Shown here: in pieces, positions 1 through 64,000 of the stretch
Position numbering within the stretch: the first letter of the stretch is position 1
Layout: every line of letters begins with the position of its first letter
Assembly (NCBI GenBank): GCA_017798125.1
Contig: CP059070.1
Span: 2,542,001 to 2,606,000 of the forward strand
Length of the DNA stretch: 64,000 bases
Reading direction: 5' to 3'
Source of the DNA: Cryomorphaceae bacterium
GTDB taxonomy: Bacteria; Bacteroidota; Bacteroidia; Flavobacteriales; ECT2AJA-044
Made by a program: the position numbers and the translations under genes
The notes under the pieces: model-generated
Told to the model about the DNA's origin: nothing
The model's input: the letters and a program-made list of their open reading frames with translations, nothing else
Database searches by the model: none

Positions 1-2615
1 AATGAGGCCCGAGTCCCGCCTTTCTTTTCTGGACGGAGGTATATGACTCCTCCGTGTGATTGAATGATATTCTTGCAAATGGCTAGACCTAGCCCCGTTC
101 CTTTGGGTTTATTCGTCAGTTGATGACGAACTTGATAGAATTTATCAAAGACGCGTTCCGCATCTTCTTGACTAATTCCCGGGCCGTTGTCAATGATGTT
201 GACCTTAACCTCTCCGTCAATTTCGTAGGCCGAAATGCGGATGTGACCATCTGCCGGGTTGGCAAATTTCATGGCGTTGGACAGCAGGTTGACAATTACC
301 TGTGTGATACGGTCCTGGTCAATAAATACCGGTCTCATTCCTCGGGCAAGGTCCATCTTGACCTGAATATTATGATGTTCTCCAAGGGTGTGCATGGAGG
401 AGATGGAACGATCGAGGAGCTCGGCGATGTCCGCTACTCGTTGATCGAGTTGTAGGTTGCCCGATTCAAACTTCTCCAAGTCCAGGACATTGGTGATCAG
501 TCTCGTCAAGCGTTCACAATCCTCGACTATGTTGTTGAGAAACATTTCTTGATCACTTCGGAGCATCTCGGGCTCATCGTGTAGAATTTCAGCTTGAGCA
601 CGAATACTCGTCAGTGGGGTGCGTAACTCGTGTGTTACAGTATAGAGGAAGTCGTCCTTCAATCCCCCGAGCTCCTTCATTTGCTCGTTCGCAAGCCTCA
701 ACTCCTCTGAGGCGAGTATGAGTTGATCAGATTGCGTTTTGAGTTTCTTGTTGAGTTGGAGGACTTCTCGACTTTCGTTGAGGATATTCACCACCTCGCC
801 AATTCCAATGCGCTCCTCTTTGACCACGCTGGAAATCATGATTCGGGCCGATGCAGGACCAATGGCTTCGGCCAACAGTCGTTCGGCATAGCTGATCATT
901 TTAGCATCCGCATGAGGAGCTGATCGCCAATCAACGCCCTGAATCCGGGCATATCGATCCAAGACCTCCTCGGCTCTTTGATCTCCCAAAAACTGGTTCA
1001 ACAGCGCCTGGATATTGGGGAAGCTTGCGCTGCCCTGCCAAACGAGTCGGTCTTCATAGCTGCGCGCATACTTGTCCGCATCAACAAAGAGCTCTGCTTG
1101 TTGTATGTCGCGTGCAGTTTCCTTCGTGAAAGACGAGACCACCACATAGACCATCGCATTGAGGAGTAGCGTGAGGTAAACCACGGTAGATGTGGTGCTC
1201 ACACCCAGCCAAGTCGATAAGGCCGTTACTTCCCAAACACTCCAAGCCGGGTTGAGGTCGGGTAAAATCAACAGGACAAACCACAGAATCAACCCGAAGA
1301 GCATTCCCGCAAAGGCCCCATGGCGGTTTCCCTTCTTCCAAAAAAGCCCTCCAAGGTAAGCAGGTGCCAGTTGTGCAACGCCAATGAAGGAGGTAATTCC
1401 AATCGAAACCAAAGTGGTGCGTTCCCCTACGCCTCGGAAATAGGCCCAGGACAATAGCATAATGACTAGAATGCTGAATCGGCGGATCCAAAGCAGCTTT
1501 TTGGAGAAATCGATCGACGGCATCAAGCGAATCAAGGCCGGTACAATAAGATTGTTGCTGACCATTGTTCCCATGGCGATGGTCGAGACAATGATCATGG
1601 AACTGGCTGCTGAAAATCCTCCGATGAAGACTAGGCTACTGAGCCAAGGCTGATCCATGGTCAGCCAGCTCATATAGAAATCTGGATCAATCTCCGCGGG
1701 AAAAGCCAATCGGCCCGTGAGGGCCACTGGAAAAACAAGAAGATTAATGACCAAGAAGTACAGCGGCAATAGCCACAAGGCATGCCGGAGGTGGGATTCA
1801 CTTCGGTTCTCAACTACAGCCACTTGGAACTGACGCGGCAGCAAGAGAAAGGCTAGACTGCTGATCAAAATCAGGGAAACCCAAGAGCTCTGGCCTTTTT
1901 CTGGGATGGCCGTCAATTGCGCAAAGTCAGACAAGATATGCGCATCTGAAAAGAGTTGACCTAGGCCTCCTTTATACTGAGCGAGTATCATGACGCTAGC
2001 GAGGAGAAAGACAAAAATTTTGATTCCGCTTTCGAAGGCGACCACGGCGATCATTCCGCGTTTTGGTCGGCTGGCCTCAAGGTATCGAGTTCCGAAAGCA
2101 AGGGTGAAAATGGTGAGGATGAGCGTTGCGACAAATCCGCTATCGATGCCTGCAACCGCCGACCCCATTTCGTGGGTAGTTAGAAGGCTGTAGCTCTCGG
2201 AGATGGCCTTGATCTGAAGGGCGATGTAGGGAATAATCGCCATGAGAAGTACCGTAGAAACCAAGGTGGCCATGCGCTGGAATTGTCCATAACGCGCGCT
2301 GAAGAAATCGGCCAAGGTACCAATACGATGGGTTCGAGCAATTCGAATGGACTTACGGGTAATCAGATACCAGAGGGGCATGGCCAATACTGGTCCCAAA
2401 TAAATCGCGAGGAAGTCCAATCCTGAAGTTGCCGCCCGACCTATACTCCCGTAAAAGGTCCAAGCCGTACAGTAAACGGCCAACGATAGCACATAGGCCG
2501 CCGATCCGTTGGCCCATTTTTTCACAAGTGAATGACCCCGTTCGGAATAATAGCCAATGGCAAATAATACACCGAGGTAGAGCAGCGTCAATATGGCCAG
2601 GAGCGCACCACTCAT
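1..2615 (-). CDS. SLC5-type symporter fused to histidine kinase (partial)
   Basis: Reads leftward from ATG at 2615 and runs off the left edge in frame (about 871 codons seen). The N-terminal ~550 residues are a multi-spanning sodium:solute symporter (SSS/SLC5) module starting MSGALLAILTLLYLGV. A linker with YAERLLAEAIG follows, as in CbrA-type sensors, then a short coiled coil. The kinase core has the phospho-acceptor His at about residue 662 (VTHELRTPLTS), an N box (NLLSNAMKF), DNGPGI and GTGLGL, and a final G box (GGTRAS) near the edge. Only the last few residues are missing. Proteins of this class couple a transporter fold to two-component signalling. Its position behind an acetate symporter suggests sensing of acetate or a related carboxylate (inference). 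The start overlaps the preceding gene by 4 nt (ATGA). No response regulator lies in the window. Confidence 0.9.
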   Translation of the reverse strand, partial: MSGALLAILTLLYLGVLFAIGYYSERGHSLVKKWANGSAAYVLSLAVYCTAWTFYGSIGRAATSGLDFLAIYLGPVLAMPLWYLITRKSIRIARTHRIGTLADFFSARYGQFQRMATLVSTVLLMAIIPYIALQIKAISESYSLLTTHEMGSAVAGIDSGFVATLILTIFTLAFGTRYLEASRPKRGMIAVVAFESGIKIFVFLLASVMILAQYKGGLGQLFSDAHILSDFAQLTAIPEKGQSSWVSLILISSLAFLLLPRQFQVAVVENRSESHLRHALWLLPLYFLVINLLVFPVALTGRLAFPAEIDPDFYMSWLTMDQPWLSSLVFIGGFSAASSMIIVSTIAMGTMVSNNLIVPALIRLMPSIDFSKKLLWIRRFSILVIMLLSWAYFRGVGERTTLVSIGITSFIGVAQLAPAYLGGLFWKKGNRHGAFAGMLFGLILWFVLLILPDLNPAWSVWEVTALSTWLGVSTTSTVVYLTLLLNAMVYVVVSSFTKETARDIQQAELFVDADKYARSYEDRLVWQGSASFPNIQALLNQFLGDQRAEEVLDRYARIQGVDWRSAPHADAKMISYAERLLAEAIGPASARIMISSVVKEERIGIGEVVNILNESREVLQLNKKLKTQSDQLILASEELRLANEQMKELGGLKDDFLYTVTHELRTPLTSIRAQAEILHDEPEMLRSDQEMFLNNIVEDCERLTRLITNVLDLEKFESGNLQLDQRVADIAELLDRSISSMHTLGEHHNIQVKMDLARGMRPVFIDQDRITQVIVNLLSNAMKFANPADGHIRISAYEIDGEVKVNIIDNGPGISQEDAERVFDKFYQVRHQLTNKPKGTGLGLAICKNIIQSHGGVIYLRPEKKGGTRAS

Positions 2616-2806
2616 TCAGACTCGGTCTTTGTTCTCTTCACTATCAAAGCCAGAGCGACGATGGCTCCAGCCCAAACAACAAAGAGATAAAAATAGAGCG
2701 CGGGAATTCCCCAGACCGTACTCGCACCTTTGAACAACACCGGTAATGGGAAGCAAAGAATGGCGAAGAAGACCAGAAAGAGAGAAAACAGCTTGGCTCG
2801 ATTCAT
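2612..2806 (-). CDS. small two-helix membrane protein
   Basis: A 64-residue protein with a basic N-terminus, two hydrophobic segments (about residues 5-25 and 33-58) and a charged C-terminal tail (KRTKTESE). I do not recognise a named family. It sits between the acetate symporter gene and the symporter-kinase gene and overlaps the kinase start by 4 nt, so it is probably translationally coupled to it. Small subunits accompany several SLC5 transporters and sensor kinases, so an accessory role for the downstream sensor is plausible but inferred from position only. Confidence 0.75.
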   Translation of the reverse strand: MNRAKLFSLFLVFFAILCFPLPVLFKGASTVWGIPALYFYLFVVWAGAIVALALIVKRTKTESE

Positions 2807-2824
2807 TTGTGCAACAATTTAGAA

Positions 2825-2857
2825 ATGAGTGAAGCCATAAAATATGACTTCACTCAT
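2825..2857 (-). promoter_or_regulatory. intercistronic hairpin
   Basis: ATGAGTGAAG at 2825-2834 is the exact reverse complement of CTTCACTCAT at 2848-2857, and the 13-nt loop holds a further CATA/TATG pair. It lies between the symporter stop and the next gene on the minus strand. There is no clean U-run after it, so it may be an mRNA-stability or partial-termination element separating transporter from sensor levels rather than a full terminator. Confidence 0.6.
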
Positions 2858-2872
2858 GTAAGGGTCGCTCGA

Positions 2873-4651
2873 TTAGTGTGCTACGGCAGAACCTGCTCCG
2901 CTCGGGATCCGGATGTCCTCAACCAGATCCTGAACATCCTGAGGAGGTTCTGGGGTAAACAAGGCTACGATCCACGCGACCGCGAAATTGATCACCATCC
3001 CGATGGTACCAAATCCTTCTGGAGAGATACCAAACCACCAGTGGTCTTTGGTTGCTGTAGCTGGATCTCCGATCCAACCCAACTTAAATCGGGCGATGTA
3101 GTAAATGGTAATTCCCAAACCGACAATCATACCGGCAATGGCGCCTTGACGATTCATGCGTTTGGAGAAAATTCCCATGACAATGGCAGGGAAAAAGGAA
3201 GCCGCAGCCAACCCAAAGGCCAAAGCCACCACCGAGGCCACAAAACCTGGAGGATTGATACCGAAGTATCCAGCCACGGTCACCGCCACTACTGCACTTA
3301 ATCGAGCAGCGATGAGTTCCCCTTTCTCTGAAATATCTGGAGCAATCTGCTTCTTGATCAAATCATGCGCGATCGAGGTAGAGATGACCAAGAGCAATCC
3401 AGCCGCTGTAGATAGTGCCGCAGCTAGACCTCCCGCCGCAACGAGGGCAATCACCCAATTGGGCAGGTTGGCAATCTCTGGATTGGCCAGTACCATGATG
3501 TCTCGATCCACAAAAAGCTCATTGGGAGAATCCAAGTTCGCATTCTCTACCATACGCTGACCATAAGGTCCTGTCTCACCCGAGAAAACGGGCTTTTTAC
3601 CGTTCACTGCACTTCCGGGCAGGTAGTTGATCTTACCGTCTTCGTTCTTATCCACCCAGGCCAATAGACCTGTTTTTTCCCAGTTTGGCACCCATTCAGG
3701 CATCTCACTGTACTCCTTGTCGCTCACCGTTTCAATGAGGTTGGTTCGCGCAAATACAGCAATGGCTGGAGCAGTGGTATAGAGAATGGCAATGAACAGC
3801 AGTGCGTATCCCGCTGAACGTCGGGCGTCGCGTACTTTGGGTACCGTAAAGAAACGGACAATCACGTGCGGTAATCCCGCCGTTCCCACCATCAAAGCTG
3901 CGGTAATGAAGAACATGTCGAGCATACTTTTGCTCCCGTTGGTGTACTCGGCAAATCCGAGTTCCGCGTGAAGTCCGTCAAGCTTGTCTAAGAGATAAGA
4001 TCCATCCGCCGCAGTTCCTCCGAATCCGAGTTGCGGAATAGGGTTTCCGGTCATTTGAATGGAGATGAAAATAGCGGGCACCATAAAGGCGAAGATCAAA
4101 ACGCAATACTGTGCTACTTGGGTATAGGTAATCCCCTTCATTCCACCGAGCACCGCGTAGAAGAACACGATAGCCATACCGATGTACACTCCCGTGTTGA
4201 TGTCTACTTCCAGGAAGCGGGCAAAAACAACCCCAACTCCGCGCATCTGCCCCGCCACGTAAGTGAAGGAGACAAAGAGTGCGGCAATTACGGCAACCGT
4301 GCGCGCAACGTTGCTGTAGTAGCGGTCCCCGATGAAATCAGGAACTGTGAATTTTCCAAACTTCCGAAGATACGGAGCCAGCAAAAGAGCGAGAAGTACG
4401 TATCCTCCTGTCCAGCCCATCAGATATACCGAGCCATCGTAGCCCGAGAAGCTGATGATTCCCGCCATGGAAATAAAGGAAGCTGCAGACATCCAGTCCG
4501 CCGCTGTAGCCAAACCATTGGCTAGAGGAGAAACACCCCCACCGGCAACATAGAAGTCTTTTGTAGAGCCGGCACGAGACCAAATTGCGATTCCGATGTA
4601 GAGCGCAAAGGTGATACCAACAATGATATAGGTCCAAATTTGAATATCCAT
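2873..4651 (-). CDS. actP: cation/acetate symporter, ActP-like (SSS family)
   Basis: 592 residues. The N-terminus has DFYVAGGGVSPLANGLATAADWMSAASFISMAG, the hallmark of ActP/VC_2705-type sodium:solute symporters, followed by about 13 membrane helices with a periplasmic insertion near residues 300-380. The family moves acetate and other short carboxylates with a cation across the inner membrane. DUF4212 directly upstream is the usual partner of the VC_2705 subfamily, which supports the call over a generic SSS member. The segment with DKNEDGKINYL is EF-hand-like but lies in the insertion and may be incidental. It is probably cotranscribed with the porin upstream and the sensor downstream. Confidence 0.9.
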   Translation of the reverse strand: MDIQIWTYIIVGITFALYIGIAIWSRAGSTKDFYVAGGGVSPLANGLATAADWMSAASFISMAGIISFSGYDGSVYLMGWTGGYVLLALLLAPYLRKFGKFTVPDFIGDRYYSNVARTVAVIAALFVSFTYVAGQMRGVGVVFARFLEVDINTGVYIGMAIVFFYAVLGGMKGITYTQVAQYCVLIFAFMVPAIFISIQMTGNPIPQLGFGGTAADGSYLLDKLDGLHAELGFAEYTNGSKSMLDMFFITAALMVGTAGLPHVIVRFFTVPKVRDARRSAGYALLFIAILYTTAPAIAVFARTNLIETVSDKEYSEMPEWVPNWEKTGLLAWVDKNEDGKINYLPGSAVNGKKPVFSGETGPYGQRMVENANLDSPNELFVDRDIMVLANPEIANLPNWVIALVAAGGLAAALSTAAGLLLVISTSIAHDLIKKQIAPDISEKGELIAARLSAVVAVTVAGYFGINPPGFVASVVALAFGLAAASFFPAIVMGIFSKRMNRQGAIAGMIVGLGITIYYIARFKLGWIGDPATATKDHWWFGISPEGFGTIGMVINFAVAWIVALFTPEPPQDVQDLVEDIRIPSGAGSAVAH

Positions 4652-4673
4652 TTTTTCGTCTTTTAATAGGTGA

Positions 4674-4928
4674 TTATTCTTCCACGTCGAATTCGCGATC
4701 CAGACCGTTCATGAGCCGAACGTAGACGAAGATCAAAATGACGAAGGTGTAGATGGAGCCCTGTTGGGCGAACCAGAAACCGAGCTTGAAGCCCCCCACG
4801 CGAATGGCGTTGAGCTGATCGACCAGCAAGATTCCAAAGACATAGGAAACCACGAACCAGATGGCCAGGAGAATCCCCAGATAGCCCAAGTTCTTTTTCC
4901 AATACTGTTGTAAAGATTTGTTACTCAT
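4674..4928 (-). CDS. DUF4212 small membrane subunit
   Basis: 84 residues with two predicted helices (about 14-36 and 50-70). The family signature GFWFAQQGSIYTFVILIF is visible, and the tail is acidic (DREFDVEE). DUF4212 proteins are almost always encoded immediately before VC_2705-type symporters, as here (22 nt gap), and are thought to be a small transporter subunit. The downstream ActP-like protein is its expected partner. Confidence 0.9.
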   Translation of the reverse strand: MSNKSLQQYWKKNLGYLGILLAIWFVVSYVFGILLVDQLNAIRVGGFKLGFWFAQQGSIYTFVILIFVYVRLMNGLDREFDVEE

Positions 4929-4938
4929 GGTTTTGATT

Positions 4939-6180
4939 TTATAAGAAGATCATGGCTTGCATTACCCACTGACTGGTGTTCTCACCGGCAACAGGTGAAG
5001 CATTTCGGTACTCCAGTGAAACTTTAGCATTGTGTCCGCTGATGAAGTAGTTGGCTCCCAATCCCATATGGTTGTAGTTACCGTCAAGAGCATCCACTCC
5101 GCGAGACAAATACGTGACATAAGGCTGCCAACGACCAATCTTGGTAAAAGCAGGAAGGAGAAGACCGACCTGACCATAGAAACCGTTACCCGAAGCGATG
5201 ACTTGGCTAGAGCCGGCCAATTGATAATTGGGACCATAGTCCATAAGGTAATAGGCCGCTAGGGCCGAAATCGCCATTTCATTTCCTATAGGCGCATCGT
5301 AGAAGGCGTCGAATCCAAAGTGGCTCACATTGTGGCCAATGGTATCGCCCATCGCATCTTGAGTCACACTTCCGTTGGTGTGGGTGTAGAATCCAGCTCC
5401 GATGTTGAAGACCGTCTTTTTCCCAAGGTAGGTACCCACTAGGTAGGGAAGCTTATTCGATTCTTGATCCAAGAATTGATACATGAAATATCCTTGATAG
5501 ATATTCCCGGCATCCTTACCTCCGAAAAGTGCAGCTCCTCTGTATACCGCCTGATCGCCGGTAATGGCCAAACCAGCCTGCTGGTCTAAGCTATTGACCG
5601 CGGCCTTATTCCAAGCCACTCGATAATCGAGCTTGCCTACTTTACCTTTGGCGTATACCCCGAGGTGACGGGCAAACTGATCCGTCGTTCCAATCGTTGC
5701 CCAAGCCATCCGCGTATTGTCCAGCGGCATGATGTTCAGGGTACTCTGGTTGGTCAATCGGCTAATTCCGTTCCAATAATGGAGACCAGAACCCAGGTAG
5801 ATATTGTCGGTCACTTTGAATTCCACCCAAGCATCGTGCATAAACAGCTGCGCTTGAGAACTGAATCCAACGGGATCCAATCCAGCAGGAGTTAAGTTAT
5901 TCAGTCCAAAGTGGGTCAGAATCAAAAAACGATCGCTCAGTTGTGCGAACATGAGCAATCGCGAACGGCGCAGCCGCGGTGTAATTTGAAATTCGTCGTT
6001 GGAGTTCTGGGCCCCGGTTAGCCAAGCTTGGTGCCAAGTGATGAGTCTAAAGTACTTTTGACCATCATCGCTCAAGTCGACCTTAAGACCGCTTCCGTAT
6101 TCGGTTGGGACATTTTGTGCGGAGGACGTGTAGTGTAGACATAGGCCGACCACCGCGAAGAGTAGCATCGCTTTTCTCAT
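4939..6180 (-). CDS. outer-membrane porin
   Basis: 413 residues with a signal peptide (about 1-21, cleavage after SSA) and then alternating beta-strand sequence to a C-terminal QWVMQAMIFL strand typical of a beta-barrel. It resembles Bacteroidota porins often labelled phosphate-selective or short-chain solute porins. It is the first gene of the likely operon that continues with DUF4212, the acetate symporter and the sensor, so it probably admits the same substrate through the outer membrane (inference). Substrate cannot be read from sequence. Confidence 0.85.
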   Translation of the reverse strand: MRKAMLLFAVVGLCLHYTSSAQNVPTEYGSGLKVDLSDDGQKYFRLITWHQAWLTGAQNSNDEFQITPRLRRSRLLMFAQLSDRFLILTHFGLNNLTPAGLDPVGFSSQAQLFMHDAWVEFKVTDNIYLGSGLHYWNGISRLTNQSTLNIMPLDNTRMAWATIGTTDQFARHLGVYAKGKVGKLDYRVAWNKAAVNSLDQQAGLAITGDQAVYRGAALFGGKDAGNIYQGYFMYQFLDQESNKLPYLVGTYLGKKTVFNIGAGFYTHTNGSVTQDAMGDTIGHNVSHFGFDAFYDAPIGNEMAISALAAYYLMDYGPNYQLAGSSQVIASGNGFYGQVGLLLPAFTKIGRWQPYVTYLSRGVDALDGNYNHMGLGANYFISGHNAKVSLEYRNASPVAGENTSQWVMQAMIFL

Positions 6181-6260
6181 AGTTAAAGGTTTAGAGTTGG
6201 TGGACTTCGGCCGAAATCTCAGGATCGAAACTCACTGAAAACCTAGAGAAAAACGAATAT

Positions 6261-6289
6261 GATATATACAAATGCTAATTTGCTATATC
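6261..6289. promoter_or_regulatory. AT-rich palindrome upstream of porin operon
   Basis: Imperfect inverted repeat: CAAAT and ATTTG arms around a central GCTA, with outer GATATA/TATATC arms. It lies about 80 bp upstream of the porin start. A similar palindrome, also centred on GCTA, lies upstream of the InsA-like gene at 6754-6776. It is a candidate operator. Confidence 0.5.
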
Positions 6290-6293
6290 TTTT

Positions 6294-6311
6294 GCGCCTC
6301 ACGGCGCGATG
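6294..6311 (+). repeat. dispersed hairpin repeat, copy 1
   Basis: GCGCC, loop TCAC, GGCGC, tail GATG. It lies 3 bp beyond the stop of the InsA-like gene. It belongs to the family of hairpin repeats found throughout the window. Confidence 0.75.
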
Positions 6312-6314
6312 GGA

Positions 6315-6725
6315 CTAGCGGAAACGCTCCCATTTAATGAGCATAAATTTATCGCCGAGCTCTGTTACGATCATCCCAGCTCCGGATATATTGTCTCGAT
6401 CCCGATAAAAATCCATCAATTCATCGTGGGTCAAGATTTTATAGGTAGGATGATAATCACCAGTGGTCGGGCGCTTGATCTTATGGGCCCGTACCCAGTT
6501 CATGACACTGACATGACTGACGCCCAAAAGTCGTTCAATTTCTCGGAAGCTGACCCCCTCAACGTAGAGCTGTAGCGCTTTAACGACATAATAGTCATCG
6601 ATCTTCTTACCCAACTTACTCACCGTGAAGTGGTAACCACAATTCTTACAGCGGAATCGTTGTCGCCCGCCGACGACACCACTTTTTACATTGCGCTCAC
6701 TTTGACAACGGGGGCAGATTTTCAT
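6315..6725 (-). CDS. orphan InsA-like zinc-ribbon/HTH DNA-binding protein
   Basis: 136 residues. Residues 1-30 form a CPRC...CKNCGYHF zinc ribbon like that of IS1 InsA and IS1595-type transposases. Residues 45-80 form a helix-turn-helix (GVSFREIERLLGVSHVSVMNWV). The remaining ~55 residues end GDKFMLIKWERFR and are not part of InsA. No DDE catalytic domain, InsB-like frame or terminal inverted repeats are visible, so this is not an intact transposon. It lies upstream of, and on the same strand as, the porin/acetate operon, and both units carry GCTA-centred palindromes. A domesticated transposase-derived regulator of that operon is my preferred reading. A decayed IS remnant is the alternative. 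Confidence 0.75.
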   Translation of the reverse strand: MKICPRCQSERNVKSGVVGGRQRFRCKNCGYHFTVSKLGKKIDDYYVVKALQLYVEGVSFREIERLLGVSHVSVMNWVRAHKIKRPTTGDYHPTYKILTHDELMDFYRDRDNISGAGMIVTELGDKFMLIKWERFR

Positions 6726-6733
6726 GGTTTTAA

Positions 6734-6748
6734 GTGTCCCGAGGACAC
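6734..6748 (-). promoter_or_regulatory. hairpin in leader of InsA-like gene
   Basis: GTGTCC and GGACAC are perfect complements around a 3-nt loop, ending 9 nt before the start codon. It would fold in the mRNA close to the ribosome entry site, so translational control is possible. Confidence 0.4.
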
Positions 6749-6753
6749 CTGTA

Positions 6754-6776
6754 TATATTTATTTAGCATAAATATA
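6754..6776. promoter_or_regulatory. perfect AT-rich palindrome upstream of InsA-like gene
   Basis: TATATTTAT at 6754-6762 and ATAAATATA at 6768-6776 are perfect 9-bp inverted arms around TTAGC (GCTAA on the minus strand). A TATATTTA box inside the minus strand resembles a Bacteroidota -7 element, so binding here would block or position RNA polymerase. The centre matches the palindrome at 6261-6289. Confidence 0.5.
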
Positions 6777-6789
6777 GAAAATTAGCCAT

Positions 6790-6814
6790 AAAAAAACCCC
6801 GCACAAGGCGGGGC
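6790..6814 (-). terminator. terminator of rpsF-rpsR-rplI
   Basis: On the minus strand a CCCCGC/GCGGGG stem with a 5-nt loop is followed by seven T residues, 26 nt after the rplI stop. Confidence 0.9.
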
Positions 6815-6839
6815 TTTCTATTCGGATGAGGTATATACC

Positions 6840-7289
6840 TTATTCTCCAGCCACTTCGAAGCTAACGTTCGCGCGTACTTCGCGGTGCAAGCGGATTACC
6901 GCTTCGTAGTTACCAAGTGCTTTTGCAGCACCACCGGTGATCGCAATGTACTTGCGGTCGATGTTGTGCCCCATCTCTTCCAATTTGGCAGAGAGGTCTG
7001 AAGCGGTAACAGAACCAAACAACTTGGTTCCACCTTTGGCTACTTTTGCTTTCATTACGATTTCAGCTTCCGCCAATGCAGCAGCAGTCTTGTTCGCGTC
7101 TTCAATCAACTTCGCTTCTTTATGAGCGCGCTGACGAAGCGTTTCTTCCAACATTTTGACTGCAGAAGGAGTCGCCATAATACCGATCCCTTGTGGAATC
7201 AAGTAGTTACGAGCGTATCCTGGCTTAACTGTTACGATATCGTCTTTGAACCCTAGGTTCTCAACGTCTTGTTTCAGAATGATATCCAT
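6840..7289 (-). CDS. rplI: 50S ribosomal protein L9
   Basis: 149 residues, the usual L9 length. It opens MDIILKQDVENLGFKDDIVTVKPGYARNYLIPQG, the conserved L9 N-terminal domain, followed by the long connecting helix (about 40-75) and the C-terminal rRNA-binding domain. It is the last gene of the rpsF-rpsR-rplI operon, 8 nt after rpsR and followed by a clear terminator. Confidence 0.98.
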   Translation of the reverse strand: MDIILKQDVENLGFKDDIVTVKPGYARNYLIPQGIGIMATPSAVKMLEETLRQRAHKEAKLIEDANKTAAALAEAEIVMKAKVAKGGTKLFGSVTASDLSAKLEEMGHNIDRKYIAITGGAAKALGNYEAVIRLHREVRANVSFEVAGE

Positions 7290-7297
7290 GGTGCTCC

Positions 7298-7603
7298 TTA
7301 TTTAAGCATGTCACCCACGTATGGCATCAGTGCTAAGTGACGAGCACGTTTGATAGCCGTGGCAACTTTACGTTGATACTTCAATGAGGTACCGGTCAAT
7401 CGGCGAGGCAAGATTTTTCCTTGCTCGTTCACCAACTTCAACAAGAAATCTGGATCCTTGTAGTCGATGAATTTGATGCCTGCTTTTTTGAAGCGGCAGT
7501 ATTTTTCTTTTTTACCGGTGTCGATACTTAGAGGCGTCAAGTAACGAATGTCTCCTTGACCTCCGCCCTTCGATTGGGCTTCTTTCATCAATCCTTCAGC
7601 CAT
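7298..7603 (-). CDS. rpsR: 30S ribosomal protein S18
   Basis: 101 residues. The core [38 protein letters not shown] and the following RNA-binding stretch are standard S18. The N-terminus has an extra ~30-residue Gly/Gln-rich segment, common in Bacteroidota. S18 pairs with S6, encoded 2 nt upstream, on the 30S platform. No ssb or priB gene interrupts the operon. Confidence 0.98.
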
Positions 7604-7605
7604 GA

Positions 7606-7956
7606 TTATGCCTCCTGTTTTTTGTTCGACAAACGCTTACGACGCTTTTCAGCGTACTCTACGTGGTACTTGTCCATACGTACGGTCAAGAAACGCATGA
7701 TGCGCTCATCACGGCGCAATTCGGTTTCAATACCGTCAATAAGGGTACCAGGTGCTTTGAATTCGAAAAGGTGGTAGAATCCACTTTTCTTCTTTTGGAT
7801 GGGATAGGCCAACTTGCGCAGCCCCCAGTCTTCCACGGATACAAACTCAGCGCCTCCGGCTTTGAGTAAATCCTGGAATTTCTTTACCGTCTCCTTTATC
7901 TGGTCTTCAGATAAAACGGGATGTAAGATGAAGACGGTCTCGTACTGATTCGACAT
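7606..7956 (-). CDS. rpsF: 30S ribosomal protein S6
   Basis: 116 residues with the S6 ferredoxin-like fold: [27 protein letters not shown] at the start and [22 protein letters not shown] in the middle. The tail is Lys/Arg-rich ([13 protein letters not shown]). First gene of the operon, preceded by a strong promoter at 8012-8042 and a leader hairpin at 7994-8009. Confidence 0.98.
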
Positions 7957-7993
7957 CTCAGAATCGTTTAATTGATAATCAATGAATTAACTA

Positions 7994-8009
7994 GTCCGTA
8001 AAAACGGAC
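7994..8009 (-). promoter_or_regulatory. rpsF leader hairpin
   Basis: GTCCGT and ACGGAC form a perfect 6-bp stem with a 4-nt loop. It begins a few nucleotides after the predicted transcription start of the S6 operon. Many bacteria autoregulate this operon by S6:S18 binding to a leader hairpin. Whether this stem carries that motif cannot be decided by eye. Confidence 0.5.
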
Positions 8010-8011
8010 GG

Positions 8012-8042
8012 CAAAGATAAAAAATACCCTTCACCCGAACAA
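8012..8042 (-). promoter_or_regulatory. rpsF operon promoter
   Basis: On the minus strand, TTG (8042-8040), a 20-nt spacer, then TATCTTTG (8019-8012). This is a full match to the Bacteroidota -33/-7 consensus. Confidence 0.8.
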
Positions 8043-8112
8043 CCACGTGCGAGTCTTTATATTCTGTTCATAACTCCTGTGTTTTGGGGAAGTGGAAAAA
8101 GAAACGCCCTTC

Positions 8113-8120
8113 TATATTTG
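8113..8120 (+). promoter_or_regulatory. dnaX -7 box, leaderless geometry
   Basis: TATATTTG ends 4 nt before the dnaX ATG at 8125, so the predicted transcription start falls on or next to the start codon. The best upstream TTTG (8083-8086) gives a long 26-nt spacer. Confidence 0.6.
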
Positions 8121-8124
8121 TCCT

Positions 8125-9966
8125 ATGGAGAATTTCATTGTTTCAGCGCGGAAATACCGTCCGCAGAATTTTGAGAGCGTGGTGGGCCAACAGTCCATTA
8201 CACGCACCCTCCAAAATGCCATTAAAAGCAACCACCTCGCGCAAGCCCTCTTGTTTTGTGGCCCTCGAGGAGTGGGAAAAACCACCTGTGCGCGAATTCT
8301 GGCTAAAGCCATTAACCTGGACGATGCCGGAGTTGAGTTGACGGGTGGAGACGATGATTTCTCCTTCAACATTTTTGAACTGGATGCCGCATCGAATAAC
8401 TCGGTAGACGACATTCGAAACCTCATCGACCAAGTACGCTTTGCTCCCCAACGCGGGAAATTCAAAGTCTACATCATCGATGAGGTCCACATGCTCAGCC
8501 AAGCGGCCTTCAACGCTTTTCTGAAAACGTTGGAAGAGCCACCCGCTCACGCCATCTTCATTTTGGCCACCACGGAGAAGCACAAGATCATTCCAACCAT
8601 CTTGAGCCGATGCCAAATCTTTGACTTCAACCGCATTGGAGTGGAAGACATTGTGGGGCACCTTCAATACGTTGCCGAGCAAGAAGGTGTGCAAGCGGAA
8701 CAAGACGCTCTGCACATCATTGCCCAAAAGGCGGATGGTGCCATGAGAGATGCCCTTTCCATCTTTGATCGGATGGTGAGCTTCTCCGGAAACGAATTGA
8801 CCTATCAAGCGGTCATCGACAACCTCAACATCCTAGACTACGAGTACTATTTCAAGCTCGTGGATCACCTCTTGGCGCAGGACATCAGTTCTAGCCTGTT
8901 GTTGTTTGACGAAATTTTACAGCGTGGATTTGACGGACATCACTTCATCGGTGGTTTGGCAGAGCATCTGCGGAACCTACTGGTCTGCCAAGACGAAGTA
9001 ACCCTTCAGCTTCTTCAAGTGGGTGAACGCATCAAGGCGCGGTACCGAGAGCAATCCCAGTCTTGTTCCATGGTTTGGCTGGTCCGAGCCCTTGAACTGA
9101 CCAATGGCGCGGATGTCAAGTACAAGACCAGCAACAACCAACGCCTCTTGGTCGAGATTACGCTGATGCAATTGAGCTCCCTGGATGCGGAGGTAAAAAA
9201 AAAAGTAGTTGAAGAAGCGGGAATCCTCGCTCCTGCTCAGGCCAAAACGCGCTATCAGAGCAGCGCCTCCACTCCACCTCAAGCGGAATCTCAAGAAAGC
9301 CCAGCTCCAGTTCAAACTGCAGCGCCGGCTTCCAAGCCCGCGCCCACTCCAACTCCCGAACCTACGCCCGTTCCGGAACCTGCTCCCGTTGCCGTGACTC
9401 CTCCTGAGCCCGAGGTGGAAAAGGCGTCAACTCCTGAACCGGTGGCGAATGCTCCGGTGACGGTACCATCGGCCCGTAGGGCCACAGCCAAAAGAGGACG
9501 CGGCGCAACCATTTCCATCAATGACCTGATGGATGAGCAGGAGAAAAAAGCTCAGGAAAAGCCTGTTGTTGAGAGTGATTCTCCGAAAGGACCGGCGGAT
9601 CCTTTTGATCAGGAGCGCCTTCAGTACTATTGGGACCTCTATTGCGATAAGCTCAAAGAAGAGCAGAAATGGAGCTTGATGAGTACACTGAACAAGCACA
9701 AGCCAAATCTTGGTGCCGAGTATCATGTGACCTTTGAAGTGGAGAACAACATCCAGCGGAACGAGATCGAGAAGGAGAAACCCGAGCTCATGGAGTTCCT
9801 GCGCACGCGACTCAACAACTTCCACATGCAACTCGAGGTCATTGTGCTGGATCACGAGCAAGTCAAGCAACTCTACACGCCCCAGGAGAAGTTCAAGCAC
9901 ATGGCCGAAAAGAACCCCGCCTTACTCGATTTGCGCCAGCGCCTAGACCTCGACGTCGATTTTTAA
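8125..9966 (+). CDS. dnaX: DNA polymerase III subunit gamma/tau
   Basis: 613 residues from ATG at 8125. An in-frame start 33 nt upstream would add MEKETPFYICP but lies before the -7 box, so I reject it. The clamp-loader ATPase occupies about 1-360: FIVSARKYRPQNFESVVGQ, Walker A GPRGVGKTT, Walker B IIDEVHML, sensor 1 TTEKHKIIPTILSRC. The zinc-module cysteines usual between Walker A and B are absent, as often in Bacteroidota. Residues 370-490 are Pro/Ala/Thr-rich linker, and a basic C-terminal domain probably contacts the polymerase. It loads the beta clamp at the replication fork. Confidence 0.95.
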   Translation: MENFIVSARKYRPQNFESVVGQQSITRTLQNAIKSNHLAQALLFCGPRGVGKTTCARILAKAINLDDAGVELTGGDDDFSFNIFELDAASNNSVDDIRNLIDQVRFAPQRGKFKVYIIDEVHMLSQAAFNAFLKTLEEPPAHAIFILATTEKHKIIPTILSRCQIFDFNRIGVEDIVGHLQYVAEQEGVQAEQDALHIIAQKADGAMRDALSIFDRMVSFSGNELTYQAVIDNLNILDYEYYFKLVDHLLAQDISSSLLLFDEILQRGFDGHHFIGGLAEHLRNLLVCQDEVTLQLLQVGERIKARYREQSQSCSMVWLVRALELTNGADVKYKTSNNQRLLVEITLMQLSSLDAEVKKKVVEEAGILAPAQAKTRYQSSASTPPQAESQESPAPVQTAAPASKPAPTPTPEPTPVPEPAPVAVTPPEPEVEKASTPEPVANAPVTVPSARRATAKRGRGATISINDLMDEQEKKAQEKPVVESDSPKGPADPFDQERLQYYWDLYCDKLKEEQKWSLMSTLNKHKPNLGAEYHVTFEVENNIQRNEIEKEKPELMEFLRTRLNNFHMQLEVIVLDHEQVKQLYTPQEKFKHMAEKNPALLDLRQRLDLDVDF

Positions 9967-10074
9967 GTGTCTTTGTGACCCTTTATGCGCTAGGGTTTTA
10001 CGGGCATTTTTACCCTTAATTTCTTAAATTCGCGACTCTTCAAAACGAGTTTGACGTTTTAACCTATACCTATT

Positions 10075-11313
10075 ATGAGTTTCGAAAAAATTAAAGTTGC
10101 CAATCCTGTGGTCGAAATGGATGGCGATGAAATGACGCGGATCATTTGGCAATTCATCAAGGACAAATTGATCCTTCCTTACCTCGATATCCAACTGGAA
10201 TACTACGATTTGGGAGTTGAAAAGCGCGACGAAACGGATGATCAAATCACCGTGGACGCTGCTGAAGCTGTCAAAAAGCACAAGGTGGGTATCAAATGTG
10301 CGACCATCACACCAGATGAAGCGCGCGTTGAAGAATTTGACCTGAAGAAAATGTGGCGTTCTCCAAACGGAACCATCCGTAACATCATTGGAGGAACCGT
10401 TTTCCGCGAGCCGATCATCATGAGCAATGTACCTCGATTGGTTCCAGGATGGACACAGCCCATCTGCATCGGGCGTCACGCTTTCGGCGACCAGTACCGC
10501 GCTACAGACACCGTCATTAAAGGACGCGGAAAATTGACCATGAGCTTCATTCCTGAAGGTGGTGGTGAAGAGCAAACTTGGGAAGTGTACAACTTCGAAG
10601 GCGATGGTGGCGTTGCCATGAGCATGTACAACACCGACGAATCGATCTACGGATTTGCGCGCAGCTGTATGAATCAAGCCTTGGCTAAGAAGTGGCCGCT
10701 GTACTTGAGTACCAAGAACACCATTTTGAAGGCGTACGACGGACGATTCAAGGATATCTTCCAAGAAGTGTTTGACAGCGAGTTCGCTGAGAAGTTCGCC
10801 GCTGCTGGGATCACGTACGAGCACCGTTTGATCGACGACATGGTTGCTGCTGCCCTCAAGTGGGAAGGTGGATTTGTTTGGGCGTGTAAGAACTACGACG
10901 GAGACGTTCAGTCCGATACCGTTGCTCAAGGATTCGGTTCCTTAGGCTTGATGACCTCTACCCTTTTAACTCCAGATGGAGAAGTAATGGAGGCAGAAGC
11001 GGCTCACGGGACGGTAACCCGTCACTACCGTCAGCACCAACAAGGAAAGAAAACCTCGACCAACCCGATTGCCTCTATTTTCGCTTGGACGCGAGGACTG
11101 GCACACCGTGGGAAACTCGACGGCAATCAAGCCTTGATCGATTTCGCCAATTCACTGGAAGCGGTATGTATCGAGACCGTTGAAAGCGGGCGCATGACCA
11201 AAGACCTCGCCCTCTTGATTCACGGTAAAGACATGACCGACGAGCACTGGCTCACAACAGAGGAATTCTTGGCTGCCCTCGACGAAGGCTTGCAAGCCAA
11301 GTTGGGTGCCTAA
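10075..11313 (+). CDS. icd: NADP-dependent isocitrate dehydrogenase
   Basis: 412 residues. The sequence ([57 protein letters not shown]) is that of the homodimeric eukaryotic-type NADP enzyme, not the E. coli Icd type. It converts isocitrate to 2-oxoglutarate and CO2 in the TCA cycle and yields cytosolic NADPH. It stands alone between dnaX and the BNR protein gene and is followed by a strong terminator. Confidence 0.97.
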
Positions 11314-11333
11314 CGGCACGATAAAACTCATCG

Positions 11334-11361
11334 AAGCCCTGCCTTATGGCGGGGCTTTTTT
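11334..11361 (+). terminator. icd terminator
   Basis: GCCCTGCC, loop TTAT, GGCGGGGC (one G-T pair), then a run of T. It lies 22 nt after the icd stop. Confidence 0.92.
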
Positions 11362-11439
11362 ATTTGACCCATTGCGGTCCCCTCCTCCGTAGTGCATGGC
11401 GCCTTTTTTAGTATTTTGGGCTTCCTGAAAATTCGACTG

Positions 11440-14400
11440 ATGAAAAAATACTACACTTTACTACTCGCTTTTTGTACCCTACTTGCCTCAGCACAATCCG
11501 ATGATGGCTATTGGCTGAAGTCGGGTGACTTAGGCACCTTCTCTTTTCGAAACCTCGGACCTGCACTGACCTCTGGTCGTATTGCAGACTTCGCCGTCAA
11601 TCCTGAAGATCGAGCCGAATACTACGTGGCTGTGGCTTCCGGAGGAGTTTGGAAAACAACGAATGCCGGGTCGACGTACAAGCCCATATTCGACAGCCAA
11701 GGCTCCTATTCCATCGGCTGTGTCACCATGGATCCGAACAACTCCAATGTTATTTGGGTGGGAACCGGTGAAAACAACAACCAACGCTCTGTCGCATACG
11801 GTGACGGTGTGTACAGAAGCCGCGATGGCGGAAAGTCCTGGAAGAACATGGGACTGAAGACCTCCGAGCACATCGGGATGATCACCGTGGACCCACGCAA
11901 CAGCAATGTGGTCTACGTGGCCGCCTACGGACCACTATGGAGTGCCGGTGGCGAGCGCGGAGTGTACAAGACCACCGACGGTGGTGAGAACTGGGAGCTC
12001 ATTTTGGAAGTTTCTGAGCACACCGGCTTCAATGAAATTCACCTAGATCCGCGCAATCCGGATATTCTTTACGCTACTGCGCACCAAAGACGACGTCATG
12101 TCTGGACGTATATCTCCGGTGGACCGGAATCGGCTATCTACAAATCCGAAGACGGTGGAGCGAACTGGCGCAAGCTAAAGTCCGGGCTTCCATCTGGCGA
12201 TGTCGGTCGAATTGGAATGGCGGTGAGTCCTGCGGATCCGGACGTGCTTTACGCCATCATTGAAGCTGCATCTGAATCAGGAGGTTTTTTCCGCTCAACG
12301 GACCGCGGTGAGAGCTGGAGCAAGATGAACTCCTTAAGTACCAGCGGAAACTACTACCAAGAGCTCGTACCTCATCCCAATGATGTGAACACGGTTTATG
12401 TCATGAACACCTACGGGTATGTGACCCGCGATGGCGGAGCCAACTTTGACGATACCGGAGAGCGAAACAAGCACGTAGACAACCACTGCCTGTGGATTGA
12501 TCCGAATGACGAAGACTATTTACTCGCCGGTTGTGACGGTGGGGTATACGAGAGTTTTGACCGTGCGGCGACCTGGAAGTACCATCCAAACCTACCCGTA
12601 ACTCAGTTCTACAAGGTGAGCTTGGACCGCGCAAAACCCTTCTACAACGTGTACGGTGGAACCCAAGATAACTTCAGCATGGGCGGCCCTTCACAGACCA
12701 TCGACGACGCGGGTATTCCCAACGAAAAGTGGTTCCTCACCAAGGGAGGAGATGGGTTTGAAACCCAAGTCGACCCCACTGATCCCAACATCATTTACGC
12801 TCAGAGCCAATATGGTTTCTTGGTACGTTATGATCGTCAATCTGGAGAGCGCGTGGACATCAAGCCCATGCCCAAACCGGGTGAAGATGCCCTCGTATAC
12901 AACTGGGATGCTCCACTCATCATCAGCCCACACAGCCACACTCGACTTTACTTTGGGGCAAACCGCCTTTATAAAAGCGACGACCGCGGACAGAGTTGGG
13001 AAGCCATTAGCGAAGATATGACGCGCGGATTAGACCGAAACGCACTGCCTGTCATGGACCGCGTTTGGAGTGTGGATGCCGTGATGAAAAACAAAAGCAC
13101 CAGTATTTATGGGGCCTTGGTGGCCCTGCATGAAAGTGCCGTCAAGCCAGGTCTGCTTTACGCCGGATCCGATGATGGTCTCATCCACGTTACTGACAAC
13201 GACGGCGGCGAGTGGAAAACCTATGATGATTTCCCCGGAGTTCCAGAGCGCACCTATGTCAATTATCTGTTGGCCTCTCAGCACGATGAGGGAACGGTTT
13301 ACGCCGTCTTCAACAACCACAAGAACGGAGACTTCAAGCCTTATATCTTGAAATCCACGAATAAAGGCGCAAGCTGGAGTTCTATTGCATCAAATCTGCC
13401 GGAGCGCGGTTCCGTTTACTGTATTGCCGAAGATCATGAGAACCCCAACATCCTGTTCTGCGGAACGGAGTTTGGTGCCTTTGTCAGTATAGATGGCGGA
13501 GACCACTGGGTTCAGCTAAAGTCGGGATTGCCTACGATTGCCGTTCGAGACATGGAGATTCAGCCCGAGCACAACGACTTGGTCCTTGCGAGTTTTGGTC
13601 GAGGGTTTTATGTGCTAGACGATTACTCCCCTCTTCGCGAAATGAGCGACGAATTGATGGAAAATGAAGCGCATATCTTCGAGATCCCCGATGCGCTGAT
13701 GTATCGTGAAGCATCGCCGAACATTTATGGCAAAAACGGCTTCAAGGGCGAGACCTATTGGTCCGCTGAGAACCCTTCCTTTGGGGCCACCATTACCTAT
13801 TATCTGAAGGAGAGCTTATCCACCCGTAAGGGTGCTCGAAAAAAAGCTGAAGCGAAATTGGCCAAGAACGGGAACGACACCCCCTATCCGAGCTATGAAG
13901 AACTCCTTGCAGAGGATACTGAAGAAAAGCCCTACGTCTATTTCGACATCACCGATGCCGATGGAAATCTGGTGCGCCGGATGAAGGCCTCAGCCAGCAA
14001 GGGTATTCACCAAATCACCTGGGATTTTGAGTATCAGAGCTTAGATCCGATCTCAACCAAGGCGAAGAATGTATTTTACGACGCTGGAGGAAGTTTCCCG
14101 GCCGTTCCGGGAACCTATTACATCAGTCTTCACCAGGTGGATACTTCTGGAATACGTACCCTTGTTGAAGCTCAGGAATTCAATTGTGTCCCTCTGAATA
14201 ATGTGTCCCTTCCTGCCTCGGATGAAGCGGCTCTATTGGCCTTTTTCAATGATTTGCGAGATCTGAATCGAATTGTATATGGTGCTCGTGATGCTCGTTC
14301 AGAATTGGTTTCGCAGTGGGCGCACCTCAGGGGACTGATGCAACAAACGAACGCCTTTAATAGCACCAATGCGGCGGCAATGAATGATCTCAAAGACCGA

Positions 14401-14691
14401 TTGCATCAATTGAAGATCACCTTGGACGGTGATGCAACATTGAGCAGTCGAGAGTTTGCCACCGTACCGAGCATCAGCAATCGATTGGGCATGACGGCTT
14501 ACTACGCGTGGAGTGTGCGTTCCGAGCCGACCGAACAGCAGCTGGAAAATGCCGCTTACATTCGCGAAGCCATTGGGCCGGTCTTGGATGAATTACGAAG
14601 CATTGATGGAGCATTGACAGAACTATACAGCCAAATGGACGGGACTGGATTGCCCTATTTGCCTGGTCAAATTCCTTCATTGGACGATTGA
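11440..14691 (+). CDS. secreted BNR/sortilin-like beta-propeller protein
   Basis: About 1083 residues from ATG at 11440. That start gives MKKYYTLLLAFCTLLASAQ, a clean signal peptide; an in-frame start 48 nt upstream does not. Residues 20-740 carry many Asp-box/BNR repeats (YKTTDGGENW, YKSEDGGANWRKL, FRSTDRGESWSKM) forming propellers of the VPS10/sortilin-sialidase class. The C-terminal third (from about 770) is a beta-rich region and then helices. Such ~1,100-residue proteins are common in Bacteroidota and usually annotated glycosyl hydrolase, but no catalytic sialidase residues can be assigned. It has no T9SS sorting domain at the end. Periplasmic or surface location is inferred. Confidence 0.85.
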   Translation: MKKYYTLLLAFCTLLASAQSDDGYWLKSGDLGTFSFRNLGPALTSGRIADFAVNPEDRAEYYVAVASGGVWKTTNAGSTYKPIFDSQGSYSIGCVTMDPNNSNVIWVGTGENNNQRSVAYGDGVYRSRDGGKSWKNMGLKTSEHIGMITVDPRNSNVVYVAAYGPLWSAGGERGVYKTTDGGENWELILEVSEHTGFNEIHLDPRNPDILYATAHQRRRHVWTYISGGPESAIYKSEDGGANWRKLKSGLPSGDVGRIGMAVSPADPDVLYAIIEAASESGGFFRSTDRGESWSKMNSLSTSGNYYQELVPHPNDVNTVYVMNTYGYVTRDGGANFDDTGERNKHVDNHCLWIDPNDEDYLLAGCDGGVYESFDRAATWKYHPNLPVTQFYKVSLDRAKPFYNVYGGTQDNFSMGGPSQTIDDAGIPNEKWFLTKGGDGFETQVDPTDPNIIYAQSQYGFLVRYDRQSGERVDIKPMPKPGEDALVYNWDAPLIISPHSHTRLYFGANRLYKSDDRGQSWEAISEDMTRGLDRNALPVMDRVWSVDAVMKNKSTSIYGALVALHESAVKPGLLYAGSDDGLIHVTDNDGGEWKTYDDFPGVPERTYVNYLLASQHDEGTVYAVFNNHKNGDFKPYILKSTNKGASWSSIASNLPERGSVYCIAEDHENPNILFCGTEFGAFVSIDGGDHWVQLKSGLPTIAVRDMEIQPEHNDLVLASFGRGFYVLDDYSPLREMSDELMENEAHIFEIPDALMYREASPNIYGKNGFKGETYWSAENPSFGATITYYLKESLSTRKGARKKAEAKLAKNGNDTPYPSYEELLAEDTEEKPYVYFDITDADGNLVRRMKASASKGIHQITWDFEYQSLDPISTKAKNVFYDAGGSFPAVPGTYYISLHQVDTSGIRTLVEAQEFNCVPLNNVSLPASDEAALLAFFNDLRDLNRIVYGARDARSELVSQWAHLRGLMQQTNAFNSTNAAAMNDLKDRLHQLKITLDGDATLSSREFATVPSISNRLGMTAYYAWSVRSEPTEQQLENAAYIREAIGPVLDELRSIDGALTELYSQMDGTGLPYLPGQIPSLDD

Positions 14692-15353
14692 GACGAAGTA
14701 GACCCATACGACGACTAAGGGCCATATTGAGGGAGCCTTACACCCTCATGCTCTCTACGACCTTATTTGGCCTTTTCGCTATGGCGGTTGCCGATCATAC
14801 GCAGGCGGAGAACTGGGTGTTCAGTGGCATTTTGTTGGTCATTCTTTTGACCGCTGTATACAGCCTTGATCCCGATCATCCCCAAGGCAGATGGTGGATC
14901 GCCTTAGGCTTGAGTGCAGCCGTGGCACAGGTGACCACTTTTTTTGTGCTACCTCCACGTTTAAGGATCATTCTGGGTTTTGTGGTCATTATCTTCTTCG
15001 GATTGCTCACAGTTCGCATGATGATGCAAATTGCGAGATCCAAACGGGTCAATCTTCATGTCATCTTGGGGGCTATTAGTGTTTATCTGCTGGTAGGAAT
15101 GTCCGCTGGGCTCGTTTTTATCGCCGTGGAGTCCTTTAACCCTGAAGCACTCTACTTCGCCTATACGGGAGATCCGAACCTGCACGATTTCTTCTATTAC
15201 TCCTTCGTCACCATGTCGACCCTGGGTTACGGAGACGTCACCCCGAAAGCACCCGTAGCGCAATTCTTAGCCTATACTCTGTCTTTAGTTGGACAGGTGT
15301 ATATGACCGTTTTGGTAGCTTTCCTTGTCGGAAAATTCATCAGCAAGCAGTAA
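14688..15353 (+). CDS. potassium channel family protein
   Basis: 221 residues with about five hydrophobic segments and a pore loop with the selectivity filter TLGYGD (residues 178-183). The final segment lines the pore (LSLVGQVYMTVLVAFLVGKF). No RCK or cyclic-nucleotide domain is present. The start is TTG at 14688, overlapping the previous stop by 4 nt. ATG at 14748 is possible but would lose the basic N-terminus. It is immediately followed by rsmE (TAATG overlap). Confidence 0.85.
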   Translation: MRRSRPIRRLRAILREPYTLMLSTTLFGLFAMAVADHTQAENWVFSGILLVILLTAVYSLDPDHPQGRWWIALGLSAAVAQVTTFFVLPPRLRIILGFVVIIFFGLLTVRMMMQIARSKRVNLHVILGAISVYLLVGMSAGLVFIAVESFNPEALYFAYTGDPNLHDFFYYSFVTMSTLGYGDVTPKAPVAQFLAYTLSLVGQVYMTVLVAFLVGKFISKQ

Positions 15354-16054
15354 TGCCGGAATTCTACGCCCCAGACTTTGATGTCTCCCGTCCGGAACTA
15401 CCACCGGATGAAAGCAAGCACGCCGTCCGAGTCCTTAGGTTAAGCGAAGGAGACCAAGTAGAAGTTGTCAATGGCAGAGGTCAGCGCTTTCAGTGCATCA
15501 TTAGCACTGCCGACCCGAAAGGAACAACCCTGGAAGTTCAAGACACATTTGAAGAAGCTCCGCGCGCCATCACTTTTCACCTCGCCATAGCCCCGACCAA
15601 GAATCGGGATCGAATCGAATGGCTGGTTGAAAAAGCGGTTGAACTCGGCGTGGAACGCATTACTTTACTCGAAGGAGACCACAGTGAAAGAGCAAAGGTC
15701 AACTTTGATCGACTTGAGCGCATCATGGTTTCCGCGATGAAACAAAGCAAGCGAAGTTGGCTTCCCGAACTCAAAGGTCTGATTAAAACTTCGAGTTTCT
15801 GGCCGAACGTACAGGAAGAAGAAAAGTACATTGCACATTGCGAAAAGCGAGATAAGGTTTCGATCCAATCCATCACCGGAAATTCTTGTGTCATCGCCAT
15901 AGGTCCAGAGGGAGATTTTTCCTCATCCGAAATAGAACTCGCTCAATCTCATGGATGGATGGGACTCGATTTAGGCGATATGCGGCTTCGTACGGAGACG
16001 GCAGGCCTACTTTCTTGCTCAGTCTTGGCACTTAAGTCTATGGAATTGCGTTAA
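15353..16054 (+). CDS. rsmE: 16S rRNA m3U1498 methyltransferase
   Basis: 233 residues. An N-terminal PUA-like domain (HAVRVLRLSEGDQVEVVNGRG) is followed by a SPOUT methyltransferase domain with KAVELGVERITLLEGDHSER and the SAM knot IAIGPEGDFSSSEIE...LRTETAGL. It methylates N3 of U1498 in 16S rRNA. The ATG overlaps the channel stop by one base. Confidence 0.95.
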   Translation: MPEFYAPDFDVSRPELPPDESKHAVRVLRLSEGDQVEVVNGRGQRFQCIISTADPKGTTLEVQDTFEEAPRAITFHLAIAPTKNRDRIEWLVEKAVELGVERITLLEGDHSERAKVNFDRLERIMVSAMKQSKRSWLPELKGLIKTSSFWPNVQEEEKYIAHCEKRDKVSIQSITGNSCVIAIGPEGDFSSSEIELAQSHGWMGLDLGDMRLRTETAGLLSCSVLALKSMELR

Positions 16055-16061
16055 GGTTCCA

Positions 16062-16069
16062 TACGTTTG
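16062..16069 (+). promoter_or_regulatory. -7 box of DUF4159 gene, leaderless geometry
   Basis: TACGTTTG ends 4 nt before the ATG at 16074, the same spacing as at dnaX. No convincing -33 TTG at the usual distance. Confidence 0.5.
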
Positions 16070-16073
16070 CGCT

Positions 16074-16733
16074 ATGAAGAAATCCATCTTTTTCATCTTA
16101 TTCTTAGGCACTTTAGGACTCCATGCCCAGAGCTTCAAGTTGGCCGTGGCTAAATACCGTGGAGGCGGTGATTGGTATTCGAATCCAAGCAGCATCACAA
16201 ACCTTATTTCTTATTGTAATGATCAACTCGGAACGGATATAGATCCCGACTACGATATCGTTGAAGTGGGTAGTCCTGAACTGTACAATTACCCCTTTGT
16301 GCATATGACGGGGCATGGCAATGTCGTCTTTGATGCTCAAGAAGCAGAGAACATTCGCCAATACCTGATTGCCGGTGGATTTCTCCATATTGATGATAAC
16401 TACGGAATGGACCCCTATATCCGTCCGGAGTTGAAAAAGGTCTTTCCCGAGTTAGAATTGGTTGAGCTTCCCTTTGATCACCCCATTTACCACAGTCGTT
16501 TCAACTTCGATAATGGACTTCCCAAGGTGCACGAGCACGATGACCTTCCACCCCAGGGTTTAGGCCTTATTTACGAAGGTCGACTAGTGGTCTTCTACTC
16601 CTATGAAAGTGATCTCGGCGACGGGTGGGAAGACGCCGAAGTTCATAACGACAGTCCCCAAATTCGTGAGCAAGCACTTCAAATGGGAGCTAACTTGATC
16701 CAATTCGTATTTTTAGGCGAAGAAAACCCATAG
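16074..16733 (+). CDS. DUF4159 domain protein, exported
   Basis: 219 residues with a signal peptide (MKKSIFFILFLGTLGLHAQ) and a DUF4159 domain. The domain is a glutamine-amidotransferase-like fold often found with MoxR/BatA-type genes, here with FVHMTGHGNVVF, GGFLHIDDNYGMD and a late FDHPIYH. It lies 20 nt after rsmE and 1 nt before the AI-2E family gene, so a three-gene unit is likely. Function unknown. Confidence 0.85.
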   Translation: MKKSIFFILFLGTLGLHAQSFKLAVAKYRGGGDWYSNPSSITNLISYCNDQLGTDIDPDYDIVEVGSPELYNYPFVHMTGHGNVVFDAQEAENIRQYLIAGGFLHIDDNYGMDPYIRPELKKVFPELELVELPFDHPIYHSRFNFDNGLPKVHEHDDLPPQGLGLIYEGRLVVFYSYESDLGDGWEDAEVHNDSPQIREQALQMGANLIQFVFLGEENP

Positions 16734-16734
16734 C

Positions 16735-17829
16735 ATGAATCAACGCACACGGCAAATCATCGGTGGAATTAGTGTTATCCTATTCATGATCCTCCTTTGG
16801 TATGTGCGTTCCCTTGTAGTCTATTTTATCTGCAGCGCCGTACTCGCTTTAGTCGGGAGACCGCTCATGAATCTTTTCCATAAAATTCAAATTAAGGGAA
16901 AACACATCCCTTCTTGGCTGAGAGCGTTGATGGTCTTGGCCACCTTTATCGTTTTTCTCGTAGGCCTTTTTAGCCTGCTGACCCCACTGATTGCTCAAGG
17001 CGTGGAGATCATATCCAATATCGAAGTCAAAAAAGTTTGGGAAGGGTTGGAGCCCTTACGGGCCGATGCGGTAGCTTTCTTGGAGCGCTATAACCTCGAG
17101 GCGGAAGCGCTCAACAATCGCGCAGCGCTTGAAGCTCCATTATCCGAGCTCCTACAGGTTACCGACATATCTTCATTCATGGGTGGAATTCTAGGAACCT
17201 TTAGTGGGATTGTCGTGGCCATTTTCTCCATCTCCTTCATTACATTTTTCCTCTTGAAGGACGATTACATCCTTACCCAGATGGTTTACTCTCTGACTCC
17301 CGAAAAGCACATGGAGTCCATGAAGCGCGTACTCTCTAACTCTCAGCGCCTCTTGTCTCGCTATTTCATTGGGCTTTTGATTCAGATAAGTGTGGTCACT
17401 TTATTGTTGACGATTGGCCTTTCCATATTTGGTGTCAAATATGCCTTGACTATTGGCTTCTTCGCCGGAATTTTCAACCTCATCCCGTATATCGGGCCCA
17501 TTATCGGAGGAACCTTTGCCTTATTGATCAGCCTCTTGCTGAATGTCGAACTTGGTTTTGCTGATAATACCGGCATACTAGCCGCTCAGGTCCTCGGAAC
17601 GTTCATCGCCGTGCAGCTTTTTGACAACATTGTTTCTCAGCCCGTAATTTTCAGCAATTCTGTTTTAGCCCACCCCCTAGAGATCTTTTTGGTGATTTCT
17701 GTGGCCGGAACCATTGGCGGAGTTGTCGGAATGATCATTGCCATTCCACTGTACACACTTATTCGGATTGTCGCGAAAGAATTCTTGACCGGATTTAAAG
17801 TCGTTCGCAGTCTGACGACTAAGCTCTAG
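16735..17829 (+). CDS. AI-2E family transporter (permease PerM/TqsA type)
   Basis: 364 residues with N-terminal helices, a soluble insertion at about 90-150 and then a C-terminal helix bundle. The family motif appears at about residues 245-262 (FFAGIFNLIPYIGPIIGG), with GGVVGMIIAIPLYT near the end. Members export or import diverse solutes including autoinducer-2 and sodium. The substrate cannot be assigned here. It starts 1 nt after the DUF4159 stop. Confidence 0.9.
   Translation: MNQRTRQIIGGISVILFMILLWYVRSLVVYFICSAVLALVGRPLMNLFHKIQIKGKHIPSWLRALMVLATFIVFLVGLFSLLTPLIAQGVEIISNIEVKKVWEGLEPLRADAVAFLERYNLEAEALNNRAALEAPLSELLQVTDISSFMGGILGTFSGIVVAIFSISFITFFLLKDDYILTQMVYSLTPEKHMESMKRVLSNSQRLLSRYFIGLLIQISVVTLLLTIGLSIFGVKYALTIGFFAGIFNLIPYIGPIIGGTFALLISLLLNVELGFADNTGILAAQVLGTFIAVQLFDNIVSQPVIFSNSVLAHPLEIFLVISVAGTIGGVVGMIIAIPLYTLIRIVAKEFLTGFKVVRSLTTKL
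17051..17068 (+). repeat. dispersed hairpin repeat, variant in AI-2E gene
   Basis: GCCC, loop TTAC, GGGC, then C and GATG. Read PLRADA in the protein. Confidence 0.5.
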
Positions 17830-17830
17830 C

Positions 17831-18847
17831 TTATTGGCCAACGCTCATGGTCCGCTCTACACGGTCCAAACCTTCTCGAGCAGGCTGATAATCTACTTTC
17901 ATATTGACAGCGCGCTCATAGTCCTCTTTAGCTCGCTTCACATCACCGAGCATCTCAAAACAGTACGCCCTGCCGTAAAACGCTTGGTAATAGTCATTTT
18001 TCGCATTGATAGCATCCGTAAAATGGACCGCTCCCTGATTCCATACACTCAACAAAACGTGTATGTATCCCATGTTGTAATGGCTATTAAAATGCTTAGG
18101 GTCTACTTGAACCGCTGAAGAATATGCCTCCAGAGCCCTATTCCATTGCTCTTGAGCTTGATGATACACACCTAGGTTATAATAGATATTGGGCTCATTT
18201 GGACGCAGCTCAATGGCCTTTTGGTAATAAACTACAGCTAAGGAATCTCCTTGAGCTGCGTACAGTACTCCGAGTTGCTCATAGGCGTCATAGAATTCCG
18301 GATTTGCATCGATGGCTGCCTGAATGAAGGTAGCTGCGTTCGCCGTATCCCCCATCTCTTTGTACACGTTGCCTTTCAAAAACAGTGCGTTAGGGTTTCG
18401 TCCTTCAATGAGGAGGACTTCATTTAACCGTTCCAATGCCTCCGAATAACTGCGAACAGCAAAATATAGCTCGGCAAGTTTGAGTCTGCAGGCCACGTTC
18501 TCCTCATCAAGTCGTGCACATCGCGTCCAACTGTCTCTTGATTTTCGCGTTTGATTGAGCACGAAATACACATCTCCAAAAGACTCCAGCACATACAAGT
18601 CATTTGAATCTAAGCGAATAGCCGTATTAGCAGCTAATTGAGCTGCTTTTAAATCACGGCCTTGAAGTTCCAAAATCGCCAAGCGTGCATAAGCTTGTGC
18701 ATTGCTTGAGTCTTGAGCAACCAAGGCGCGAACGCTATCTATGGGCGCAGCGACGACGGACTCTTCCGCCTCTTCTACCTTCGGCTCAGAAGAACAAGCC
18801 CATACAAGTATGGGCGCTAATAGGATAAGAAGCCGACGCAAAATCAT
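17831..18847 (-). CDS. TPR-repeat lipoprotein
   Basis: 338 residues. A lipoprotein signal ends LVWACSSE (Cys at about 18), then an acidic linker and about eight TPR motifs ([48 protein letters not shown]). It overlaps the recA stop by 4 nt (ATGA), so it is translated in tandem with recA. The link between a lipoprotein scaffold and recombinase is probably one of shared expression only. Confidence 0.88.
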
Positions 18848-19848
18848 TCAGCTCCATTAATCAGTTCTCGGATTTTACCTTCGATCTCCTCGGAGAGCTC
18901 CGGATTGTCCTGAAGAAGATTCTTTACTGCGTCTCTACCTTGTCCGAGTTTGGTGTCGCCATAGGCATACCACGAACCACTCTTTTGTAGGACATTGTGG
19001 TCCACACCTAAATCCACGATTTCACCGGATTTAGAGATTCCTTCACCATACATGATATCGAATTCGGCTTGGCGGAAAGGAGGAGCTACCTTATTCTTAA
19101 CCACTTTAACTCTGGCTCGATTCCCTTTCACACTGTCGGTATCTTTAATTTGACCGATGCGACGGATATCCAAACGTACCGAAGAATAGAACTTAAGAGC
19201 ATTTCCTCCAGTTGTGGTCTCTGGGTTACCGAACATCACTCCAATCTTTTCACGGAGCTGATTAATGAAGATGCAGCAGCATCCCGTTTTATTAATGGTC
19301 CCCGTAAGCTTTCGAAGAGCTTGAGACATCAAGCGCGCCTGAAGCCCCACTTTGGAGTCACCCATTTCACCTTCAATCTCACTTTTAGGTGTTAGTGCTG
19401 CAACAGAGTCGATGACAATGATGTCAATAGCTCCTGAACGAATTAGGTTATCCGCAATTTCCAAGGCTTGTTCTCCATTATCTGGTTGCGCGACGTACAG
19501 GTTCTCAATGTCGACACCCAATTTCTCCGCATAGAAGCGATCAAAAGCGTGCTCTGCGTCAATGAAAGCCGCAATTCCTCCTTGACGTTGAGCCTCTGCG
19601 ATGGCGTGCAAAGTGAGTGTTGTCTTACCTGATGATTCCGGTCCGTAGATCTCTACTACACGTCCTCGTGGATACCCTCCAATTCCGAGTGCGATATCAA
19701 GGCTCAATGAGCCGGAAGGAATAGCGTCAACATTCTCTACTGCAGAATCACCCATCTTCATGACTGCTCCTTTGCCGTAGGTCTTGTCAAGCTTATCCAT
19801 TGTGAGCCTGAGCGCCTTTAATTTCGCTGCTTTTTCTTTTTCATCCAT
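18844..19848 (-). CDS. recA: recombinase RecA
   Basis: 334 residues. Walker [10 protein letters not shown], Walker B region [10 protein letters not shown], loop L2 [27 protein letters not shown]. It forms filaments on single-stranded DNA for homologous recombination. The C-terminal acidic tail is short. Its promoter (19886-19916) contains a perfect inverted repeat between the -33 and -7 elements. Confidence 0.98.
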
Positions 19849-19885
19849 AGTCGTACTATCCTAATTCAGTTCCTTCAATTCGAAC

Positions 19886-19916
19886 CAAATATAGACCTTG
19901 TCGAGGCCATCGACAA
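19886..19916 (-). promoter_or_regulatory. recA promoter with embedded inverted repeat
   Basis: On the minus strand TTG (19916-19914), 20-nt spacer, TATATTTG (19893-19886). TTGTCGA and TCGACAA are perfect 7-bp arms at 19898-19904 and 19910-19916, lying on the -33 element and spacer. This is a candidate operator, possibly for a LexA-like or other damage-responsive repressor. Confidence 0.65.
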
Positions 19917-19948
19917 CGCGTTTGTATGTCCTTTTATGAATTATTTAT

Positions 19949-20413
19949 TCACGAAGCATAAGACTCCAGAATCTGCTCCGCATGTGCCTTGGTTTTCACT
20001 TTGTCAAAGACGCGTTCAATAACTCCTGATTCGTCAATCACAAAGGTCTTGCGAATGATCCCTTCGTATTCATGCCCCATGAATTTCTTGAGGCCCCAGG
20101 CTCCATATGCGTTGATAACCTCTTTTTCTGTATCCGCGATTAAGCGAAAAGGTAGATCGTATTTCTCGACGAACTTGGCGTGCTTCTTCTCATTGTCGGC
20201 ACTTACTCCTATCACTTCAAAACCCTTTTCTTTGAGTTCAGAATAATAGTCTCGCAAGCTGCAGGCCTCTGCTGTACAGCCAGGCGTATCATCCTTGGGA
20301 TAGAAATAGAGGATCACTTTTTTACCACTCAAATCGGCAAGACTAACAGAGGCTCCATTTTGGTCTACTCCATTAAATTCCGGGGCCGCCGTACCTTCTT
20401 TCAATTCACTCAT
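19949..20413 (-). CDS. bcp: thioredoxin-dependent peroxiredoxin, Bcp/PrxQ type
   Basis: 154 residues from ATG at 20413. An in-frame upstream start would add MPLSLFKILV, which is not family-like. The peroxidatic Cys46 sits in FYPKDDTPGCTAEAC, with Cys51 five residues on as the resolving cysteine, the atypical 2-Cys PrxQ arrangement. It reduces hydroperoxides in the cytoplasm. Confidence 0.95.
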   Translation of the reverse strand: MSELKEGTAAPEFNGVDQNGASVSLADLSGKKVILYFYPKDDTPGCTAEACSLRDYYSELKEKGFEVIGVSADNEKKHAKFVEKYDLPFRLIADTEKEVINAYGAWGLKKFMGHEYEGIIRKTFVIDESGVIERVFDKVKTKAHAEQILESYAS

Positions 20414-20520
20414 GACTAATATTTTGAATAATGACAAGGGCAATGCATTAATGTTCGCGTGCTGTGGGGAATAATCCTTTGGTTTAATTTTTCCTAATTT
20501 AACATCAAATACACAAGGTC

Positions 20521-21060
20521 ATGAAAGGTATAGTGTTCTCAGAGTTTATGGAGTTGGTCGAAGAGAAATTCGGCCTAGAAACGGTAGATCATCTCATTGA
20601 GACTACAGAATTGGCCAGCGGAGGAGCCTACACAGCGGTGGGGACGTATCCGCATTCCGAGATGGTTTCTTTAGTTGTCGCCCTAAGTCAAAAATCCGGA
20701 ATTCCTGTTCCCGATCTGTTGAAGGTCTTTGGTCATCACCTATTCAACACCTTCAATAAGAATTACTCTGTCTTCTTTGAAGGCGTGGAACATCCCTATG
20801 ACCTCCTTGAAAAAATTGACAACCACATTCATGTAGAAGTCAAGAAACTCTATCCAGATGCAGAACTTCCTCGTTTCGAAACAGAGCGAAATGGGAAAGA
20901 GTTACTCATGACCTATACATCGGAACGAAAGATGTCTGATTTGGCCCTCGGTTTGATTGAAGCAGCTGCCCAGCATTATGAAAGCGATATTAGCATGGAG
21001 ACCGAGAATCTCACTGAAGACGGTTCTAAAGTTCTGATTCGCTTGACGGACAACGCTTGA
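20521..21060 (+). CDS. H-NOX heme nitric-oxide sensor
   Basis: 179 residues, the full H-NOX length. The proximal heme ligand is His104 in NHIHVEV, followed by the family spacing H-x12-P and P-x14-YTSER. Tyr132, Ser134 and Arg136 form the YxSxR propionate-binding motif. The position equivalent to the distal tyrosine of O2-binding H-NOX proteins (Tt Tyr140) is leucine (Leu141), so an NO-selective sensor is expected. The next gene, a hybrid kinase, overlaps by 4 nt and is the likely output partner. Confidence 0.95.
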   Translation: MKGIVFSEFMELVEEKFGLETVDHLIETTELASGGAYTAVGTYPHSEMVSLVVALSQKSGIPVPDLLKVFGHHLFNTFNKNYSVFFEGVEHPYDLLEKIDNHIHVEVKKLYPDAELPRFETERNGKELLMTYTSERKMSDLALGLIEAAAQHYESDISMETENLTEDGSKVLIRLTDNA

Positions 21061-22787
21061 GTAAAGAAATTGACATATTAAAAAAGGCTCTGGAGCGAGA
21101 ACGCAGGGCTAGAAAAGAAGCAGAGAACTTTCTTGAAGAACGATCTCTACAACTCTATCGGACGAATGTTGAATTGACCGAACTCAACAAAAGTCTAGAG
21201 GAAAAGGTAGCCTCTCGTACTCAAGAACTCGAGAAACAGCGCAACTTCTACGAAGCAATCCTGAACAACATTCCGGCGGATGTAGTGGTCGCCGATGGTA
21301 ATCATCGGTATATGTTCATCAACCCAAAGGCAGTAGCGAACAAAGAAGTCCGTGACTGGATGATCGGAAAAGACGACTTCGAGTATGTCGAGTACCGGAA
21401 TAAGCCTCGCAAAATAGCGGAAGAACGTCGAGAATTCTTCAACAGGGTCAAGTCAGCGCGGAAAACATTGGAATGGACTGAAGAACTTGAAGGTCCTAAA
21501 GGAAAAGAGTATCACCTAAGGCGCTGGTATCCCGTTATTGAGGATGACGAAATTGTCATGTATATCGGATATGCCATTGAGATTACCGAGACGGTTGAGT
21601 CTAGGCTGGAGCTCATGGATGCGAGGGATATTGCCGAAAAGGCAACGCTAGCTAAAAGCGAATTCCTATCCAAGATGAGTCATGAGATTCGAACTCCATT
21701 GAATGCTATCGTTGGCCTTACGGACATTCTCATGCAAGAGGATTTGGAAGAGGAACAAGAACACTACGTTCATTCCATGAAGTACTCGGCGGACAATCTT
21801 CTTGGAATCGTCAATGAAATACTGGACTTCAGTAAGATTGAAGCAGGAAAGCTCACCTTTGAGACCATACCGTTCGATCTTCGTCATTCCTTCAAAGGGA
21901 TTCGACAGACCTTTGAATTCCGCTTGAACGAACTGGGGATTGACTTTATCTCTGAAATCGACGAAGACATTCCGTCCTTGATTAGTGGAGATCGCGTTAA
22001 ATTGAATCAGATTTTCTTGAATCTAGTCGGAAATGCCGTGAAGTTCACAGAGAGAGGATTCATCCGTACTACTGCCTTTCTAACCAAGGAAGAGAAAGAT
22101 CGTATTTGGTTAGAGTTCAAGGTTCAAGACAGCGGAATCGGCATTAGTCCAGATAGAATTGACCACGTTTTTGATGGTTTCGAGCAAGAAGGAGTAGACA
22201 CTACTCGCAAGTATGGAGGAACTGGTTTAGGCTTGACCATCACCAAAAAGTTCATCGAAGGCCAAGGGGGAAGCATTCGGATTGAGAGCGAAAAAGGCAA
22301 AGGCTCCACCTTCATTTTTGAAATGCCCTTTGGACGGGTTTCTCAAGATGTGATAGAGGCCTCAGAGCCCGTTTCTATCGAGGCGAAGTTGATTCGTCCT
22401 TTCCGTTTGTTGGTGGCTGAAGACAACATCATGAATCAGCTTGTTCTTAAAAAAGTCCTTGAGGCTTGGAACCCTGAGGTTACCATTGTCAGCAATGGTG
22501 AGCAAGCCCTGGAAGAGATGAAGTCCAATGACTATGACTTGGTCTTTATGGATATTCAAATGCCTGTAAAAGGAGGTATTGAAACAATACAGGAATGGCG
22601 GAAGATTGAGAAGGAAGAGGATCGAAACCACTTGGCTGTCGTCGCTTTAACAGCGGACGCTTTTCAAGAATCCAAACTACAAGCACTGAGTGCAGGGATG
22701 GATGACTTCCTTTCTAAACCGATTGATTTGACCGAATTGAGACGAATTATTTCAACCTACATCGGACGTGCTGATGACCAAGGCTGA
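21057..22787 (+). CDS. H-NOX-associated hybrid histidine kinase
   Basis: 576 residues, no membrane segment. An N-terminal coiled coil (1-65) is followed by a PAS domain (about 66-180), a DHp domain with phospho-acceptor His209 (KMSHEIRTPLNAI), a HATPase with N box NLVGNAVKF, DSGIGIS and GGTGLGL, and a C-terminal receiver domain (about 449-570) with acidic pair E455/D456, phospho-acceptor Asp499 (FMDIQMP) and the conserved Lys in LSKPI. The start is TTG at 21057, overlapping the H-NOX stop, so synthesis of the two is probably coupled. Known H-NOX/kinase pairs repress or adjust autophosphorylation when NO binds. No separate response regulator follows, so phosphotransfer must leave this cluster. 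Confidence 0.93.
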   Translation: MSKEIDILKKALERERRARKEAENFLEERSLQLYRTNVELTELNKSLEEKVASRTQELEKQRNFYEAILNNIPADVVVADGNHRYMFINPKAVANKEVRDWMIGKDDFEYVEYRNKPRKIAEERREFFNRVKSARKTLEWTEELEGPKGKEYHLRRWYPVIEDDEIVMYIGYAIEITETVESRLELMDARDIAEKATLAKSEFLSKMSHEIRTPLNAIVGLTDILMQEDLEEEQEHYVHSMKYSADNLLGIVNEILDFSKIEAGKLTFETIPFDLRHSFKGIRQTFEFRLNELGIDFISEIDEDIPSLISGDRVKLNQIFLNLVGNAVKFTERGFIRTTAFLTKEEKDRIWLEFKVQDSGIGISPDRIDHVFDGFEQEGVDTTRKYGGTGLGLTITKKFIEGQGGSIRIESEKGKGSTFIFEMPFGRVSQDVIEASEPVSIEAKLIRPFRLLVAEDNIMNQLVLKKVLEAWNPEVTIVSNGEQALEEMKSNDYDLVFMDIQMPVKGGIETIQEWRKIEKEEDRNHLAVVALTADAFQESKLQALSAGMDDFLSKPIDLTELRRIISTYIGRADDQG

Positions 22788-23424
22788 AAAAGTGAAGTAC
22801 GTCATGGATGAGCTCGAAAAGCTCTTTCCTGAGACTCCTGTACCCCTAGATCACCAAGACCCCTATACTCTATTGGTCGCTGTATTGTTGAGTGCCCAAT
22901 GCACCGATGAACGTGTCAATAAGATCACGCCATTGCTCTTTGATCGTGCCGACAACCCCTACGATATGGCCAAGGTCCCTGTAGAGGAAATCAAAGAAAT
23001 CATACGGCCTTGTGGACTGAGTCCGGCAAAATCGAAAGCCATCAGCGGACTATCTCAAATATTAACCGAGCAGTACCTAGGAGAGGTGCCAGCGGACCTA
23101 GAAAAACTAGAAGCCTTGCCCGGAGTGGGCCACAAAACCGCACAAGTAGTTATGGCTCAAAGTTTTGGGGTACCCAGCTTCCCTGTAGACACCCACATAC
23201 ACCGATTGATGTGGAGGTGGGGTTTTTCTAACGGCAAGAGCATCGCACAGACCGAAAAAGATGCCAAGCGACTCTTCCCTAAAGAAAAATGGAACAAGCT
23301 TCACTTGCAGATCATATTCTACGGAAGGCAGTACAGCCCTGCGAGGGGATTCAAGCCTGAGCGGGATTACATCACGAGAACAATCGGTCGAAAGGAGTTC
23401 CTCAAGAAGAACGGCTACGAATAA
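22774..23424 (+). CDS. nth: endonuclease III homologue lacking the iron-sulfur motif
   Basis: 216 residues from ATG at 22774, overlapping the kinase stop by 14 nt. The HhH-GPD fold is intact: LLSAQCTDERVNKITP, the hairpin LPGVGHKTAQVV with the catalytic Lys, and the catalytic Asp in FPVDTHIHRL. The C-terminal loop that normally has four cysteines for a [4Fe-4S] cluster reads YGRQYSPARGFKPERDY and contains none. Base-excision glycosylase/AP-lyase activity on oxidised pyrimidines is expected, without the cluster. Confidence 0.9.
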   Translation: MTKAEKVKYVMDELEKLFPETPVPLDHQDPYTLLVAVLLSAQCTDERVNKITPLLFDRADNPYDMAKVPVEEIKEIIRPCGLSPAKSKAISGLSQILTEQYLGEVPADLEKLEALPGVGHKTAQVVMAQSFGVPSFPVDTHIHRLMWRWGFSNGKSIAQTEKDAKRLFPKEKWNKLHLQIIFYGRQYSPARGFKPERDYITRTIGRKEFLKKNGYE

Positions 23425-23450
23425 AAAAAAGCGGCCACAGTGGGCCGCTT
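23422..23450 (-). terminator. terminator of the sigma/88-aa unit
   Basis: AAGCGGCC and GGCCGCTT are perfect 8-bp arms around a 6-nt loop. The minus strand has a run of eight T after the stem. It may also stop nth transcripts from the other side. Confidence 0.88.
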
Positions 23451-23473
23451 AACTTCTTTACTTCGGATCGAAA

Positions 23474-23740
23474 TTAGTTCAAAATCATTTCCGCATGACG
23501 CCCACGAGAAAGCTTGTCCACATGATACGCTTTACTGAATGAAAGGATGTTTTGAACTGTACGCTCTTTTGGGCGTAATTCGATTTCGTTCAACAGAGCT
23601 TTACTTTCGTTGATCATTTCCAACTCGTCTCTCAAGTAGGGATCTTGAATGCAGAGCGCTTCTACCTCTTTGCGGTCGCGCTCATTGAGCTCTCCGTACG
23701 AATATTGCAGCAAAAAATCGGGAGTAAAAGTTTTGGCCAT
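23474..23740 (-). CDS. small helical protein downstream of ECF sigma
   Basis: 88 residues, soluble and mostly helical (MAKTFTPDFLLQYSYGELNERDRKEVEALCIQDPYLRDELE). The first ~55 residues look like the N-terminal half of anti-sigma proteins, but without zinc ligands and without a membrane segment. It lies about 90 nt after the sigma factor on the same strand and ends at a terminator. A cytosolic sigma-binding role is a reasonable guess, not shown. Confidence 0.7.
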   Translation of the reverse strand: MAKTFTPDFLLQYSYGELNERDRKEVEALCIQDPYLRDELEMINESKALLNEIELRPKERTVQNILSFSKAYHVDKLSRGRHAEMILN

Positions 23741-23831
23741 ATAAGGTCTATTGGGTTAAACTTCCCCAAAATAACGGACCTGTGATGCCAATATTTTACG
23801 TCACTGAATTTTTTTCGCAATTCCTCGGGAA

Positions 23832-24419
23832 TCACCCCATGGTCATGTTCATATGATGCTCTGCAATCAGCTTTCTCAAGTTGATCAATGCATAGCGCAT
23901 ACGACCAAGGGCGGTGTTAATACTCACATCCGTTTGAGCCGCAATGTCCTTGAAACTCATCTCGGCATAGTGGCGCATAATCAACACCTCTTTTTGCTCA
24001 GGGGGAAGTTTCTGGATCAATTTGCGCACGTCTTGAATGATCTGATCTTTGATGATCTGATTCTCCGCGCTCAATCCTGAATCGGCGATGACGTCGAATA
24101 TGTCGAAGTCTTCCGTGGTCTCCATCATCGGCATCCGCTTGTTGCGTCGGAAATGGTCGATAATGAGGTTGTGCGATATCCGCAACACCCAGGGAAGAAA
24201 CTTACCTTCCTCGTTGTACTTTCCTTTCTTCAAGGTCTTAATCACCTTGATGAAGGCATCTTGAAATAAATCCTCGGCTAAATCTTGGTCGTGGACCCGA
24301 GTCAAAATGTACGCGTAGATACGCTGTCTGTGGCGTACGACCAATTCTTCTAGCGCTTGCTCATTTCCGCCTTGGTACATCTTTACCAATGCAGAATCCT
24401 CACACTGCTTCAAGTGCAT
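23832..24419 (-). CDS. RNA polymerase ECF-type sigma factor
   Basis: 195 residues. Region 2 (about 20-90) has DLAEDLFQDAFIKVIKTL and LPWVLRISHNLIIDHFRRNKR. Region 4 (about 130-185) has LPPEQKEVLIMRHYAEMSFKDIAAQTDVSINTALGRMRYA. No regions 1 or 3, hence ECF class. A long leader (about 130 nt) follows its promoter. Confidence 0.95.
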   Translation of the reverse strand: MHLKQCEDSALVKMYQGGNEQALEELVVRHRQRIYAYILTRVHDQDLAEDLFQDAFIKVIKTLKKGKYNEEGKFLPWVLRISHNLIIDHFRRNKRMPMMETTEDFDIFDVIADSGLSAENQIIKDQIIQDVRKLIQKLPPEQKEVLIMRHYAEMSFKDIAAQTDVSINTALGRMRYALINLRKLIAEHHMNMTMG

Positions 24420-24554
24420 AGTTTACCTAGTTTTGGTTCTTCTCAAAATCTGCTTCAAAAAGCTCTATCAGCTCCCAAAAACAAAAAGTAAACGTGTGGT
24501 ATAAGCGACTAAAAAGTTAGAATTAAACAAGTACTGATCTCGGAGTCTAAGCAT

Positions 24555-24604
24555 CAAATATAGAATAATTTGGATACAACACAACTTTTATTCCTCTAAT
24601 TTTG
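24555..24604. promoter_or_regulatory. divergent promoters for sigma factor and uvrA
   Basis: Minus strand: TTG (24584-24582), 19-nt spacer, TATATTTG (24562-24555) for the sigma gene. Plus strand: TTTG (24569-24572), 24-nt spacer, TAATTTTG (24597-24604) for uvrA. The two overlap, so they may compete. Confidence 0.65.
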
Positions 24605-24669
24605 CGCTTCGACTTTCGAAAGAACTCTTCCGAATTACCCGTGTTAGTGCTAAAACCGTACCACTTTTT

Positions 24670-27468
24670 ATGACCGCGGACATCGAATCCTACAACCCCA
24701 AAGAGAACATTCTCATTAAAGGGGCTCGGCTACACAACCTCAAGAATATTGACGTGGTCATTCCGCGTAACCGCTTGGTCGTAGTGACGGGACTTTCAGG
24801 TTCTGGCAAGTCTTCTCTGGCCTTTGACACCCTGTATGCGGAAGGGCAGCGCCGATACGTAGAAAGTCTCTCGAGCTACGCCCGTCAATTCTTAGGGCGA
24901 CTCAATAAGCCGGAAGTTGAATACATTAAAGGTATTGCTCCGGCCATCGCTATTGAACAGAAGGTCAATACCCGGAACCCGCGTTCTACGGTAGGCACCA
25001 GCACGGAGATTTACGACTACCTCAAACTCCTATACGCGCGCATTGGACGCACCTTCTCCCCTATTAGCGGTCAGGAAGTTCAGCGACACAGCGTCACGGA
25101 TGTGGTCAATGCCGTGGCTCAAATGAAGGATGGGACGCGGATCATGGTGCTCGCTCCAGTCCAGCTCCATGCTGAGCGGAACACGGAACAACAGTTAAAG
25201 GTACTGCAGCAGCAGGGTTTTGCGCGCCTACGGCGCGATAGCGGTGTCGACCGCATTGACGATCTCCTCGAACAAAAGGTGGACATCGACTGGAATTCAA
25301 CCTACCTCGTCGTGGACCGTTTGGCCGCCCGGGCCGATGACGAAGACACTCAGACCCGCCTCGCGGATTCTGTTCAAACCGCCTTTTACGAAGGAAAAGG
25401 CATTTGCATCATTGAAGAAGCCGATGAGCAGAAAAGAACCGAATACAGCAATCGATTCGAACTCGACGGAATGGAGTTCGACGAACCATCCGAACATCTT
25501 TTCAGCTTCAACAACCCCTACGGAGCATGTCCCAAGTGCGAGGGTTATGGAAGCATTATAGGTATTGATGAAGATCTCGTAGTCCCAAATAAGGGCCTGA
25601 GTATATACGAGGATGCCATCGTGTGTTGGAAAGGAGAGAAAATGCAGGAATACAAGAACGATCTCATCCTGAATGCGGAGCGTTTTGACTTTCCGATTCA
25701 CCGTCCATACTACGAACTCACTGATGCGCAACGCGAACTGCTCTGGGAAGGCAATGGGCATTTCATGGGCATCAACGCCTTCTTTGAATACTTAGAATCC
25801 AAGAGCTACAAGATCCAATACCGCGTCATGCTATCGCGTTATCGCGGCAAAACGCGCTGTACATCGTGTAAGGGAAGACGACTTCGTAAGGAAGCAGGAT
25901 ACGTCCAAGTCGATGGCCACAAAATCACGGACTTGGTCGAGCTACCTATTGGGGAGCTTCAGCCATTGATGGAAAACCTACAGCTCAATGAATACGAGCA
26001 AGGCGTGAGTAAGCGAATTCTGATTGAAATCACGAGTCGCCTTCGATTTCTCAATCAAGTGGGCTTGGACTACTTGACCCTGAATCGCCGCTCTTCTACC
26101 CTGTCGGGAGGAGAGTCTCAACGAATCAACCTAGCTACATCCTTGGGTTCTTCACTAGTCGGATCCATGTACATCTTGGACGAACCTTCTATTGGTTTGC
26201 ACAGCAAGGATACCGAGCGCTTGATTGAAGTACTTCAGAGTCTGAGGGATTTGGGCAACACGGTCATTGTGGTGGAGCACGATGAGGACATTATGAAGGC
26301 CGCGGACTTGCTTATTGACATCGGCCCGATGGCGGGTACCCTGGGTGGTGAGCTTATTTTCTGGGGAACCCATGAGGAGCTGCTTACAGACCAAATCAGT
26401 CTGACGGGACAATACCTCACCGGCAAGCTGGAAATCCCCGTACCAGATGTTCGTCGAAAAGGACGCAATTGGGTGGAGCTCCATGGTGCCCGAGAGAATA
26501 ACCTTCGAAACATCAATACGAAATTCCCACTTGAAGCACTCACAGTGGTTTCCGGGGTAAGCGGATCGGGAAAAAGTACTTTGATCAAAGACATTCTATA
26601 CCCGGCTTTGAAGAAGCGCTTAGGGGGATATGCAGGGCGTACGGGCGAATTCGACGGGCTTGGAGGCAGTGTCGATCAATTGAAGGAAATCGAGTTTGTG
26701 GATCAGAATCCGATTGGAAAATCGAGCCGGTCCAACCCCGTGACCTATGTCAAGGCTTACGACGAAATCCGCGCACTATATGCCAGTCAGAAGCTGAGCA
26801 AGAACCGCGGCTATAAGGCCAAGCACTTCAGCTTCAACGTAGAAGGTGGCCGATGCGACAACTGTGAAGGTGAAGGTGAAGTGCAGATCGAAATGCAGTT
26901 CATGGCCGACGTTCACCTCACCTGCGAGGTTTGCAAAGGGCAACGCTTCAAGGATGAGATTCTAGAAGTGAAAGTGGACGGCAAGAATATCTACCAGGTC
27001 TTGGAAATGACCATCGATGAAGCCATCGACTTCTTTACCGCCAACAAGCATCAAAAGATTGCTGATAAATTACAGCCGCTTCAAGACGTCGGATTGGGTT
27101 ATATCCATCTAGGACAAAGCTCTTCGACGCTATCGGGTGGTGAAGCTCAGCGGGTAAAGCTGGCGAGTTTCTTGAGCCGAGGCGGCAACCAAGGACATAC
27201 CCTCTTCATTTTTGACGAGCCTACCACGGGTTTGCATTTCCACGACATCCTCAAGCTCTTGGATAGCTTCAATGCGCTGATCGCCAAAGGACACAGCATC
27301 TTGATCATCGAGCACAATCTAGACATCATTAAATGTGCTGATTGGGTGATTGATCTAGGACCAGAAGGCGGAGTCCGCGGTGGAAACATACTCTTTGAAG
27401 GCACCCCCGAAGGATTGGTTGAAAGCGGTGTTGGATTTACCTCCGGGTACCTAGCCGAAAAGCTGTAA
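24670..27468 (+). CDS. uvrA: excinuclease ABC subunit A
   Basis: 932 residues. Two ABC ATPase halves: Walker [10 protein letters not shown] and GVSGSGKST, signatures LSGGESQRI and LSGGEAQRV, and zinc fingers CPKC...CTSC and CDNC...CEVC. It recognises bulky lesions in nucleotide-excision repair with UvrB. At residues about 184-190 the coding sequence contains a copy of the dispersed hairpin repeat (read ARLRRDS) at a variable position of the family. Confidence 0.98.
25224..25240 (+). repeat. dispersed hairpin repeat, variant in uvrA
   Basis: GCGCC, TAC, GGCGC, tail GATA (last base differs). Confidence 0.6.
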
Positions 27469-27482
27469 TTCCGAGCGAGAAT

Positions 27483-27767
27483 CTACTTCTTCAAGTATTT
27501 AGAAATTCCCGAAACGTAGGTATCAAAGGCCTTGATGCCTTTTTTGGTCATCGCACATTCCGTTTTCGGGTAATTGTTGACAAAGGACTTAGTCACTTCG
27601 ATATAGCCCGCCTCACTCAGCTTTTTGATTTGAACGCTGAGGTTTCCCTTGGAGGCCTTCGTTTCCTCCAGAAGGAAATTAAAGTCCGCCTTCTCCACCC
27701 CAATCAACAAAGAGATGATGGAGAGCCGAAGCTGATTGTGCAATAAAGGGTCGAGATCAGGCAGCAT
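27483..27767 (-). CDS. winged-helix transcriptional regulator
   Basis: 94 residues forming a single winged-helix domain (LRLSIISLLIGVEKADFNFLLEETKASKGNLSVQIKKLSEAGYIEV), of the small MarR/ArsR-like HTH_27 group. Last gene of a four-gene minus-strand unit and overlaps the membrane gene before it by 11 nt. It probably controls its own operon through the GTTTA/TAAAC sites at 29546-29567. Confidence 0.88.
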   Translation of the reverse strand: MLPDLDPLLHNQLRLSIISLLIGVEKADFNFLLEETKASKGNLSVQIKKLSEAGYIEVTKSFVNNYPKTECAMTKKGIKAFDTYVSGISKYLKK

Positions 27768-28344
27768 CGCGCTTGACCTTTAGCTTGAGCATATAACCGG
27801 GGATTAAATAGGTGGCCACCATAGACGTAGCAATCAAAAGCAGCTGCACGTCGAAGGGCTGATAAAAGGCAAAGATACCCATCGCCCAGTTGTAAATACC
27901 ACCCAAAATGAGTGGGGTAAAGCGGATCATACCACCCGAGATAAAGAGCGCCCAGCCCCACAAAAGCATCAAAATGGGATAGACCACTTGCCACCCCAGG
28001 CTGGCTCCTTGAATCAGGAGAGCGAACATGACAATGACCATACCGCCCCAGACAAAGCCGGCAACGCGATCCGTATAGGTCGTCACCTGAGCCTTCTTAC
28101 TGCTTCGATAACCCATGATTCCGGCGATAATGCCACCGGCGGTCATCAAAATCGGCCAAGGGACCCACGCCAGTTCCTCGAGACCAAAGCGAATCAGGAC
28201 GTAGTGAATGACCGAAGCCAGGGCCACTAAATATCCCCAGAGGAGGTAATGCGAGCTGTTGTCCGTAAATTTGTTTTGAGCGGTTTGGATCATCCCGCCA
28301 ATTAGACGGAGACTCTCCTCATGTGTTAAGTTATTCTGTTCCAT
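27757..28344 (-). CDS. polytopic membrane protein of regulator operon
   Basis: 195 residues. A soluble ~30-residue N-terminus (EESLRLIGGMIQTAQNKF) is followed by about five or six membrane helices. I recognise the Bacteroidota pattern of such a protein preceding a small winged-helix regulator but not a function. Overlaps both neighbours (14 nt and 11 nt), so it is firmly in the operon. Confidence 0.8.
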   Translation of the reverse strand: MEQNNLTHEESLRLIGGMIQTAQNKFTDNSSHYLLWGYLVALASVIHYVLIRFGLEELAWVPWPILMTAGGIIAGIMGYRSSKKAQVTTYTDRVAGFVWGGMVIVMFALLIQGASLGWQVVYPILMLLWGWALFISGGMIRFTPLILGGIYNWAMGIFAFYQPFDVQLLLIATSMVATYLIPGYMLKLKVKRDAA

Positions 28345-29020
28345 TGGATGTGTTTATTTCTGTTGGTTTCTGTTTTTCACTCCAGACCCCGTGCGCGTAA
28401 CACAGCGGCCCTAAAATTCCGTAAATCCACCCCGGTGTGGCGATTCGAGCCCCTACTCCACTGACGGCAAAGAGGATGCTGATGAAACCCACTCCGACGA
28501 ATATGAAGTAGTGGCGCCCCAGGGTAAAGCCTTCATGAGCAAGCAAGGCTTCGCCTTGTGCTTTGGCCCTACGGGCCGATGCGAAGTACATCATCGAGAC
28601 ACACAAAAAGAGTGCGGAGAATCCGATTCCGTACCAGACAAAGACTTCCATGAGCTGATCCATGGTCATTCGCGCGGAGTGCGCGCGGTCGACCCCTAAA
28701 AAGCCGTTGATAAAGCTGTTGGCCAGAAACTTCATGGGGTATACATAGTAGAGCACCACAAAGAGCAGGATGAAGTTCCACACCTTGACGGCCGGAATGA
28801 CTTCGGGAAAACGATCAAAGTATGCGCGGTGCACGTCCCAGATGAGCAGGAGCGCCATGAAACTGACCCCAAAGGCCATGAATCCGCGGAGATTTCCAAT
28901 AAGGGCGTCGAAGCTCTCGGGCACCTCGAGCGAGACCACGAGTAAGGTGGCCGAGAAGGCGAAGACGGCGTCGCTGAAGGCTTCGAGCCGTGAGGCTCCT
29001 GTCTTAATCAGTGGTTTCAT
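28331..29020 (-). CDS. TMEM175/DUF1211-family potassium channel
   Basis: 229 residues from ATG at 29020 (an ATG 9 nt upstream is possible). The motif RLEAFSDAVFA at residues 11-21 is the RxxxFSD signature of bacterial TMEM175 channels, followed by about six helices. These form lysosomal-type K+ channels without the TVGYG filter. It overlaps the preceding gene by 17 nt. A dispersed hairpin repeat (28565-28581) is embedded in its coding sequence, read SARRAK. Confidence 0.88.
   Translation of the reverse strand: MKPLIKTGASRLEAFSDAVFAFSATLLVVSLEVPESFDALIGNLRGFMAFGVSFMALLLIWDVHRAYFDRFPEVIPAVKVWNFILLFVVLYYVYPMKFLANSFINGFLGVDRAHSARMTMDQLMEVFVWYGIGFSALFLCVSMMYFASARRAKAQGEALLAHEGFTLGRHYFIFVGVGFISILFAVSGVGARIATPGWIYGILGPLCYAHGVWSEKQKPTEINTSNGTE
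28565..28581 (+). repeat. dispersed hairpin repeat (GGCCC stem)
   Basis: GGCCC, TAC, GGGCC, GATG. Antisense within the TMEM175 gene. Confidence 0.75.
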
Positions 29021-29519
29021 CGCGAACAACGGTCATGTCAAACATAGGGTACTCTTGCGGCATGCCTTTCGGACGGAAGTAGCCTTTCTCCACCCAATCG
29101 CCGGACGTGGCATTGATTCGGTAGATTACACTGCCGCCCGGAACGTCAAAACCCCATTCGGCCTGGCGGTCACCCGTCACTTTAAAATCGGCAATAACAC
29201 CCCCTTGGTCAGCCGTAAAGCTGTGCATATGGTAGGCTTGCTCTCGAATGTCGTAATAGATCATACCGACTGCTTCAAAAACTGTTTCGCCGCTTTCGGG
29301 ATCGGTCCCCTCGCCCTGAATGACGAGCACCGTTTCCCCGGCACCCCAGATGATGTGCTCCTTTTGATTGAAGTTCACTTTAGAGCCAGGACCTTGGCTG
29401 GCCCAGCCTGAGCCGTTCCAGTCCCCCACCATCCAAGCGAGGTTCTCTTTGACAGGGTTCTGCGCGGAAGCGCTTATCGCGCCGCAGGCGCACATGAGGA
29501 TCAACAATATTTTTTTCAT
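29004..29519 (-). CDS. exported DUF1579-like protein
   Basis: 171 residues from ATG at 29519, which gives MKKILLILMCACGAISASAQ as signal peptide. An in-frame start 27 nt upstream is less likely. The mature protein starts NLAWMVGDWNGSGW, the opening of a lipocalin-like DUF1579 barrel. First gene of the operon leading to TMEM175, a membrane protein and the winged-helix regulator. Confidence 0.8.
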   Translation of the reverse strand: MKKILLILMCACGAISASAQNPVKENLAWMVGDWNGSGWASQGPGSKVNFNQKEHIIWGAGETVLVIQGEGTDPESGETVFEAVGMIYYDIREQAYHMHSFTADQGGVIADFKVTGDRQAEWGFDVPGGSVIYRINATSGDWVEKGYFRPKGMPQEYPMFDMTVVRDETTD

Positions 29520-29539
29520 GATGGGAAGTATTGATGAAG

Positions 29540-29567
29540 CAAACATAAACTAGTTTACTTTATAAAC
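29540..29567 (-). promoter_or_regulatory. promoter plus overlapping operator of TMEM175 operon
   Basis: TATGTTTG (minus strand, 29547-29540) is the -7 box. TAAACTAGTTTA at 29546-29557 is a perfect 12-bp palindrome touching it. GTTTA (29553-29557) also pairs with TAAAC (29563-29567), giving three half-sites. This is typical placement for a repressor site. Confidence 0.6.
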
Positions 29568-29618
29568 CTAATGTTCTTCGAAGAAAATTGTGCAGATTTG
29601 GAGCCACACTACGCAACT

Positions 29619-30350
29619 ATGAAGAGAATTTGTCTTTGGTCGGGGCCGCGTAATGTCAGCACAGCTCTGATGTACAGCTTTGCGCAACGGCCCGATACCC
29701 AGGTCATTGACGAGCCCTTGTACGGGCCCTATCTGGTCCGCACGGGCGTCGACCATCCCGGGCGTGAAGAGCTTCTGGAAGAACTGGACCTCGAAGTAGA
29801 CTCCTGCCTGAATCGATTTGTCTCTACCCGATACGACCGGCCCGTGCTCTTTGTCAAGAACATGGCGCATCATCTGGAGGGCATCGAAGATCACGGTTTT
29901 CTGCGCGAGCTGCAGAACATCTTTTTGATCCGCGATCCAGAACAGATGCTACCCACGCTTATCAAGCAGATCCCCCACCCTACGCTATTGGACACGGCCT
30001 ATGAACGGCAGCATCAACTGTACTCGGAATTGGTAAGGGAGGGACATGATCCCTTGGTCATAGATTCGCGAGAGCTGCTGGTCAATCCAGAAGCCATACT
30101 TGAACAGGTCTGTGAACGTCTCGGCATTCCCTATACTGCGCGCATGCTTCAATGGCCTGCTGGACCTCGGCCCGAAGATGGGGCTTGGGCACCTCATTGG
30201 TACCACAATCTGCACACGAGCACCGGTTTTCAACCCTATAAGCACAAGACGGAACCCTTTCCCGAATTCTTGCATGCCCTATTGCACGAATGTCAACCTC
30301 ATTACGACGCACTCTACAAACACGCACTAAAAGCTCCGAATCATGACTGA
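29619..30350 (+). CDS. sulfotransferase-like P-loop protein
   Basis: 243 residues from ATG at 29619. The N-terminus LWSGPRNVSTALMYSFAQR is a PAPS-type phosphosulfate-binding loop, and FLIRDPEQMLPTLIK resembles the 3'-phosphate site of sulfotransferases. It overlaps the following class IV aminotransferase gene by 8 nt. As I recall, plants carry a fused protein combining these two domains, so a shared pathway is likely. The chemistry is unknown, and sulfation should not be assumed. Confidence 0.8.
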   Translation: MKRICLWSGPRNVSTALMYSFAQRPDTQVIDEPLYGPYLVRTGVDHPGREELLEELDLEVDSCLNRFVSTRYDRPVLFVKNMAHHLEGIEDHGFLRELQNIFLIRDPEQMLPTLIKQIPHPTLLDTAYERQHQLYSELVREGHDPLVIDSRELLVNPEAILEQVCERLGIPYTARMLQWPAGPRPEDGAWAPHWYHNLHTSTGFQPYKHKTEPFPEFLHALLHECQPHYDALYKHALKAPNHD

Positions 30351-31254
30351 TCACATTGCACTCCCCGATGAACGTAACCGAGAACTCCTCATTTGGATTG
30401 ACGGTATGCTTTACCCTCGTGACGAAGCCAAAATCTCTGTCTTTGACAGCGTGGTACAAGGAGGTGATGCCGTTTGGGAAGGTCTGCGCGTGTACAATGG
30501 CCGCATCTTCAAGCTGGAAGAGCATTTGGACCGCATGATGAACAGTGCACACACTTTGGCTTTTGAAGGCATTCCGAGTAAAGATGAGATTCGGAAAGCG
30601 GTACGTGAGACCCTGAAGGCCAATGGTATGACGGATGAAACGCATATTCGCCTGACCCTTACGCGCGGCCGCAAGGTGACCAGCGGGATGAGTCCCCATT
30701 GGAATAAGTACGGTTGCTCACTCATCGTCCTGGCGGAATGGAAGAAAAAGATCTTTGACGGCAAGATGCTGCGACTCATCACTTCGAGCATTCGCCGAAA
30801 CCCACCGATGTGCGTGGATTCAAAGATTCACCACAACAACCTCATCAACAACATACTCGCCAAAATCGAGGCGAATGTGGCTGGTGTAGACGACGCCGTT
30901 ATGCTGGACCTCTACGGCTTTGCTTCAGAGACCAACGCCATGAATCTCTTTGTGGTCAAGAACGGTGAACTGCTCACTCCCTTTGCCGACGCCTGCTTGC
31001 CCGGCATTACCCGCGCAACGCTCTTGCGCATTGCTGCCGAAAGAGGGTTTCCGCACCGAGAGAAAAATTTGAGCATTACGGAATTGTATACGGCCGATGA
31101 GTGCTTTACCACCGGCTCCATGGGAGAGCTAAGCCCCGTTGGAGAAATTGATGGTCGCATCATTGGCAATGGTGAACGAGGGCCCGTTACGGTTCAGTTT
31201 CAAGAGTGGTACACCGAACTCACCGCCCGTGAAGGGGTATCTATAGAAGCTTAA
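30343..31254 (+). CDS. class IV aminotransferase (BCAT-like)
   Basis: 303 residues, PLP fold type IV. IWIDGMLYPRDEAKISVFDSVVQGGDAVWEGLRVYNG opens the fold. The Schiff-base Lys lies in MCVDSKIHHNN, and GFASETNAMNLF carries the cofactor-contacting Glu. Close to branched-chain or D-amino-acid aminotransferases, but the pairing with the sulfotransferase-like gene suggests a special substrate. Its stop overlaps the convergent ABC exporter gene by 4 nt. Confidence 0.9.
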   Translation: MTDHIALPDERNRELLIWIDGMLYPRDEAKISVFDSVVQGGDAVWEGLRVYNGRIFKLEEHLDRMMNSAHTLAFEGIPSKDEIRKAVRETLKANGMTDETHIRLTLTRGRKVTSGMSPHWNKYGCSLIVLAEWKKKIFDGKMLRLITSSIRRNPPMCVDSKIHHNNLINNILAKIEANVAGVDDAVMLDLYGFASETNAMNLFVVKNGELLTPFADACLPGITRATLLRIAAERGFPHREKNLSITELYTADECFTTGSMGELSPVGEIDGRIIGNGERGPVTVQFQEWYTELTAREGVSIEA

Positions 31255-33035
31255 TCTACTGTCGGGGCCTCATTCTCGAACTGAAGCTCATAGAGCTCCT
31301 TGTACTTGCCGTCGAGCTTGAGGAGTTCTTGGTGGTTTCCGCGTTCCACAATCTGACCTTTTTCTAGAACCAAGATTTGATCGGCCTTCTGAATGGTCGC
31401 CAAACGGTGGGCAATGACAATGCTTGTTCGGTTCTCCGTTAGCTTGTCGATGGCGTTCTGGATGAGCTGTTCGGTATGCGTATCTACAGAGCTTGTCGCT
31501 TCATCCAGGATTAGGATGCTGGGCTCGCTGACATAGGCCCGGAGGAAGGAGATCAATTGGCGTTGGCCCGCAGAGAGCATTCCCCCACGCTCCCGGACAT
31601 TATAATCGTATCGGCCGGGAAGGCTGTCGATGAATTCATCCACGCCGATGATTCGTGCTGCTTCTTCTATCTTTTCAAGAGGAATGTCCTCGTTGAGCGT
31701 AATGTTGTTGTAGATGGAATCGCTGAAGAGAAAGACGTCCTGAAGAACTACGGCGATGTGCGAACGCAGATTTTCCAGCTCCACCTCGTGAATATTGGTT
31801 CCATCCACCGTGATGCTACCGCCTTGGATTTCATAGAAACGACTGAGCAGGTTGATGATGGAGGTCTTTCCGGCACCGGTAGCACCGACTAAGGCCAAAG
31901 TCTGCCCTTCCTTGACTTCAAAGGAAATGCCCTTGAGCACGGGCTCGTCTTCGTTGTAGCCAAAAACCACATTCTGGAAGTCGATGTTGCCGCGAACATC
32001 ATCGAGCCGCAGGCTCCCCTCATTAGGAATCTGAAAATCGGTGTCCAATACTTTAAAGACGCGGTCGCTTGAAACCATCCCCATTTGCAGGGTGTTGAAG
32101 CGGTCGGCGAGTTGGCGGATGGGTCGGAACATCATGCTTACGAAGAGGATGAAGGCAATCAAGTCCCCGAGGGTCACGCCGTCCTCTAGGGCCGCGTGCA
32201 GTCCACCCCACCAGACGATCAATCCGATGGAAATGGCGGAGCTGATTTCGACCACGGGCAAGAAAATACTGAAGTGCCAGATGGAGCGGATGTTGGCCTT
32301 CATGTGCTCGCGGTTGATGTCTTGGAATTTCTCGAATTCCTGGTCCTCTCGTCCGAAGATCTGGACGATTTTCATGCCGGTTAGATGCTCTTGGACAAAG
32401 GCATTCAATTTGGCGACTTGTGTTCGGACATCGCTAAAGGCCTTTTTGATGGCCTTCTGGAAAAGTCGGGCCGCAAAGATCAACAGAGGCATTACCGCCA
32501 ATGCCAACAGGGCCAGACGCCAATTGTAGACGAACATAGTGATCAAGACCACGGTCAACTTGAAGAGGTCTCCGAAAATGACAATGATCCCCTGAGAAAA
32601 GATATTCGCAATGGTCTCGATATCGCTAACCGCTCGGGTCACTAGGGTTCCGATCGGGGTCTGATCAAAGTACTTCATCTTGAATTGCAGGATGTGGCGG
32701 TAGAGCTGCATCCTCATGTCCTTAATGATGTTTTGACCGAGCCAATTGGTGATGAAGATGGAACTGAACTGCACCAGACTTTCCACAATCAGAATGCCGA
32801 TCATGATCAGGATCATGTACAGCAGCCATTGCGGATCGGGTTCGCCTTCCGTGGGAGCCACATAGTGGTCAATGGTATATTGAATCAGAATAGGCCGCGA
32901 AGTCGAAAGGACCGAGATGAATAGGGTCAGGAACAAACCGAGGTAAAAGCGACCACGGTAGGGAGCTGCGTAGCTTAAAATACGTCTCAAAAGCCCGAGG
33001 TCAAAGGCTTTTCCGGTTACTTGAGAATCACTCAT
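31251..33035 (-). CDS. ABC exporter, MsbA/MDR type
   Basis: 594 residues from ATG at 33035 (ATGAGTGA overlap with the truA stop). An N-terminal six-helix exporter domain (about 20-320) is followed by the ATPase: Walker A GATGAGKTS, signature LSAGQRQ, Walker B ILILDEATSS, H-loop IAHRLAT. It works as a homo- or heterodimer exporting lipids or drugs. Substrate not assignable. Confidence 0.93.
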   Translation of the reverse strand: MSDSQVTGKAFDLGLLRRILSYAAPYRGRFYLGLFLTLFISVLSTSRPILIQYTIDHYVAPTEGEPDPQWLLYMILIMIGILIVESLVQFSSIFITNWLGQNIIKDMRMQLYRHILQFKMKYFDQTPIGTLVTRAVSDIETIANIFSQGIIVIFGDLFKLTVVLITMFVYNWRLALLALAVMPLLIFAARLFQKAIKKAFSDVRTQVAKLNAFVQEHLTGMKIVQIFGREDQEFEKFQDINREHMKANIRSIWHFSIFLPVVEISSAISIGLIVWWGGLHAALEDGVTLGDLIAFILFVSMMFRPIRQLADRFNTLQMGMVSSDRVFKVLDTDFQIPNEGSLRLDDVRGNIDFQNVVFGYNEDEPVLKGISFEVKEGQTLALVGATGAGKTSIINLLSRFYEIQGGSITVDGTNIHEVELENLRSHIAVVLQDVFLFSDSIYNNITLNEDIPLEKIEEAARIIGVDEFIDSLPGRYDYNVRERGGMLSAGQRQLISFLRAYVSEPSILILDEATSSVDTHTEQLIQNAIDKLTENRTSIVIAHRLATIQKADQILVLEKGQIVERGNHQELLKLDGKYKELYELQFENEAPTVD

Positions 33036-33795
33036 GTGGGGCGGCAAATTCGGGCGGGTACGCCACGTCAATTAAGTATAAACCCGATGCAGGGGCAGAT
33101 GTTCCGGCCGCGGTTCGATCCTTCTTTTCGATGGTTTCCCGAAGCTGGTCCAAGGTACGTTTTCCCTGGCCGACTTCCACAAGCGTCCCGACCACCGCAC
33201 GGACCATATTGCGCAAGAAGCGATCAGCCCTAATGGTGAAGACCAAGAGGTTTTCGCGCTGTTCAAAATACGCTTCATCGATGCGGCAATTGAAGGTATG
33301 GACATCACTATTGGTCCGCGAAAAGCTTTCGAAATCCGTGTACTCCTTGAGGATGTCGGCTCCGGCTTGCATTGCGTCAATGTCCAGAGGACCGTGCCAG
33401 TACCATGCCCGATCAGTTAGAAAAGGATCTTTTCGCGAGGTCATCCAATACTCATATGCCCTTGAGGTGGCGTCAAAGCGCGCATGAGCACCTCGGCCCT
33501 CTCGGCCAATCTCCGGCCCTAAGGGCCAGATCTTCTGGATGGCGATGCTGTCAGGTAAAAATCGGTTCCAACGGTAGACTAAGTTTTCCGGTAGTTCCTC
33601 CGCATCGAAATGAGCCATCATCATTCGAGCGTGCACTCCCGTATCCGTTCTCCCCGCCCCTACGATTTCCACTTGTGTGCCGAGCAACTGCGTCAGACTC
33701 TCGGTCAATTGACCCTGAACAGTCTTGGCATTAGGTTGAACCTGCCATCCGTGAAAGGCGCTGCCGTGGTAGCTGAGTTGAACGAAGTAACGCAA
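33028..33795 (-). CDS. truA: tRNA pseudouridine(38-40) synthase
   Basis: 255 residues. Catalytic Asp in GRTDTGVHA. The start is TTG at 33795, giving MRYFVQLSYHGSAFHGWQ, which matches the family N-terminus; no ATG is nearby. A -7 box TACCTTTG lies at 33828-33821. The coding sequence contains a degenerate copy of the dispersed hairpin at 33515-33527, read IWPLGPEIG. Confidence 0.95.
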   Translation of the reverse strand: MRYFVQLSYHGSAFHGWQVQPNAKTVQGQLTESLTQLLGTQVEIVGAGRTDTGVHARMMMAHFDAEELPENLVYRWNRFLPDSIAIQKIWPLGPEIGREGRGAHARFDATSRAYEYWMTSRKDPFLTDRAWYWHGPLDIDAMQAGADILKEYTDFESFSRTNSDVHTFNCRIDEAYFEQRENLLVFTIRADRFLRNMVRAVVGTLVEVGQGKRTLDQLRETIEKKDRTAAGTSAPASGLYLIDVAYPPEFAAPHE

Positions 33796-33812
33796 AGGAG
33801 GGTTGTTTTGAG

Positions 33813-33828
33813 TACGTTTGCAAAGGTA
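33813..33828. promoter_or_regulatory. abutting divergent -7 boxes (truA / phosphoesterase)
   Basis: TACGTTTG (33813-33820, plus) directly abuts TACCTTTG on the minus strand (33828-33821), making a near-palindrome. Each predicted start site falls in the other promoter's -7 box. No clear -33 TTG on either side. Confidence 0.5.
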
Positions 33829-33838
33829 TCAATCCCCT

Positions 33839-34348
33839 ATGAAAAGAATCGGACTCCTATCGGACACCCATGGACATGTTGATGATCGCATGCTTGAACT
33901 GCTGGGTGAGTGCGATGAAATCTGGCACGCCGGTGATATCGGTCCCATTCGCGTTACCGATGAGTTGGAAAAGGTCGCTCCAGTGCGCGCCGTGTTTGGC
34001 AATATCGATGATCAAATCGTTCGGCGCACCTGGCCCCTGCACGATCGCTTTCACTGCGAAGATGTAGAGGTGTGGATGACGCATATCGGAGGATATCCCA
34101 AACGGTACAGCAGAGAGGTACGAGATGAAATCCGGGCCAATCCGCCCAAGCTATTCATAACTGGTCACAGCCACATTCTAAAAGTGATGTACGATAAAGA
34201 CTTGGAGCTTCTTCACATGAATCCCGGCGCAGCGGGAATACACGGTTTCCACAAAATAAGAACCATGCTCCGCTTTACCATTGACGGTGCGGACATTAAA
34301 GACTTGGAGGTGATTGAGCTTGGGAAACGCGGCTCTGGGAAGGCTTAA
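33839..34348 (+). CDS. YfcE-type metallophosphoesterase
   Basis: 169 residues from ATG at 33839. Metal-binding motifs: SDTHGH, WHAGDIG, VFGNIDD, ITGHSH and a late NPGA. Small phosphodiesterases of this family hydrolyse phosphodiester model substrates; the natural substrate is unknown. Converges with the DUF4293 gene with a 4-nt overlap. Confidence 0.92.
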   Translation: MKRIGLLSDTHGHVDDRMLELLGECDEIWHAGDIGPIRVTDELEKVAPVRAVFGNIDDQIVRRTWPLHDRFHCEDVEVWMTHIGGYPKRYSREVRDEIRANPPKLFITGHSHILKVMYDKDLELLHMNPGAAGIHGFHKIRTMLRFTIDGADIKDLEVIELGKRGSGKA

Positions 34349-34758
34349 CGCAATCGGTCTAGAGAGCGAACCAGTTCCTCATCGGCCATGATCCCTCGAT
34401 TTGCCAAAAAGAGCAATATCACGTTCAGGATGGGAATGGTTGCTCCCCAGTACATATGAGCATTACCGTCCTGGATCTGAGGAATGTGGAAATAGGCGAA
34501 GTAAGCCGCTCCACCAAAGAGCAACAGGTTATAAAAGGTATTGATTCGGTTGATGTTGACTTGTGCCTTACGGTTTTGGTACATGGCAATTCCCACCATA
34601 TACAAAACCACGACAACTATTAATAAGGTCGTAATGATTGGGTTCTGTGCCAATTTAACAGGCTCTCCATCAACTTCGAAAAAGGTTCCAAGGAAACCCA
34701 CAGAGATGGTCCAGAGAATTCCGGCAATCAAGTATATCGTTTGTACGCGTTGTAACAT
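34345..34758 (-). CDS. DUF4293 four-helix membrane protein
   Basis: 137 residues from ATG at 34758, beginning MLQRVQTIYLIAGILWTI, the DUF4293 signature, with four membrane helices. It is usually found near rho in Bacteroidota, as here. A TATTTTTG -7 box lies at 34785-34778. Function unknown. Confidence 0.88.
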   Translation of the reverse strand: MLQRVQTIYLIAGILWTISVGFLGTFFEVDGEPVKLAQNPIITTLLIVVVVLYMVGIAMYQNRKAQVNINRINTFYNLLLFGGAAYFAYFHIPQIQDGNAHMYWGATIPILNVILLFLANRGIMADEELVRSLDRLR

Positions 34759-34969
34759 TCTAGGTTGTTTGGAGTCGCAAAAATAGGACATTTTAAGGGG
34801 CTAGTCGCCGATTCTTTTATTGAGAACTTCGCTCATATCGAGGAAATCTTTGTATACTTGCAACATCTACGAAGCATTCTGCTTCACACTACTTCCTGTT
34901 TTACACTAGATCAGTACGATTGAAACGAGCGAATCCACCCGGATTCCCATATTACTTAACAAACATTCC

Positions 34970-36688
34970 ATGTACGACATTCTGGAATTAAAGGAGATGA
35001 AACTCCCTGAATTGCAAGACATTGCAAAAGAACTTAACGTCAAAGGCCTTTCCAAGCTCAAAAAAATGGATCTCATCTATGAGATACTGGATGTTCAAGC
35101 GGAAAGCCCAGCTAAAGTGAAGGCTGCTGCGAGCGATGCCAAAGCGGAAGCGCCAAAAGCTGAAGAAAAAGGCAGTGACGACAAGCCGAAAAACGAACGC
35201 CAAAACAACCGAGGTCGCCGCCACAACAACGGCCAAGACCAAAAAGGCGAAGGCGAAGGCAACGACAAACAAGACAACAACCGCCGCGGACGCAATCAAA
35301 AGCAGAACGACGGAGACAAACGCGAGAAAGGCGAAGGCCGCGACAATAAGCGACAAAAGCGCGACAACAACCGCGATGAAAAGCGCGACAACAATCGCGA
35401 TGAAAAGCGTGACAACAATCGCGATGAAAAGCGCGACAACAATCGCCAAAACAACAACCGCAACCGCAACAACGGGAACGGAAACGGAAACGGAAACGGA
35501 AACGATCGCGGAAACAACAATCCGAACCAACGTCAACAGCAGCAAAAGAAGAAAGAAGAAGAAATCGAATTCGACGGTATCATTAGCGCCGAAGGCGTAT
35601 TGGAAATGATGCCTGATGGCTATGGTTTCTTGCGCTCTTCCGATTACAACTACTTGAGCTCACCGGACGATATCTACTTGTCGCAAAGCCAAATTAAACT
35701 CTTCGGCCTCAAGACTGGAGACACCGTAGTCGGACAAGTTCGCCCGCCGAAAGAAGGAGAGAAATTCTTCCCCTTGGTGAAGATCGAGAAGATCAACGGA
35801 CGCGATCCAAGCTATGTGCGTGATCGTGTGGCCTTTGAGCATTTGACTCCCCTCTTCCCAGATGAAAAGTTCAACTTGACCGGAGGTCACAAACCATCTG
35901 TCAGCAACCGAATTATTGATCTGTTCAGCCCAATCGGAAAGGGACAGCGTGGCTTGATCGTGGCTCAACCGAAAACAGGTAAGACCATGTTGATGAAGGA
36001 AATCGCCAATGCGATTGCCGACAATCATCCAGAAGTTTACCAATTGGTTTTGCTGATCGACGAGCGCCCTGAAGAAGTCACCGATATGGCCCGCAGCGTA
36101 AAAGGAGAAGTTATTGCTTCGACCTTCGATGAGCCTGCAGACCGCCATGTACGTGTAGCCAACATCGTTCTACAAAAAGCAAAAGCACTTGTGGAGTGTG
36201 GACACGACGTAGTCATCCTCTTGGATTCCATTACGCGATTGGCCCGCGCTTATAACACCGTTCAGCCGGCCTCAGGAAAGGTTCTTTCCGGTGGTGTGGA
36301 CGCGAACGCCCTGCACAAGCCAAAACGCTTCTTTGGAGCGGCCCGGAATATTGAAGGTGGCGGTTCCTTGACCATCATTGCGACAGCGTTGATTGACACC
36401 GGCTCCAAAATGGACGAGGTCATCTTCGAAGAGTTCAAGGGTACCGGTAACATGGAAATGCAACTCGACCGCAAGATTGCGAACAAGCGCGTCTTCCCAG
36501 CCATCGACTTGGTGGCCTCGAGCACGCGTCGCGAAGACTTGCTTTTGGACGATGCCGTACTCCAGCGTTTGTGGATCCTCCGCAAGCACTTGAGCGACAT
36601 GAACCCAGTCGAAGCCATGGAATTCCTACGCGATCGCTTGGTTCGCACCGAGTCGAACGAAGAGTTCTTGATCTCGATGAACGGCTAA
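34970..36688 (+). CDS. rho: transcription termination factor Rho
   Basis: 572 residues. A SAP-like N-terminus ([40 protein letters not shown]) is followed by a ~150-residue disordered, Arg/Asn/Asp/Lys-rich insertion (about 45-195) with tandem RDNNRDEK repeats. Next come the RNA-binding cold-shock-like domain ([15 protein letters not shown]) and the RecA-like ATPase (Walker [46 protein letters not shown]). The insertion is typical for Bacteroidota Rho and may bind RNA or condense. The leader is about 170 nt, with no other gene in it. Confidence 0.97.
35360..35431 (+). repeat. 24-bp tandem repeat inside rho
   Basis: Three near-identical 24-bp units encode RDNNRDEK, followed by a partial fourth and then several GGAAAC hexamers (GNGNGN). 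Copy number could vary between strains without breaking the frame. Confidence 0.85.
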
Positions 36689-36703
36689 GCCGAATCAGAA
36701 AAA

Positions 36704-36720
36704 CATCGCGCCGTAGGCGC
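36704..36720 (-). repeat. dispersed hairpin repeat, left of rho terminator
   Basis: CATC, GCGCC, GTA, GGCGC on the plus strand, i.e. reverse orientation. Between the rho stop and its terminator. Confidence 0.8.
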
Positions 36721-36731
36721 ATAGAAAAGAA

Positions 36732-36762
36732 AATCCCGCCTCATGTGAAGCGGGATTTTTTT
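36732..36762 (+). terminator. rho terminator (bidirectional)
   Basis: ATCCCGC/GCGGGAT stem followed by seven T. The reverse strand also has a T-rich end, so it can serve rimO from the other side. Hairpin repeats in opposite orientation flank it at 36704-36720 and 36765-36781. Confidence 0.88.
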
Positions 36763-36764
36763 GT

Positions 36765-36781
36765 GGCCCTACGGGCCGATG
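36765..36781 (+). repeat. dispersed hairpin repeat, right of rho terminator
   Basis: GGCCC, TAC, GGGCC, GATG, opposite in orientation to the copy at 36704. Confidence 0.8.
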
Positions 36782-36795
36782 TATGTCTTCAAGGG

Positions 36796-38109
36796 TCAGC
36801 TCACGACCTCGCCATAGAGATCGAAGTCCAAAGCCTCTGTGATACGTACCTGAGCGAAATCGCCGATACGCACGTAATGCTCGCGGGCGTCGACCAGTAC
36901 TTCATTGTCAACGTCGGGTGAATCAAACTCGGTGCGGCCAATGAACCAGTCGCCTTCCTTGCGGTCAAAAAGCACGCGGAAGGTCTGCCCCACCAAGGCG
37001 GCATTCTTCTCTGCCGAAATTTGCTGCTGCACCTCCATGATCTGGGCTGCGCGATCTTCCTTGACCTCTTGGGGAACATCGTCCTCGAGCAAGAAAGCAT
37101 GCGTGTTTTCTTCATGGCTGTAGGTGAAAACTCCAAGGCGCTCGAATCGCTGATCGGCGACCCACTGCTTCATGATTTCAAAATCTTCCTCTGTCTCGCC
37201 CGGATATCCACAAATGAGGGTGGTGCGGATCGCCATACCCGGCACCTTGGCTCGGAATGCATCCAAAAGACGATTCGTTTTTTCCATGGTGGTTCCACGG
37301 CGCATGGACTTCAAGACGGGATCGCTGATGTGCTGAAGAGGAATATCGATGTAGTTGCAGACCTTCGGTTCTTCGCGAATAACGTCGAGCACATCCTCAG
37401 GAAATCCGGTTGGGAAGGCGTAGTGCAAGCGAATCCACTCGACACCTTCAACTCCAGCTAGCGCCTTGAGCAATTCGGCCAAGCGACGCTCTTTGTAGAG
37501 GTCTAAGCCGTAATACGTCAGATCCTGGGCAATCAAGATCAATTCTTTTACCCCTCCAGCCGCCAAGTGCTCGGCTTCTTTGACCAAGTCTTCAATGGGC
37601 TTGCTCACATGCTTTCCGCGCATCAAGGGAATGGCGCAGAATGAGCAGGGACGGTCGCAACCTTCGGCAATCTTCAAATAGGCAAAATGGGTCGGGGTGG
37701 TCGTCAGGCGCTCGCCAACGAGCTCGTGCTTGTAATCTGCTCCAAGGGCCTTGAGCAATCGGGGCAGATCGCGTGTTCCGAAGTACTCGTCCACATTGGG
37801 GATTTCTTTCTCGAGGTCCGGCTTATACCGCTCGCTGAGACAGCCCGTCACAAAAACCTTATCGATCAGTCCTTCTTCCTTGCGCTTGGCGTGGTGGAGA
37901 ATGGTGTTGACCGATTCTTCCTTAGCGTTGTCGATGAAGCCGCAGGTATTGATCACCACAATGTTCCCTTCTTCCTTAGGATCCTCATGGCGAACATCCA
38001 TTTCGTTGGCTTTGAGTTGCCCCATCAGGACTTCACTGTCGTAGAGGTTCTTGGAGCAACCAAGAGTTACAACATTGATGGTGTTTTTATGAAGTTGCTT
38101 GGTACGCAT
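36796..38109 (-). CDS. rimO: ribosomal protein S12 methylthiotransferase
   Basis: 437 residues from ATG at 38109, one base after the ftsY stop. An N-terminal UPF0004 domain (VVTLGCSKNLYDSEVLMGQL) is followed by radical SAM CDRPCSFCAIP with its CxxxCxxC cluster ligands and a C-terminal TRAM domain. It adds a methylthio group to Asp of ribosomal protein S12. The gene order rpmG, DUF4295, ftsY, rimO is conserved in Bacteroidota. Confidence 0.96.
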   Translation of the reverse strand: MRTKQLHKNTINVVTLGCSKNLYDSEVLMGQLKANEMDVRHEDPKEEGNIVVINTCGFIDNAKEESVNTILHHAKRKEEGLIDKVFVTGCLSERYKPDLEKEIPNVDEYFGTRDLPRLLKALGADYKHELVGERLTTTPTHFAYLKIAEGCDRPCSFCAIPLMRGKHVSKPIEDLVKEAEHLAAGGVKELILIAQDLTYYGLDLYKERRLAELLKALAGVEGVEWIRLHYAFPTGFPEDVLDVIREEPKVCNYIDIPLQHISDPVLKSMRRGTTMEKTNRLLDAFRAKVPGMAIRTTLICGYPGETEEDFEIMKQWVADQRFERLGVFTYSHEENTHAFLLEDDVPQEVKEDRAAQIMEVQQQISAEKNAALVGQTFRVLFDRKEGDWFIGRTEFDSPDVDNEVLVDAREHYVRIGDFAQVRITEALDFDLYGEVVS

Positions 38110-38110
38110 C

Positions 38111-39067
38111 TTATTGCTTGAAGAATGAATCGACGAATTCAAACTTGTTGAAGACCTGTAGGTCTTCGACCTTCTCTCCTACACCGATGTACTTAACGGG
38201 AATCTTGAATTCATCACTGATACCAATGACAACTCCGCCTTTTGCTGTTCCGTCCAGCTTGGTAATGGCCAGGGCATTGACTTCCGTCGCCTTGGTAAAC
38301 TGACGTGCCTGTTCTACGGCGTTCTGCCCTGTAGAACCATCGAGCACTAAGAGTACTTCGTGAGGCGCATCCGGAATGAGCTTTTGCATCACATTGCGGA
38401 CTTTAGAAAGCTCGTTCATCAGACCAATTTTGTTGTGCAGGCGCCCGGCGGTATCAATGAGGGCCACATCGGCCTCTTGAGAGAGGGCGGACTGTAAGGT
38501 ATCGTAGGCTACTGAAGCGGGATCTGAACCCATCTTTTGCTTGACAATCGGAACATCAACACGATCGGCCCAAACATTGAGCTGATCAATGGCCGCAGCA
38601 CGAAAGGTATCTCCTGCTCCCAGAACCACTTTCAAGCCTTTGTCTTTAAACTGCTTGGCCAATTTCCCAATGGTCGTAGTCTTGCCCACGCCATTGACCC
38701 CTACGACCATAATGACAAAAGGCTTGACTCCTTCCGGAACCGCAATTTCGGTGTACTCTTCCCCTTCACTTTCTGCCAACAAACCTGCAATCTCCTCTCG
38801 GAGGATTTGATTCAGCTCATCGGTGCCGAGGTATTTGTCTTTGGCCACGCGTTCCTCGATGCGTTCGATGACTTTTAAGGTGGTGGTGACTCCAACGTCT
38901 GAGGTTACCAGGACTTCCTCCAAGTTGTCGAGTACTTCATCGTCGACCTTGGATTTTCCAGCAACAGCTCGCGAAAGCTTTGAAAAGACACTCTCTTTGG
39001 ACTTTTCCAGTCCCTTGTCAAGGGTTTCTTTCTTTTCGTTGGAGAAAATGCGTTTGAATAAACTCAT
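38111..39067 (-). CDS. ftsY: signal recognition particle receptor FtsY
   Basis: 318 residues. A short charged N-terminus and NG domain: VVGVNGVGKTTTIGKLA (G1), DTFRAAAIDQL, DTAGRLHN, TKLDGTAKGG. It receives SRP-ribosome complexes at the inner membrane. A terminator upstream (39095-39126) separates it partly from DUF4295. Confidence 0.97.
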   Translation of the reverse strand: MSLFKRIFSNEKKETLDKGLEKSKESVFSKLSRAVAGKSKVDDEVLDNLEEVLVTSDVGVTTTLKVIERIEERVAKDKYLGTDELNQILREEIAGLLAESEGEEYTEIAVPEGVKPFVIMVVGVNGVGKTTTIGKLAKQFKDKGLKVVLGAGDTFRAAAIDQLNVWADRVDVPIVKQKMGSDPASVAYDTLQSALSQEADVALIDTAGRLHNKIGLMNELSKVRNVMQKLIPDAPHEVLLVLDGSTGQNAVEQARQFTKATEVNALAITKLDGTAKGGVVIGISDEFKIPVKYIGVGEKVEDLQVFNKFEFVDSFFKQ

Positions 39068-39094
39068 AGCGATTGAAATTCAGGCAAATATCCC

Positions 39095-39126
39095 AAAAAA
39101 AAAGCCACCTACGGAAGTAGATGGCT
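39095..39126 (-). terminator. terminator after DUF4295
   Basis: On the minus strand AGCCATCTAC, loop TTCC, GTAGGTGGCT (one G-U pair), then nine T. It would limit read-through into ftsY. Confidence 0.88.
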
Positions 39127-39147
39127 CTGATCGTTCATGGCTTCAAC

Positions 39148-39297
39148 TTACTTGTTGAAGAAGTCGTTTACTTGGTCCTTAGTTACCATTTCCTCTTGGA
39201 AGGAATACGTTCCTTTATCGGACTTCACCATCTTCACTACTTTGGTGTAGTTTTTAGAGGCGCCACTCTGCAGGGTTGCAACGGTTTTCTTAGCCAT
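39148..39297 (-). CDS. DUF4295 small protein
   Basis: 49 residues (MAKKTVATLQSGASKNYTKV, ending VNDFFNK). DUF4295 is a Bacteroidota protein always found beside rpmG and ftsY and is presumed ribosome-associated. Lies 9 nt after rpmG. Confidence 0.9.
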   Translation of the reverse strand: MAKKTVATLQSGASKNYTKVVKMVKSDKGTYSFQEEMVTKDQVNDFFNK

Positions 39298-39306
39298 AGT
39301 TCTTTA

Positions 39307-39489
39307 TTATTTGATTTCGCGGTGAACAGTCATCCGCTTCAAAATCGGGTTGTATTTCTTCAACTCCAAACGATCTGGAGTGTTCTTCTTATTCTTGGTA
39401 GAGATGTAGCGTGACGTTCCTGGCATACCACTCTCTTTGTGCTCTGTGCACTCGAGAATTACTTGAACGCGATTTCCTTTCTTCGCCAT
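39307..39489 (-). CDS. rpmG: 50S ribosomal protein L33
   Basis: 60 residues, [41 protein letters not shown], standard cysteine-poor L33. It has its own promoter at 39512-39543, needed because a lipoprotein gene and a terminator separate it from rpmB. Confidence 0.97.
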
Positions 39490-39511
39490 GATCCTTTCTT
39501 TTTGAGGAGTG

Positions 39512-39543
39512 CAAAGATAGACATTTAATAAAAACTACACCAA
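39512..39543 (-). promoter_or_regulatory. rpmG promoter
   Basis: Minus strand TTG (39543-39541), 21-nt spacer, TATCTTTG (39519-39512). Confidence 0.75.
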
Positions 39544-39547
39544 GTAG

Positions 39548-40120
39548 TTAGAAGTTTTTCTCGTACAATTCAAGCAACAAGGAAAAGCCCGGAACCTGCA
39601 GCTCCTGCTTGACAATCCCGTCATTTTCATTGATGTACACGTAGCTCGAATCTGTTGTGCCTATTTCCGCAGAAGCCACAACATCCACCACAAACGTACC
39701 GGCGGGAACGGTAACCTCCACATCCACTTGACTTACCACGTTCACTACCGTGTCATTTTCAATGACCTCTTGCCATGTATCGCCTATGGCTGCATCCTTT
39801 TTATACACCTTGGACGCGTCCAACTCCGAACCTTGTAGGCCGTATTCATACAGCCAGGTGCCGTCTGTATACAAGGTGCTGGGCTGCGTTATCCCAGCGG
39901 CTTGAAGAACCATCTGATAGCGATCGTTCGCTTCACTGGTGATCTTTAACGTGGAAGACGTGTCCAGGACCGTACCGTCAAAAGTGGTTACATATCGACT
40001 TTCGTGACCCACGGCCACAAAAGGGAAGGCTTCCATCTGACTATTTCCGGAGTCTGGTTGCTCCTTGGAACAGGCTAAAAGACTTATGCCTGCCAAAGCA
40101 AAGATTAGGTGTCGTTTCAT
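39548..40120 (-). CDS. lipoprotein inserted between rpmB and rpmG
   Basis: 190 residues from ATG at 40120. MKRHLIFALAGISLLACSKEQ is a lipoprotein signal (lipobox LLAC). The mature part is beta-rich (TLYTDGTWLYEYGL, VTVPAGTFVVDVV), a pattern of Bacteroidota periplasmic lipoproteins of unknown role. An in-frame start 57 nt upstream would run through the rpmB terminator and is rejected. It interrupts the otherwise conserved rpmB-rpmG order. Confidence 0.82.
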   Translation of the reverse strand: MKRHLIFALAGISLLACSKEQPDSGNSQMEAFPFVAVGHESRYVTTFDGTVLDTSSTLKITSEANDRYQMVLQAAGITQPSTLYTDGTWLYEYGLQGSELDASKVYKKDAAIGDTWQEVIENDTVVNVVSQVDVEVTVPAGTFVVDVVASAEIGTTDSSYVYINENDGIVKQELQVPGFSLLLELYEKNF

Positions 40121-40134
40121 GATTGTGTGGCAAT

Positions 40135-40165
40135 AAAAAAAGGCCGTTCCGGTTGGGAACGACCT
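40135..40165 (-). terminator. rpmB terminator
   Basis: On the minus strand a 10-bp stem (CGTTCC/GGAACG core) and then a T-run ending about 15 nt before the lipoprotein start. The lipoprotein depends on read-through or on a promoter within that short gap. Confidence 0.88.
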
Positions 40166-40189
40166 AAATGTAAGCAATTTAGCGAAGGG

Positions 40190-40429
40190 TTACTTGGTCA
40201 AGTAACCTTTTTCGCGTGCTTCTTTAACCACGGCAGTGATGCCCTTTTTGTTGATGTTTTTCAACGCTGATGTTGAAACACGAAGGGTCAACCACTTGTC
40301 CTCTTCTGGCAAGTAAAAACGCTTGCGTACCAAATTCACTTTGAATTGGCGCTTAGTCTTCTTATTGGAGAAGGAAACGTGGTTTCCTGATAATGCTTTC
40401 TTTCCGGTCAGTTCACAAACTCTAGACAT
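40190..40429 (-). CDS. rpmB: 50S ribosomal protein L28
   Basis: 79 residues, MSRVCELTGKKALSGNHVSFSNKKTKRQFKVNL, full-length bacterial L28 with a single N-terminal cysteine. Confidence 0.97.
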   Translation of the reverse strand: MSRVCELTGKKALSGNHVSFSNKKTKRQFKVNLVRKRFYLPEEDKWLTLRVSTSALKNINKKGITAVVKEAREKGYLTK

Positions 40430-40496
40430 GATCCTCGAATATTAAAATTCCCTTTCGAAAATTGGAGTGCAAATTACGGGATAATTTCACAGATTT

Positions 40497-41741
40497 TCAA
40501 GCCGACTCTAAAATTTCTCGACGCAAGCTGGCCAAGCCTGCATTGACGCTCAAGTGGACGTTAAGCTTACGCTTGGTACCAAATAAGAATTGCTTGCTCC
40601 ACGTGCGCTGAGGGCCCGCGACCGCAATCCAAACAGTCCCGACAGGTTTCTCCTCTGATCCCCCGTCCGGGCCAGCAATTCCACTGGTGGCAATTCCATA
40701 ATCCGTTCCCATTCGATCCCGTACACCACGAGCCATTTGTTCCACAACCTCTTCACTGACCGCTCCGTGCTCCTCAATCGAGACCGAATCAACCCCTAGC
40801 TGCGCAATCTTCACGGCATTGCTATAGGCCACTACACCGCCAATCACATAGGCGGAGCTGCCGGGAATACTCGTCAAGGCAGCTGCAATAGCGCCTCCGG
40901 TACAACTTTCAGCTGTAGCCACGGTCTGATCGCGTTTGATCAGTTCTAGCCCCACTACTTCTTCCAGGGTCTGCGTTCCCTCACCGAAGATGTACTTTCC
41001 AACGACTTCTTGTAATCCTTGAACCTGCTCGTCAATTAATGCTGCCAACTGATCCCGGTCTGTACCGCGAGCGCTCAGGCGCAGTCGGACGCGGCCCGCA
41101 TTGGGCAAGTAAGCTAACTTGATCGCCTCGGGCAACGCCGATTCCCATGTTTCGAGCTTGGCGGCCAAGATACTCTCCGGTAAACCGGCAGTCAATATGG
41201 TTCGATGGACAATTTCCGGGGTATTAAAGCGCTCAACCGTCCAAGGCAGCACACTGTGTGTAAACATGGCCTTCATTTCATACGGAACACCAGGCATACT
41301 GACGACCACGTAGTCCTCACGATCAAACCACATGCCCGGTGCCGTTCCTTCGTGATTGCGGATCACTTGAGCCGCCTCAGGCACATTGGCCTGAGCCCGG
41401 TTCAATTCGGTAATCTCCCTTCCTTTGGCCCGAAACAGTTTGTTGATATCCTCAAATACTTCCTCTCGGAACGTCTCTGGACTCTCAAAATATTCACCGA
41501 GCGTATTCTTGGTCAGATCATCATTCGTCGGGCCTAACCCTCCCGTAATCAGAATCAACTGAGCACGCGTTCTCGCCTCGTCGACGGCGTGTTTGATGGC
41601 CTCGGGAGCATCCGAAATAGAAGTGACTTGAACGACGTCAACGCCAATTTCATTGAGTCGTTGTGCCATCCAAGCACTGTTTGTATCCACAATTTGGCCG
41701 ATGAGAATTTCATCTCCAATCGTAATGATTTCGGATTTCAT
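40497..41741 (-). CDS. cinA: CinA family nicotinamide-nucleotide amidase / competence-damage protein
   Basis: 414 residues. An N-terminal MoCF-like domain (IITIGDEILIGQIVDTNSAWMAQRL, ITGGLGPTNDDLT) is followed by a C-terminal deamidase domain (TVATAESCTGGAIAAALTSIPGSS, GIATSGIAGPDGG). It recycles nicotinamide mononucleotide and detoxifies ADP-ribose in the studied homologues. A TAGATTTG -7 box lies at 41768-41761. Confidence 0.94.
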   Translation of the reverse strand: MKSEIITIGDEILIGQIVDTNSAWMAQRLNEIGVDVVQVTSISDAPEAIKHAVDEARTRAQLILITGGLGPTNDDLTKNTLGEYFESPETFREEVFEDINKLFRAKGREITELNRAQANVPEAAQVIRNHEGTAPGMWFDREDYVVVSMPGVPYEMKAMFTHSVLPWTVERFNTPEIVHRTILTAGLPESILAAKLETWESALPEAIKLAYLPNAGRVRLRLSARGTDRDQLAALIDEQVQGLQEVVGKYIFGEGTQTLEEVVGLELIKRDQTVATAESCTGGAIAAALTSIPGSSAYVIGGVVAYSNAVKIAQLGVDSVSIEEHGAVSEEVVEQMARGVRDRMGTDYGIATSGIAGPDGGSEEKPVGTVWIAVAGPQRTWSKQFLFGTKRKLNVHLSVNAGLASLRREILESA

Positions 41742-41783
41742 AGCGTTTACTTACTTTCGACAAATCTACAGATTGTTCACGCT

Positions 41784-42512
41784 ATGAAACTCCTCTCCTC
41801 CTCCTTTGTTCTCAGCGTCACGCTGAGCCTATTAACCTCGTGCGAAGGCACTGCTCAGCTTCCGGACTTCAACAACCCCATCGGTGGGCCCAGCAGTCAA
41901 ATCATTACCCAATCGGATATGGTAGACGGCCTCAAGGAAGCCCTGAATGTGGGCATCCAAAACGCCGTAACCGAAGCTTCAAAAACCAACGGTTTTCTTA
42001 ACGACAGTAAGCTGCGCATCCCCTTCCCGCCGGAAGCGACTAAAGTGGAAAATAAAATGCGCCAACTCGGGTTGAGCACCCAGGCCGATCAGTTTGTGGA
42101 AACGCTGAACGCGGCGGCAAGTGAAGCGAGCAAGAAGGCCGCGCCCATTTTTGTGGATGCCATCACACGAATGACCATTCAGGATGCCCAAGGTATTTTG
42201 ACCAGTGACAACCATGAGGCCGCTACCGAGTATTTGGAGCAGCAAACGCGTAGTCAACTCTACAACGCTTTTAAGCCCGATGTACACGAGGCCATCGAAT
42301 CTGTCGGTGTAACTTCAGCTTGGGAGCCCATCGTAACGAAGTACAATGCGCTGCCCTTGACGGAAGACGTCAATCCGGATTTGGATGACTACGTCACACA
42401 GAAAACCTTAGACGGACTCTTTCTCTTGGTCGCTCAGGAAGAAAAAAAGATCCGTGAAAACCCCGAAGCGAGGGTCACGGATCTCTTGAAAAAAGTTTTC
42501 GGCAATATTTAA
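41784..42512 (+). CDS. DUF4197 lipoprotein
   Basis: 242 residues from ATG at 41784. The lipoprotein signal ends LLTSCEGTAQ. The rest is an all-helical DUF4197 domain (DGLKEALNVGIQNAVTEASKTNGFLND, LLKKVFGNI). In-frame starts further upstream lie within the divergent cinA gene and are rejected. Function unknown. Confidence 0.9.
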   Translation: MKLLSSSFVLSVTLSLLTSCEGTAQLPDFNNPIGGPSSQIITQSDMVDGLKEALNVGIQNAVTEASKTNGFLNDSKLRIPFPPEATKVENKMRQLGLSTQADQFVETLNAAASEASKKAAPIFVDAITRMTIQDAQGILTSDNHEAATEYLEQQTRSQLYNAFKPDVHEAIESVGVTSAWEPIVTKYNALPLTEDVNPDLDDYVTQKTLDGLFLLVAQEEKKIRENPEARVTDLLKKVFGNI

Positions 42513-43396
42513 ACGCCCATGCCCCCAGGCCCTAAGGTGTGTGTCAGTTGCTTGGGTCGAATGGACAAAACCGGCACAGGGCTGAAGTAGATAATTTTCT
42601 GTGCCAATGACCCCACGAAGAACTCTGATACCTTAGTTTCTTCTTGCGTCATAATCACAAACAGGTCTCCTTTCTTTTCCACCGCATAGTGAATCAATGC
42701 GGAAGCGAAGGACTCATCTCCAATTCGCTTGATAAAGTCCGAATTCACCTGAACGCCCTCCTTTTCGATAAAATCATGCACTTGGCGCATGTTGGCTTTT
42801 AAGTGCTTGACTACAAAATCATCATTAGTGTCCACAACTGAAACGGCGTGAATGGTAGAGCCGTACAGCTTTGCTAGACTGATGGCGTGCCCGACTTTTT
42901 GTTTGGTCTCCTTGGTCAAATCCAGGGGCAAAATGATGTTCTTGATGCCAATCTCGTGGTCCCCTCCTTTGATGGTGATCACCGGACGTTGTGCACTGGA
43001 AACTACACGCAATGCATTGGATCCAATGAAGCGCTTGCGTATCCCTTTTGGAGCACCGTTGGTTCCCATAATGATGATGTCCGCACTCTCTTCTTCTGCC
43101 ACGGTACGGACCATTTCATAGGGAGTCCCTTCTTCGATGCGCGTTTCAATCTCCACACCACGACCGCTGTACTGCGCAGCTAAAGAGCTTAATTTTTCCT
43201 CAATTTTCTGGCGCACGAGTTGATTCTCGCCATCCTGATCCAAAAAATTGCTCCACAAACTGGTCGGTTCCGTTACGGTCAACAGCAGGATACGCCCTCC
43301 CGTATGCTTGGCAAAACTGACCGCCTGATCAACAGCGGAAAGCGATTGAGGAGAGAAGCCCGTCGGAACAATGATCAAAGGATTTTCGTAGGTCAT
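42509..43396 (-). CDS. tandem universal stress protein
   Basis: 295 residues made of two UspA domains (1-145, 150-285). The first has the ATP-binding GTNGAPKGIRKRFIGSNA motif; the second has a weaker equivalent (MTQEETKVSEFFVGSLAQKI). Cytoplasmic stress protein, convergent with DUF4197 (4-nt overlap). Confidence 0.93.
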   Translation of the reverse strand: MTYENPLIIVPTGFSPQSLSAVDQAVSFAKHTGGRILLLTVTEPTSLWSNFLDQDGENQLVRQKIEEKLSSLAAQYSGRGVEIETRIEEGTPYEMVRTVAEEESADIIIMGTNGAPKGIRKRFIGSNALRVVSSAQRPVITIKGGDHEIGIKNIILPLDLTKETKQKVGHAISLAKLYGSTIHAVSVVDTNDDFVVKHLKANMRQVHDFIEKEGVQVNSDFIKRIGDESFASALIHYAVEKKGDLFVIMTQEETKVSEFFVGSLAQKIIYFSPVPVLSIRPKQLTHTLGPGGMGV

Positions 43397-43462
43397 ACTT
43401 TCTGCAGAATTTTAAGCTAAATTAGAATTCTTCGTTCACATACGAATCAATCCAACGGCAAT

Positions 43463-44335
43463 ATGTCACTCGCCCCTTCTGAACTCGTCTTGAATCCCGA
43501 TCACAGCGTATACCATCTGGGCTTGCACCCGGAAGACATCGCCGGTACGATACTCCTGGTTGGTGACCCTGGCCGGGTTCGTTTGGTCTCCGATAAGTTT
43601 GACAAAGTGACTCTTCGCCAGCAAAAAAGAGAATTCATTACCCATACGGGGGAGTTGAACGGCAAGCGATTGACTGTGATGGCCACGGGTATTGGTACGG
43701 ACAATATTGACATTGTGCTCAACGAGCTTGACGCCCTGGTCAACATCGATCTCAAGCGCCGGGAGTTTCTCGATCAAAAAACTTCCCTGCGCCTGGTGCG
43801 TATGGGAACTTCAGGATCGCTCCAGTCGGATATTCCCGTGGACAGTATCCTTTTGAGTGAGGCGGCCCTTGGCTTCGATGGACTGATGCACTTCTACGAT
43901 GCCCGCCACGTGATGGACCACGATTTCTCAAAAGCCTTCCGAAAAGAACTGAACTGGCCCGAGGCGGCAGCACATCCCTACGTGGTGCGTGCCGATCACG
44001 AAACCCTTGATCTTCTAAAAGGCCCCAACACCCACGTTGGAGTGACCATTACCGCCCACGGATTCTATGGCCCTCAGGGCCGGGAGCTTCGAATTCCGAT
44101 TGCCCTACCCGACCTCAACGATCGTCTCGAAAGCTTCCGTTTCGGAGATGAGCGCATCACCAACTATGAAATGGAGACCTCCGCCCTATATGGCCTTGGG
44201 AAAATGATGGGACACCGCTGCACCACCGCTTGTGTGATTATAGCCAACCGCCCCAACAACGATTTTTCGGCGAACTACCACGCCTCTGTGGAACAGATGA
44301 TTGACCATGTATTGGAGCGCCTCACGGCGCGATGA
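43463..44335 (+). CDS. nucleoside phosphorylase (uridine phosphorylase-like)
   Basis: 290 residues. PNP/UDP fold: ILLVGDPGRVRLVS, VMATGIGTDNIDIV, RMGTSGSLQSDIP, ITAHGFYGPQGRELRIP, NYEMETSALYGLGKMMGH. It cleaves nucleosides with phosphate in salvage. Uridine is the likeliest substrate, but this is not certain. The last codons (ERLTAR-stop) are formed by a dispersed hairpin repeat at 44317-44334. Confidence 0.9.
   Translation: MSLAPSELVLNPDHSVYHLGLHPEDIAGTILLVGDPGRVRLVSDKFDKVTLRQQKREFITHTGELNGKRLTVMATGIGTDNIDIVLNELDALVNIDLKRREFLDQKTSLRLVRMGTSGSLQSDIPVDSILLSEAALGFDGLMHFYDARHVMDHDFSKAFRKELNWPEAAAHPYVVRADHETLDLLKGPNTHVGVTITAHGFYGPQGRELRIPIALPDLNDRLESFRFGDERITNYEMETSALYGLGKMMGHRCTTACVIIANRPNNDFSANYHASVEQMIDHVLERLTAR
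44317..44334 (+). repeat. dispersed hairpin repeat forming a gene end
   Basis: GCGCC, TCAC, GGCGC, GATG. The tail plus the next A gives CGA-TGA, the stop of the phosphorylase gene. Confidence 0.8.
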
Positions 44336-44360
44336 AAACCTATTTAAACCGCTATTGACC

Positions 44361-44738
44361 ATGCCTGCATTAACCACAACCACCCCCGAACACGACAAAC
44401 GCATAGCTGAGATGATCTTCGCAGACATCTATCCGCTCTACGTGAATAAGATTGAAAAGAAGGGCCGGACCGTTGAAGAGCTGAATCAGGTCCTGTGCTG
44501 GATCCTCGGATTTTGCGAAGCCGAATTACAGGAACAAATCGATAAACGCTCCTCGTATGCTGAGCTTTTTGAGGCCGCTACCTTGCACCCCAACGCCCAT
44601 ATGATTAAAGGAGTGGTCTGCGGATATCGCATTGAGGAGCTTCAAACCAAGCTCACCCGAGAAGCCCGTCAGATGGAAAAACTGATCGACGAGCTGGCCA
44701 AGGGCCGAAAAATGGAGAAGATTCTGCGCAGCGAATAA
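44361..44738 (+). CDS. DUF2200 domain protein
   Basis: 125 residues from ATG at 44361. KRIAEMIFADIYPLYVNKIEKKGRTVEELNQVLCWILGF is the DUF2200 core. Small, soluble and helical, of unknown function. It follows the phosphorylase gene by 25 nt. Confidence 0.88.
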   Translation: MPALTTTTPEHDKRIAEMIFADIYPLYVNKIEKKGRTVEELNQVLCWILGFCEAELQEQIDKRSSYAELFEAATLHPNAHMIKGVVCGYRIEELQTKLTREARQMEKLIDELAKGRKMEKILRSE

Positions 44739-44740
44739 GA

Positions 44741-46285
44741 CTACCGCGCGTAGTTCACCGCCCGTGTTTCGCGGATCACCGTCACCTTGACCTGACCTGG
44801 ATAGGTCATTTCACTTTGGATCTTTTGACTGATGTCGTAGCTGAGTTGCGTAGCACTGTTGTCGTCGACCTTGTCGCAATCGACCACTACACGTAGTTCA
44901 CGACCCGCTTGAATCGCATAGGACTTGCTCACGCCCGGGTACTGCAGAGCCAACTCCTCCAATTCCTTCAGACGCTTGATGTAGCTGTCTACGATCTGGC
45001 GACGAGCTCCCGGACGAGCTCCTGAGATTCCATCACAGACTTGAATGATCGGCGCAATGAGGGTATTCATTTCCACTTCATCGTGGTGAGCTCCTACGGC
45101 ATTACAGACATCGGGCTTCTCTCCGTACTTTTCACAGAGCTTCATCCCAAGGATAGCGTGCGGCAACTCACTCTCTTCATCGGGCACTTTTCCAATATCG
45201 TGCAAGAGTCCAGCCCGTTTGGCCGCCTTGGGGTTGAGCCCCAATTCACTGGCCATAATGGAACAGAGGTTCGCTACTTCACGGCTGTGCTGCAACAGGT
45301 TCTGTCCGTACGAAGAACGGTACTTCATACGTCCTACCATGCGTACTAGCTCCGGATGTAAATTGTGAATTCCAAGGTCGATGGCGGTGCGCTTGCCGGT
45401 CTCGGCTATTTCTTCTTCGAGTTCTTTAATGGTCTTCTTGACCACTTCCTCAATTCGCGCCGGATGGATACGTCCATCTGTCACCAACTTATGCAAGGAC
45501 AGTCGCGCCACCTCACGACGAACCGGATCAAAGCAACTCAAGATGATGGCCTCAGGTGTATCGTCTACAATGATCTCTACCCCCGTAGCGGCTTCTAAGG
45601 CACGGATGTTTCGACCTTCACGGCCAATGATACGTCCCTTGACATCATCGCTTTCGATATTGAACACCGATACGCTGTTCTCAATGCTGTGCTCTACGCC
45701 CACCCGTTGGATGGTTTGAAGAATGATCTTCTTGGCTTCTTTGTTGGCGGCCAACTTCGCCTCTTCGACTTGCTCCTGAACCAAGGCCAAGGCCTGTGCT
45801 TTCGCCTCGTCTTTGAGGGCATCCACGAGCTGCTTCTTGGCTTCCTCAGCGGACAATCCGGAAATGACCTCGAGCTGCTCTACCTGCTTGCGGTGCATTT
45901 GCTCTACTTCCTTACTTCTGCGCTCCAAGACGTCGAAGCGCTTATCCAATTTGGATTGCTTGTCCTTGAGCTCCTTGTAGTTTCGGCTGTTTTCTTCGAT
46001 TCGGGTGCGGAGCTTGTCGTCCTTTTCTTTGAACTTCTTCTCCTTCGCCTCCATGCGTTGATTGCGTTCGTGAATCACGCCTTCATGCTCGGTCTTGAGC
46101 TCAAGAAATTTCTCCTTGGCTTGAAGGATTTTGTCCTTCTTGATTTGTTCCCCCTCTTTCTCGGCTTCGGCCAGCATTTTGGCGACCTTACCGTCTCCTT
46201 GTTTTCTCAGGATGATCACGGCAAGCCCAAATCCGGCCAGCACACTGATCAATCCTTCGACGATCATAACGACTGTATTGTCCAT
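44741..46285 (-). CDS. rny: ribonuclease Y
   Basis: 514 residues. An N-terminal membrane helix ([22 protein letters not shown]), a long coiled coil (about 30-200), a KH domain ([27 protein letters not shown]) and an HD domain (LLHDIGK). Membrane-anchored endoribonuclease starting mRNA decay. Confidence 0.96.
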
Positions 46286-46304
46286 ATGTCGGTATAAAAT
46301 AAGC

Positions 46305-46470
46305 CCACACTACTTCACGGTTCTATTAAACCCCATAATGTCATGGGTGGAGTCGCCGACAGCATCAAACTTCCACCGGTCCGGATTGGACTCACCGTCA
46401 CCAGGACGGCTACAAGGCCTGTTTTTAACTGTCTGAATCGTTGAACTCCAATAGAATAACTGTTGAGTTT
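46305..46470 (-). ncRNA. ssrS: probable 6S RNA
   Basis: The gap between zapA and rny codes for nothing but is strongly structured on the minus strand. TTCTATT near the 5' end pairs with AATAGAA near the 3' end, CCGTC/GACGG form a hairpin, and GGTGAGTC pairs with GACTCCACC with one bulge. A closing stem around a large bulge plus the zapA-rny location fit 6S RNA of Bacteroidota. Ends are approximate. Identity rests on position and folding by eye. Confidence 0.5.
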
Positions 46471-46521
46471 AACAAACATGTGAAATAATGCGGGCTATGC
46501 GATTATTTTTTATGTAAAGAA

Positions 46522-46818
46522 CTAGTCAGCAAGAGCGTCGGACAACTGCTTCCCCAGGGCTTCCAACCGGTCGGTCACCTCTTGGTCGACCACGACGGCA
46601 TCACTTTGCGTTCGCTCCACCTTAGTAGCGAGCTGCAAGGCGCACATGGCGAGCAGGTCTTGCTGGTCCTGCACCGCGTAGTTACGCTGGAAGTCTTTCA
46701 GCATTGACTCAATGGTCTTTGCCGCTTTTCGCACCGACTCTTCATCGGCCCGTTTTATGGTGAGCGGATACGTTCTGTTTCCGATGCTCACCTTTATTTT
46801 AAGCATATTCGGATCCAT
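46522..46818 (-). CDS. zapA: cell division protein ZapA
   Basis: 98 residues. IKVSIGNRTYPLTIKRADEESVRKAAKTIESML plus a C-terminal coiled coil, the ZapA fold that crosslinks FtsZ filaments. Codon 5 is an alternative start. Cotranscribed with the coiled-coil gene upstream (3-nt gap). Confidence 0.93.
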   Translation of the reverse strand: MDPNMLKIKVSIGNRTYPLTIKRADEESVRKAAKTIESMLKDFQRNYAVQDQQDLLAMCALQLATKVERTQSDAVVVDQEVTDRLEALGKQLSDALAD

Positions 46819-46821
46819 CCT

Positions 46822-47115
46822 TTATCCATTCAGTTGTGCTACGCACTTATCGATTTCCCGCACCAATTCGCTGATTTTGGATTTTGTGGCCTCACGGCCC
46901 GATGGGTCATTTCCCCCCAAAGTGCCAGCCATCCGAATCAGTTCATTTTCCCGTTCCATCTGCGCCACCACTTCGCGCGCTTGATCCACACGCTCTTCGG
47001 CCTGGATCAATTCTTCTTTGAGTTCACGGTGTTCGCTTTCCAGCCTCTTGTACTTCTTTATAAACAAGTTCAAATCGGCCTCTAATCGCTCCACCGTTCG
47101 CGCTAAATCGCTCAT
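46822..47115 (-). CDS. ZapA-linked coiled-coil protein
   Basis: 97 residues, almost entirely coiled coil (ARTVERLEADLNLFIKKYKRLESEHRELKEEL), ending in a short helical segment. Bacteroidota regularly encode such a protein right before zapA; a divisome role like ZapB is likely but unproven. A dispersed hairpin (46887-46904) lies in its coding region, read DPSGREAT. Confidence 0.8.
   Translation of the reverse strand: MSDLARTVERLEADLNLFIKKYKRLESEHRELKEELIQAEERVDQAREVVAQMERENELIRMAGTLGGNDPSGREATKSKISELVREIDKCVAQLNG
46887..46904 (+). repeat. dispersed hairpin repeat in ZapA-linked gene
   Basis: GGCC, TCAC, GGCC, C, GATG; antisense to the gene. Confidence 0.65.
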
Positions 47116-47138
47116 GCAGTTTAGAATCTAGGTTAAAA

Positions 47139-47190
47139 CAAATGTAGCGTTTCGGCGTATTGGGCGCAAATGGCCAGCATCTTATATTTG
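47139..47190. promoter_or_regulatory. intermeshed divergent promoters (zapA operon / M23 peptidase)
   Basis: Plus: TTG (47160-47162), 20-nt spacer, TATATTTG (47183-47190), ATG 6 nt later. Minus: TTG (47169-47167), 20-nt spacer, TACATTTG (47146-47139). The two -33 elements are interleaved. Confidence 0.75.
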
Positions 47191-47196
47191 CGGACT

Positions 47197-48897
47197 ATGC
47201 GCATCCTGCTTTTTCTCCTTGTCTCGACCTTATCCCTAAACGCCCAAAACTGGCATCCTCCGATGGACCCTCCCATGATCCTCAGTGGTTCCTTTGGCGA
47301 ACTCCGGAGCAATCACTTCCACAGCGGTATCGACATCAAAACAGGCGGGGTGGTTGGAAAGTCCGTTTACGCGGTGGAACGCGGAACGGTGGTACGTATT
47401 CGCGTGGGCCCCACTGGCTTTGGAAAAGCACTTTATCTGAGACACCCCAATGGAAAGACCAGTGTATACGCCCACTTGAACGCCTTTGATCCGGCCATTG
47501 CTGAATATGTCAAAAAGGCCCAATACCGTCAACAGCGCTTTGCAGTGGACCTCTACCCCGAAGCGGGAACCTTTACTTTTGAACGCGGTGAAGAGATCGC
47601 CAAATCCGGGAACAGCGGATCTTCTGGAGGGCCTCACCTTCATTTCGAGATCAGGAATACGGCCAACGAGCATCCCCTCGACCCTTTGAATCAAGGATTC
47701 TCGGTTGAGGATCATCGCGCCCCCTTGCTTGAACGGTTGGTGTTGATTCCTATCAGTGCCGATGCCCGCTGTAATGGAATACGCGAGAATGTCATTCTTC
47801 CCACCACCCGATCCGGCGTGGGACAATACCGCGTTTCAGACAACCGCAGTATTCAGCTTACCGGTACTTGGGGCTTTGCTGTTCAGACCGTAGATCAACA
47901 AGATGGCGGCAGCAATCGCAACGGTACGGTGATGCTCAAAATGTGGTTGGACGACAGCCTGCGCTACGTGCACGACATTGACGAATTCAGCTTCTCCGAA
48001 ACGCGCTACATGAACAGTCTGATCACCTATGATCAGTACAAGTGCTGCCGCTGGAGGGGCACTAAACTGTACGTGGAACCCAACAACCAATTGAGCTTTG
48101 TCCAAGGCAATCCCGCCGGATATGAATTTGAGGCCGTCGGGAAGCATACGATTCGCATCGAAGCAGAAGACCGTCGCGGGAACAAGAGCGTTTTGACCTA
48201 CAGCTTTGGCACTCTGGAACCCGCTCAACACGACTCCGCTGTGGAAGACCCCGTGGTGCTGCAAAACAAGCCGTGGCTGGTGCATCACGAGGCCCATCGG
48301 ATTACGGTGGGCGATGCGCGCTGCATCATTCCGGCGGGCGTGCTGTACACAGACACCTATTTCCCAAAAGGGCAAGCCGCATACGACAACACCTTTTACA
48401 CCCCCTTGTACCGATTCGGACACCAAGAGATTCCGGCACACACCTATTTTACCCTAGACCTTCCCCTTGCGGCGATTCCCAAAGGCCTCAGAGCAGAACA
48501 ATTATGCTTTGTCGAAGTGGAAGAAAGCGGTCGCAAAGAATGGTGGCCGGGAGAATGGAAATCGGGCCGATTTATCGGCCGTAGCCGCGAATTTGGGCGC
48601 TATGCGATAGGTGCCGATACGGTTGCCCCTGTCATTGACCCCGTCAACATCTACGCCCGGAAGAACATGAGTCGGAACGAGTCCTTGATGGTTCGTATCA
48701 AAGACGATTTCAGTGGTATTGACGCCATCAAAGGAACAATTGACGGTCAGTGGGTCTTAATGGAATGGGATCCGAAGACACGGCGATTGTGGTACACATT
48801 CGATGAACGTTGCCCCGCAGGAGAGCACACCTTTGCTTTGGAAGTCACGGACAACTGCGGAAATACAGCCGAATACGTGGTCTTCTTTACACGATGA
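47197..48897 (+). CDS. M23 family metallopeptidase
   Basis: 566 residues from ATG at 47197 with a signal peptide (MRILLFLLVSTLSLNAQ). LytM domain: His42 and Asp46 (HFHSGIDI) and His147/His149 (GPHLHFEI) are the zinc and catalytic residues. The C-terminal ~350 residues are beta-rich, Ig-like. It probably cleaves peptidoglycan cross-links or activates amidases in the periplasm. The very short leader suggests leaderless translation. Confidence 0.92.
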   Translation: MRILLFLLVSTLSLNAQNWHPPMDPPMILSGSFGELRSNHFHSGIDIKTGGVVGKSVYAVERGTVVRIRVGPTGFGKALYLRHPNGKTSVYAHLNAFDPAIAEYVKKAQYRQQRFAVDLYPEAGTFTFERGEEIAKSGNSGSSGGPHLHFEIRNTANEHPLDPLNQGFSVEDHRAPLLERLVLIPISADARCNGIRENVILPTTRSGVGQYRVSDNRSIQLTGTWGFAVQTVDQQDGGSNRNGTVMLKMWLDDSLRYVHDIDEFSFSETRYMNSLITYDQYKCCRWRGTKLYVEPNNQLSFVQGNPAGYEFEAVGKHTIRIEAEDRRGNKSVLTYSFGTLEPAQHDSAVEDPVVLQNKPWLVHHEAHRITVGDARCIIPAGVLYTDTYFPKGQAAYDNTFYTPLYRFGHQEIPAHTYFTLDLPLAAIPKGLRAEQLCFVEVEESGRKEWWPGEWKSGRFIGRSREFGRYAIGADTVAPVIDPVNIYARKNMSRNESLMVRIKDDFSGIDAIKGTIDGQWVLMEWDPKTRRLWYTFDERCPAGEHTFALEVTDNCGNTAEYVVFFTR

Positions 48898-48915
48898 CCT
48901 GAGTGGTTCGAGCGA

Positions 48916-50739
48916 TTAATCGGTAATCACCAGGCGCTTGAGGAAGCGACCATAATCGGTATCCAGCTCGATTAAATAGGAACCCGCGGCCCAGTTTTCC
49001 GTGGACCATTCCCGACGAAATAGCCCAGCCGAACGCTGGTAGGCCTCCGAAGCCACAATCTGGCCCTGAGTGGAGTAAATGGTGATGCGCAGATCGGTTC
49101 GGTATTTCAGAACCACGTCCATGGTGAAGTAATCCGTGGCAGGGTTCGGGAACACGGAGCGCCACTCCACCGCTTCAGTCACGGGACCAATCTCAGGATC
49201 GGTCAATCCATCCGACTTGTTGATGGTTGCGCTGTAGATATCGAGGTTCCCGTTGTTGGATCGGCCGTCAGACCAGAAGGGAATAACCGAGCCCGGGGAG
49301 CCCAAGACTTGGGTGTATTCCCCAATACCAAAGCCGTTGTTGTTGTTTCCAACAGTAGAGAATAAGGTCGGCGTTAGGTTTGCCTTAATGTTGCTGAAGG
49401 TGATTCCACCATCCGTGGATATACCGATGTAGTAGTCGGTGGCGATGTTGGCAACATCGTCCCGTCGATCGTACCAACCGAGCATGACATCTCCTTCGGA
49501 ATCGACAAAGATGCTGGAATAGAACTGATGCTGCTGTGGGTCACCGTCATTGTTGACAATCATGGGCGTGGACCAGGTGTCTCCTCCATCACGTGAACGG
49601 GAAAGCCAAATATCGAGCCCATAGCTCTCCGTGGTGTCTACACCGTTGGCGGTCCAGGTCAAATAGAGCGATCCGTCGTTCGGCCCACCTGAGTTGTCCG
49701 AAGCCAAATAGCAGGAGGGATAAAAACGCTGGAGCGAAACTCCCGTGAGGTTAGGATCGGGATCCCAAGCCGTAAAGGAGGGCACGTTGGCCTGAGTTAC
49801 TTCGGCCGGAGCACTAAAGGTCAATCCACCGTCCGTACTGCTGCAGTGATACATGTGGTAGGTCTGGCTATTTGGACTGGCAAAGAAGGTGACGTGCACC
49901 ACCCCATCGCTCGTAACCGCTACATTCCCAAACTGGACAAAGACCCAATTAAAACCACTTACGTTGATGGTGCTCTGCGTGAATTCTACGTCATTGGCCC
50001 GCTTGTACCGCAGCCCGATGTAAGACGACCCTGTGAGTGGGTTTCCTTCGAGGAAGGTGCAGTAGACGGAATTGTAATGAGGTGAGGAGGGATTGACGTC
50101 CGCCGCCATCCACTGCTTATCGCGCACGACAAGGCTGTTGATGTTGGGCAGACCTCCGTCATTCTTGCTCAGGCCGATGGCCTTTTTAGGACTCTGCTGC
50201 CAAGTGATGCCGTGATCATCGGAATAGGCCCAATAAAGGGCCCAAAAAATACTGTCGCTGATGGAGCTCTTTTGAAAGAGGTTAATCCAGCTGTAGTAGA
50301 GGCGTCCGTTGCCGTCGTAGACAAAGTTGGGATCCCCACCACCGTAGACCACGGCGTTGCTGAACTGAGGAGATGGGCTAAAGGAGCTCAGGTTCCAAGA
50401 GCTGCCGAAGTCGGCCGAAGTCCAGATGGGCATGGCCAGGCCATTTTGTTGGCGCATGGCACTGGTGACCAGGATGTTGGTGTCTCCAGGAAAGATGGCC
50501 GCGTGGACTTCTGATTCCGGGGCGTTGACCGCGCTGACGACGTGTTCGTCTGGGACGGAGCGGGTCCATCGCGCCGTAGGCGCAGACAAATCTGTAATGA
50601 CTGGAGCGCCCTCTGGGAATCGAATCTTTTCCTCGATGATTTCGCGGAGGTATTCGCGGCGAATTTCGGTGTATTCCTGAGCGGCTGAAAGCAGCGGCAA
50701 CAGGGCGATTCCGAGAAGCAATTGTAGTTTTCTTTTCAT
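48916..50739 (-). CDS. T9SS-exported BNR/sialidase-like protein
   Basis: 607 residues: signal peptide (MKRKLQLLLGIALLPLLSAAQ), then a beta-propeller with Asp boxes (SSTDGGLTF, RSRDGGDTWS, ISTDGGITF). The C-terminal ~80-residue Por secretion domain (VFPNPATDYFTMDVV ... GSYLIELDTDYGRFLKRLVI) marks it for type IX secretion. Surface or extracellular carbohydrate binding or hydrolysis is possible; catalytic residues not assigned. A hairpin repeat (50567-50583) is read SAPTARW. Confidence 0.88.
   Translation of the reverse strand: MKRKLQLLLGIALLPLLSAAQEYTEIRREYLREIIEEKIRFPEGAPVITDLSAPTARWTRSVPDEHVVSAVNAPESEVHAAIFPGDTNILVTSAMRQQNGLAMPIWTSADFGSSWNLSSFSPSPQFSNAVVYGGGDPNFVYDGNGRLYYSWINLFQKSSISDSIFWALYWAYSDDHGITWQQSPKKAIGLSKNDGGLPNINSLVVRDKQWMAADVNPSSPHYNSVYCTFLEGNPLTGSSYIGLRYKRANDVEFTQSTINVSGFNWVFVQFGNVAVTSDGVVHVTFFASPNSQTYHMYHCSSTDGGLTFSAPAEVTQANVPSFTAWDPDPNLTGVSLQRFYPSCYLASDNSGGPNDGSLYLTWTANGVDTTESYGLDIWLSRSRDGGDTWSTPMIVNNDGDPQQHQFYSSIFVDSEGDVMLGWYDRRDDVANIATDYYIGISTDGGITFSNIKANLTPTLFSTVGNNNNGFGIGEYTQVLGSPGSVIPFWSDGRSNNGNLDIYSATINKSDGLTDPEIGPVTEAVEWRSVFPNPATDYFTMDVVLKYRTDLRITIYSTQGQIVASEAYQRSAGLFRREWSTENWAAGSYLIELDTDYGRFLKRLVITD
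50567..50583 (-). repeat. dispersed hairpin repeat in T9SS cargo gene
   Basis: CATC, GCGCC, GTA, GGCGC on the plus strand. Confidence 0.75.
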
Positions 50740-50799
50740 GGTGACAAAGTGCAGGTTACCAAAGATACCAAAATGCAGAGGATTCCGTTACTTTGTGGT

Positions 50800-51468
50800 A
50801 TGAAGCACTTTACCAGTTGGGCAGGTGTATGGGTGATCGCGATGCTTCTGATTTCGGCCCCTGCGCAGGCGCAAGACGACGACTTGATCCAGCTTTCGGG
50901 CGTGGTGGCTACCGGTGATACGGTGCGGCCCATCCCCTACGCCACCATTTACATCCCCAATAGAGCCATGGGTACCGTGACCGACTATGACGGGTTTTTC
51001 TCCATGGTGGTGCACAAAGGCGATACGCTTCAATTCAGCAGTATGGGATTCAAAACCGGTGAGTTTTGGGTGCCCGATACGCTTAAAAAATCACACTACA
51101 GCCTGGTGATGACCTTGCTCCAAGATACCATTATTCTTGCCGAGCAAACGCTCTACCCTTGGCCTTCCAAAGAACAATTCAAGCAGTTCTTCTTGGCTAT
51201 GGAGCCGCCCACGGACGATCTGCAACGCGCCAAGCGAAACATGGCCCTGGAAACGATCCGTCGCCAAGCCGAACAGGTGGGCTACGACCCCCAAGCTATG
51301 GCGGCTTACATGAACAATTACAACCACCAACAGCTGTACAACGCCGGTCGCTACTACGGCGAAAACGGAGGGCAAGCCGTGCTCGGAGCCCTCACCAACC
51401 CCTTTGCCTGGGCGGAGTTTTTCCGGGCCCTCAAACGGGGTGATTTTTCCAGTGACCGATACAAATAA
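50800..51468 (+). CDS. exported carboxypeptidase-like domain protein
   Basis: 222 residues from ATG at 50800, with signal peptide ending APAQA. Residues ~30-100 form a CarboxypepD_reg-like beta-sandwich (LSGVVATGDTVRPIPYATIYIPNRAMGTVTDYDGFFSM), as in TonB receptor N-termini. The rest is helical and Gln/Asn-rich. It lies 24 nt before a TonB receptor gene and probably works with it. The start is 4 nt after TTACTTTG, a near -7 box. Confidence 0.82.
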   Translation: MKHFTSWAGVWVIAMLLISAPAQAQDDDLIQLSGVVATGDTVRPIPYATIYIPNRAMGTVTDYDGFFSMVVHKGDTLQFSSMGFKTGEFWVPDTLKKSHYSLVMTLLQDTIILAEQTLYPWPSKEQFKQFFLAMEPPTDDLQRAKRNMALETIRRQAEQVGYDPQAMAAYMNNYNHQQLYNAGRYYGENGGQAVLGALTNPFAWAEFFRALKRGDFSSDRYK

Positions 51469-51492
51469 CCTGACGAATTGCGACTACTGCCG

Positions 51493-53925
51493 ATGCGCCT
51501 GATCGGAATACTGCTCCTTACAATTGCTACCCTGCCTGCCTTCGCCCAAGACGTGACGGTCACAGGGACCGTGCGTGACGCTCAAGGCCAGCCCATTTCG
51601 GAGGCGAACGTGGTGTCCGGAGCGCTCGGAGTGAGCACGGGTGTGGAAGGTCAGTACAGTTTGCGCCTACGGCGCGATGCTCCGTTCTACGTCTATTTCA
51701 CCCACATCAGTTACCGACCAGACTCCGTTCTGGTCGACCCCTCCAAAGGCCGCAAACAGGAATTCGACATCACCCTCCAACTCATGGCCAACCTCATCCC
51801 CGAGGTGGACGTGGAGGACGAAACCGAGCGCTACGACGAAATCATCCGGCTGGACGCCAAGGACGTGACCGCCCTTCCCGGTCCTGCTCAAACCGTTGAA
51901 GGCCTCATCAAGACCCTGCCCGGAGTAAGCTCCAACAACGAATTCAGTTCCCAATACAGCGTGCGTGGAGGAAACTTCGACGAGAACCTGGTCTACGTGA
52001 ACGACATCGAAATCTACCGCCCCTTCTTGGTCCGCGCCGGACAGCAGGAAGGATTGAGCTTCATCAACCCGGACATGGTCGCCAATATTGAATTTTCGGC
52101 CGGTGGGTTTGAGGCGCGCTACGGGGATAAGATGTCTTCCGTCTTGGACATTACCTATAAGCGCCCAACTGAATACGGCGTGAACGCCATGATCAGCCTC
52201 TTGGGGGGATCCATTGCCATTGGGGGACGGACCGATGATCGGAAGTTCAGCTTCATCACCAGTGCCCGGTACCGCACCAACCAGATCCTCGTGGGCTCCT
52301 TGGACACCGAAGCCGACTACCGCCCGCGCTACACCGATGCGCAGGCCTACCTCACTTATGAGATCAAGCCGCGCTGGAACCTCGGCCTTTTGACCACCTA
52401 TTCGCGTAACCTCTTCCAAACCGTGCCTGAAACGCGCGAAACAGACTTTGGAACCATCACCGAGGCGCTGCGCTTGACGGTCTTCTTCGATGGACAAGAA
52501 ATCACCCAATACGAAACCTTCCTCGGCGCGCTTTCTTTGGAACACGAACTCACCGATCAAACCCGCCTGCGCTTCATCGTTAGTGGATTTTTGACAGACG
52601 AGCAGGAGTACTTTGATATTCTGGGGCAGTACAGACTCAGTGAGCTCGACAACGACTTGGGATCCGAGGACTTCGGTGAAGAGAAGTTTGAACGCGGAGT
52701 GGGTGGTTACCTGGACCACGCGCGGAACCTCTTGCAGGCGCGGGTATTCACTTTGACCCACAAGGGCGATCACCGCAGTCAGGACGGAAATTCGACCCTT
52801 TATTGGGGAATCAAAGCGCAGAACGAATACATCGACGACGTCCTGAAAGAATGGAACCTCATCGACTCTGCGGGCTACAGCATCCCTCAATTTCCGGGCG
52901 ACAGTGTGGTCCTCTTTGAAACCATTGATGCGGCCAACATCGTCGAAAGTTGGCGTTATCAGACCTACGGACAATACACCACCCGTTGGCGCAATGCCCA
53001 GAACGAAACTTGGAGCTTGAGCGCCGGAGCACGCCTCCACTACTGGACGGTCAACAAGCAACTGCTTTTCAGCCCTCGGGCTTCCATCTCATGGGAGCCC
53101 AACTGGGAAAAGGACATGGTCTTCCGATTCTCGACAGGAGTCTATTATCAATCCCCATTTTACCGGGAGATTCGGGACGATTTCGGAAACGTCAACCGCA
53201 ACGTCCGTGCCCAGCGGTCCATCCACTTCGTGCTCGGAAACGACTACCAGTTTGAAGCCTTCGGCCGTCCCTTTAAGTTCACCACTGAGCTGTACTACAA
53301 GTACATGGACGACCTCATCCCCTACTACATCGACAATGTTCGGATTCGCTACTCCGCGGAGAACAACGCCGTGGGTTATGCCCTCGGGGCTGATTTCCGC
53401 ATCAACGGAGAGTTTGTCCCGGGCATCGAGAGTTGGGCCTCCATGAGCGTTATGACCATTCAAGAAGACATCCTCGATGACTTCTTCATCGACGAAAATG
53501 GTCAGCGCCAAGAACCGGGCTACATCCCTCGCCCCACCGATCAGCGCGTGACCTTCAACATCTTCTTCCAAGACTACCTGCCCAACGACCCCACCCTCAA
53601 GGTCAATCTCAACCTCGTCTATGGATCGGGCTTGCCCTTCGGCGCTCCACAAAGCGAACGCTACCAGCAAACGGCTCGTATCCCGGCCTACCGCCGCGTG
53701 GACATCGGGTTCACCAAGATCTTGGTCAGCGCCGACAAACAGTACGAAAGCGGCATCTTCTCGCCCTTCAAAAACCTCTGGGTAGGCGTTGAAGTCTTCA
53801 ACCTCTTGGGGATTCGCAACACGGTCAGCTATCTTTGGGTCCAAGACGTTCAAGGACGACCCTACGCCGTTCCCAACTACCTGACCAACCGCCTGCTGAA
53901 CGTTAAAATCGTGGCCGAGCTATGA
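51493..53925 (+). CDS. TonB-dependent receptor with carboxypeptidase-like N-terminus
   Basis: 810 residues from ATG at 51493. A signal peptide is followed by a CarboxypepD_reg domain (VTGTVRDAQGQPISEANVVSG), a plug (ALPGPAQTVEGLIKTLPGVSSNNEFSSQYSVRGGNFDENLVYVNDIE) and an outer-membrane barrel. No SusD partner follows. A hairpin repeat (51663-51679) is read RLRRDA. Substrate unknown. Confidence 0.92.
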   Translation: MRLIGILLLTIATLPAFAQDVTVTGTVRDAQGQPISEANVVSGALGVSTGVEGQYSLRLRRDAPFYVYFTHISYRPDSVLVDPSKGRKQEFDITLQLMANLIPEVDVEDETERYDEIIRLDAKDVTALPGPAQTVEGLIKTLPGVSSNNEFSSQYSVRGGNFDENLVYVNDIEIYRPFLVRAGQQEGLSFINPDMVANIEFSAGGFEARYGDKMSSVLDITYKRPTEYGVNAMISLLGGSIAIGGRTDDRKFSFITSARYRTNQILVGSLDTEADYRPRYTDAQAYLTYEIKPRWNLGLLTTYSRNLFQTVPETRETDFGTITEALRLTVFFDGQEITQYETFLGALSLEHELTDQTRLRFIVSGFLTDEQEYFDILGQYRLSELDNDLGSEDFGEEKFERGVGGYLDHARNLLQARVFTLTHKGDHRSQDGNSTLYWGIKAQNEYIDDVLKEWNLIDSAGYSIPQFPGDSVVLFETIDAANIVESWRYQTYGQYTTRWRNAQNETWSLSAGARLHYWTVNKQLLFSPRASISWEPNWEKDMVFRFSTGVYYQSPFYREIRDDFGNVNRNVRAQRSIHFVLGNDYQFEAFGRPFKFTTELYYKYMDDLIPYYIDNVRIRYSAENNAVGYALGADFRINGEFVPGIESWASMSVMTIQEDILDDFFIDENGQRQEPGYIPRPTDQRVTFNIFFQDYLPNDPTLKVNLNLVYGSGLPFGAPQSERYQQTARIPAYRRVDIGFTKILVSADKQYESGIFSPFKNLWVGVEVFNLLGIRNTVSYLWVQDVQGRPYAVPNYLTNRLLNVKIVAEL
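51663..51679 (+). repeat. dispersed hairpin repeat in TonB receptor gene
   Basis: GCGCC, TAC, GGCGC, GATG; read RLRRDA. Confidence 0.75.
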
Positions 53926-54161
53926 GATGGATCGAGAACATCCCGAATAAGAACTTCACCATCAACCTGTACCACCATCAGGAGCGCTACATCCTGAAGT
54001 TTGAGGCGGGTCCCATGGAGCAGACCTATAAGATTCCTCAGGGCCTACGGCCCGATGCTGAGGCCGTCAAGAAGCTCCTCACACCGGAATTCCTCGAAGA
54101 AGTCCGTCAACAGTTCAACGCCATGTATGTGGCCCTGAAAAAACAACTGGACGCCAAATGA
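53922..54161 (+). CDS. small conserved protein between receptor and GT39
   Basis: 79 residues, soluble (IENIPNKNFTINLYHHQERYILKFEAGPMEQTYKIP). Overlaps both neighbours by 4 nt (ATGA), so it is part of the operon. A hairpin repeat at 54042-54058 is read QGLRPDA. No function recognised. Confidence 0.8.
   Translation: MRWIENIPNKNFTINLYHHQERYILKFEAGPMEQTYKIPQGLRPDAEAVKKLLTPEFLEEVRQQFNAMYVALKKQLDAK
54042..54058 (+). repeat. dispersed hairpin repeat in 79-residue gene
   Basis: GGGCC, TAC, GGCCC, GATG: a compensated stem. Confidence 0.75.
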
Positions 54162-55792
54162 AAGCGTCTGCTGCACTCCCCGATCGTCGCCTGCTGCTGG
54201 GGGTGCTCCTCGTTCTTCTGGTTGCCCTGCTGGGGTGGCAAAACGTCCTGAATCTTCGGGCCGAAGAACCCCGCCGCGCCCTTGTCAGCCTGGAGATGTG
54301 GCTCACCGGCGATTACCTCGTTCCCCACATCAACGGCTATCCCTACTACAACAAACCGCCCCTGTTCAACTGGATCATGGCGGGATTTTACCAGCTCACC
54401 GGCAGCGCCGAACCCTGGGTGGTGCGCCTCCCAAGCTTGCTCGGACTTCTCGGATTGTCCTACACCCATTTCCGCGTCAGCCGCCGCTACCTCGGCCGTG
54501 ACCGCGCCCTCTGGAGCGCCCTGGCCCTGTTGACCACGATGGACATCCTCTTCTACGCCTCAGTCAACTCCGGCGAAATTGATCTGCTCTACGCTTGGGT
54601 GGTCTACCTCCAAGCCATCACCGTTTTCCACTACCAACAACGAGGCGACTTCTGGCGCATGTATCTCATCAGCTACGTGCTCACCTTTGTCGGTTTCATG
54701 CTCAAGGGCCTCCCATCCCTCGCCTTCCAAGCCCTCACCATTCTAGCTTGGCTCCTGGCCAACCGCCAGTGGAAAAAGCTCTTCCACCCGGCCCACTTCG
54801 TGGGCATTGCCCTGTTGGCCGCCCTATTCGCCAGTTATTTTGTCCCCTACGGACAGCGCGAAGACTGGCTCGGCTTCCTAGTACGTCAGTACAAAGAGGC
54901 CTCCCAACGAACGGGACTCGAAGCCCACTGGACCGATACCCTGCTCCAGACCCTGCTCAACCCCCTCCGCTTTGCCCAGCTACTGCTGCCCTGGTCCCTA
55001 CTCCTCATTCCCCTGTTTCGCCTCAAGGAAATGCGCCAACAAATCTCTAGTGCCTGGCGCGAGAACGCCTTTATTCGTTTTTCCGTCCTTTTCGTGGCCG
55101 CCAATGTCTGGCTCTACTGGCTCACGCCCGATTTCAAGGCCCGCTACCAGTACATGTTTTTCCCCTTTGTGCTTTCCCTGCTCTTTTTCCCTCAGGGCCT
55201 CACGGCCCGATGGTGGAGTGTACGAGTATTCCTCTTTGCCGCACTCCTCTTGGCCCCTGCGGTCCTCTTGCTCGACTACTTCGCCGAACTCCCCCACCTG
55301 GCCCTCAGGGCCACTCTGGTGTTCTTAGGGCTTATTGGTGTCCTTGTGGGCTACTTCCGCGGGGGACGAAGTGTCCTTTGGATTGTGCTCTTTATGGCTG
55401 TGGCGCGCATCGGCTATAACGAATTGTACCTCCGGGCCTGGAGGGCCGATGCCTCGGTCAACCGCAATGCCCAAATTGGGGCCGACCTGGTTCGACTGAC
55501 CGATGGTGCTCCGATCCACCTCTACGGAACGCCCTACACCTTTAAGAGCGATGCCTCCCTAGGGCCTTTGAACTTCGGTGAGGTCGAGTTGACCACGGCA
55601 CCACTCATCCCCTACGCCCTACCGTACACAGTGACGCGAGGTACGGGAGCGGTGATGCAGTTTGAAACGGAATTGCGTTCAGGTGTGTACTATGTGGCCG
55701 ATGTGGCGGTGACCGATACGGTGGCCTATCCACCCTTGTACCGCTTCGAAGATCGTTGGCAGGGACGGTGGTATGTGCTCATCGAGCCGTAG
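54158..55792 (+). CDS. GT39/ArnT-like membrane glycosyltransferase
   Basis: 544 residues with about 12 helices. The first periplasmic loop EEPRRALVSLEMWLTGDYLVPHINGYPYYNKPPLFNW carries the acidic residues conserved in PMT/ArnT transferases. It uses a polyprenyl-phosphate sugar donor. A copy of the hairpin repeat (55195-55212) lies in frame, and another (55780-55796, stem GAGCC/GGCTC) supplies the final codons and the TAG stop. Confidence 0.88.
   Translation: MKASAALPDRRLLLGVLLVLLVALLGWQNVLNLRAEEPRRALVSLEMWLTGDYLVPHINGYPYYNKPPLFNWIMAGFYQLTGSAEPWVVRLPSLLGLLGLSYTHFRVSRRYLGRDRALWSALALLTTMDILFYASVNSGEIDLLYAWVVYLQAITVFHYQQRGDFWRMYLISYVLTFVGFMLKGLPSLAFQALTILAWLLANRQWKKLFHPAHFVGIALLAALFASYFVPYGQREDWLGFLVRQYKEASQRTGLEAHWTDTLLQTLLNPLRFAQLLLPWSLLLIPLFRLKEMRQQISSAWRENAFIRFSVLFVAANVWLYWLTPDFKARYQYMFFPFVLSLLFFPQGLTARWWSVRVFLFAALLLAPAVLLLDYFAELPHLALRATLVFLGLIGVLVGYFRGGRSVLWIVLFMAVARIGYNELYLRAWRADASVNRNAQIGADLVRLTDGAPIHLYGTPYTFKSDASLGPLNFGEVELTTAPLIPYALPYTVTRGTGAVMQFETELRSGVYYVADVAVTDTVAYPPLYRFEDRWQGRWYVLIEP
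55195..55212 (+). repeat. dispersed hairpin repeat in GT39 gene
   Basis: GGGCC, TCAC, GGCCC, GATG; read QGLTARW. Confidence 0.75.
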
Positions 55793-55796
55793 GCTC
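55780..55796 (-). repeat. dispersed hairpin repeat at GT39 stop
   Basis: CATC, GAGCC, GTA, GGCTC: a third compensated stem. The loop plus the next G makes the TAG stop. Confidence 0.75.
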
Positions 55797-56679
55797 AATC
55801 CTCTTTTGCTTCTTCGCCGATGTTGAGTCGGAATCCGACCTCTTCACCCACCGCTTTGGGATTGAAGATGAAGTAGGTGCCCAAGAGGGAGTTGAAGGCG
55901 AGGCTTAGGTAGAAGAGCAAGCCGATGGCAAGGCTGACTTCCATGCTGAGGCCCAAGGCGTCGGCCCCAAAGACAAAGGCCATTTCGCGTGCTCCAATCA
56001 GCGGAACAATATAGGCGAAGGTGGCGAGCATGAAGACGAAGATGTAGTCTAAGACCGCGGTATCGATCCCGAGGGAAAGCATGACCATGTAAGCCGTCAC
56101 GGCTTGAAGGAATTGAACGGGGAGGCTCAGCAGTTGGGTGATGCCCCATGCGGGTAGGAAGCTCCTGAAGAAGATGCGCGTTACGGCCCAGTTGCCGATG
56201 TAGGCCAAGGGGATGAGCAGATAGAAGAGCGCCCTATTGGGTGGAGCAAAGCTGCTGAAGTAGAAGAACACTCCGGTGACCAATACAAGGGCGGTGAGGC
56301 CCGATCCGCGGTCGATGAGCGCACTCCAGACGAGGGACTTCAAGGGGACAACGGACCGTTTTTTGATCCAATAGGCCTTGTAACCTTCCCCGCCCACGAA
56401 GGGGATGAAAAGGTTGTAAAACATGGACAGCCAAGACAGCTTCAGGATTTGAAGGTCCTTGAATTGAATGCCCTGGGTACGGTAGAAGTAGTTCAAGCGG
56501 TAAACGGCAATCACCTTGCTCAGGAAGAAGGCCAAGACGGCCGCCAACAAGAACGGAATGCGGGCCTCTTTAAGGTATTCCCAAGCCTGCTCCAAGTCCA
56601 CCTTGCGCAGAACCATGAAGATGGCCGCACCGCTAAGGATGATGCGCAGAAGTAATTTTATAGTTTTGTTGACCTTCAA
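55795..56679 (-). CDS. lysylphosphatidylglycerol synthase-type TM flippase (UPF0104)
   Basis: About 294 residues with eight or so helices and the family motifs NLFIPFVGGEGYKAYWI and LIGAREMAFVFGADAL. The start is uncertain: an in-frame ATG at 56745 would overlap the divergent methyltransferase gene, so TTG at 56679 (LKVNKTIKLLLR) is preferred. Family members flip or transfer lipid-linked groups. Confidence 0.8.
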   Translation of the reverse strand: MKVNKTIKLLLRIILSGAAIFMVLRKVDLEQAWEYLKEARIPFLLAAVLAFFLSKVIAVYRLNYFYRTQGIQFKDLQILKLSWLSMFYNLFIPFVGGEGYKAYWIKKRSVVPLKSLVWSALIDRGSGLTALVLVTGVFFYFSSFAPPNRALFYLLIPLAYIGNWAVTRIFFRSFLPAWGITQLLSLPVQFLQAVTAYMVMLSLGIDTAVLDYIFVFMLATFAYIVPLIGAREMAFVFGADALGLSMEVSLAIGLLFYLSLAFNSLLGTYFIFNPKAVGEEVGFRLNIGEEAKED

Positions 56680-56728
56680 AAACGTCGAATTTGCCGCAAG
56701 GTACAAAATCGACTTTCCGACCAAACCT

Positions 56729-57562
56729 ATGCGCTTAGAAGACATCGCTCAAAACATCTCTCCTTCCGAATCGGGCATTTACGAGGCGCGCTCCGCTTCG
56801 GCCATCTCGTATCCGGATGAGGGCAATCAGCGCTGCATGCAGGTTGAAGAGCACAGCTTCTGGTTCAAGCATCGAAACAATGTCATCTCGGCCAACGTGG
56901 CGCACTTCAGTCCATCGGCCACCTTCTTTGACATTGGCGGAGGAAACGGCTTTGTCGCCAAACGACTCCAAGACGACGGACGCAGTGTGGTGCTTGTAGA
57001 ACCCGGTCCCAGTGGCGCCAAGAACGCCCATGACCGCGGGGTTGAGCAGGTCCTTTGTTCCACCTTGGAAGATGCCGAATTCCTGCCCGCACAGATGGAA
57101 AGTGCAGGCCTATTTGACGTGGTGGAACACATCGAAGATGACGCCGCATTCTTGCGCAACATCCACACCTACCTCAAGCCAGGAGGGCTGGTGTACTTGA
57201 CCGTCCCGACCTACCGCTGGCTCTGGTCCAACGAAGACGATATCGCCGGGCACTACACCCGGTACACACGCAAGCGCATGAACAAGCTCTTGCGCGGTCT
57301 GGGCTATGACATTGCCTTTTCCACTTATTTCTTTTCCCTGCTGCCGCTTCCCATCTTAATCTTTCGCTCCTTGCCGAGCCGACTTGGAATCCGGCCCAAA
57401 GAGAAAAACATGGAGACCACGCAAAACGAGCACAGCGGAAAATCTGGCTTCCTCGTCAAGCTCGCTCAAAAACTCTGGGACTGGGAACTGAACCGTCTTT
57501 CTCGTCAACGATCCATCGGTTTTGGTGGAAGTTTATTTGTGGTAGCGCGCAAGCGGGATTAA
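56729..57562 (+). CDS. class I SAM-dependent methyltransferase
   Basis: 277 residues from ATG at 56729. Motif I FFDIGGGNGFVAKRL, motif II LVEPGPSGAKNA, LFDVVEHIEDD and LKPGGLVYLTVP. A small-molecule or sugar methyltransferase. In-frame starts up to 213 nt upstream lie in the divergent gene and are rejected. A TAGTTTTG -7 box lies about 60 nt upstream. Confidence 0.9.
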   Translation: MRLEDIAQNISPSESGIYEARSASAISYPDEGNQRCMQVEEHSFWFKHRNNVISANVAHFSPSATFFDIGGGNGFVAKRLQDDGRSVVLVEPGPSGAKNAHDRGVEQVLCSTLEDAEFLPAQMESAGLFDVVEHIEDDAAFLRNIHTYLKPGGLVYLTVPTYRWLWSNEDDIAGHYTRYTRKRMNKLLRGLGYDIAFSTYFFSLLPLPILIFRSLPSRLGIRPKEKNMETTQNEHSGKSGFLVKLAQKLWDWELNRLSRQRSIGFGGSLFVVARKRD

Positions 57563-57627
57563 TCCTCCCTCACCACCTCTGGCCCTAAGTGCCACGTTTA
57601 GGCCCTGGTTCCGACGAACTTGGGCTC

Positions 57628-58836
57628 ATGAAGCCCAGCATCACCCTCCGACACTTGGTTCTCAAAGGCCGCGTCCACTTCGGCCTTGAATTCGACTACA
57701 ACGAGGCGCTGATACATCAGTGTCGGCGACTACAAGCGCGCTGGAGCTCCGCCCACCGCCTTTGGAACCTCCCCTATTCCGAAGCGAACTATCGGAAACT
57801 TCGTGTCTTCTTTCACGAGGCCGTTATTCTGCGCACCGCCGAATTTGACCGCAGCCATCGCAATTATCTGGAGCAACAAAAACTCAAGGTCAACCACAAA
57901 GGCGGTAACCTGAGTTCACTATCCCCTTTTGCCCGGCAGGAGCTCCGAGCCGTAGACCGCTATTTGAGTATGCGCCGATACAGCGAGCGTACGCGCAAGA
58001 CCTATGGCTATCTGCTTTCGGTCTTCTTTGCCACCATAGAATTTGACCGACATACGGCACTGAATTTCCGACTCGTCAACGACTACAATTCCGACCACGT
58101 GGTGCGTTCTGGCTATAGTGTATCCTACCAGAGGCAATTCATCGGAGCTTTAAAAATATACCTCAAACTCCGCCCCCACTTCCCCATTGTCGCCGACAAA
58201 CTCGAACGGCCCGATAAGCAGAAGCGATTACCCACCGTCCTCAGCGAGGAGGAAGTCATGAAGCTCATAGCGCAAATTCCCCAACTCAAGCACCGCACCA
58301 TCGTCGCCACGCTCTACGCCACCGGCATGCGCATCAGTGAAGCTTTGAACCTAGAACTCAAGCACATCGACTTCCAGCGCAACATGATCCACATCGTGCA
58401 AAGCAAAGGCAAAAAGGACCGGGTCATTGGTCTTTCTGAATCCTTGAAGATTCTCCTTGTCAACTACCTCCGCGATTATCATCCTCAGATTTATCTTTTC
58501 AACGGTCAAGGCGGCGGACGGTACAGTGGCTCCAGCGTTCGGCAGATCATTCACCGAGCGGCCCAACGCGCCGGCATCTCCAAAAAAGTGACCCCGCACA
58601 CCCTCCGACACAGCTACGCCACACACCTACTGGACCAAGGCGTGGACGTGCGTCACGTTCAAGAACTCCTCGGTCACTCCAAACCTGAAACAACCATGAT
58701 CTACACCCATGTGAGCACCAAAAAACTCGTACAAATTAGGAGCCCTTTCGACGCCGCCTTGCAGCGACATCAGCAATTCGACCAGCAAGACTCGGAACGA
58801 TTGCTTCAAGGCGGTGACCCCAAACTTCGATTCTAA
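57628..58836 (+). CDS. tyrosine recombinase, candidate cassette integrase
   Basis: 402 residues from ATG at 57628. An N-terminal ~85-residue module (HFGLEFDYNEALIHQCRRLQARWSSAHRLWNLPYS) is typical of Bacteroidota integrases. SAM-like core-binding domain at about 105-190. The catalytic set is complete: Arg235 (TGMRISEAL), Lys about 260-262, His324/Arg327 (HTLRH), His350 and nucleophile Tyr359 (MIYTH). The end (STKKLVQIRSPFDAAL) resembles the IntI ending RSPLD. However, the extra ~16-residue patch between motifs II and III that defines classical IntI is not present. It lies 650 bp upstream of an integron-like array and on the same strand. Confidence 0.9.
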   Translation: MKPSITLRHLVLKGRVHFGLEFDYNEALIHQCRRLQARWSSAHRLWNLPYSEANYRKLRVFFHEAVILRTAEFDRSHRNYLEQQKLKVNHKGGNLSSLSPFARQELRAVDRYLSMRRYSERTRKTYGYLLSVFFATIEFDRHTALNFRLVNDYNSDHVVRSGYSVSYQRQFIGALKIYLKLRPHFPIVADKLERPDKQKRLPTVLSEEEVMKLIAQIPQLKHRTIVATLYATGMRISEALNLELKHIDFQRNMIHIVQSKGKKDRVIGLSESLKILLVNYLRDYHPQIYLFNGQGGGRYSGSSVRQIIHRAAQRAGISKKVTPHTLRHSYATHLLDQGVDVRHVQELLGHSKPETTMIYTHVSTKKLVQIRSPFDAALQRHQQFDQQDSERLLQGGDPKLRF

Positions 58837-58876
58837 ATCATATTAATTATTGGTACTTTTGAGTAAATCTGTAGAT

Positions 58877-59155
58877 ATGAGCAAGAATACTTCCATAGCA
58901 CTAGGCCCTCACTTCGATTCCTTTATTCACGATCAAATCGAGAGCGGTCGATTCAAAAATGTGAGCGAAGTTATTCGCGCTGGACTACGGCTATTGGAGG
59001 AACGAGACGAAAAGAAAAAGGCAGTCCTCAAGGCTCTAGAAGAAGGACTGCTCAGCCCTGCGGTCGCTGATTTTGATCCTCAAGACTTCTATCAAAAGAC
59101 CCAAAACAAAGTAAATTATGGGTCATTACCAGATCAGTCAAAAGGCACTACTTGA
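58877..59155 (+). CDS. parD: ParD-type antitoxin
   Basis: 92 residues from ATG at 58877. The ribbon-helix-helix SIALGPHFDSFIHDQIESGRFKNVSEVIRAGLRLLEERD is followed by a toxin-binding tail. Preceded by TACTTTTG (58854-58861). Its end overlaps the toxin start by 38 nt. Type II addiction modules often stabilise cassette arrays. Confidence 0.9.
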   Translation: MSKNTSIALGPHFDSFIHDQIESGRFKNVSEVIRAGLRLLEERDEKKKAVLKALEEGLLSPAVADFDPQDFYQKTQNKVNYGSLPDQSKGTT

Positions 59156-59405
59156 CCTTGAAGAAATCGTAAACTTCACTTTGAAGCAATGGTCCCAAAA
59201 GCAATCCAAACGGTACTATGACGGACTGATCAAAACCATCGAGTCGATTTCCTTGAATCCTCGAATCGGCAAACCATACCCTGGGCCCATTAAGGGGATT
59301 CGATTGATTTCCTATGAACGTCACCTCATCTATTATCGTGTTTCGACTTTGGACAAAACCATCCTTGTTGTTCGGATTCTCCATCAACGAATGCGGCCAC
59401 TTTAA
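59118..59405 (+). CDS. parE: ParE/RelE-family toxin
   Basis: 95 residues. ISQKALLDLEEIVNFTLKQWSQKQSKRYYDGLIKTIESI ... GIRLISYERHLIYYRV is the ParE fold. Partner antitoxin is directly upstream. ParE toxins poison DNA gyrase in studied cases; RelE-type mRNA cleavage is the alternative. Confidence 0.9.
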   Translation: MGHYQISQKALLDLEEIVNFTLKQWSQKQSKRYYDGLIKTIESISLNPRIGKPYPGPIKGIRLISYERHLIYYRVSTLDKTILVVRILHQRMRPL

Positions 59406-59406
59406 T

Positions 59407-59444
59407 CCCCGATAATCAACCCCGAATTCCCGGGGTTATCCGGG
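59407..59444. terminator. GC-rich hairpin after parE
   Basis: AACCCCG (59418-59424) pairs with CGGGGTT (59431-59437), extended by outer CCCCGAT/ATCCGGG with a 4-nt bulge. It begins 2 nt after the toxin stop. A terminator or part of the array's primary attachment region. No strong U-run. Confidence 0.5.
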
Positions 59445-59487
59445 CACCCCACCTATATTTTTACTAATTTCCCACAACTAATAACCA

Positions 59488-59497
59488 GTTGGGCACA
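59488..59497 (+). repeat. R'-like core site opening the array (attI candidate)
   Basis: GTTGGGC fits the GTTRRRY core. No R'' partner lies directly upstream, so this may be the attI-type junction. A TATATTTT box about 27 nt upstream could be an array promoter, one base off consensus. Confidence 0.6.
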
Positions 59498-59528
59498 ATA
59501 ATTCTCACTTCGGACTTTCTCGGTTGGT

Positions 59529-60341
59529 ATGACTTCAAGAATCCTCCTTCTCTTTTTCACTCTAATACTTGGGAATACCGTACTTAAAGGGCAGTCAAAA
59601 ATTCATACGGATAGAATAAGTTATTTCGATAGTAAAGTTGTCGCAAGTGGAATACTGCAAAGTCAAAGTGGGTTTTTATTGTACCCAAAAGAAACATTGT
59701 ACTCTTCCAATCTTCCGGCATCCGGAATAGCTGATACGGTTTCTACCTTTGGATTGAATCAATACTTCAGGTTTGGTTTTGCTAAAAGGTTAGAAATCGG
59801 TGTTGGAATGGATTCATGGATAAATACACGTGATAAGTTCAACGTAGTTGATCTCGATTTTCAATTTCGTGGTCAAATCATACGAGAGAAAAGGTTTTGT
59901 CTTTCTGGAATCGTGGGTTATCAAACTCACCCTTACAGACTTGAAGGTCAAAGCATCTATTTGACCTTGTCTGGTCACTATGATTTTGGATGGTTAAAAA
60001 TCTTCGCCAATGCGACTGCAATGCATCGGCAACAATTGATCGAACCAGTTATTGGTACGGAAAACACTGAATATGACAGAGCGCTTTTCCCTATTCGAGT
60101 TACCCCGGTATTTATTATCAGCAAAAACACGAATGCTTTCGTGACGATTGACTGGGGGTATTCAATTGTGTTGAACGAAGAAGAGAGACCTTTTTTCGGA
60201 GATATTTCACCAACAACTTTTGGTATTAGTCATCAGCTTAGCTCAACTCTGCTTTTTGATTTAAGCTTTACTACAACATTTGACAAAGACCAACCGTATG
60301 GCCAAATCAACTTTGGGTTATCATGGCAGATGATAAAGTAG
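59529..60341 (+). CDS. cassette 1: exported beta-rich protein
   Basis: 270 residues. Signal peptide (MTSRILLLFFTLILGNTVLKGQ) followed by strand-rich sequence (NQYFRFGFAKRLEIGVGMDSWI, PYGQINFGLSWQMIK) with a final aromatic strand, as in small outer-membrane barrels. No named family recognised. Starts 35 nt after the R' core, typical for a cassette gene. Confidence 0.8.
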   Translation: MTSRILLLFFTLILGNTVLKGQSKIHTDRISYFDSKVVASGILQSQSGFLLYPKETLYSSNLPASGIADTVSTFGLNQYFRFGFAKRLEIGVGMDSWINTRDKFNVVDLDFQFRGQIIREKRFCLSGIVGYQTHPYRLEGQSIYLTLSGHYDFGWLKIFANATAMHRQQLIEPVIGTENTEYDRALFPIRVTPVFIISKNTNAFVTIDWGYSIVLNEEERPFFGDISPTTFGISHQLSSTLLFDLSFTTTFDKDQPYGQINFGLSWQMIK

Positions 60342-60358
60342 AATTTTGTATTTACTGT

Positions 60359-60483
60359 GCCCAACAACACGCAAAGCCAAGCGCTCTGTGTTCCCTCCTC
60401 TCAAGACGTCAACTTAACTATTCAGCTTTCTTATCTTGTGATCTAATCGCAAGGCGCCTGTCCTTGCCTGTAAACCGTTAGGC
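60359..60483 (+). repeat. attC-like site A
   Basis: 125 nt. R'' GCCCAAC (60359-60365), 5-nt spacer, L'' GCAAAGCCAAGCGC (60371-60384), central region, L' GCGCCTGTCCTTGC (60454-60467), 9-nt spacer, R' GTTAGGC (60477-60483). L'' and the complement of L' agree at 11 of 14 positions, and two of the three mismatches become G-T pairs on the bottom strand, the strand folded in integrons. Confidence 0.75.
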
Positions 60484-60539
60484 AACATAGGGTTTGAGTC
60501 TTCCGTTCAAGAATAGCTAATACCGCAAATGGGATACCC

Positions 60540-61172
60540 TTGAGCTTCAAAACCCGAATTACTTTCCTCTTCTTAGCCAATTTGCTGCTCTTGTCTCCAA
60601 GAGTGTTTAGTCAATCCCAATCGTCAATAGTTACAGGATACTCTCACAGCGCGTCTGGCAATCATTTGAGAATAGGATATGAACTTCAATTTAAAAGCAA
60701 GTGGCATGTTCAAGTTGGCCTCAAATATTTAGACGGACAGGATTTATATCAGAATAGCGAAAAGGGGTACGCATATTTCGGCCAATTTACTGGAGTAGAT
60801 ATATGGGAAAACCTTGGGGTCTTTGCATCCCTTGACATGACTGTAATTCAAACCCTACCCTATTCTCGAATCTACACTAAACTGGATGTTCAAGTCAATA
60901 AAACAAGACTTACGGGAACAAGTATTTCTCTTCCATCCTATGAGACCTCAGAATGGTTAACCGATCCACTCTTTAACTTAGAAACTCTATTCGGAATTGG
61001 AGTTGAAGCAAAATTCTTGAAGAGAACTTATCTTTTTGCCGAAGGAGGCTTAGGATTTATAGTAGTGGATAGATATCCGAATCTGCCGGAAAGACCGCTC
61101 GTATGGGATTGGGCTCGGTACTTTCAAATAGGGATAAAATATGAACTTGGTGAAAAGGAGAAAGCGGGCTAA
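60540..61172 (+). CDS. cassette 2: exported beta-rich protein
   Basis: 210 residues. The start is TTG at 60540 (no in-frame ATG nearby), giving a signal peptide that ends LLLLSPRVFSQ. Strand-rich body (LRIGYELQFKSKWHVQVGLKYLDGQDLY; YFQIGIKYELGEKEKAG), suggestive of an outer-membrane or periplasmic barrel-like protein. No family recognised. Lies 57 nt after R'. Confidence 0.75.
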   Translation: MSFKTRITFLFLANLLLLSPRVFSQSQSSIVTGYSHSASGNHLRIGYELQFKSKWHVQVGLKYLDGQDLYQNSEKGYAYFGQFTGVDIWENLGVFASLDMTVIQTLPYSRIYTKLDVQVNKTRLTGTSISLPSYETSEWLTDPLFNLETLFGIGVEAKFLKRTYLFAEGGLGFIVVDRYPNLPERPLVWDWARYFQIGIKYELGEKEKAG

Positions 61173-61184
61173 GGATTCTACGTT

Positions 61185-61310
61185 GCCTAACAACACGCAA
61201 AGCCAAGCGCTCTAATTCTCCTACTCTCGAGTCCTCGACTAAACTATTCAGCTTTATTATCTTGTGAACTAAACCGCAAGGCGCCTGTCCTTGCCTGTAA
61301 ACCGTTGAGT
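61185..61310 (+). repeat. attC-like site B1
   Basis: 126 nt. R'' GCCTAAC (61185-61191), L'' (61197-61210) and L' (61281-61294) identical to those of site A, R' GTTGAGT (61304-61310). The central part differs from site A while the arms are conserved. Confidence 0.75.
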
Positions 61311-61329
61311 GCAATCGCTGCGCGACAGC

Positions 61330-61485
61330 ACCCAACTGGGTGGGAGCGCTTGAGCATCGCGCCGTAGGCGCATATAGGTCGTCATTTCTTGATCGCATAT
61401 TCATCGAAGAACTCGAATTTCGGAAGCCTTCTTATCTTCACTACTATATCGCAGGGCGTCTTTCTTTTCCTGCAAACCATTGACA
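61330..61485 (+). repeat. attC-like site B2 (diverged)
   Basis: R'' ACCCAAC (61330-61336) lies only 19 nt after the R' of B1, and GCACCCAAC matches the complement of that R' at 8 of 9 positions, so an ORF-less mini cassette is implied. The right end reads AAACCATTGACA, with A in place of the core G, so the site may be inactive. It contains a dispersed hairpin repeat at 61355-61371. Confidence 0.55.
61355..61371 (-). repeat. dispersed hairpin repeat in attC-like B2
   Basis: CATC, GCGCC, GTA, GGCGC, at the same relative place as in site C. Confidence 0.8.
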
Positions 61486-61534
61486 TGCACTATAACATGA
61501 TTTGGATTAACCTTCCGACTATACATCTAGACTA

Positions 61535-62398
61535 ATGAAGTTTCGGAACTCACTTTTGGTCGTTTTGTTTCTTGCATTTTACGCATGCAGTTTTCAACAT
61601 TCAAATGAATATAATAGGAAAGTAGAGCTCGAAGGAGAACATAACTTCAGAGATCTTGGAGCTTACCGAACAACAGATAACCAAGCGATTAAAAAAGGGT
61701 TGCTATATCGTTCGGGTACACTCCATAAACTAACGGACAACGACATAGAGATACTCGAAGAACGAGGCATAAAAACGGTTATTAATTTCTTGACGAAGTC
61801 TGAAAGAGAAAATCAAGGAGCTGACAGATTACCGCAGAACGTAAAGTCAATCAATCTGCCAATCGAAGGTTTCGGAAGTGAAGTTGATGACTTAATCGTC
61901 GCCCGAAAAACAGGCGACTTTTCGAAGATTCCTGCTGATCTGAACTACAGTATTCATCAGGTTTTACCAAACACAGGCAAACAATCCTATGCGGAACTTT
62001 TTAGTGTTCTTGCTGATGAAAGCAATTATCCTATTGTTTTTCATTGTTCTCATGGCGTGCATAGAACTGGAACTGCAGCCGCTTTAATTCTTAGCATACT
62101 TGGTGTTCCTTGGCAAACCATCAGCGATGACTACATGCTTTCTAATGAATACAGATTAGCTGAAAGTACAAGGAGAGTTGATCAGTTATCAGCAATTGCA
62201 GAGGACAATCCTAGTATTACTGATAAGGCAATCAACAGAAAGAATATTGAGGCTTTTTACTTCCTTCAACCAGAATACATTGACGGAACAAAATCATACA
62301 TTCTAGAAAACTATGGTTCATTTGAATCGTATTTACAGTCCGCAGATATCAGCCAAGAACAGCTTGAACAGATCAGGAATATTCTATTAGAAGAATAG
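61535..62398 (+). CDS. cassette 3: tyrosine-phosphatase-like lipoprotein
   Basis: 287 residues. A probable lipoprotein signal (LFLAFYACSF, Cys18) precedes a Y_phosphatase3 domain: EGEHNFRDLGAYRTTDNQAIKKGLLYRSGTLHKLTD, and the P-loop HCSHGVHRTG with nucleophile Cys171 and Arg177 (CX5R). Acts on phosphotyrosine or phosphoinositide-like substrates outside the cytoplasm (inference). Confidence 0.88.
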   Translation: MKFRNSLLVVLFLAFYACSFQHSNEYNRKVELEGEHNFRDLGAYRTTDNQAIKKGLLYRSGTLHKLTDNDIEILEERGIKTVINFLTKSERENQGADRLPQNVKSINLPIEGFGSEVDDLIVARKTGDFSKIPADLNYSIHQVLPNTGKQSYAELFSVLADESNYPIVFHCSHGVHRTGTAAALILSILGVPWQTISDDYMLSNEYRLAESTRRVDQLSAIAEDNPSITDKAINRKNIEAFYFLQPEYIDGTKSYILENYGSFESYLQSADISQEQLEQIRNILLEE

Positions 62399-62448
62399 CT
62401 GCATGCAGGCATTGTACTAAGGGGATTAATATGCCCTTTATACCCACC

Positions 62449-62627
62449 GTTGGGAGCAATCCCTCCAATACAGCATCCAACTAGGTGAGCGCTTGAGCAT
62501 CGCGCCGTAGGCGCATAAAGGCCGTCATTCCTTTTTTATACATTCTTGAAAGACCTCGAATCTTGGCAGCCTTCTTATCTTGTAAGTGAATCGCAAGGCG
62601 CCTGTTCTTGCCAGCTAACCGCTCGTC
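62449..62627 (+). repeat. attC-like sites C0/C (diverged)
   Basis: A lone R'-like GTTGGGA (62449-62455) is followed after 19 nt by R'' ATCCAAC (62475-62481), 7 of 9 complementary, repeating the B1/B2 junction. Site C then shares with B2 the hairpin repeat (62498-62514) and the block CCTTCTTATCTT, and ends CAAGGCGCCTGTTCTTGCC like sites A and B1. The final core (GCTCGTC) is degenerate. Confidence 0.55.
62498..62514 (-). repeat. dispersed hairpin repeat in attC-like C
   Basis: CATC, GCGCC, GTA, GGCGC, with matching flanks (GAGCGCTTGAG before it) to the copy at 61355. Confidence 0.8.
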
Positions 62628-62644
62628 ACGATAAAGTTCAATAA

Positions 62645-63736
62645 ATGAGAATAACCACCTTCATCGTTATTCTGGCCATTCTAGTTGGCTGCACCTTCAG
62701 TAGTAAGTCTAATTCAGCGTCTGATAATTCGGCTCGTACAGAACTGAAGAAATGCGACTACAATAACGAAGCAATTACTCGGTATTATCTTCTAACGAAC
62801 AAGGCCGAATTGGCCATTTGTGATGGTGATTTCGACACAGCATCTAAAAATTACTCCTTGGCCTTTCAGGAAATCGAAAAACCTTTTGGTCCTGATGTTT
62901 ATAATGCTGCGCTTTCAAATCATCTCTCCAATAACTTAGATGAAAGGAATCTGAACCTTCAACTACTGGTCAATAATTCGGATGATTTGAGTTTGATAAA
63001 GTCCATTTTCGTCAGCACTTATGTAGATGAGAACCTCTGGGATTCCCTCGTAGAGAATAGAACGATCGACTATGACTCACGATTAAGAAGTGAATTCAAA
63101 TCAATGTGGGAAAGAGATCAGATGTTCAGGCCCATGTACGATACTCATGATGACACCATTCAAGCTAATCGAAGGGTCAATTTGAATAGGATACTCTCCA
63201 TAACGGATTCTGTTGGCTTTCCTTCTCAAATAGAACTCGGTTTTAAAAGATCCTTACGCGGGCAAAATCATGACGTGGTATTGGTTCATACATCTCAAAG
63301 AAGAAGTAAGGATAAGAGCATCATTGATCTTGAGCCCATTTTTTGCAAGGCCGTAAACGAGGGGCGATTTGATCCGGAACAAGCAATCTCTTACCTCCAT
63401 TTCCAAAATGATGAGGATAAGAGACATTTTGAAGCTTACCCAACTTGGCAATACAGACATCACTTGTTGCCGGATTCTCTGAATGACAGAATATGGCTCG
63501 TCCCGTTGAATGTGGAAGAATATGAGCGGTCTAATGAAGTAAGAAGAGAATGGAATGCTGATCAATTAGAGGACATCGCCACCAAATCTGAATTCATGTC
63601 CAGAAGCGACATACCTTTTCTGTTCACCTCGGTGATGACCTTTGTTGAAAATTTACCGGAAGACCTTACTCAGGAAGAGGCTTTGGGACGGTATGAAATG
63701 GCTACTTCGGATAAAGTGCTTTACGCAGAAGAGTAA
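62645..63736 (+). CDS. cassette 4: lipoprotein of unknown function
   Basis: 363 residues. Lipobox ILVGC (Cys16). The mature part is mixed, rich in Asn, Asp, Glu and Arg (SKNYSLAFQEIEKPFGPDVYNAALSNHL), and soluble. No family recognised. Base composition is AT-richer than that of the core genes. Confidence 0.8.
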   Translation: MRITTFIVILAILVGCTFSSKSNSASDNSARTELKKCDYNNEAITRYYLLTNKAELAICDGDFDTASKNYSLAFQEIEKPFGPDVYNAALSNHLSNNLDERNLNLQLLVNNSDDLSLIKSIFVSTYVDENLWDSLVENRTIDYDSRLRSEFKSMWERDQMFRPMYDTHDDTIQANRRVNLNRILSITDSVGFPSQIELGFKRSLRGQNHDVVLVHTSQRRSKDKSIIDLEPIFCKAVNEGRFDPEQAISYLHFQNDEDKRHFEAYPTWQYRHHLLPDSLNDRIWLVPLNVEEYERSNEVRREWNADQLEDIATKSEFMSRSDIPFLFTSVMTFVENLPEDLTQEEALGRYEMATSDKVLYAEE

Positions 63737-63910
63737 AGAAAACGGTGGCTATTAAGTGGTAAGGGCGTACTTCGATAGCTCATGGCCCATGTATGGTATT
63801 GAACTGGTCAACAAATGTTCTTGTATGTATAAGTGAGGCTCAGGTTTCAATGGCTCATAGTTAAACAGATTCAAGTGGCCATCGTGTACTAGCTAAAAAA
63901 AATACTTGAC
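63737..63910. other. intergenic, no clear attC
   Basis: No ORF, RNA gene or RYYYAAC/GTTRRRY pair recognised in this gap, so the end of the array cannot be fixed inside the window. Confidence 0.5.
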
Positions 63911-64000
63911 ATGAAGATTATAATTTTAACCCTGGTATTTGTTTTCAGCGTTCAGGTCTCTGCTCAAAATCATTTGAACGCAGAAGATTCAGATCCCAAA
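63911..64000 (+). CDS. exported protein (5' end only)
   Basis: 30 codons to the right edge: MKIIILTLVFVFSVQVSAQ is a signal peptide, then NHLNAEDSDPK. It would be the fifth consecutive exported product in this accessory stretch. Confidence 0.7.
   Translation, partial: MKIIILTLVFVFSVQVSAQNHLNAEDSDPK

Follow-up and report, generated by a model that had tools for sequence, protein, structure and literature searches.

A gene resembling insA of the insertion sequence IS1 lies between two similar palindromes, directly ahead of a predicted acetate uptake operon, in the genome of a Cryomorphaceae bacterium. Is such a gene the leftover of a mobile element, or could it regulate the genes next to it? 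Transcription factors derived from transposases are well known in eukaryotes. Among the papers that we searched, we found no published case of a comparable transposase-derived regulator in bacteria and, to our knowledge, there are few cases where the ends of an element itself serve as operators. From the window, a stretch of 64,000 nucleotides to which the positions below refer, and from related loci, we arrive at a view that we consider probable: the host has domesticated the auto-repressor InsA of an IS1 element along with the terminal repeats, and the resulting dedicated regulator acts locally, on its own gene and on the uptake of acetate or short-chain acids.

Results

The InsA-like gene (6315–6725, minus strand) encodes a protein of 136 amino acids with a zinc ribbon (Cys4, Cys7, Cys26, and Cys29) and a helix–turn–helix (HTH; helices 44–80). 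This zinc ribbon–HTH pair identifies an InsA homolog in the hhalign comparison and with the profile NF050000 (IS1/IS1595 zinc domain; 40.8 bits, passing the cut-off); the IS1 profile NF033558 gave 80 bits, under its cut-off of 100. A genome search found the gene intact and in one copy in the 2.84-Mb genome, and no DDE or InsB partner was found for it, in agreement with the first-pass annotation, which had described a zinc-ribbon/HTH gene without a DDE partner. The same annotation noted a conserved-looking extra C terminus, and this part is indeed strongly conserved in relatives. In the structure model, residues 95–133 form a beta-alpha-beta-beta module, VTELGDKFMLIKWERF, that is nearly invariant among relatives and confidently modelled. 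Foldseek searches with the whole model and with the module alone gave no match below E 0.001, and a second look with VIA-align matched the HTH only (GcrA DNA-binding domain, Z 6.2). The median dN/dS across close pairs of InsA-like genes was 0.014, a rough figure because dS was near saturation; judged by these comparisons, the gene is under strong purifying selection.

The family profile aligned with IS1 transposases over residues 1–113 of 136 (hhalign, probability 99.8%, E 7.6e-30). The homologous part consists of InsA and the start of the catalytic domain and reaches roughly as far as the A6 frameshift site in related elements. The position of the first catalytic aspartate is not kept in the family, and residues 114–136, which are nearly invariant, have no IS1 counterpart. 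We considered whether the C terminus could represent a whole DDE domain and ruled this out, as the IS1 homology stops at about residue 113. In the tree, the orphan family was monophyletic (71 of 71 members, support 0.91) and nearest to IS1 elements of Bacteroidota, Methylobacter, and Methanomethylovorans. Among the members of the orphan clade, we found no copy with an intact IS structure; a copy elsewhere with IS termini would have spoken against domestication.

Relatives of the gene are numerous, more than 550 in the genome collection, and the best 80 of these share 65–72% identity and all come, judged by title, from Bacteroidota. At most of the 80 best loci, insA immediately precedes a porin–DUF4212–symporter operon and points in the same direction; at the loci without the DUF4212–symporter pair, a porin and an MFS metabolite:H+ symporter take its place, except at one, which has the acetate transporter AceTr (NF038013, 256 bits, cut-off 50). 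We also searched 392 Bacteroidota genomes, sampled evenly and independently of these loci, at an E-value threshold of 1e-15 and obtained insA matches in 32 genomes. In 30 of them the gene was intact and present once; the matches in the other two were weak, broken by stops, and part of true IS1 elements. Each of the 30 intact genes stood immediately ahead of a transporter operon and in the same orientation, the operon being of either the porin–DUF4212–ActP type or the (porin–)MFS symporter type. Among 111 loci, the order insA, porin, DUF4212, symporter, SSF kinase was found in 59 and the order insA, porin, MFS, SSF kinase in 37, and acetyl-CoA synthetase remained near insA while the transporter type varied. 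The distribution of the family is patchy: insA occurs in 30 of the 392 genomes, and 113 genomes carry the symporter but no insA. The absence of the gene from beside this operon in close relatives would have counted against its role there; the one congener compared lacks insA and also lacks a symporter above the family cut-off. Neither of the two refuting conditions set by the first-pass annotation thus came out against its proposal.

By these sequence comparisons, the InsA-like gene is conserved across Bacteroidota, and the synteny with acetate or short-chain-acid uptake operons holds phylum-wide. Mobile IS1 elements are recognized by multiple or variably placed copies and by a DDE domain or InsB partner; here there is one copy per genome in fixed synteny, and both the domain and the partner are missing. 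The picture is that of a domesticated transposase, as the first-pass annotation had proposed: immobile, syntenic throughout the phylum, single-copy without IS partners, under purifying selection, and with catalytic residues lost.

The uptake operon of the window begins with an outer-membrane porin gene (4939–6180, minus strand), the product of which is weakly ExtI-like. It continues, on the same strand, with the symporter small subunit DUF4212/TIGR03647 (4674–4928), the VC_2705-type sodium/solute symporter "ActP" (2873–4651; TIGR03648, 885 bits), and a CrbS-like sensor kinase with SSF, HisKA, and HATPase domains (3–2615), which extends past the window edge. Beyond the window, the operon goes on with a receiver-only response regulator, two acyl-CoA synthetases, one PrpE-like (propionate-CoA-ligase-like) and one Acs (acetate-CoA ligase), a cNMP/CBS/DUF294 protein, and a DnaQ-type exonuclease. 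The receiver-only regulator of this genome (L146, 11595–11957, 120 aa) comes directly after the SSF kinase and overlaps it by 8 nt. In relatives, too, the transporter genes are normally succeeded by an SSF kinase, a receiver-only regulator, and acyl-CoA synthetases. The rplI neighbor of this window is not common to relatives. We infer acetate as the substrate from the symporter family, the neighboring acetyl-CoA synthetases, the replacement by AceTr, and the CrbS-like kinase.

The kinase is strongly associated with insA, being present in 28 of 30 insA-positive and 13 of 362 insA-negative genomes (Fisher P value 1.4e-30, a test that ignores phylogeny). A receiver-only response regulator, with 0–7 residues after the receiver, was found in all 20 other insA-positive regions examined. 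We compared these with 20 insA-negative regions around the same symporter type: in a local search, kinase and receiver were absent from 19, and the remaining one had a match to a different, longer SSF-like kinase. The receiver-only regulator is nevertheless not exclusive to insA-positive genomes, an idea that we rejected, for 12 of the 13 insA-negative genomes with a kinase have it next to the kinase gene, and in the thirteenth it was not detected. Because the receiver adjoins the kinase in insA-negative genomes as well, it is not specific to insA, and its link to the InsA-like protein is a hypothesis. We know of no DNA-binding partner in the insA-negative lineages with this layout. Two loci, L261 (genome G167) and L014, show the order insA, (porin), MFS, acetyl-CoA synthetase with no SSF kinase or receiver nearby, and in G167 the kinase was not found genome-wide at E 1e-90.

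The palindromes of the locus had been described as a perfect one with 9-bp arms at 6754–6776, upstream of the InsA-like gene, and a related one at 6261–6289, upstream of the operon. The former is exact, with a 5-nt spacer; when this intergenic region was Markov-shuffled, only about 1% of the shuffles yielded an inverted repeat like it, and the window contains three. The latter does hold a related 23-bp unit, but as a palindrome it is imperfect, with arms of 5 bp (CAAAT-GCTA-ATTTG). Both sites represent one asymmetric 23-bp unit, TATAnnTnnGCTAAWTnnnTATA, in opposite orientations flanking the InsA-like gene. Candidate operator site I consists of the full unit TATATTTATGCTAAATAAATATA (6754–6776, minus strand), just upstream of the gene, and a partial second unit in tandem, GCTAATTTTCTATA (6773–6786, minus strand), with a period of 19 bp. 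Candidate operator site II is the inverted unit TATACAAATGCTAATTTGCTATA (6265–6287, plus strand); it is located between the stop codon of the InsA-like gene and the porin gene and stands where a right-hand terminal repeat would. The two sites are mutually inverted around the gene over 24 nt, with 71% complementarity.

When the whole 2.84-Mb genome was scanned with the 23-bp pattern, allowing up to two mismatches, only 6754–6776 and 6265–6287 matched. A motif matrix applied to the 64 kb ranked the three units at the top (20.8, 19.7, and 14.4 bits; next 7.5), and since the top three matches are exactly these units, the sites are not due to chance. The regulon scans were pattern searches; with no further full site in this genome beyond this locus, we rejected a genome-wide regulon. 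Similarly, in 27 other insA-positive genomes the double site was almost always that of the locus alone, with a few single extra matches.

An unsupervised motif search in 80 upstream regions returned t.ttttTTGCTAAaTTa.TATATTTaTGCtAAatT.aTAT (37 bits). The GC core and the 19-bp period are kept in relatives, and the double site occurs exactly once per matching locus, immediately upstream of insA. Downstream of the insA stop codon, the median best score was 7.0 for the reverse motif, compared with −0.4 for the forward motif and −1.4 after shuffling; site II exceeded the 95% level of the shuffles in 52% of the loci and is degenerate in many relatives. In the 80 relatives, the median distance between the end of the upstream site and the insA start codon is 2 nt, and a TAnnTTTG-like −7 box overlaps the unit junction of site I (exact in 6 of 80, with one mismatch in 73 of 80). 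Because it overlaps the −7 box and nearly abuts the start codon, site I appears well placed for autorepression.

Two hairpins were observed in the same intergenic regions. On the minus strand, a terminator-like GC hairpin with a T-run (6792–6821, identified by eye) ends the rpsF–rpsR–rplI operon and separates it from the InsA-like gene. The leader that separates site II from the start of the porin gene (6181–6250) may form a hairpin, AGGTTT/AAACCT, and inspection by eye shows related complementarity in relatives; folding of the alignment was unconvincing, and we do not retain a conserved 5′-leader hairpin ahead of the porin gene.

The candidate operators resemble the ends of IS1. We scored IS1 elements with the operator matrix, which was built from the orphan family only. 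The terminal inverted repeat of Tenacibaculum IS1, GGCATTGCTAATTTAATATAG, was the top match in its record with 21.0 bits, above all 200 shuffles, and the other end of the element was second best with 9.9 bits. In two further IS1 elements, the terminal repeat was also the top match (11.9 and 10.1 bits; 95% levels of shuffles 9.5 and 10.0, respectively), and in a fourth, archaeal element the match was not significant. The inverted sites flanking the InsA-like gene match the core of the IS1 repeat, the outermost GGCA tips not being conserved, and the layout is therefore that which left and right terminal repeats would leave. The earlier statement that the gene lacks terminal repeats was thus misleading, as the mutually inverted sites match the terminal inverted repeats of related IS1 elements. 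The sequence fits the retention of the repeats as well as the evolution of new sites under a conserved binding specificity. In IS1 elements on Tenacibaculum finnmarkense plasmids (L263, 644–664 and 1367–1387; L266), the terminal repeats are nearly identical to the family operator. A domesticated regulator might also bind the ends of resident IS1 elements.

Discussion

The role of the InsA-like protein as an autoregulator and acetate-uptake regulator, suggested by the first-pass annotation, is supported at the sequence level by the synteny with uptake operons, the candidate operator before the gene, and the inverted one before the operon. We infer the DNA binding of the protein, the sign of the regulation, the substrate, and the input signal from the sequence comparisons. 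According to the proposed mechanism, the InsA part of an IS1 transposase would have become a dedicated local transcription regulator; the DDE catalytic domain would have been lost past about the frameshift position, with a short conserved C-terminal module in its place. The predicted binding sites would be the old IS1 terminal inverted repeats that flank the gene. The one on the left, over the insA promoter and start region, would provide autorepression, while the inverted right repeat, at the head of the porin–transporter operon, would place acetate or short-chain-acid uptake under control. Repression at both sites is the sign that we somewhat favor, and it would be relieved once acetate is sensed, through the SSF kinase and the receiver or through a ligand bound by the C-terminal module. 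The nearest precedent is native InsA, a published repressor of its own promoter in IS1 (PMC12428005).

Other explanations of the locus fare less well. IS1 transposase ancestry and repeat-like flanks could equally be expected of a functionless IS1 remnant, decaying or recently inserted, with the sites as its leftover ends; against this stand phylum-wide synteny, intact reading frames in all 30 sampled genomes that gave a clear match, strong purifying selection, and a conserved C terminus foreign to IS elements, and given the conservation and the dN/dS we rejected a recent remnant and give the idea practically no credence. The palindromes could also be ordinary promoter or terminator features with no tie to the InsA-like protein, as both lie in AT-rich intergenic DNA and the −7 box, mostly with one mismatch, falls on the unit junction of site I. 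Such features would hardly be confined to two places in the genome that both flank the InsA-like gene, conserve a GC core and a 19-bp period, and match terminal repeats, and we regard this explanation as very improbable.

The regulator reading leaves two candidates for the input, receiver protein and module ligand, which we rate about equally, each as a tentative possibility. The InsA-like protein may be the DNA-binding output of the CrbS-like system, the kinase phosphorylating the receiver and the receiver binding and switching the InsA-like protein. The receiver-only regulator in every insA-positive region examined and the strong enrichment of the kinase argue for this, and an output is otherwise missing here because CrbR of Pseudomonas is itself a LuxR-family DNA-binding regulator (PMC5715377). 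The same receiver beside the kinase in insA-negative genomes, and insA without a kinase in G167 (genome-wide) and at L014 (locally), argue against it. Alternatively, the C-terminal module might sense a metabolite of the acetate, acetyl-phosphate, or acetyl-CoA type, with the kinase regulating other targets. The near invariance and confident model of the module and the presence of insA in at least one genome that lacks the kinase are consistent with metabolite sensing, but the module lacks a significant structural match and insA and the kinase co-occur very strongly. The most inclusive version, an ancient IS1 kept whole across Bacteroidota with InsA as the output of the SSF kinase and receiver and with both repeats as operators, seems to us rather unlikely.

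If the regulator reading is right, the phylum offers a simple system of one small protein, two sites, and one operon in which to study how the auto-repressor of an insertion sequence turns into a host regulator. It would also give Bacteroidota a named regulator for the uptake of acetate and point to an output for a kinase that is paired with a response regulator lacking a DNA-binding domain.

Among known systems, the closest by protein are the IS1 transposases of Tenacibaculum, Methylobacter, and Methanomethylovorans plasmids, at about 37–52% over the matched segments; these differ in being full transposases with a −1 frameshift and a DDE domain. The InsA-like protein shares with IS1 InsA the zinc ribbon and HTH, homology over residues 1–113 with its end near the frameshift point, the predicted binding to IS1-type terminal repeats, and an own promoter under a candidate operator. 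Unlike IS1 InsA, it is an immobile single-copy orphan without InsB or DDE, with a C-terminal module of its own and linked to a host operon. The CrbS/CrbR (MxtR/ErdR) system of Vibrio and Pseudomonas resembles the locus in its SSF-domain histidine kinase beside an acetate symporter and acs. The regulator of that system, CrbR, belongs to the LuxR family of DNA-binding proteins and uses the ACTU motif (PMC5715377), whereas the response regulator of the present system, in this genome as in the 20 other insA-positive regions examined, is receiver-only and carries no LuxR-type output.
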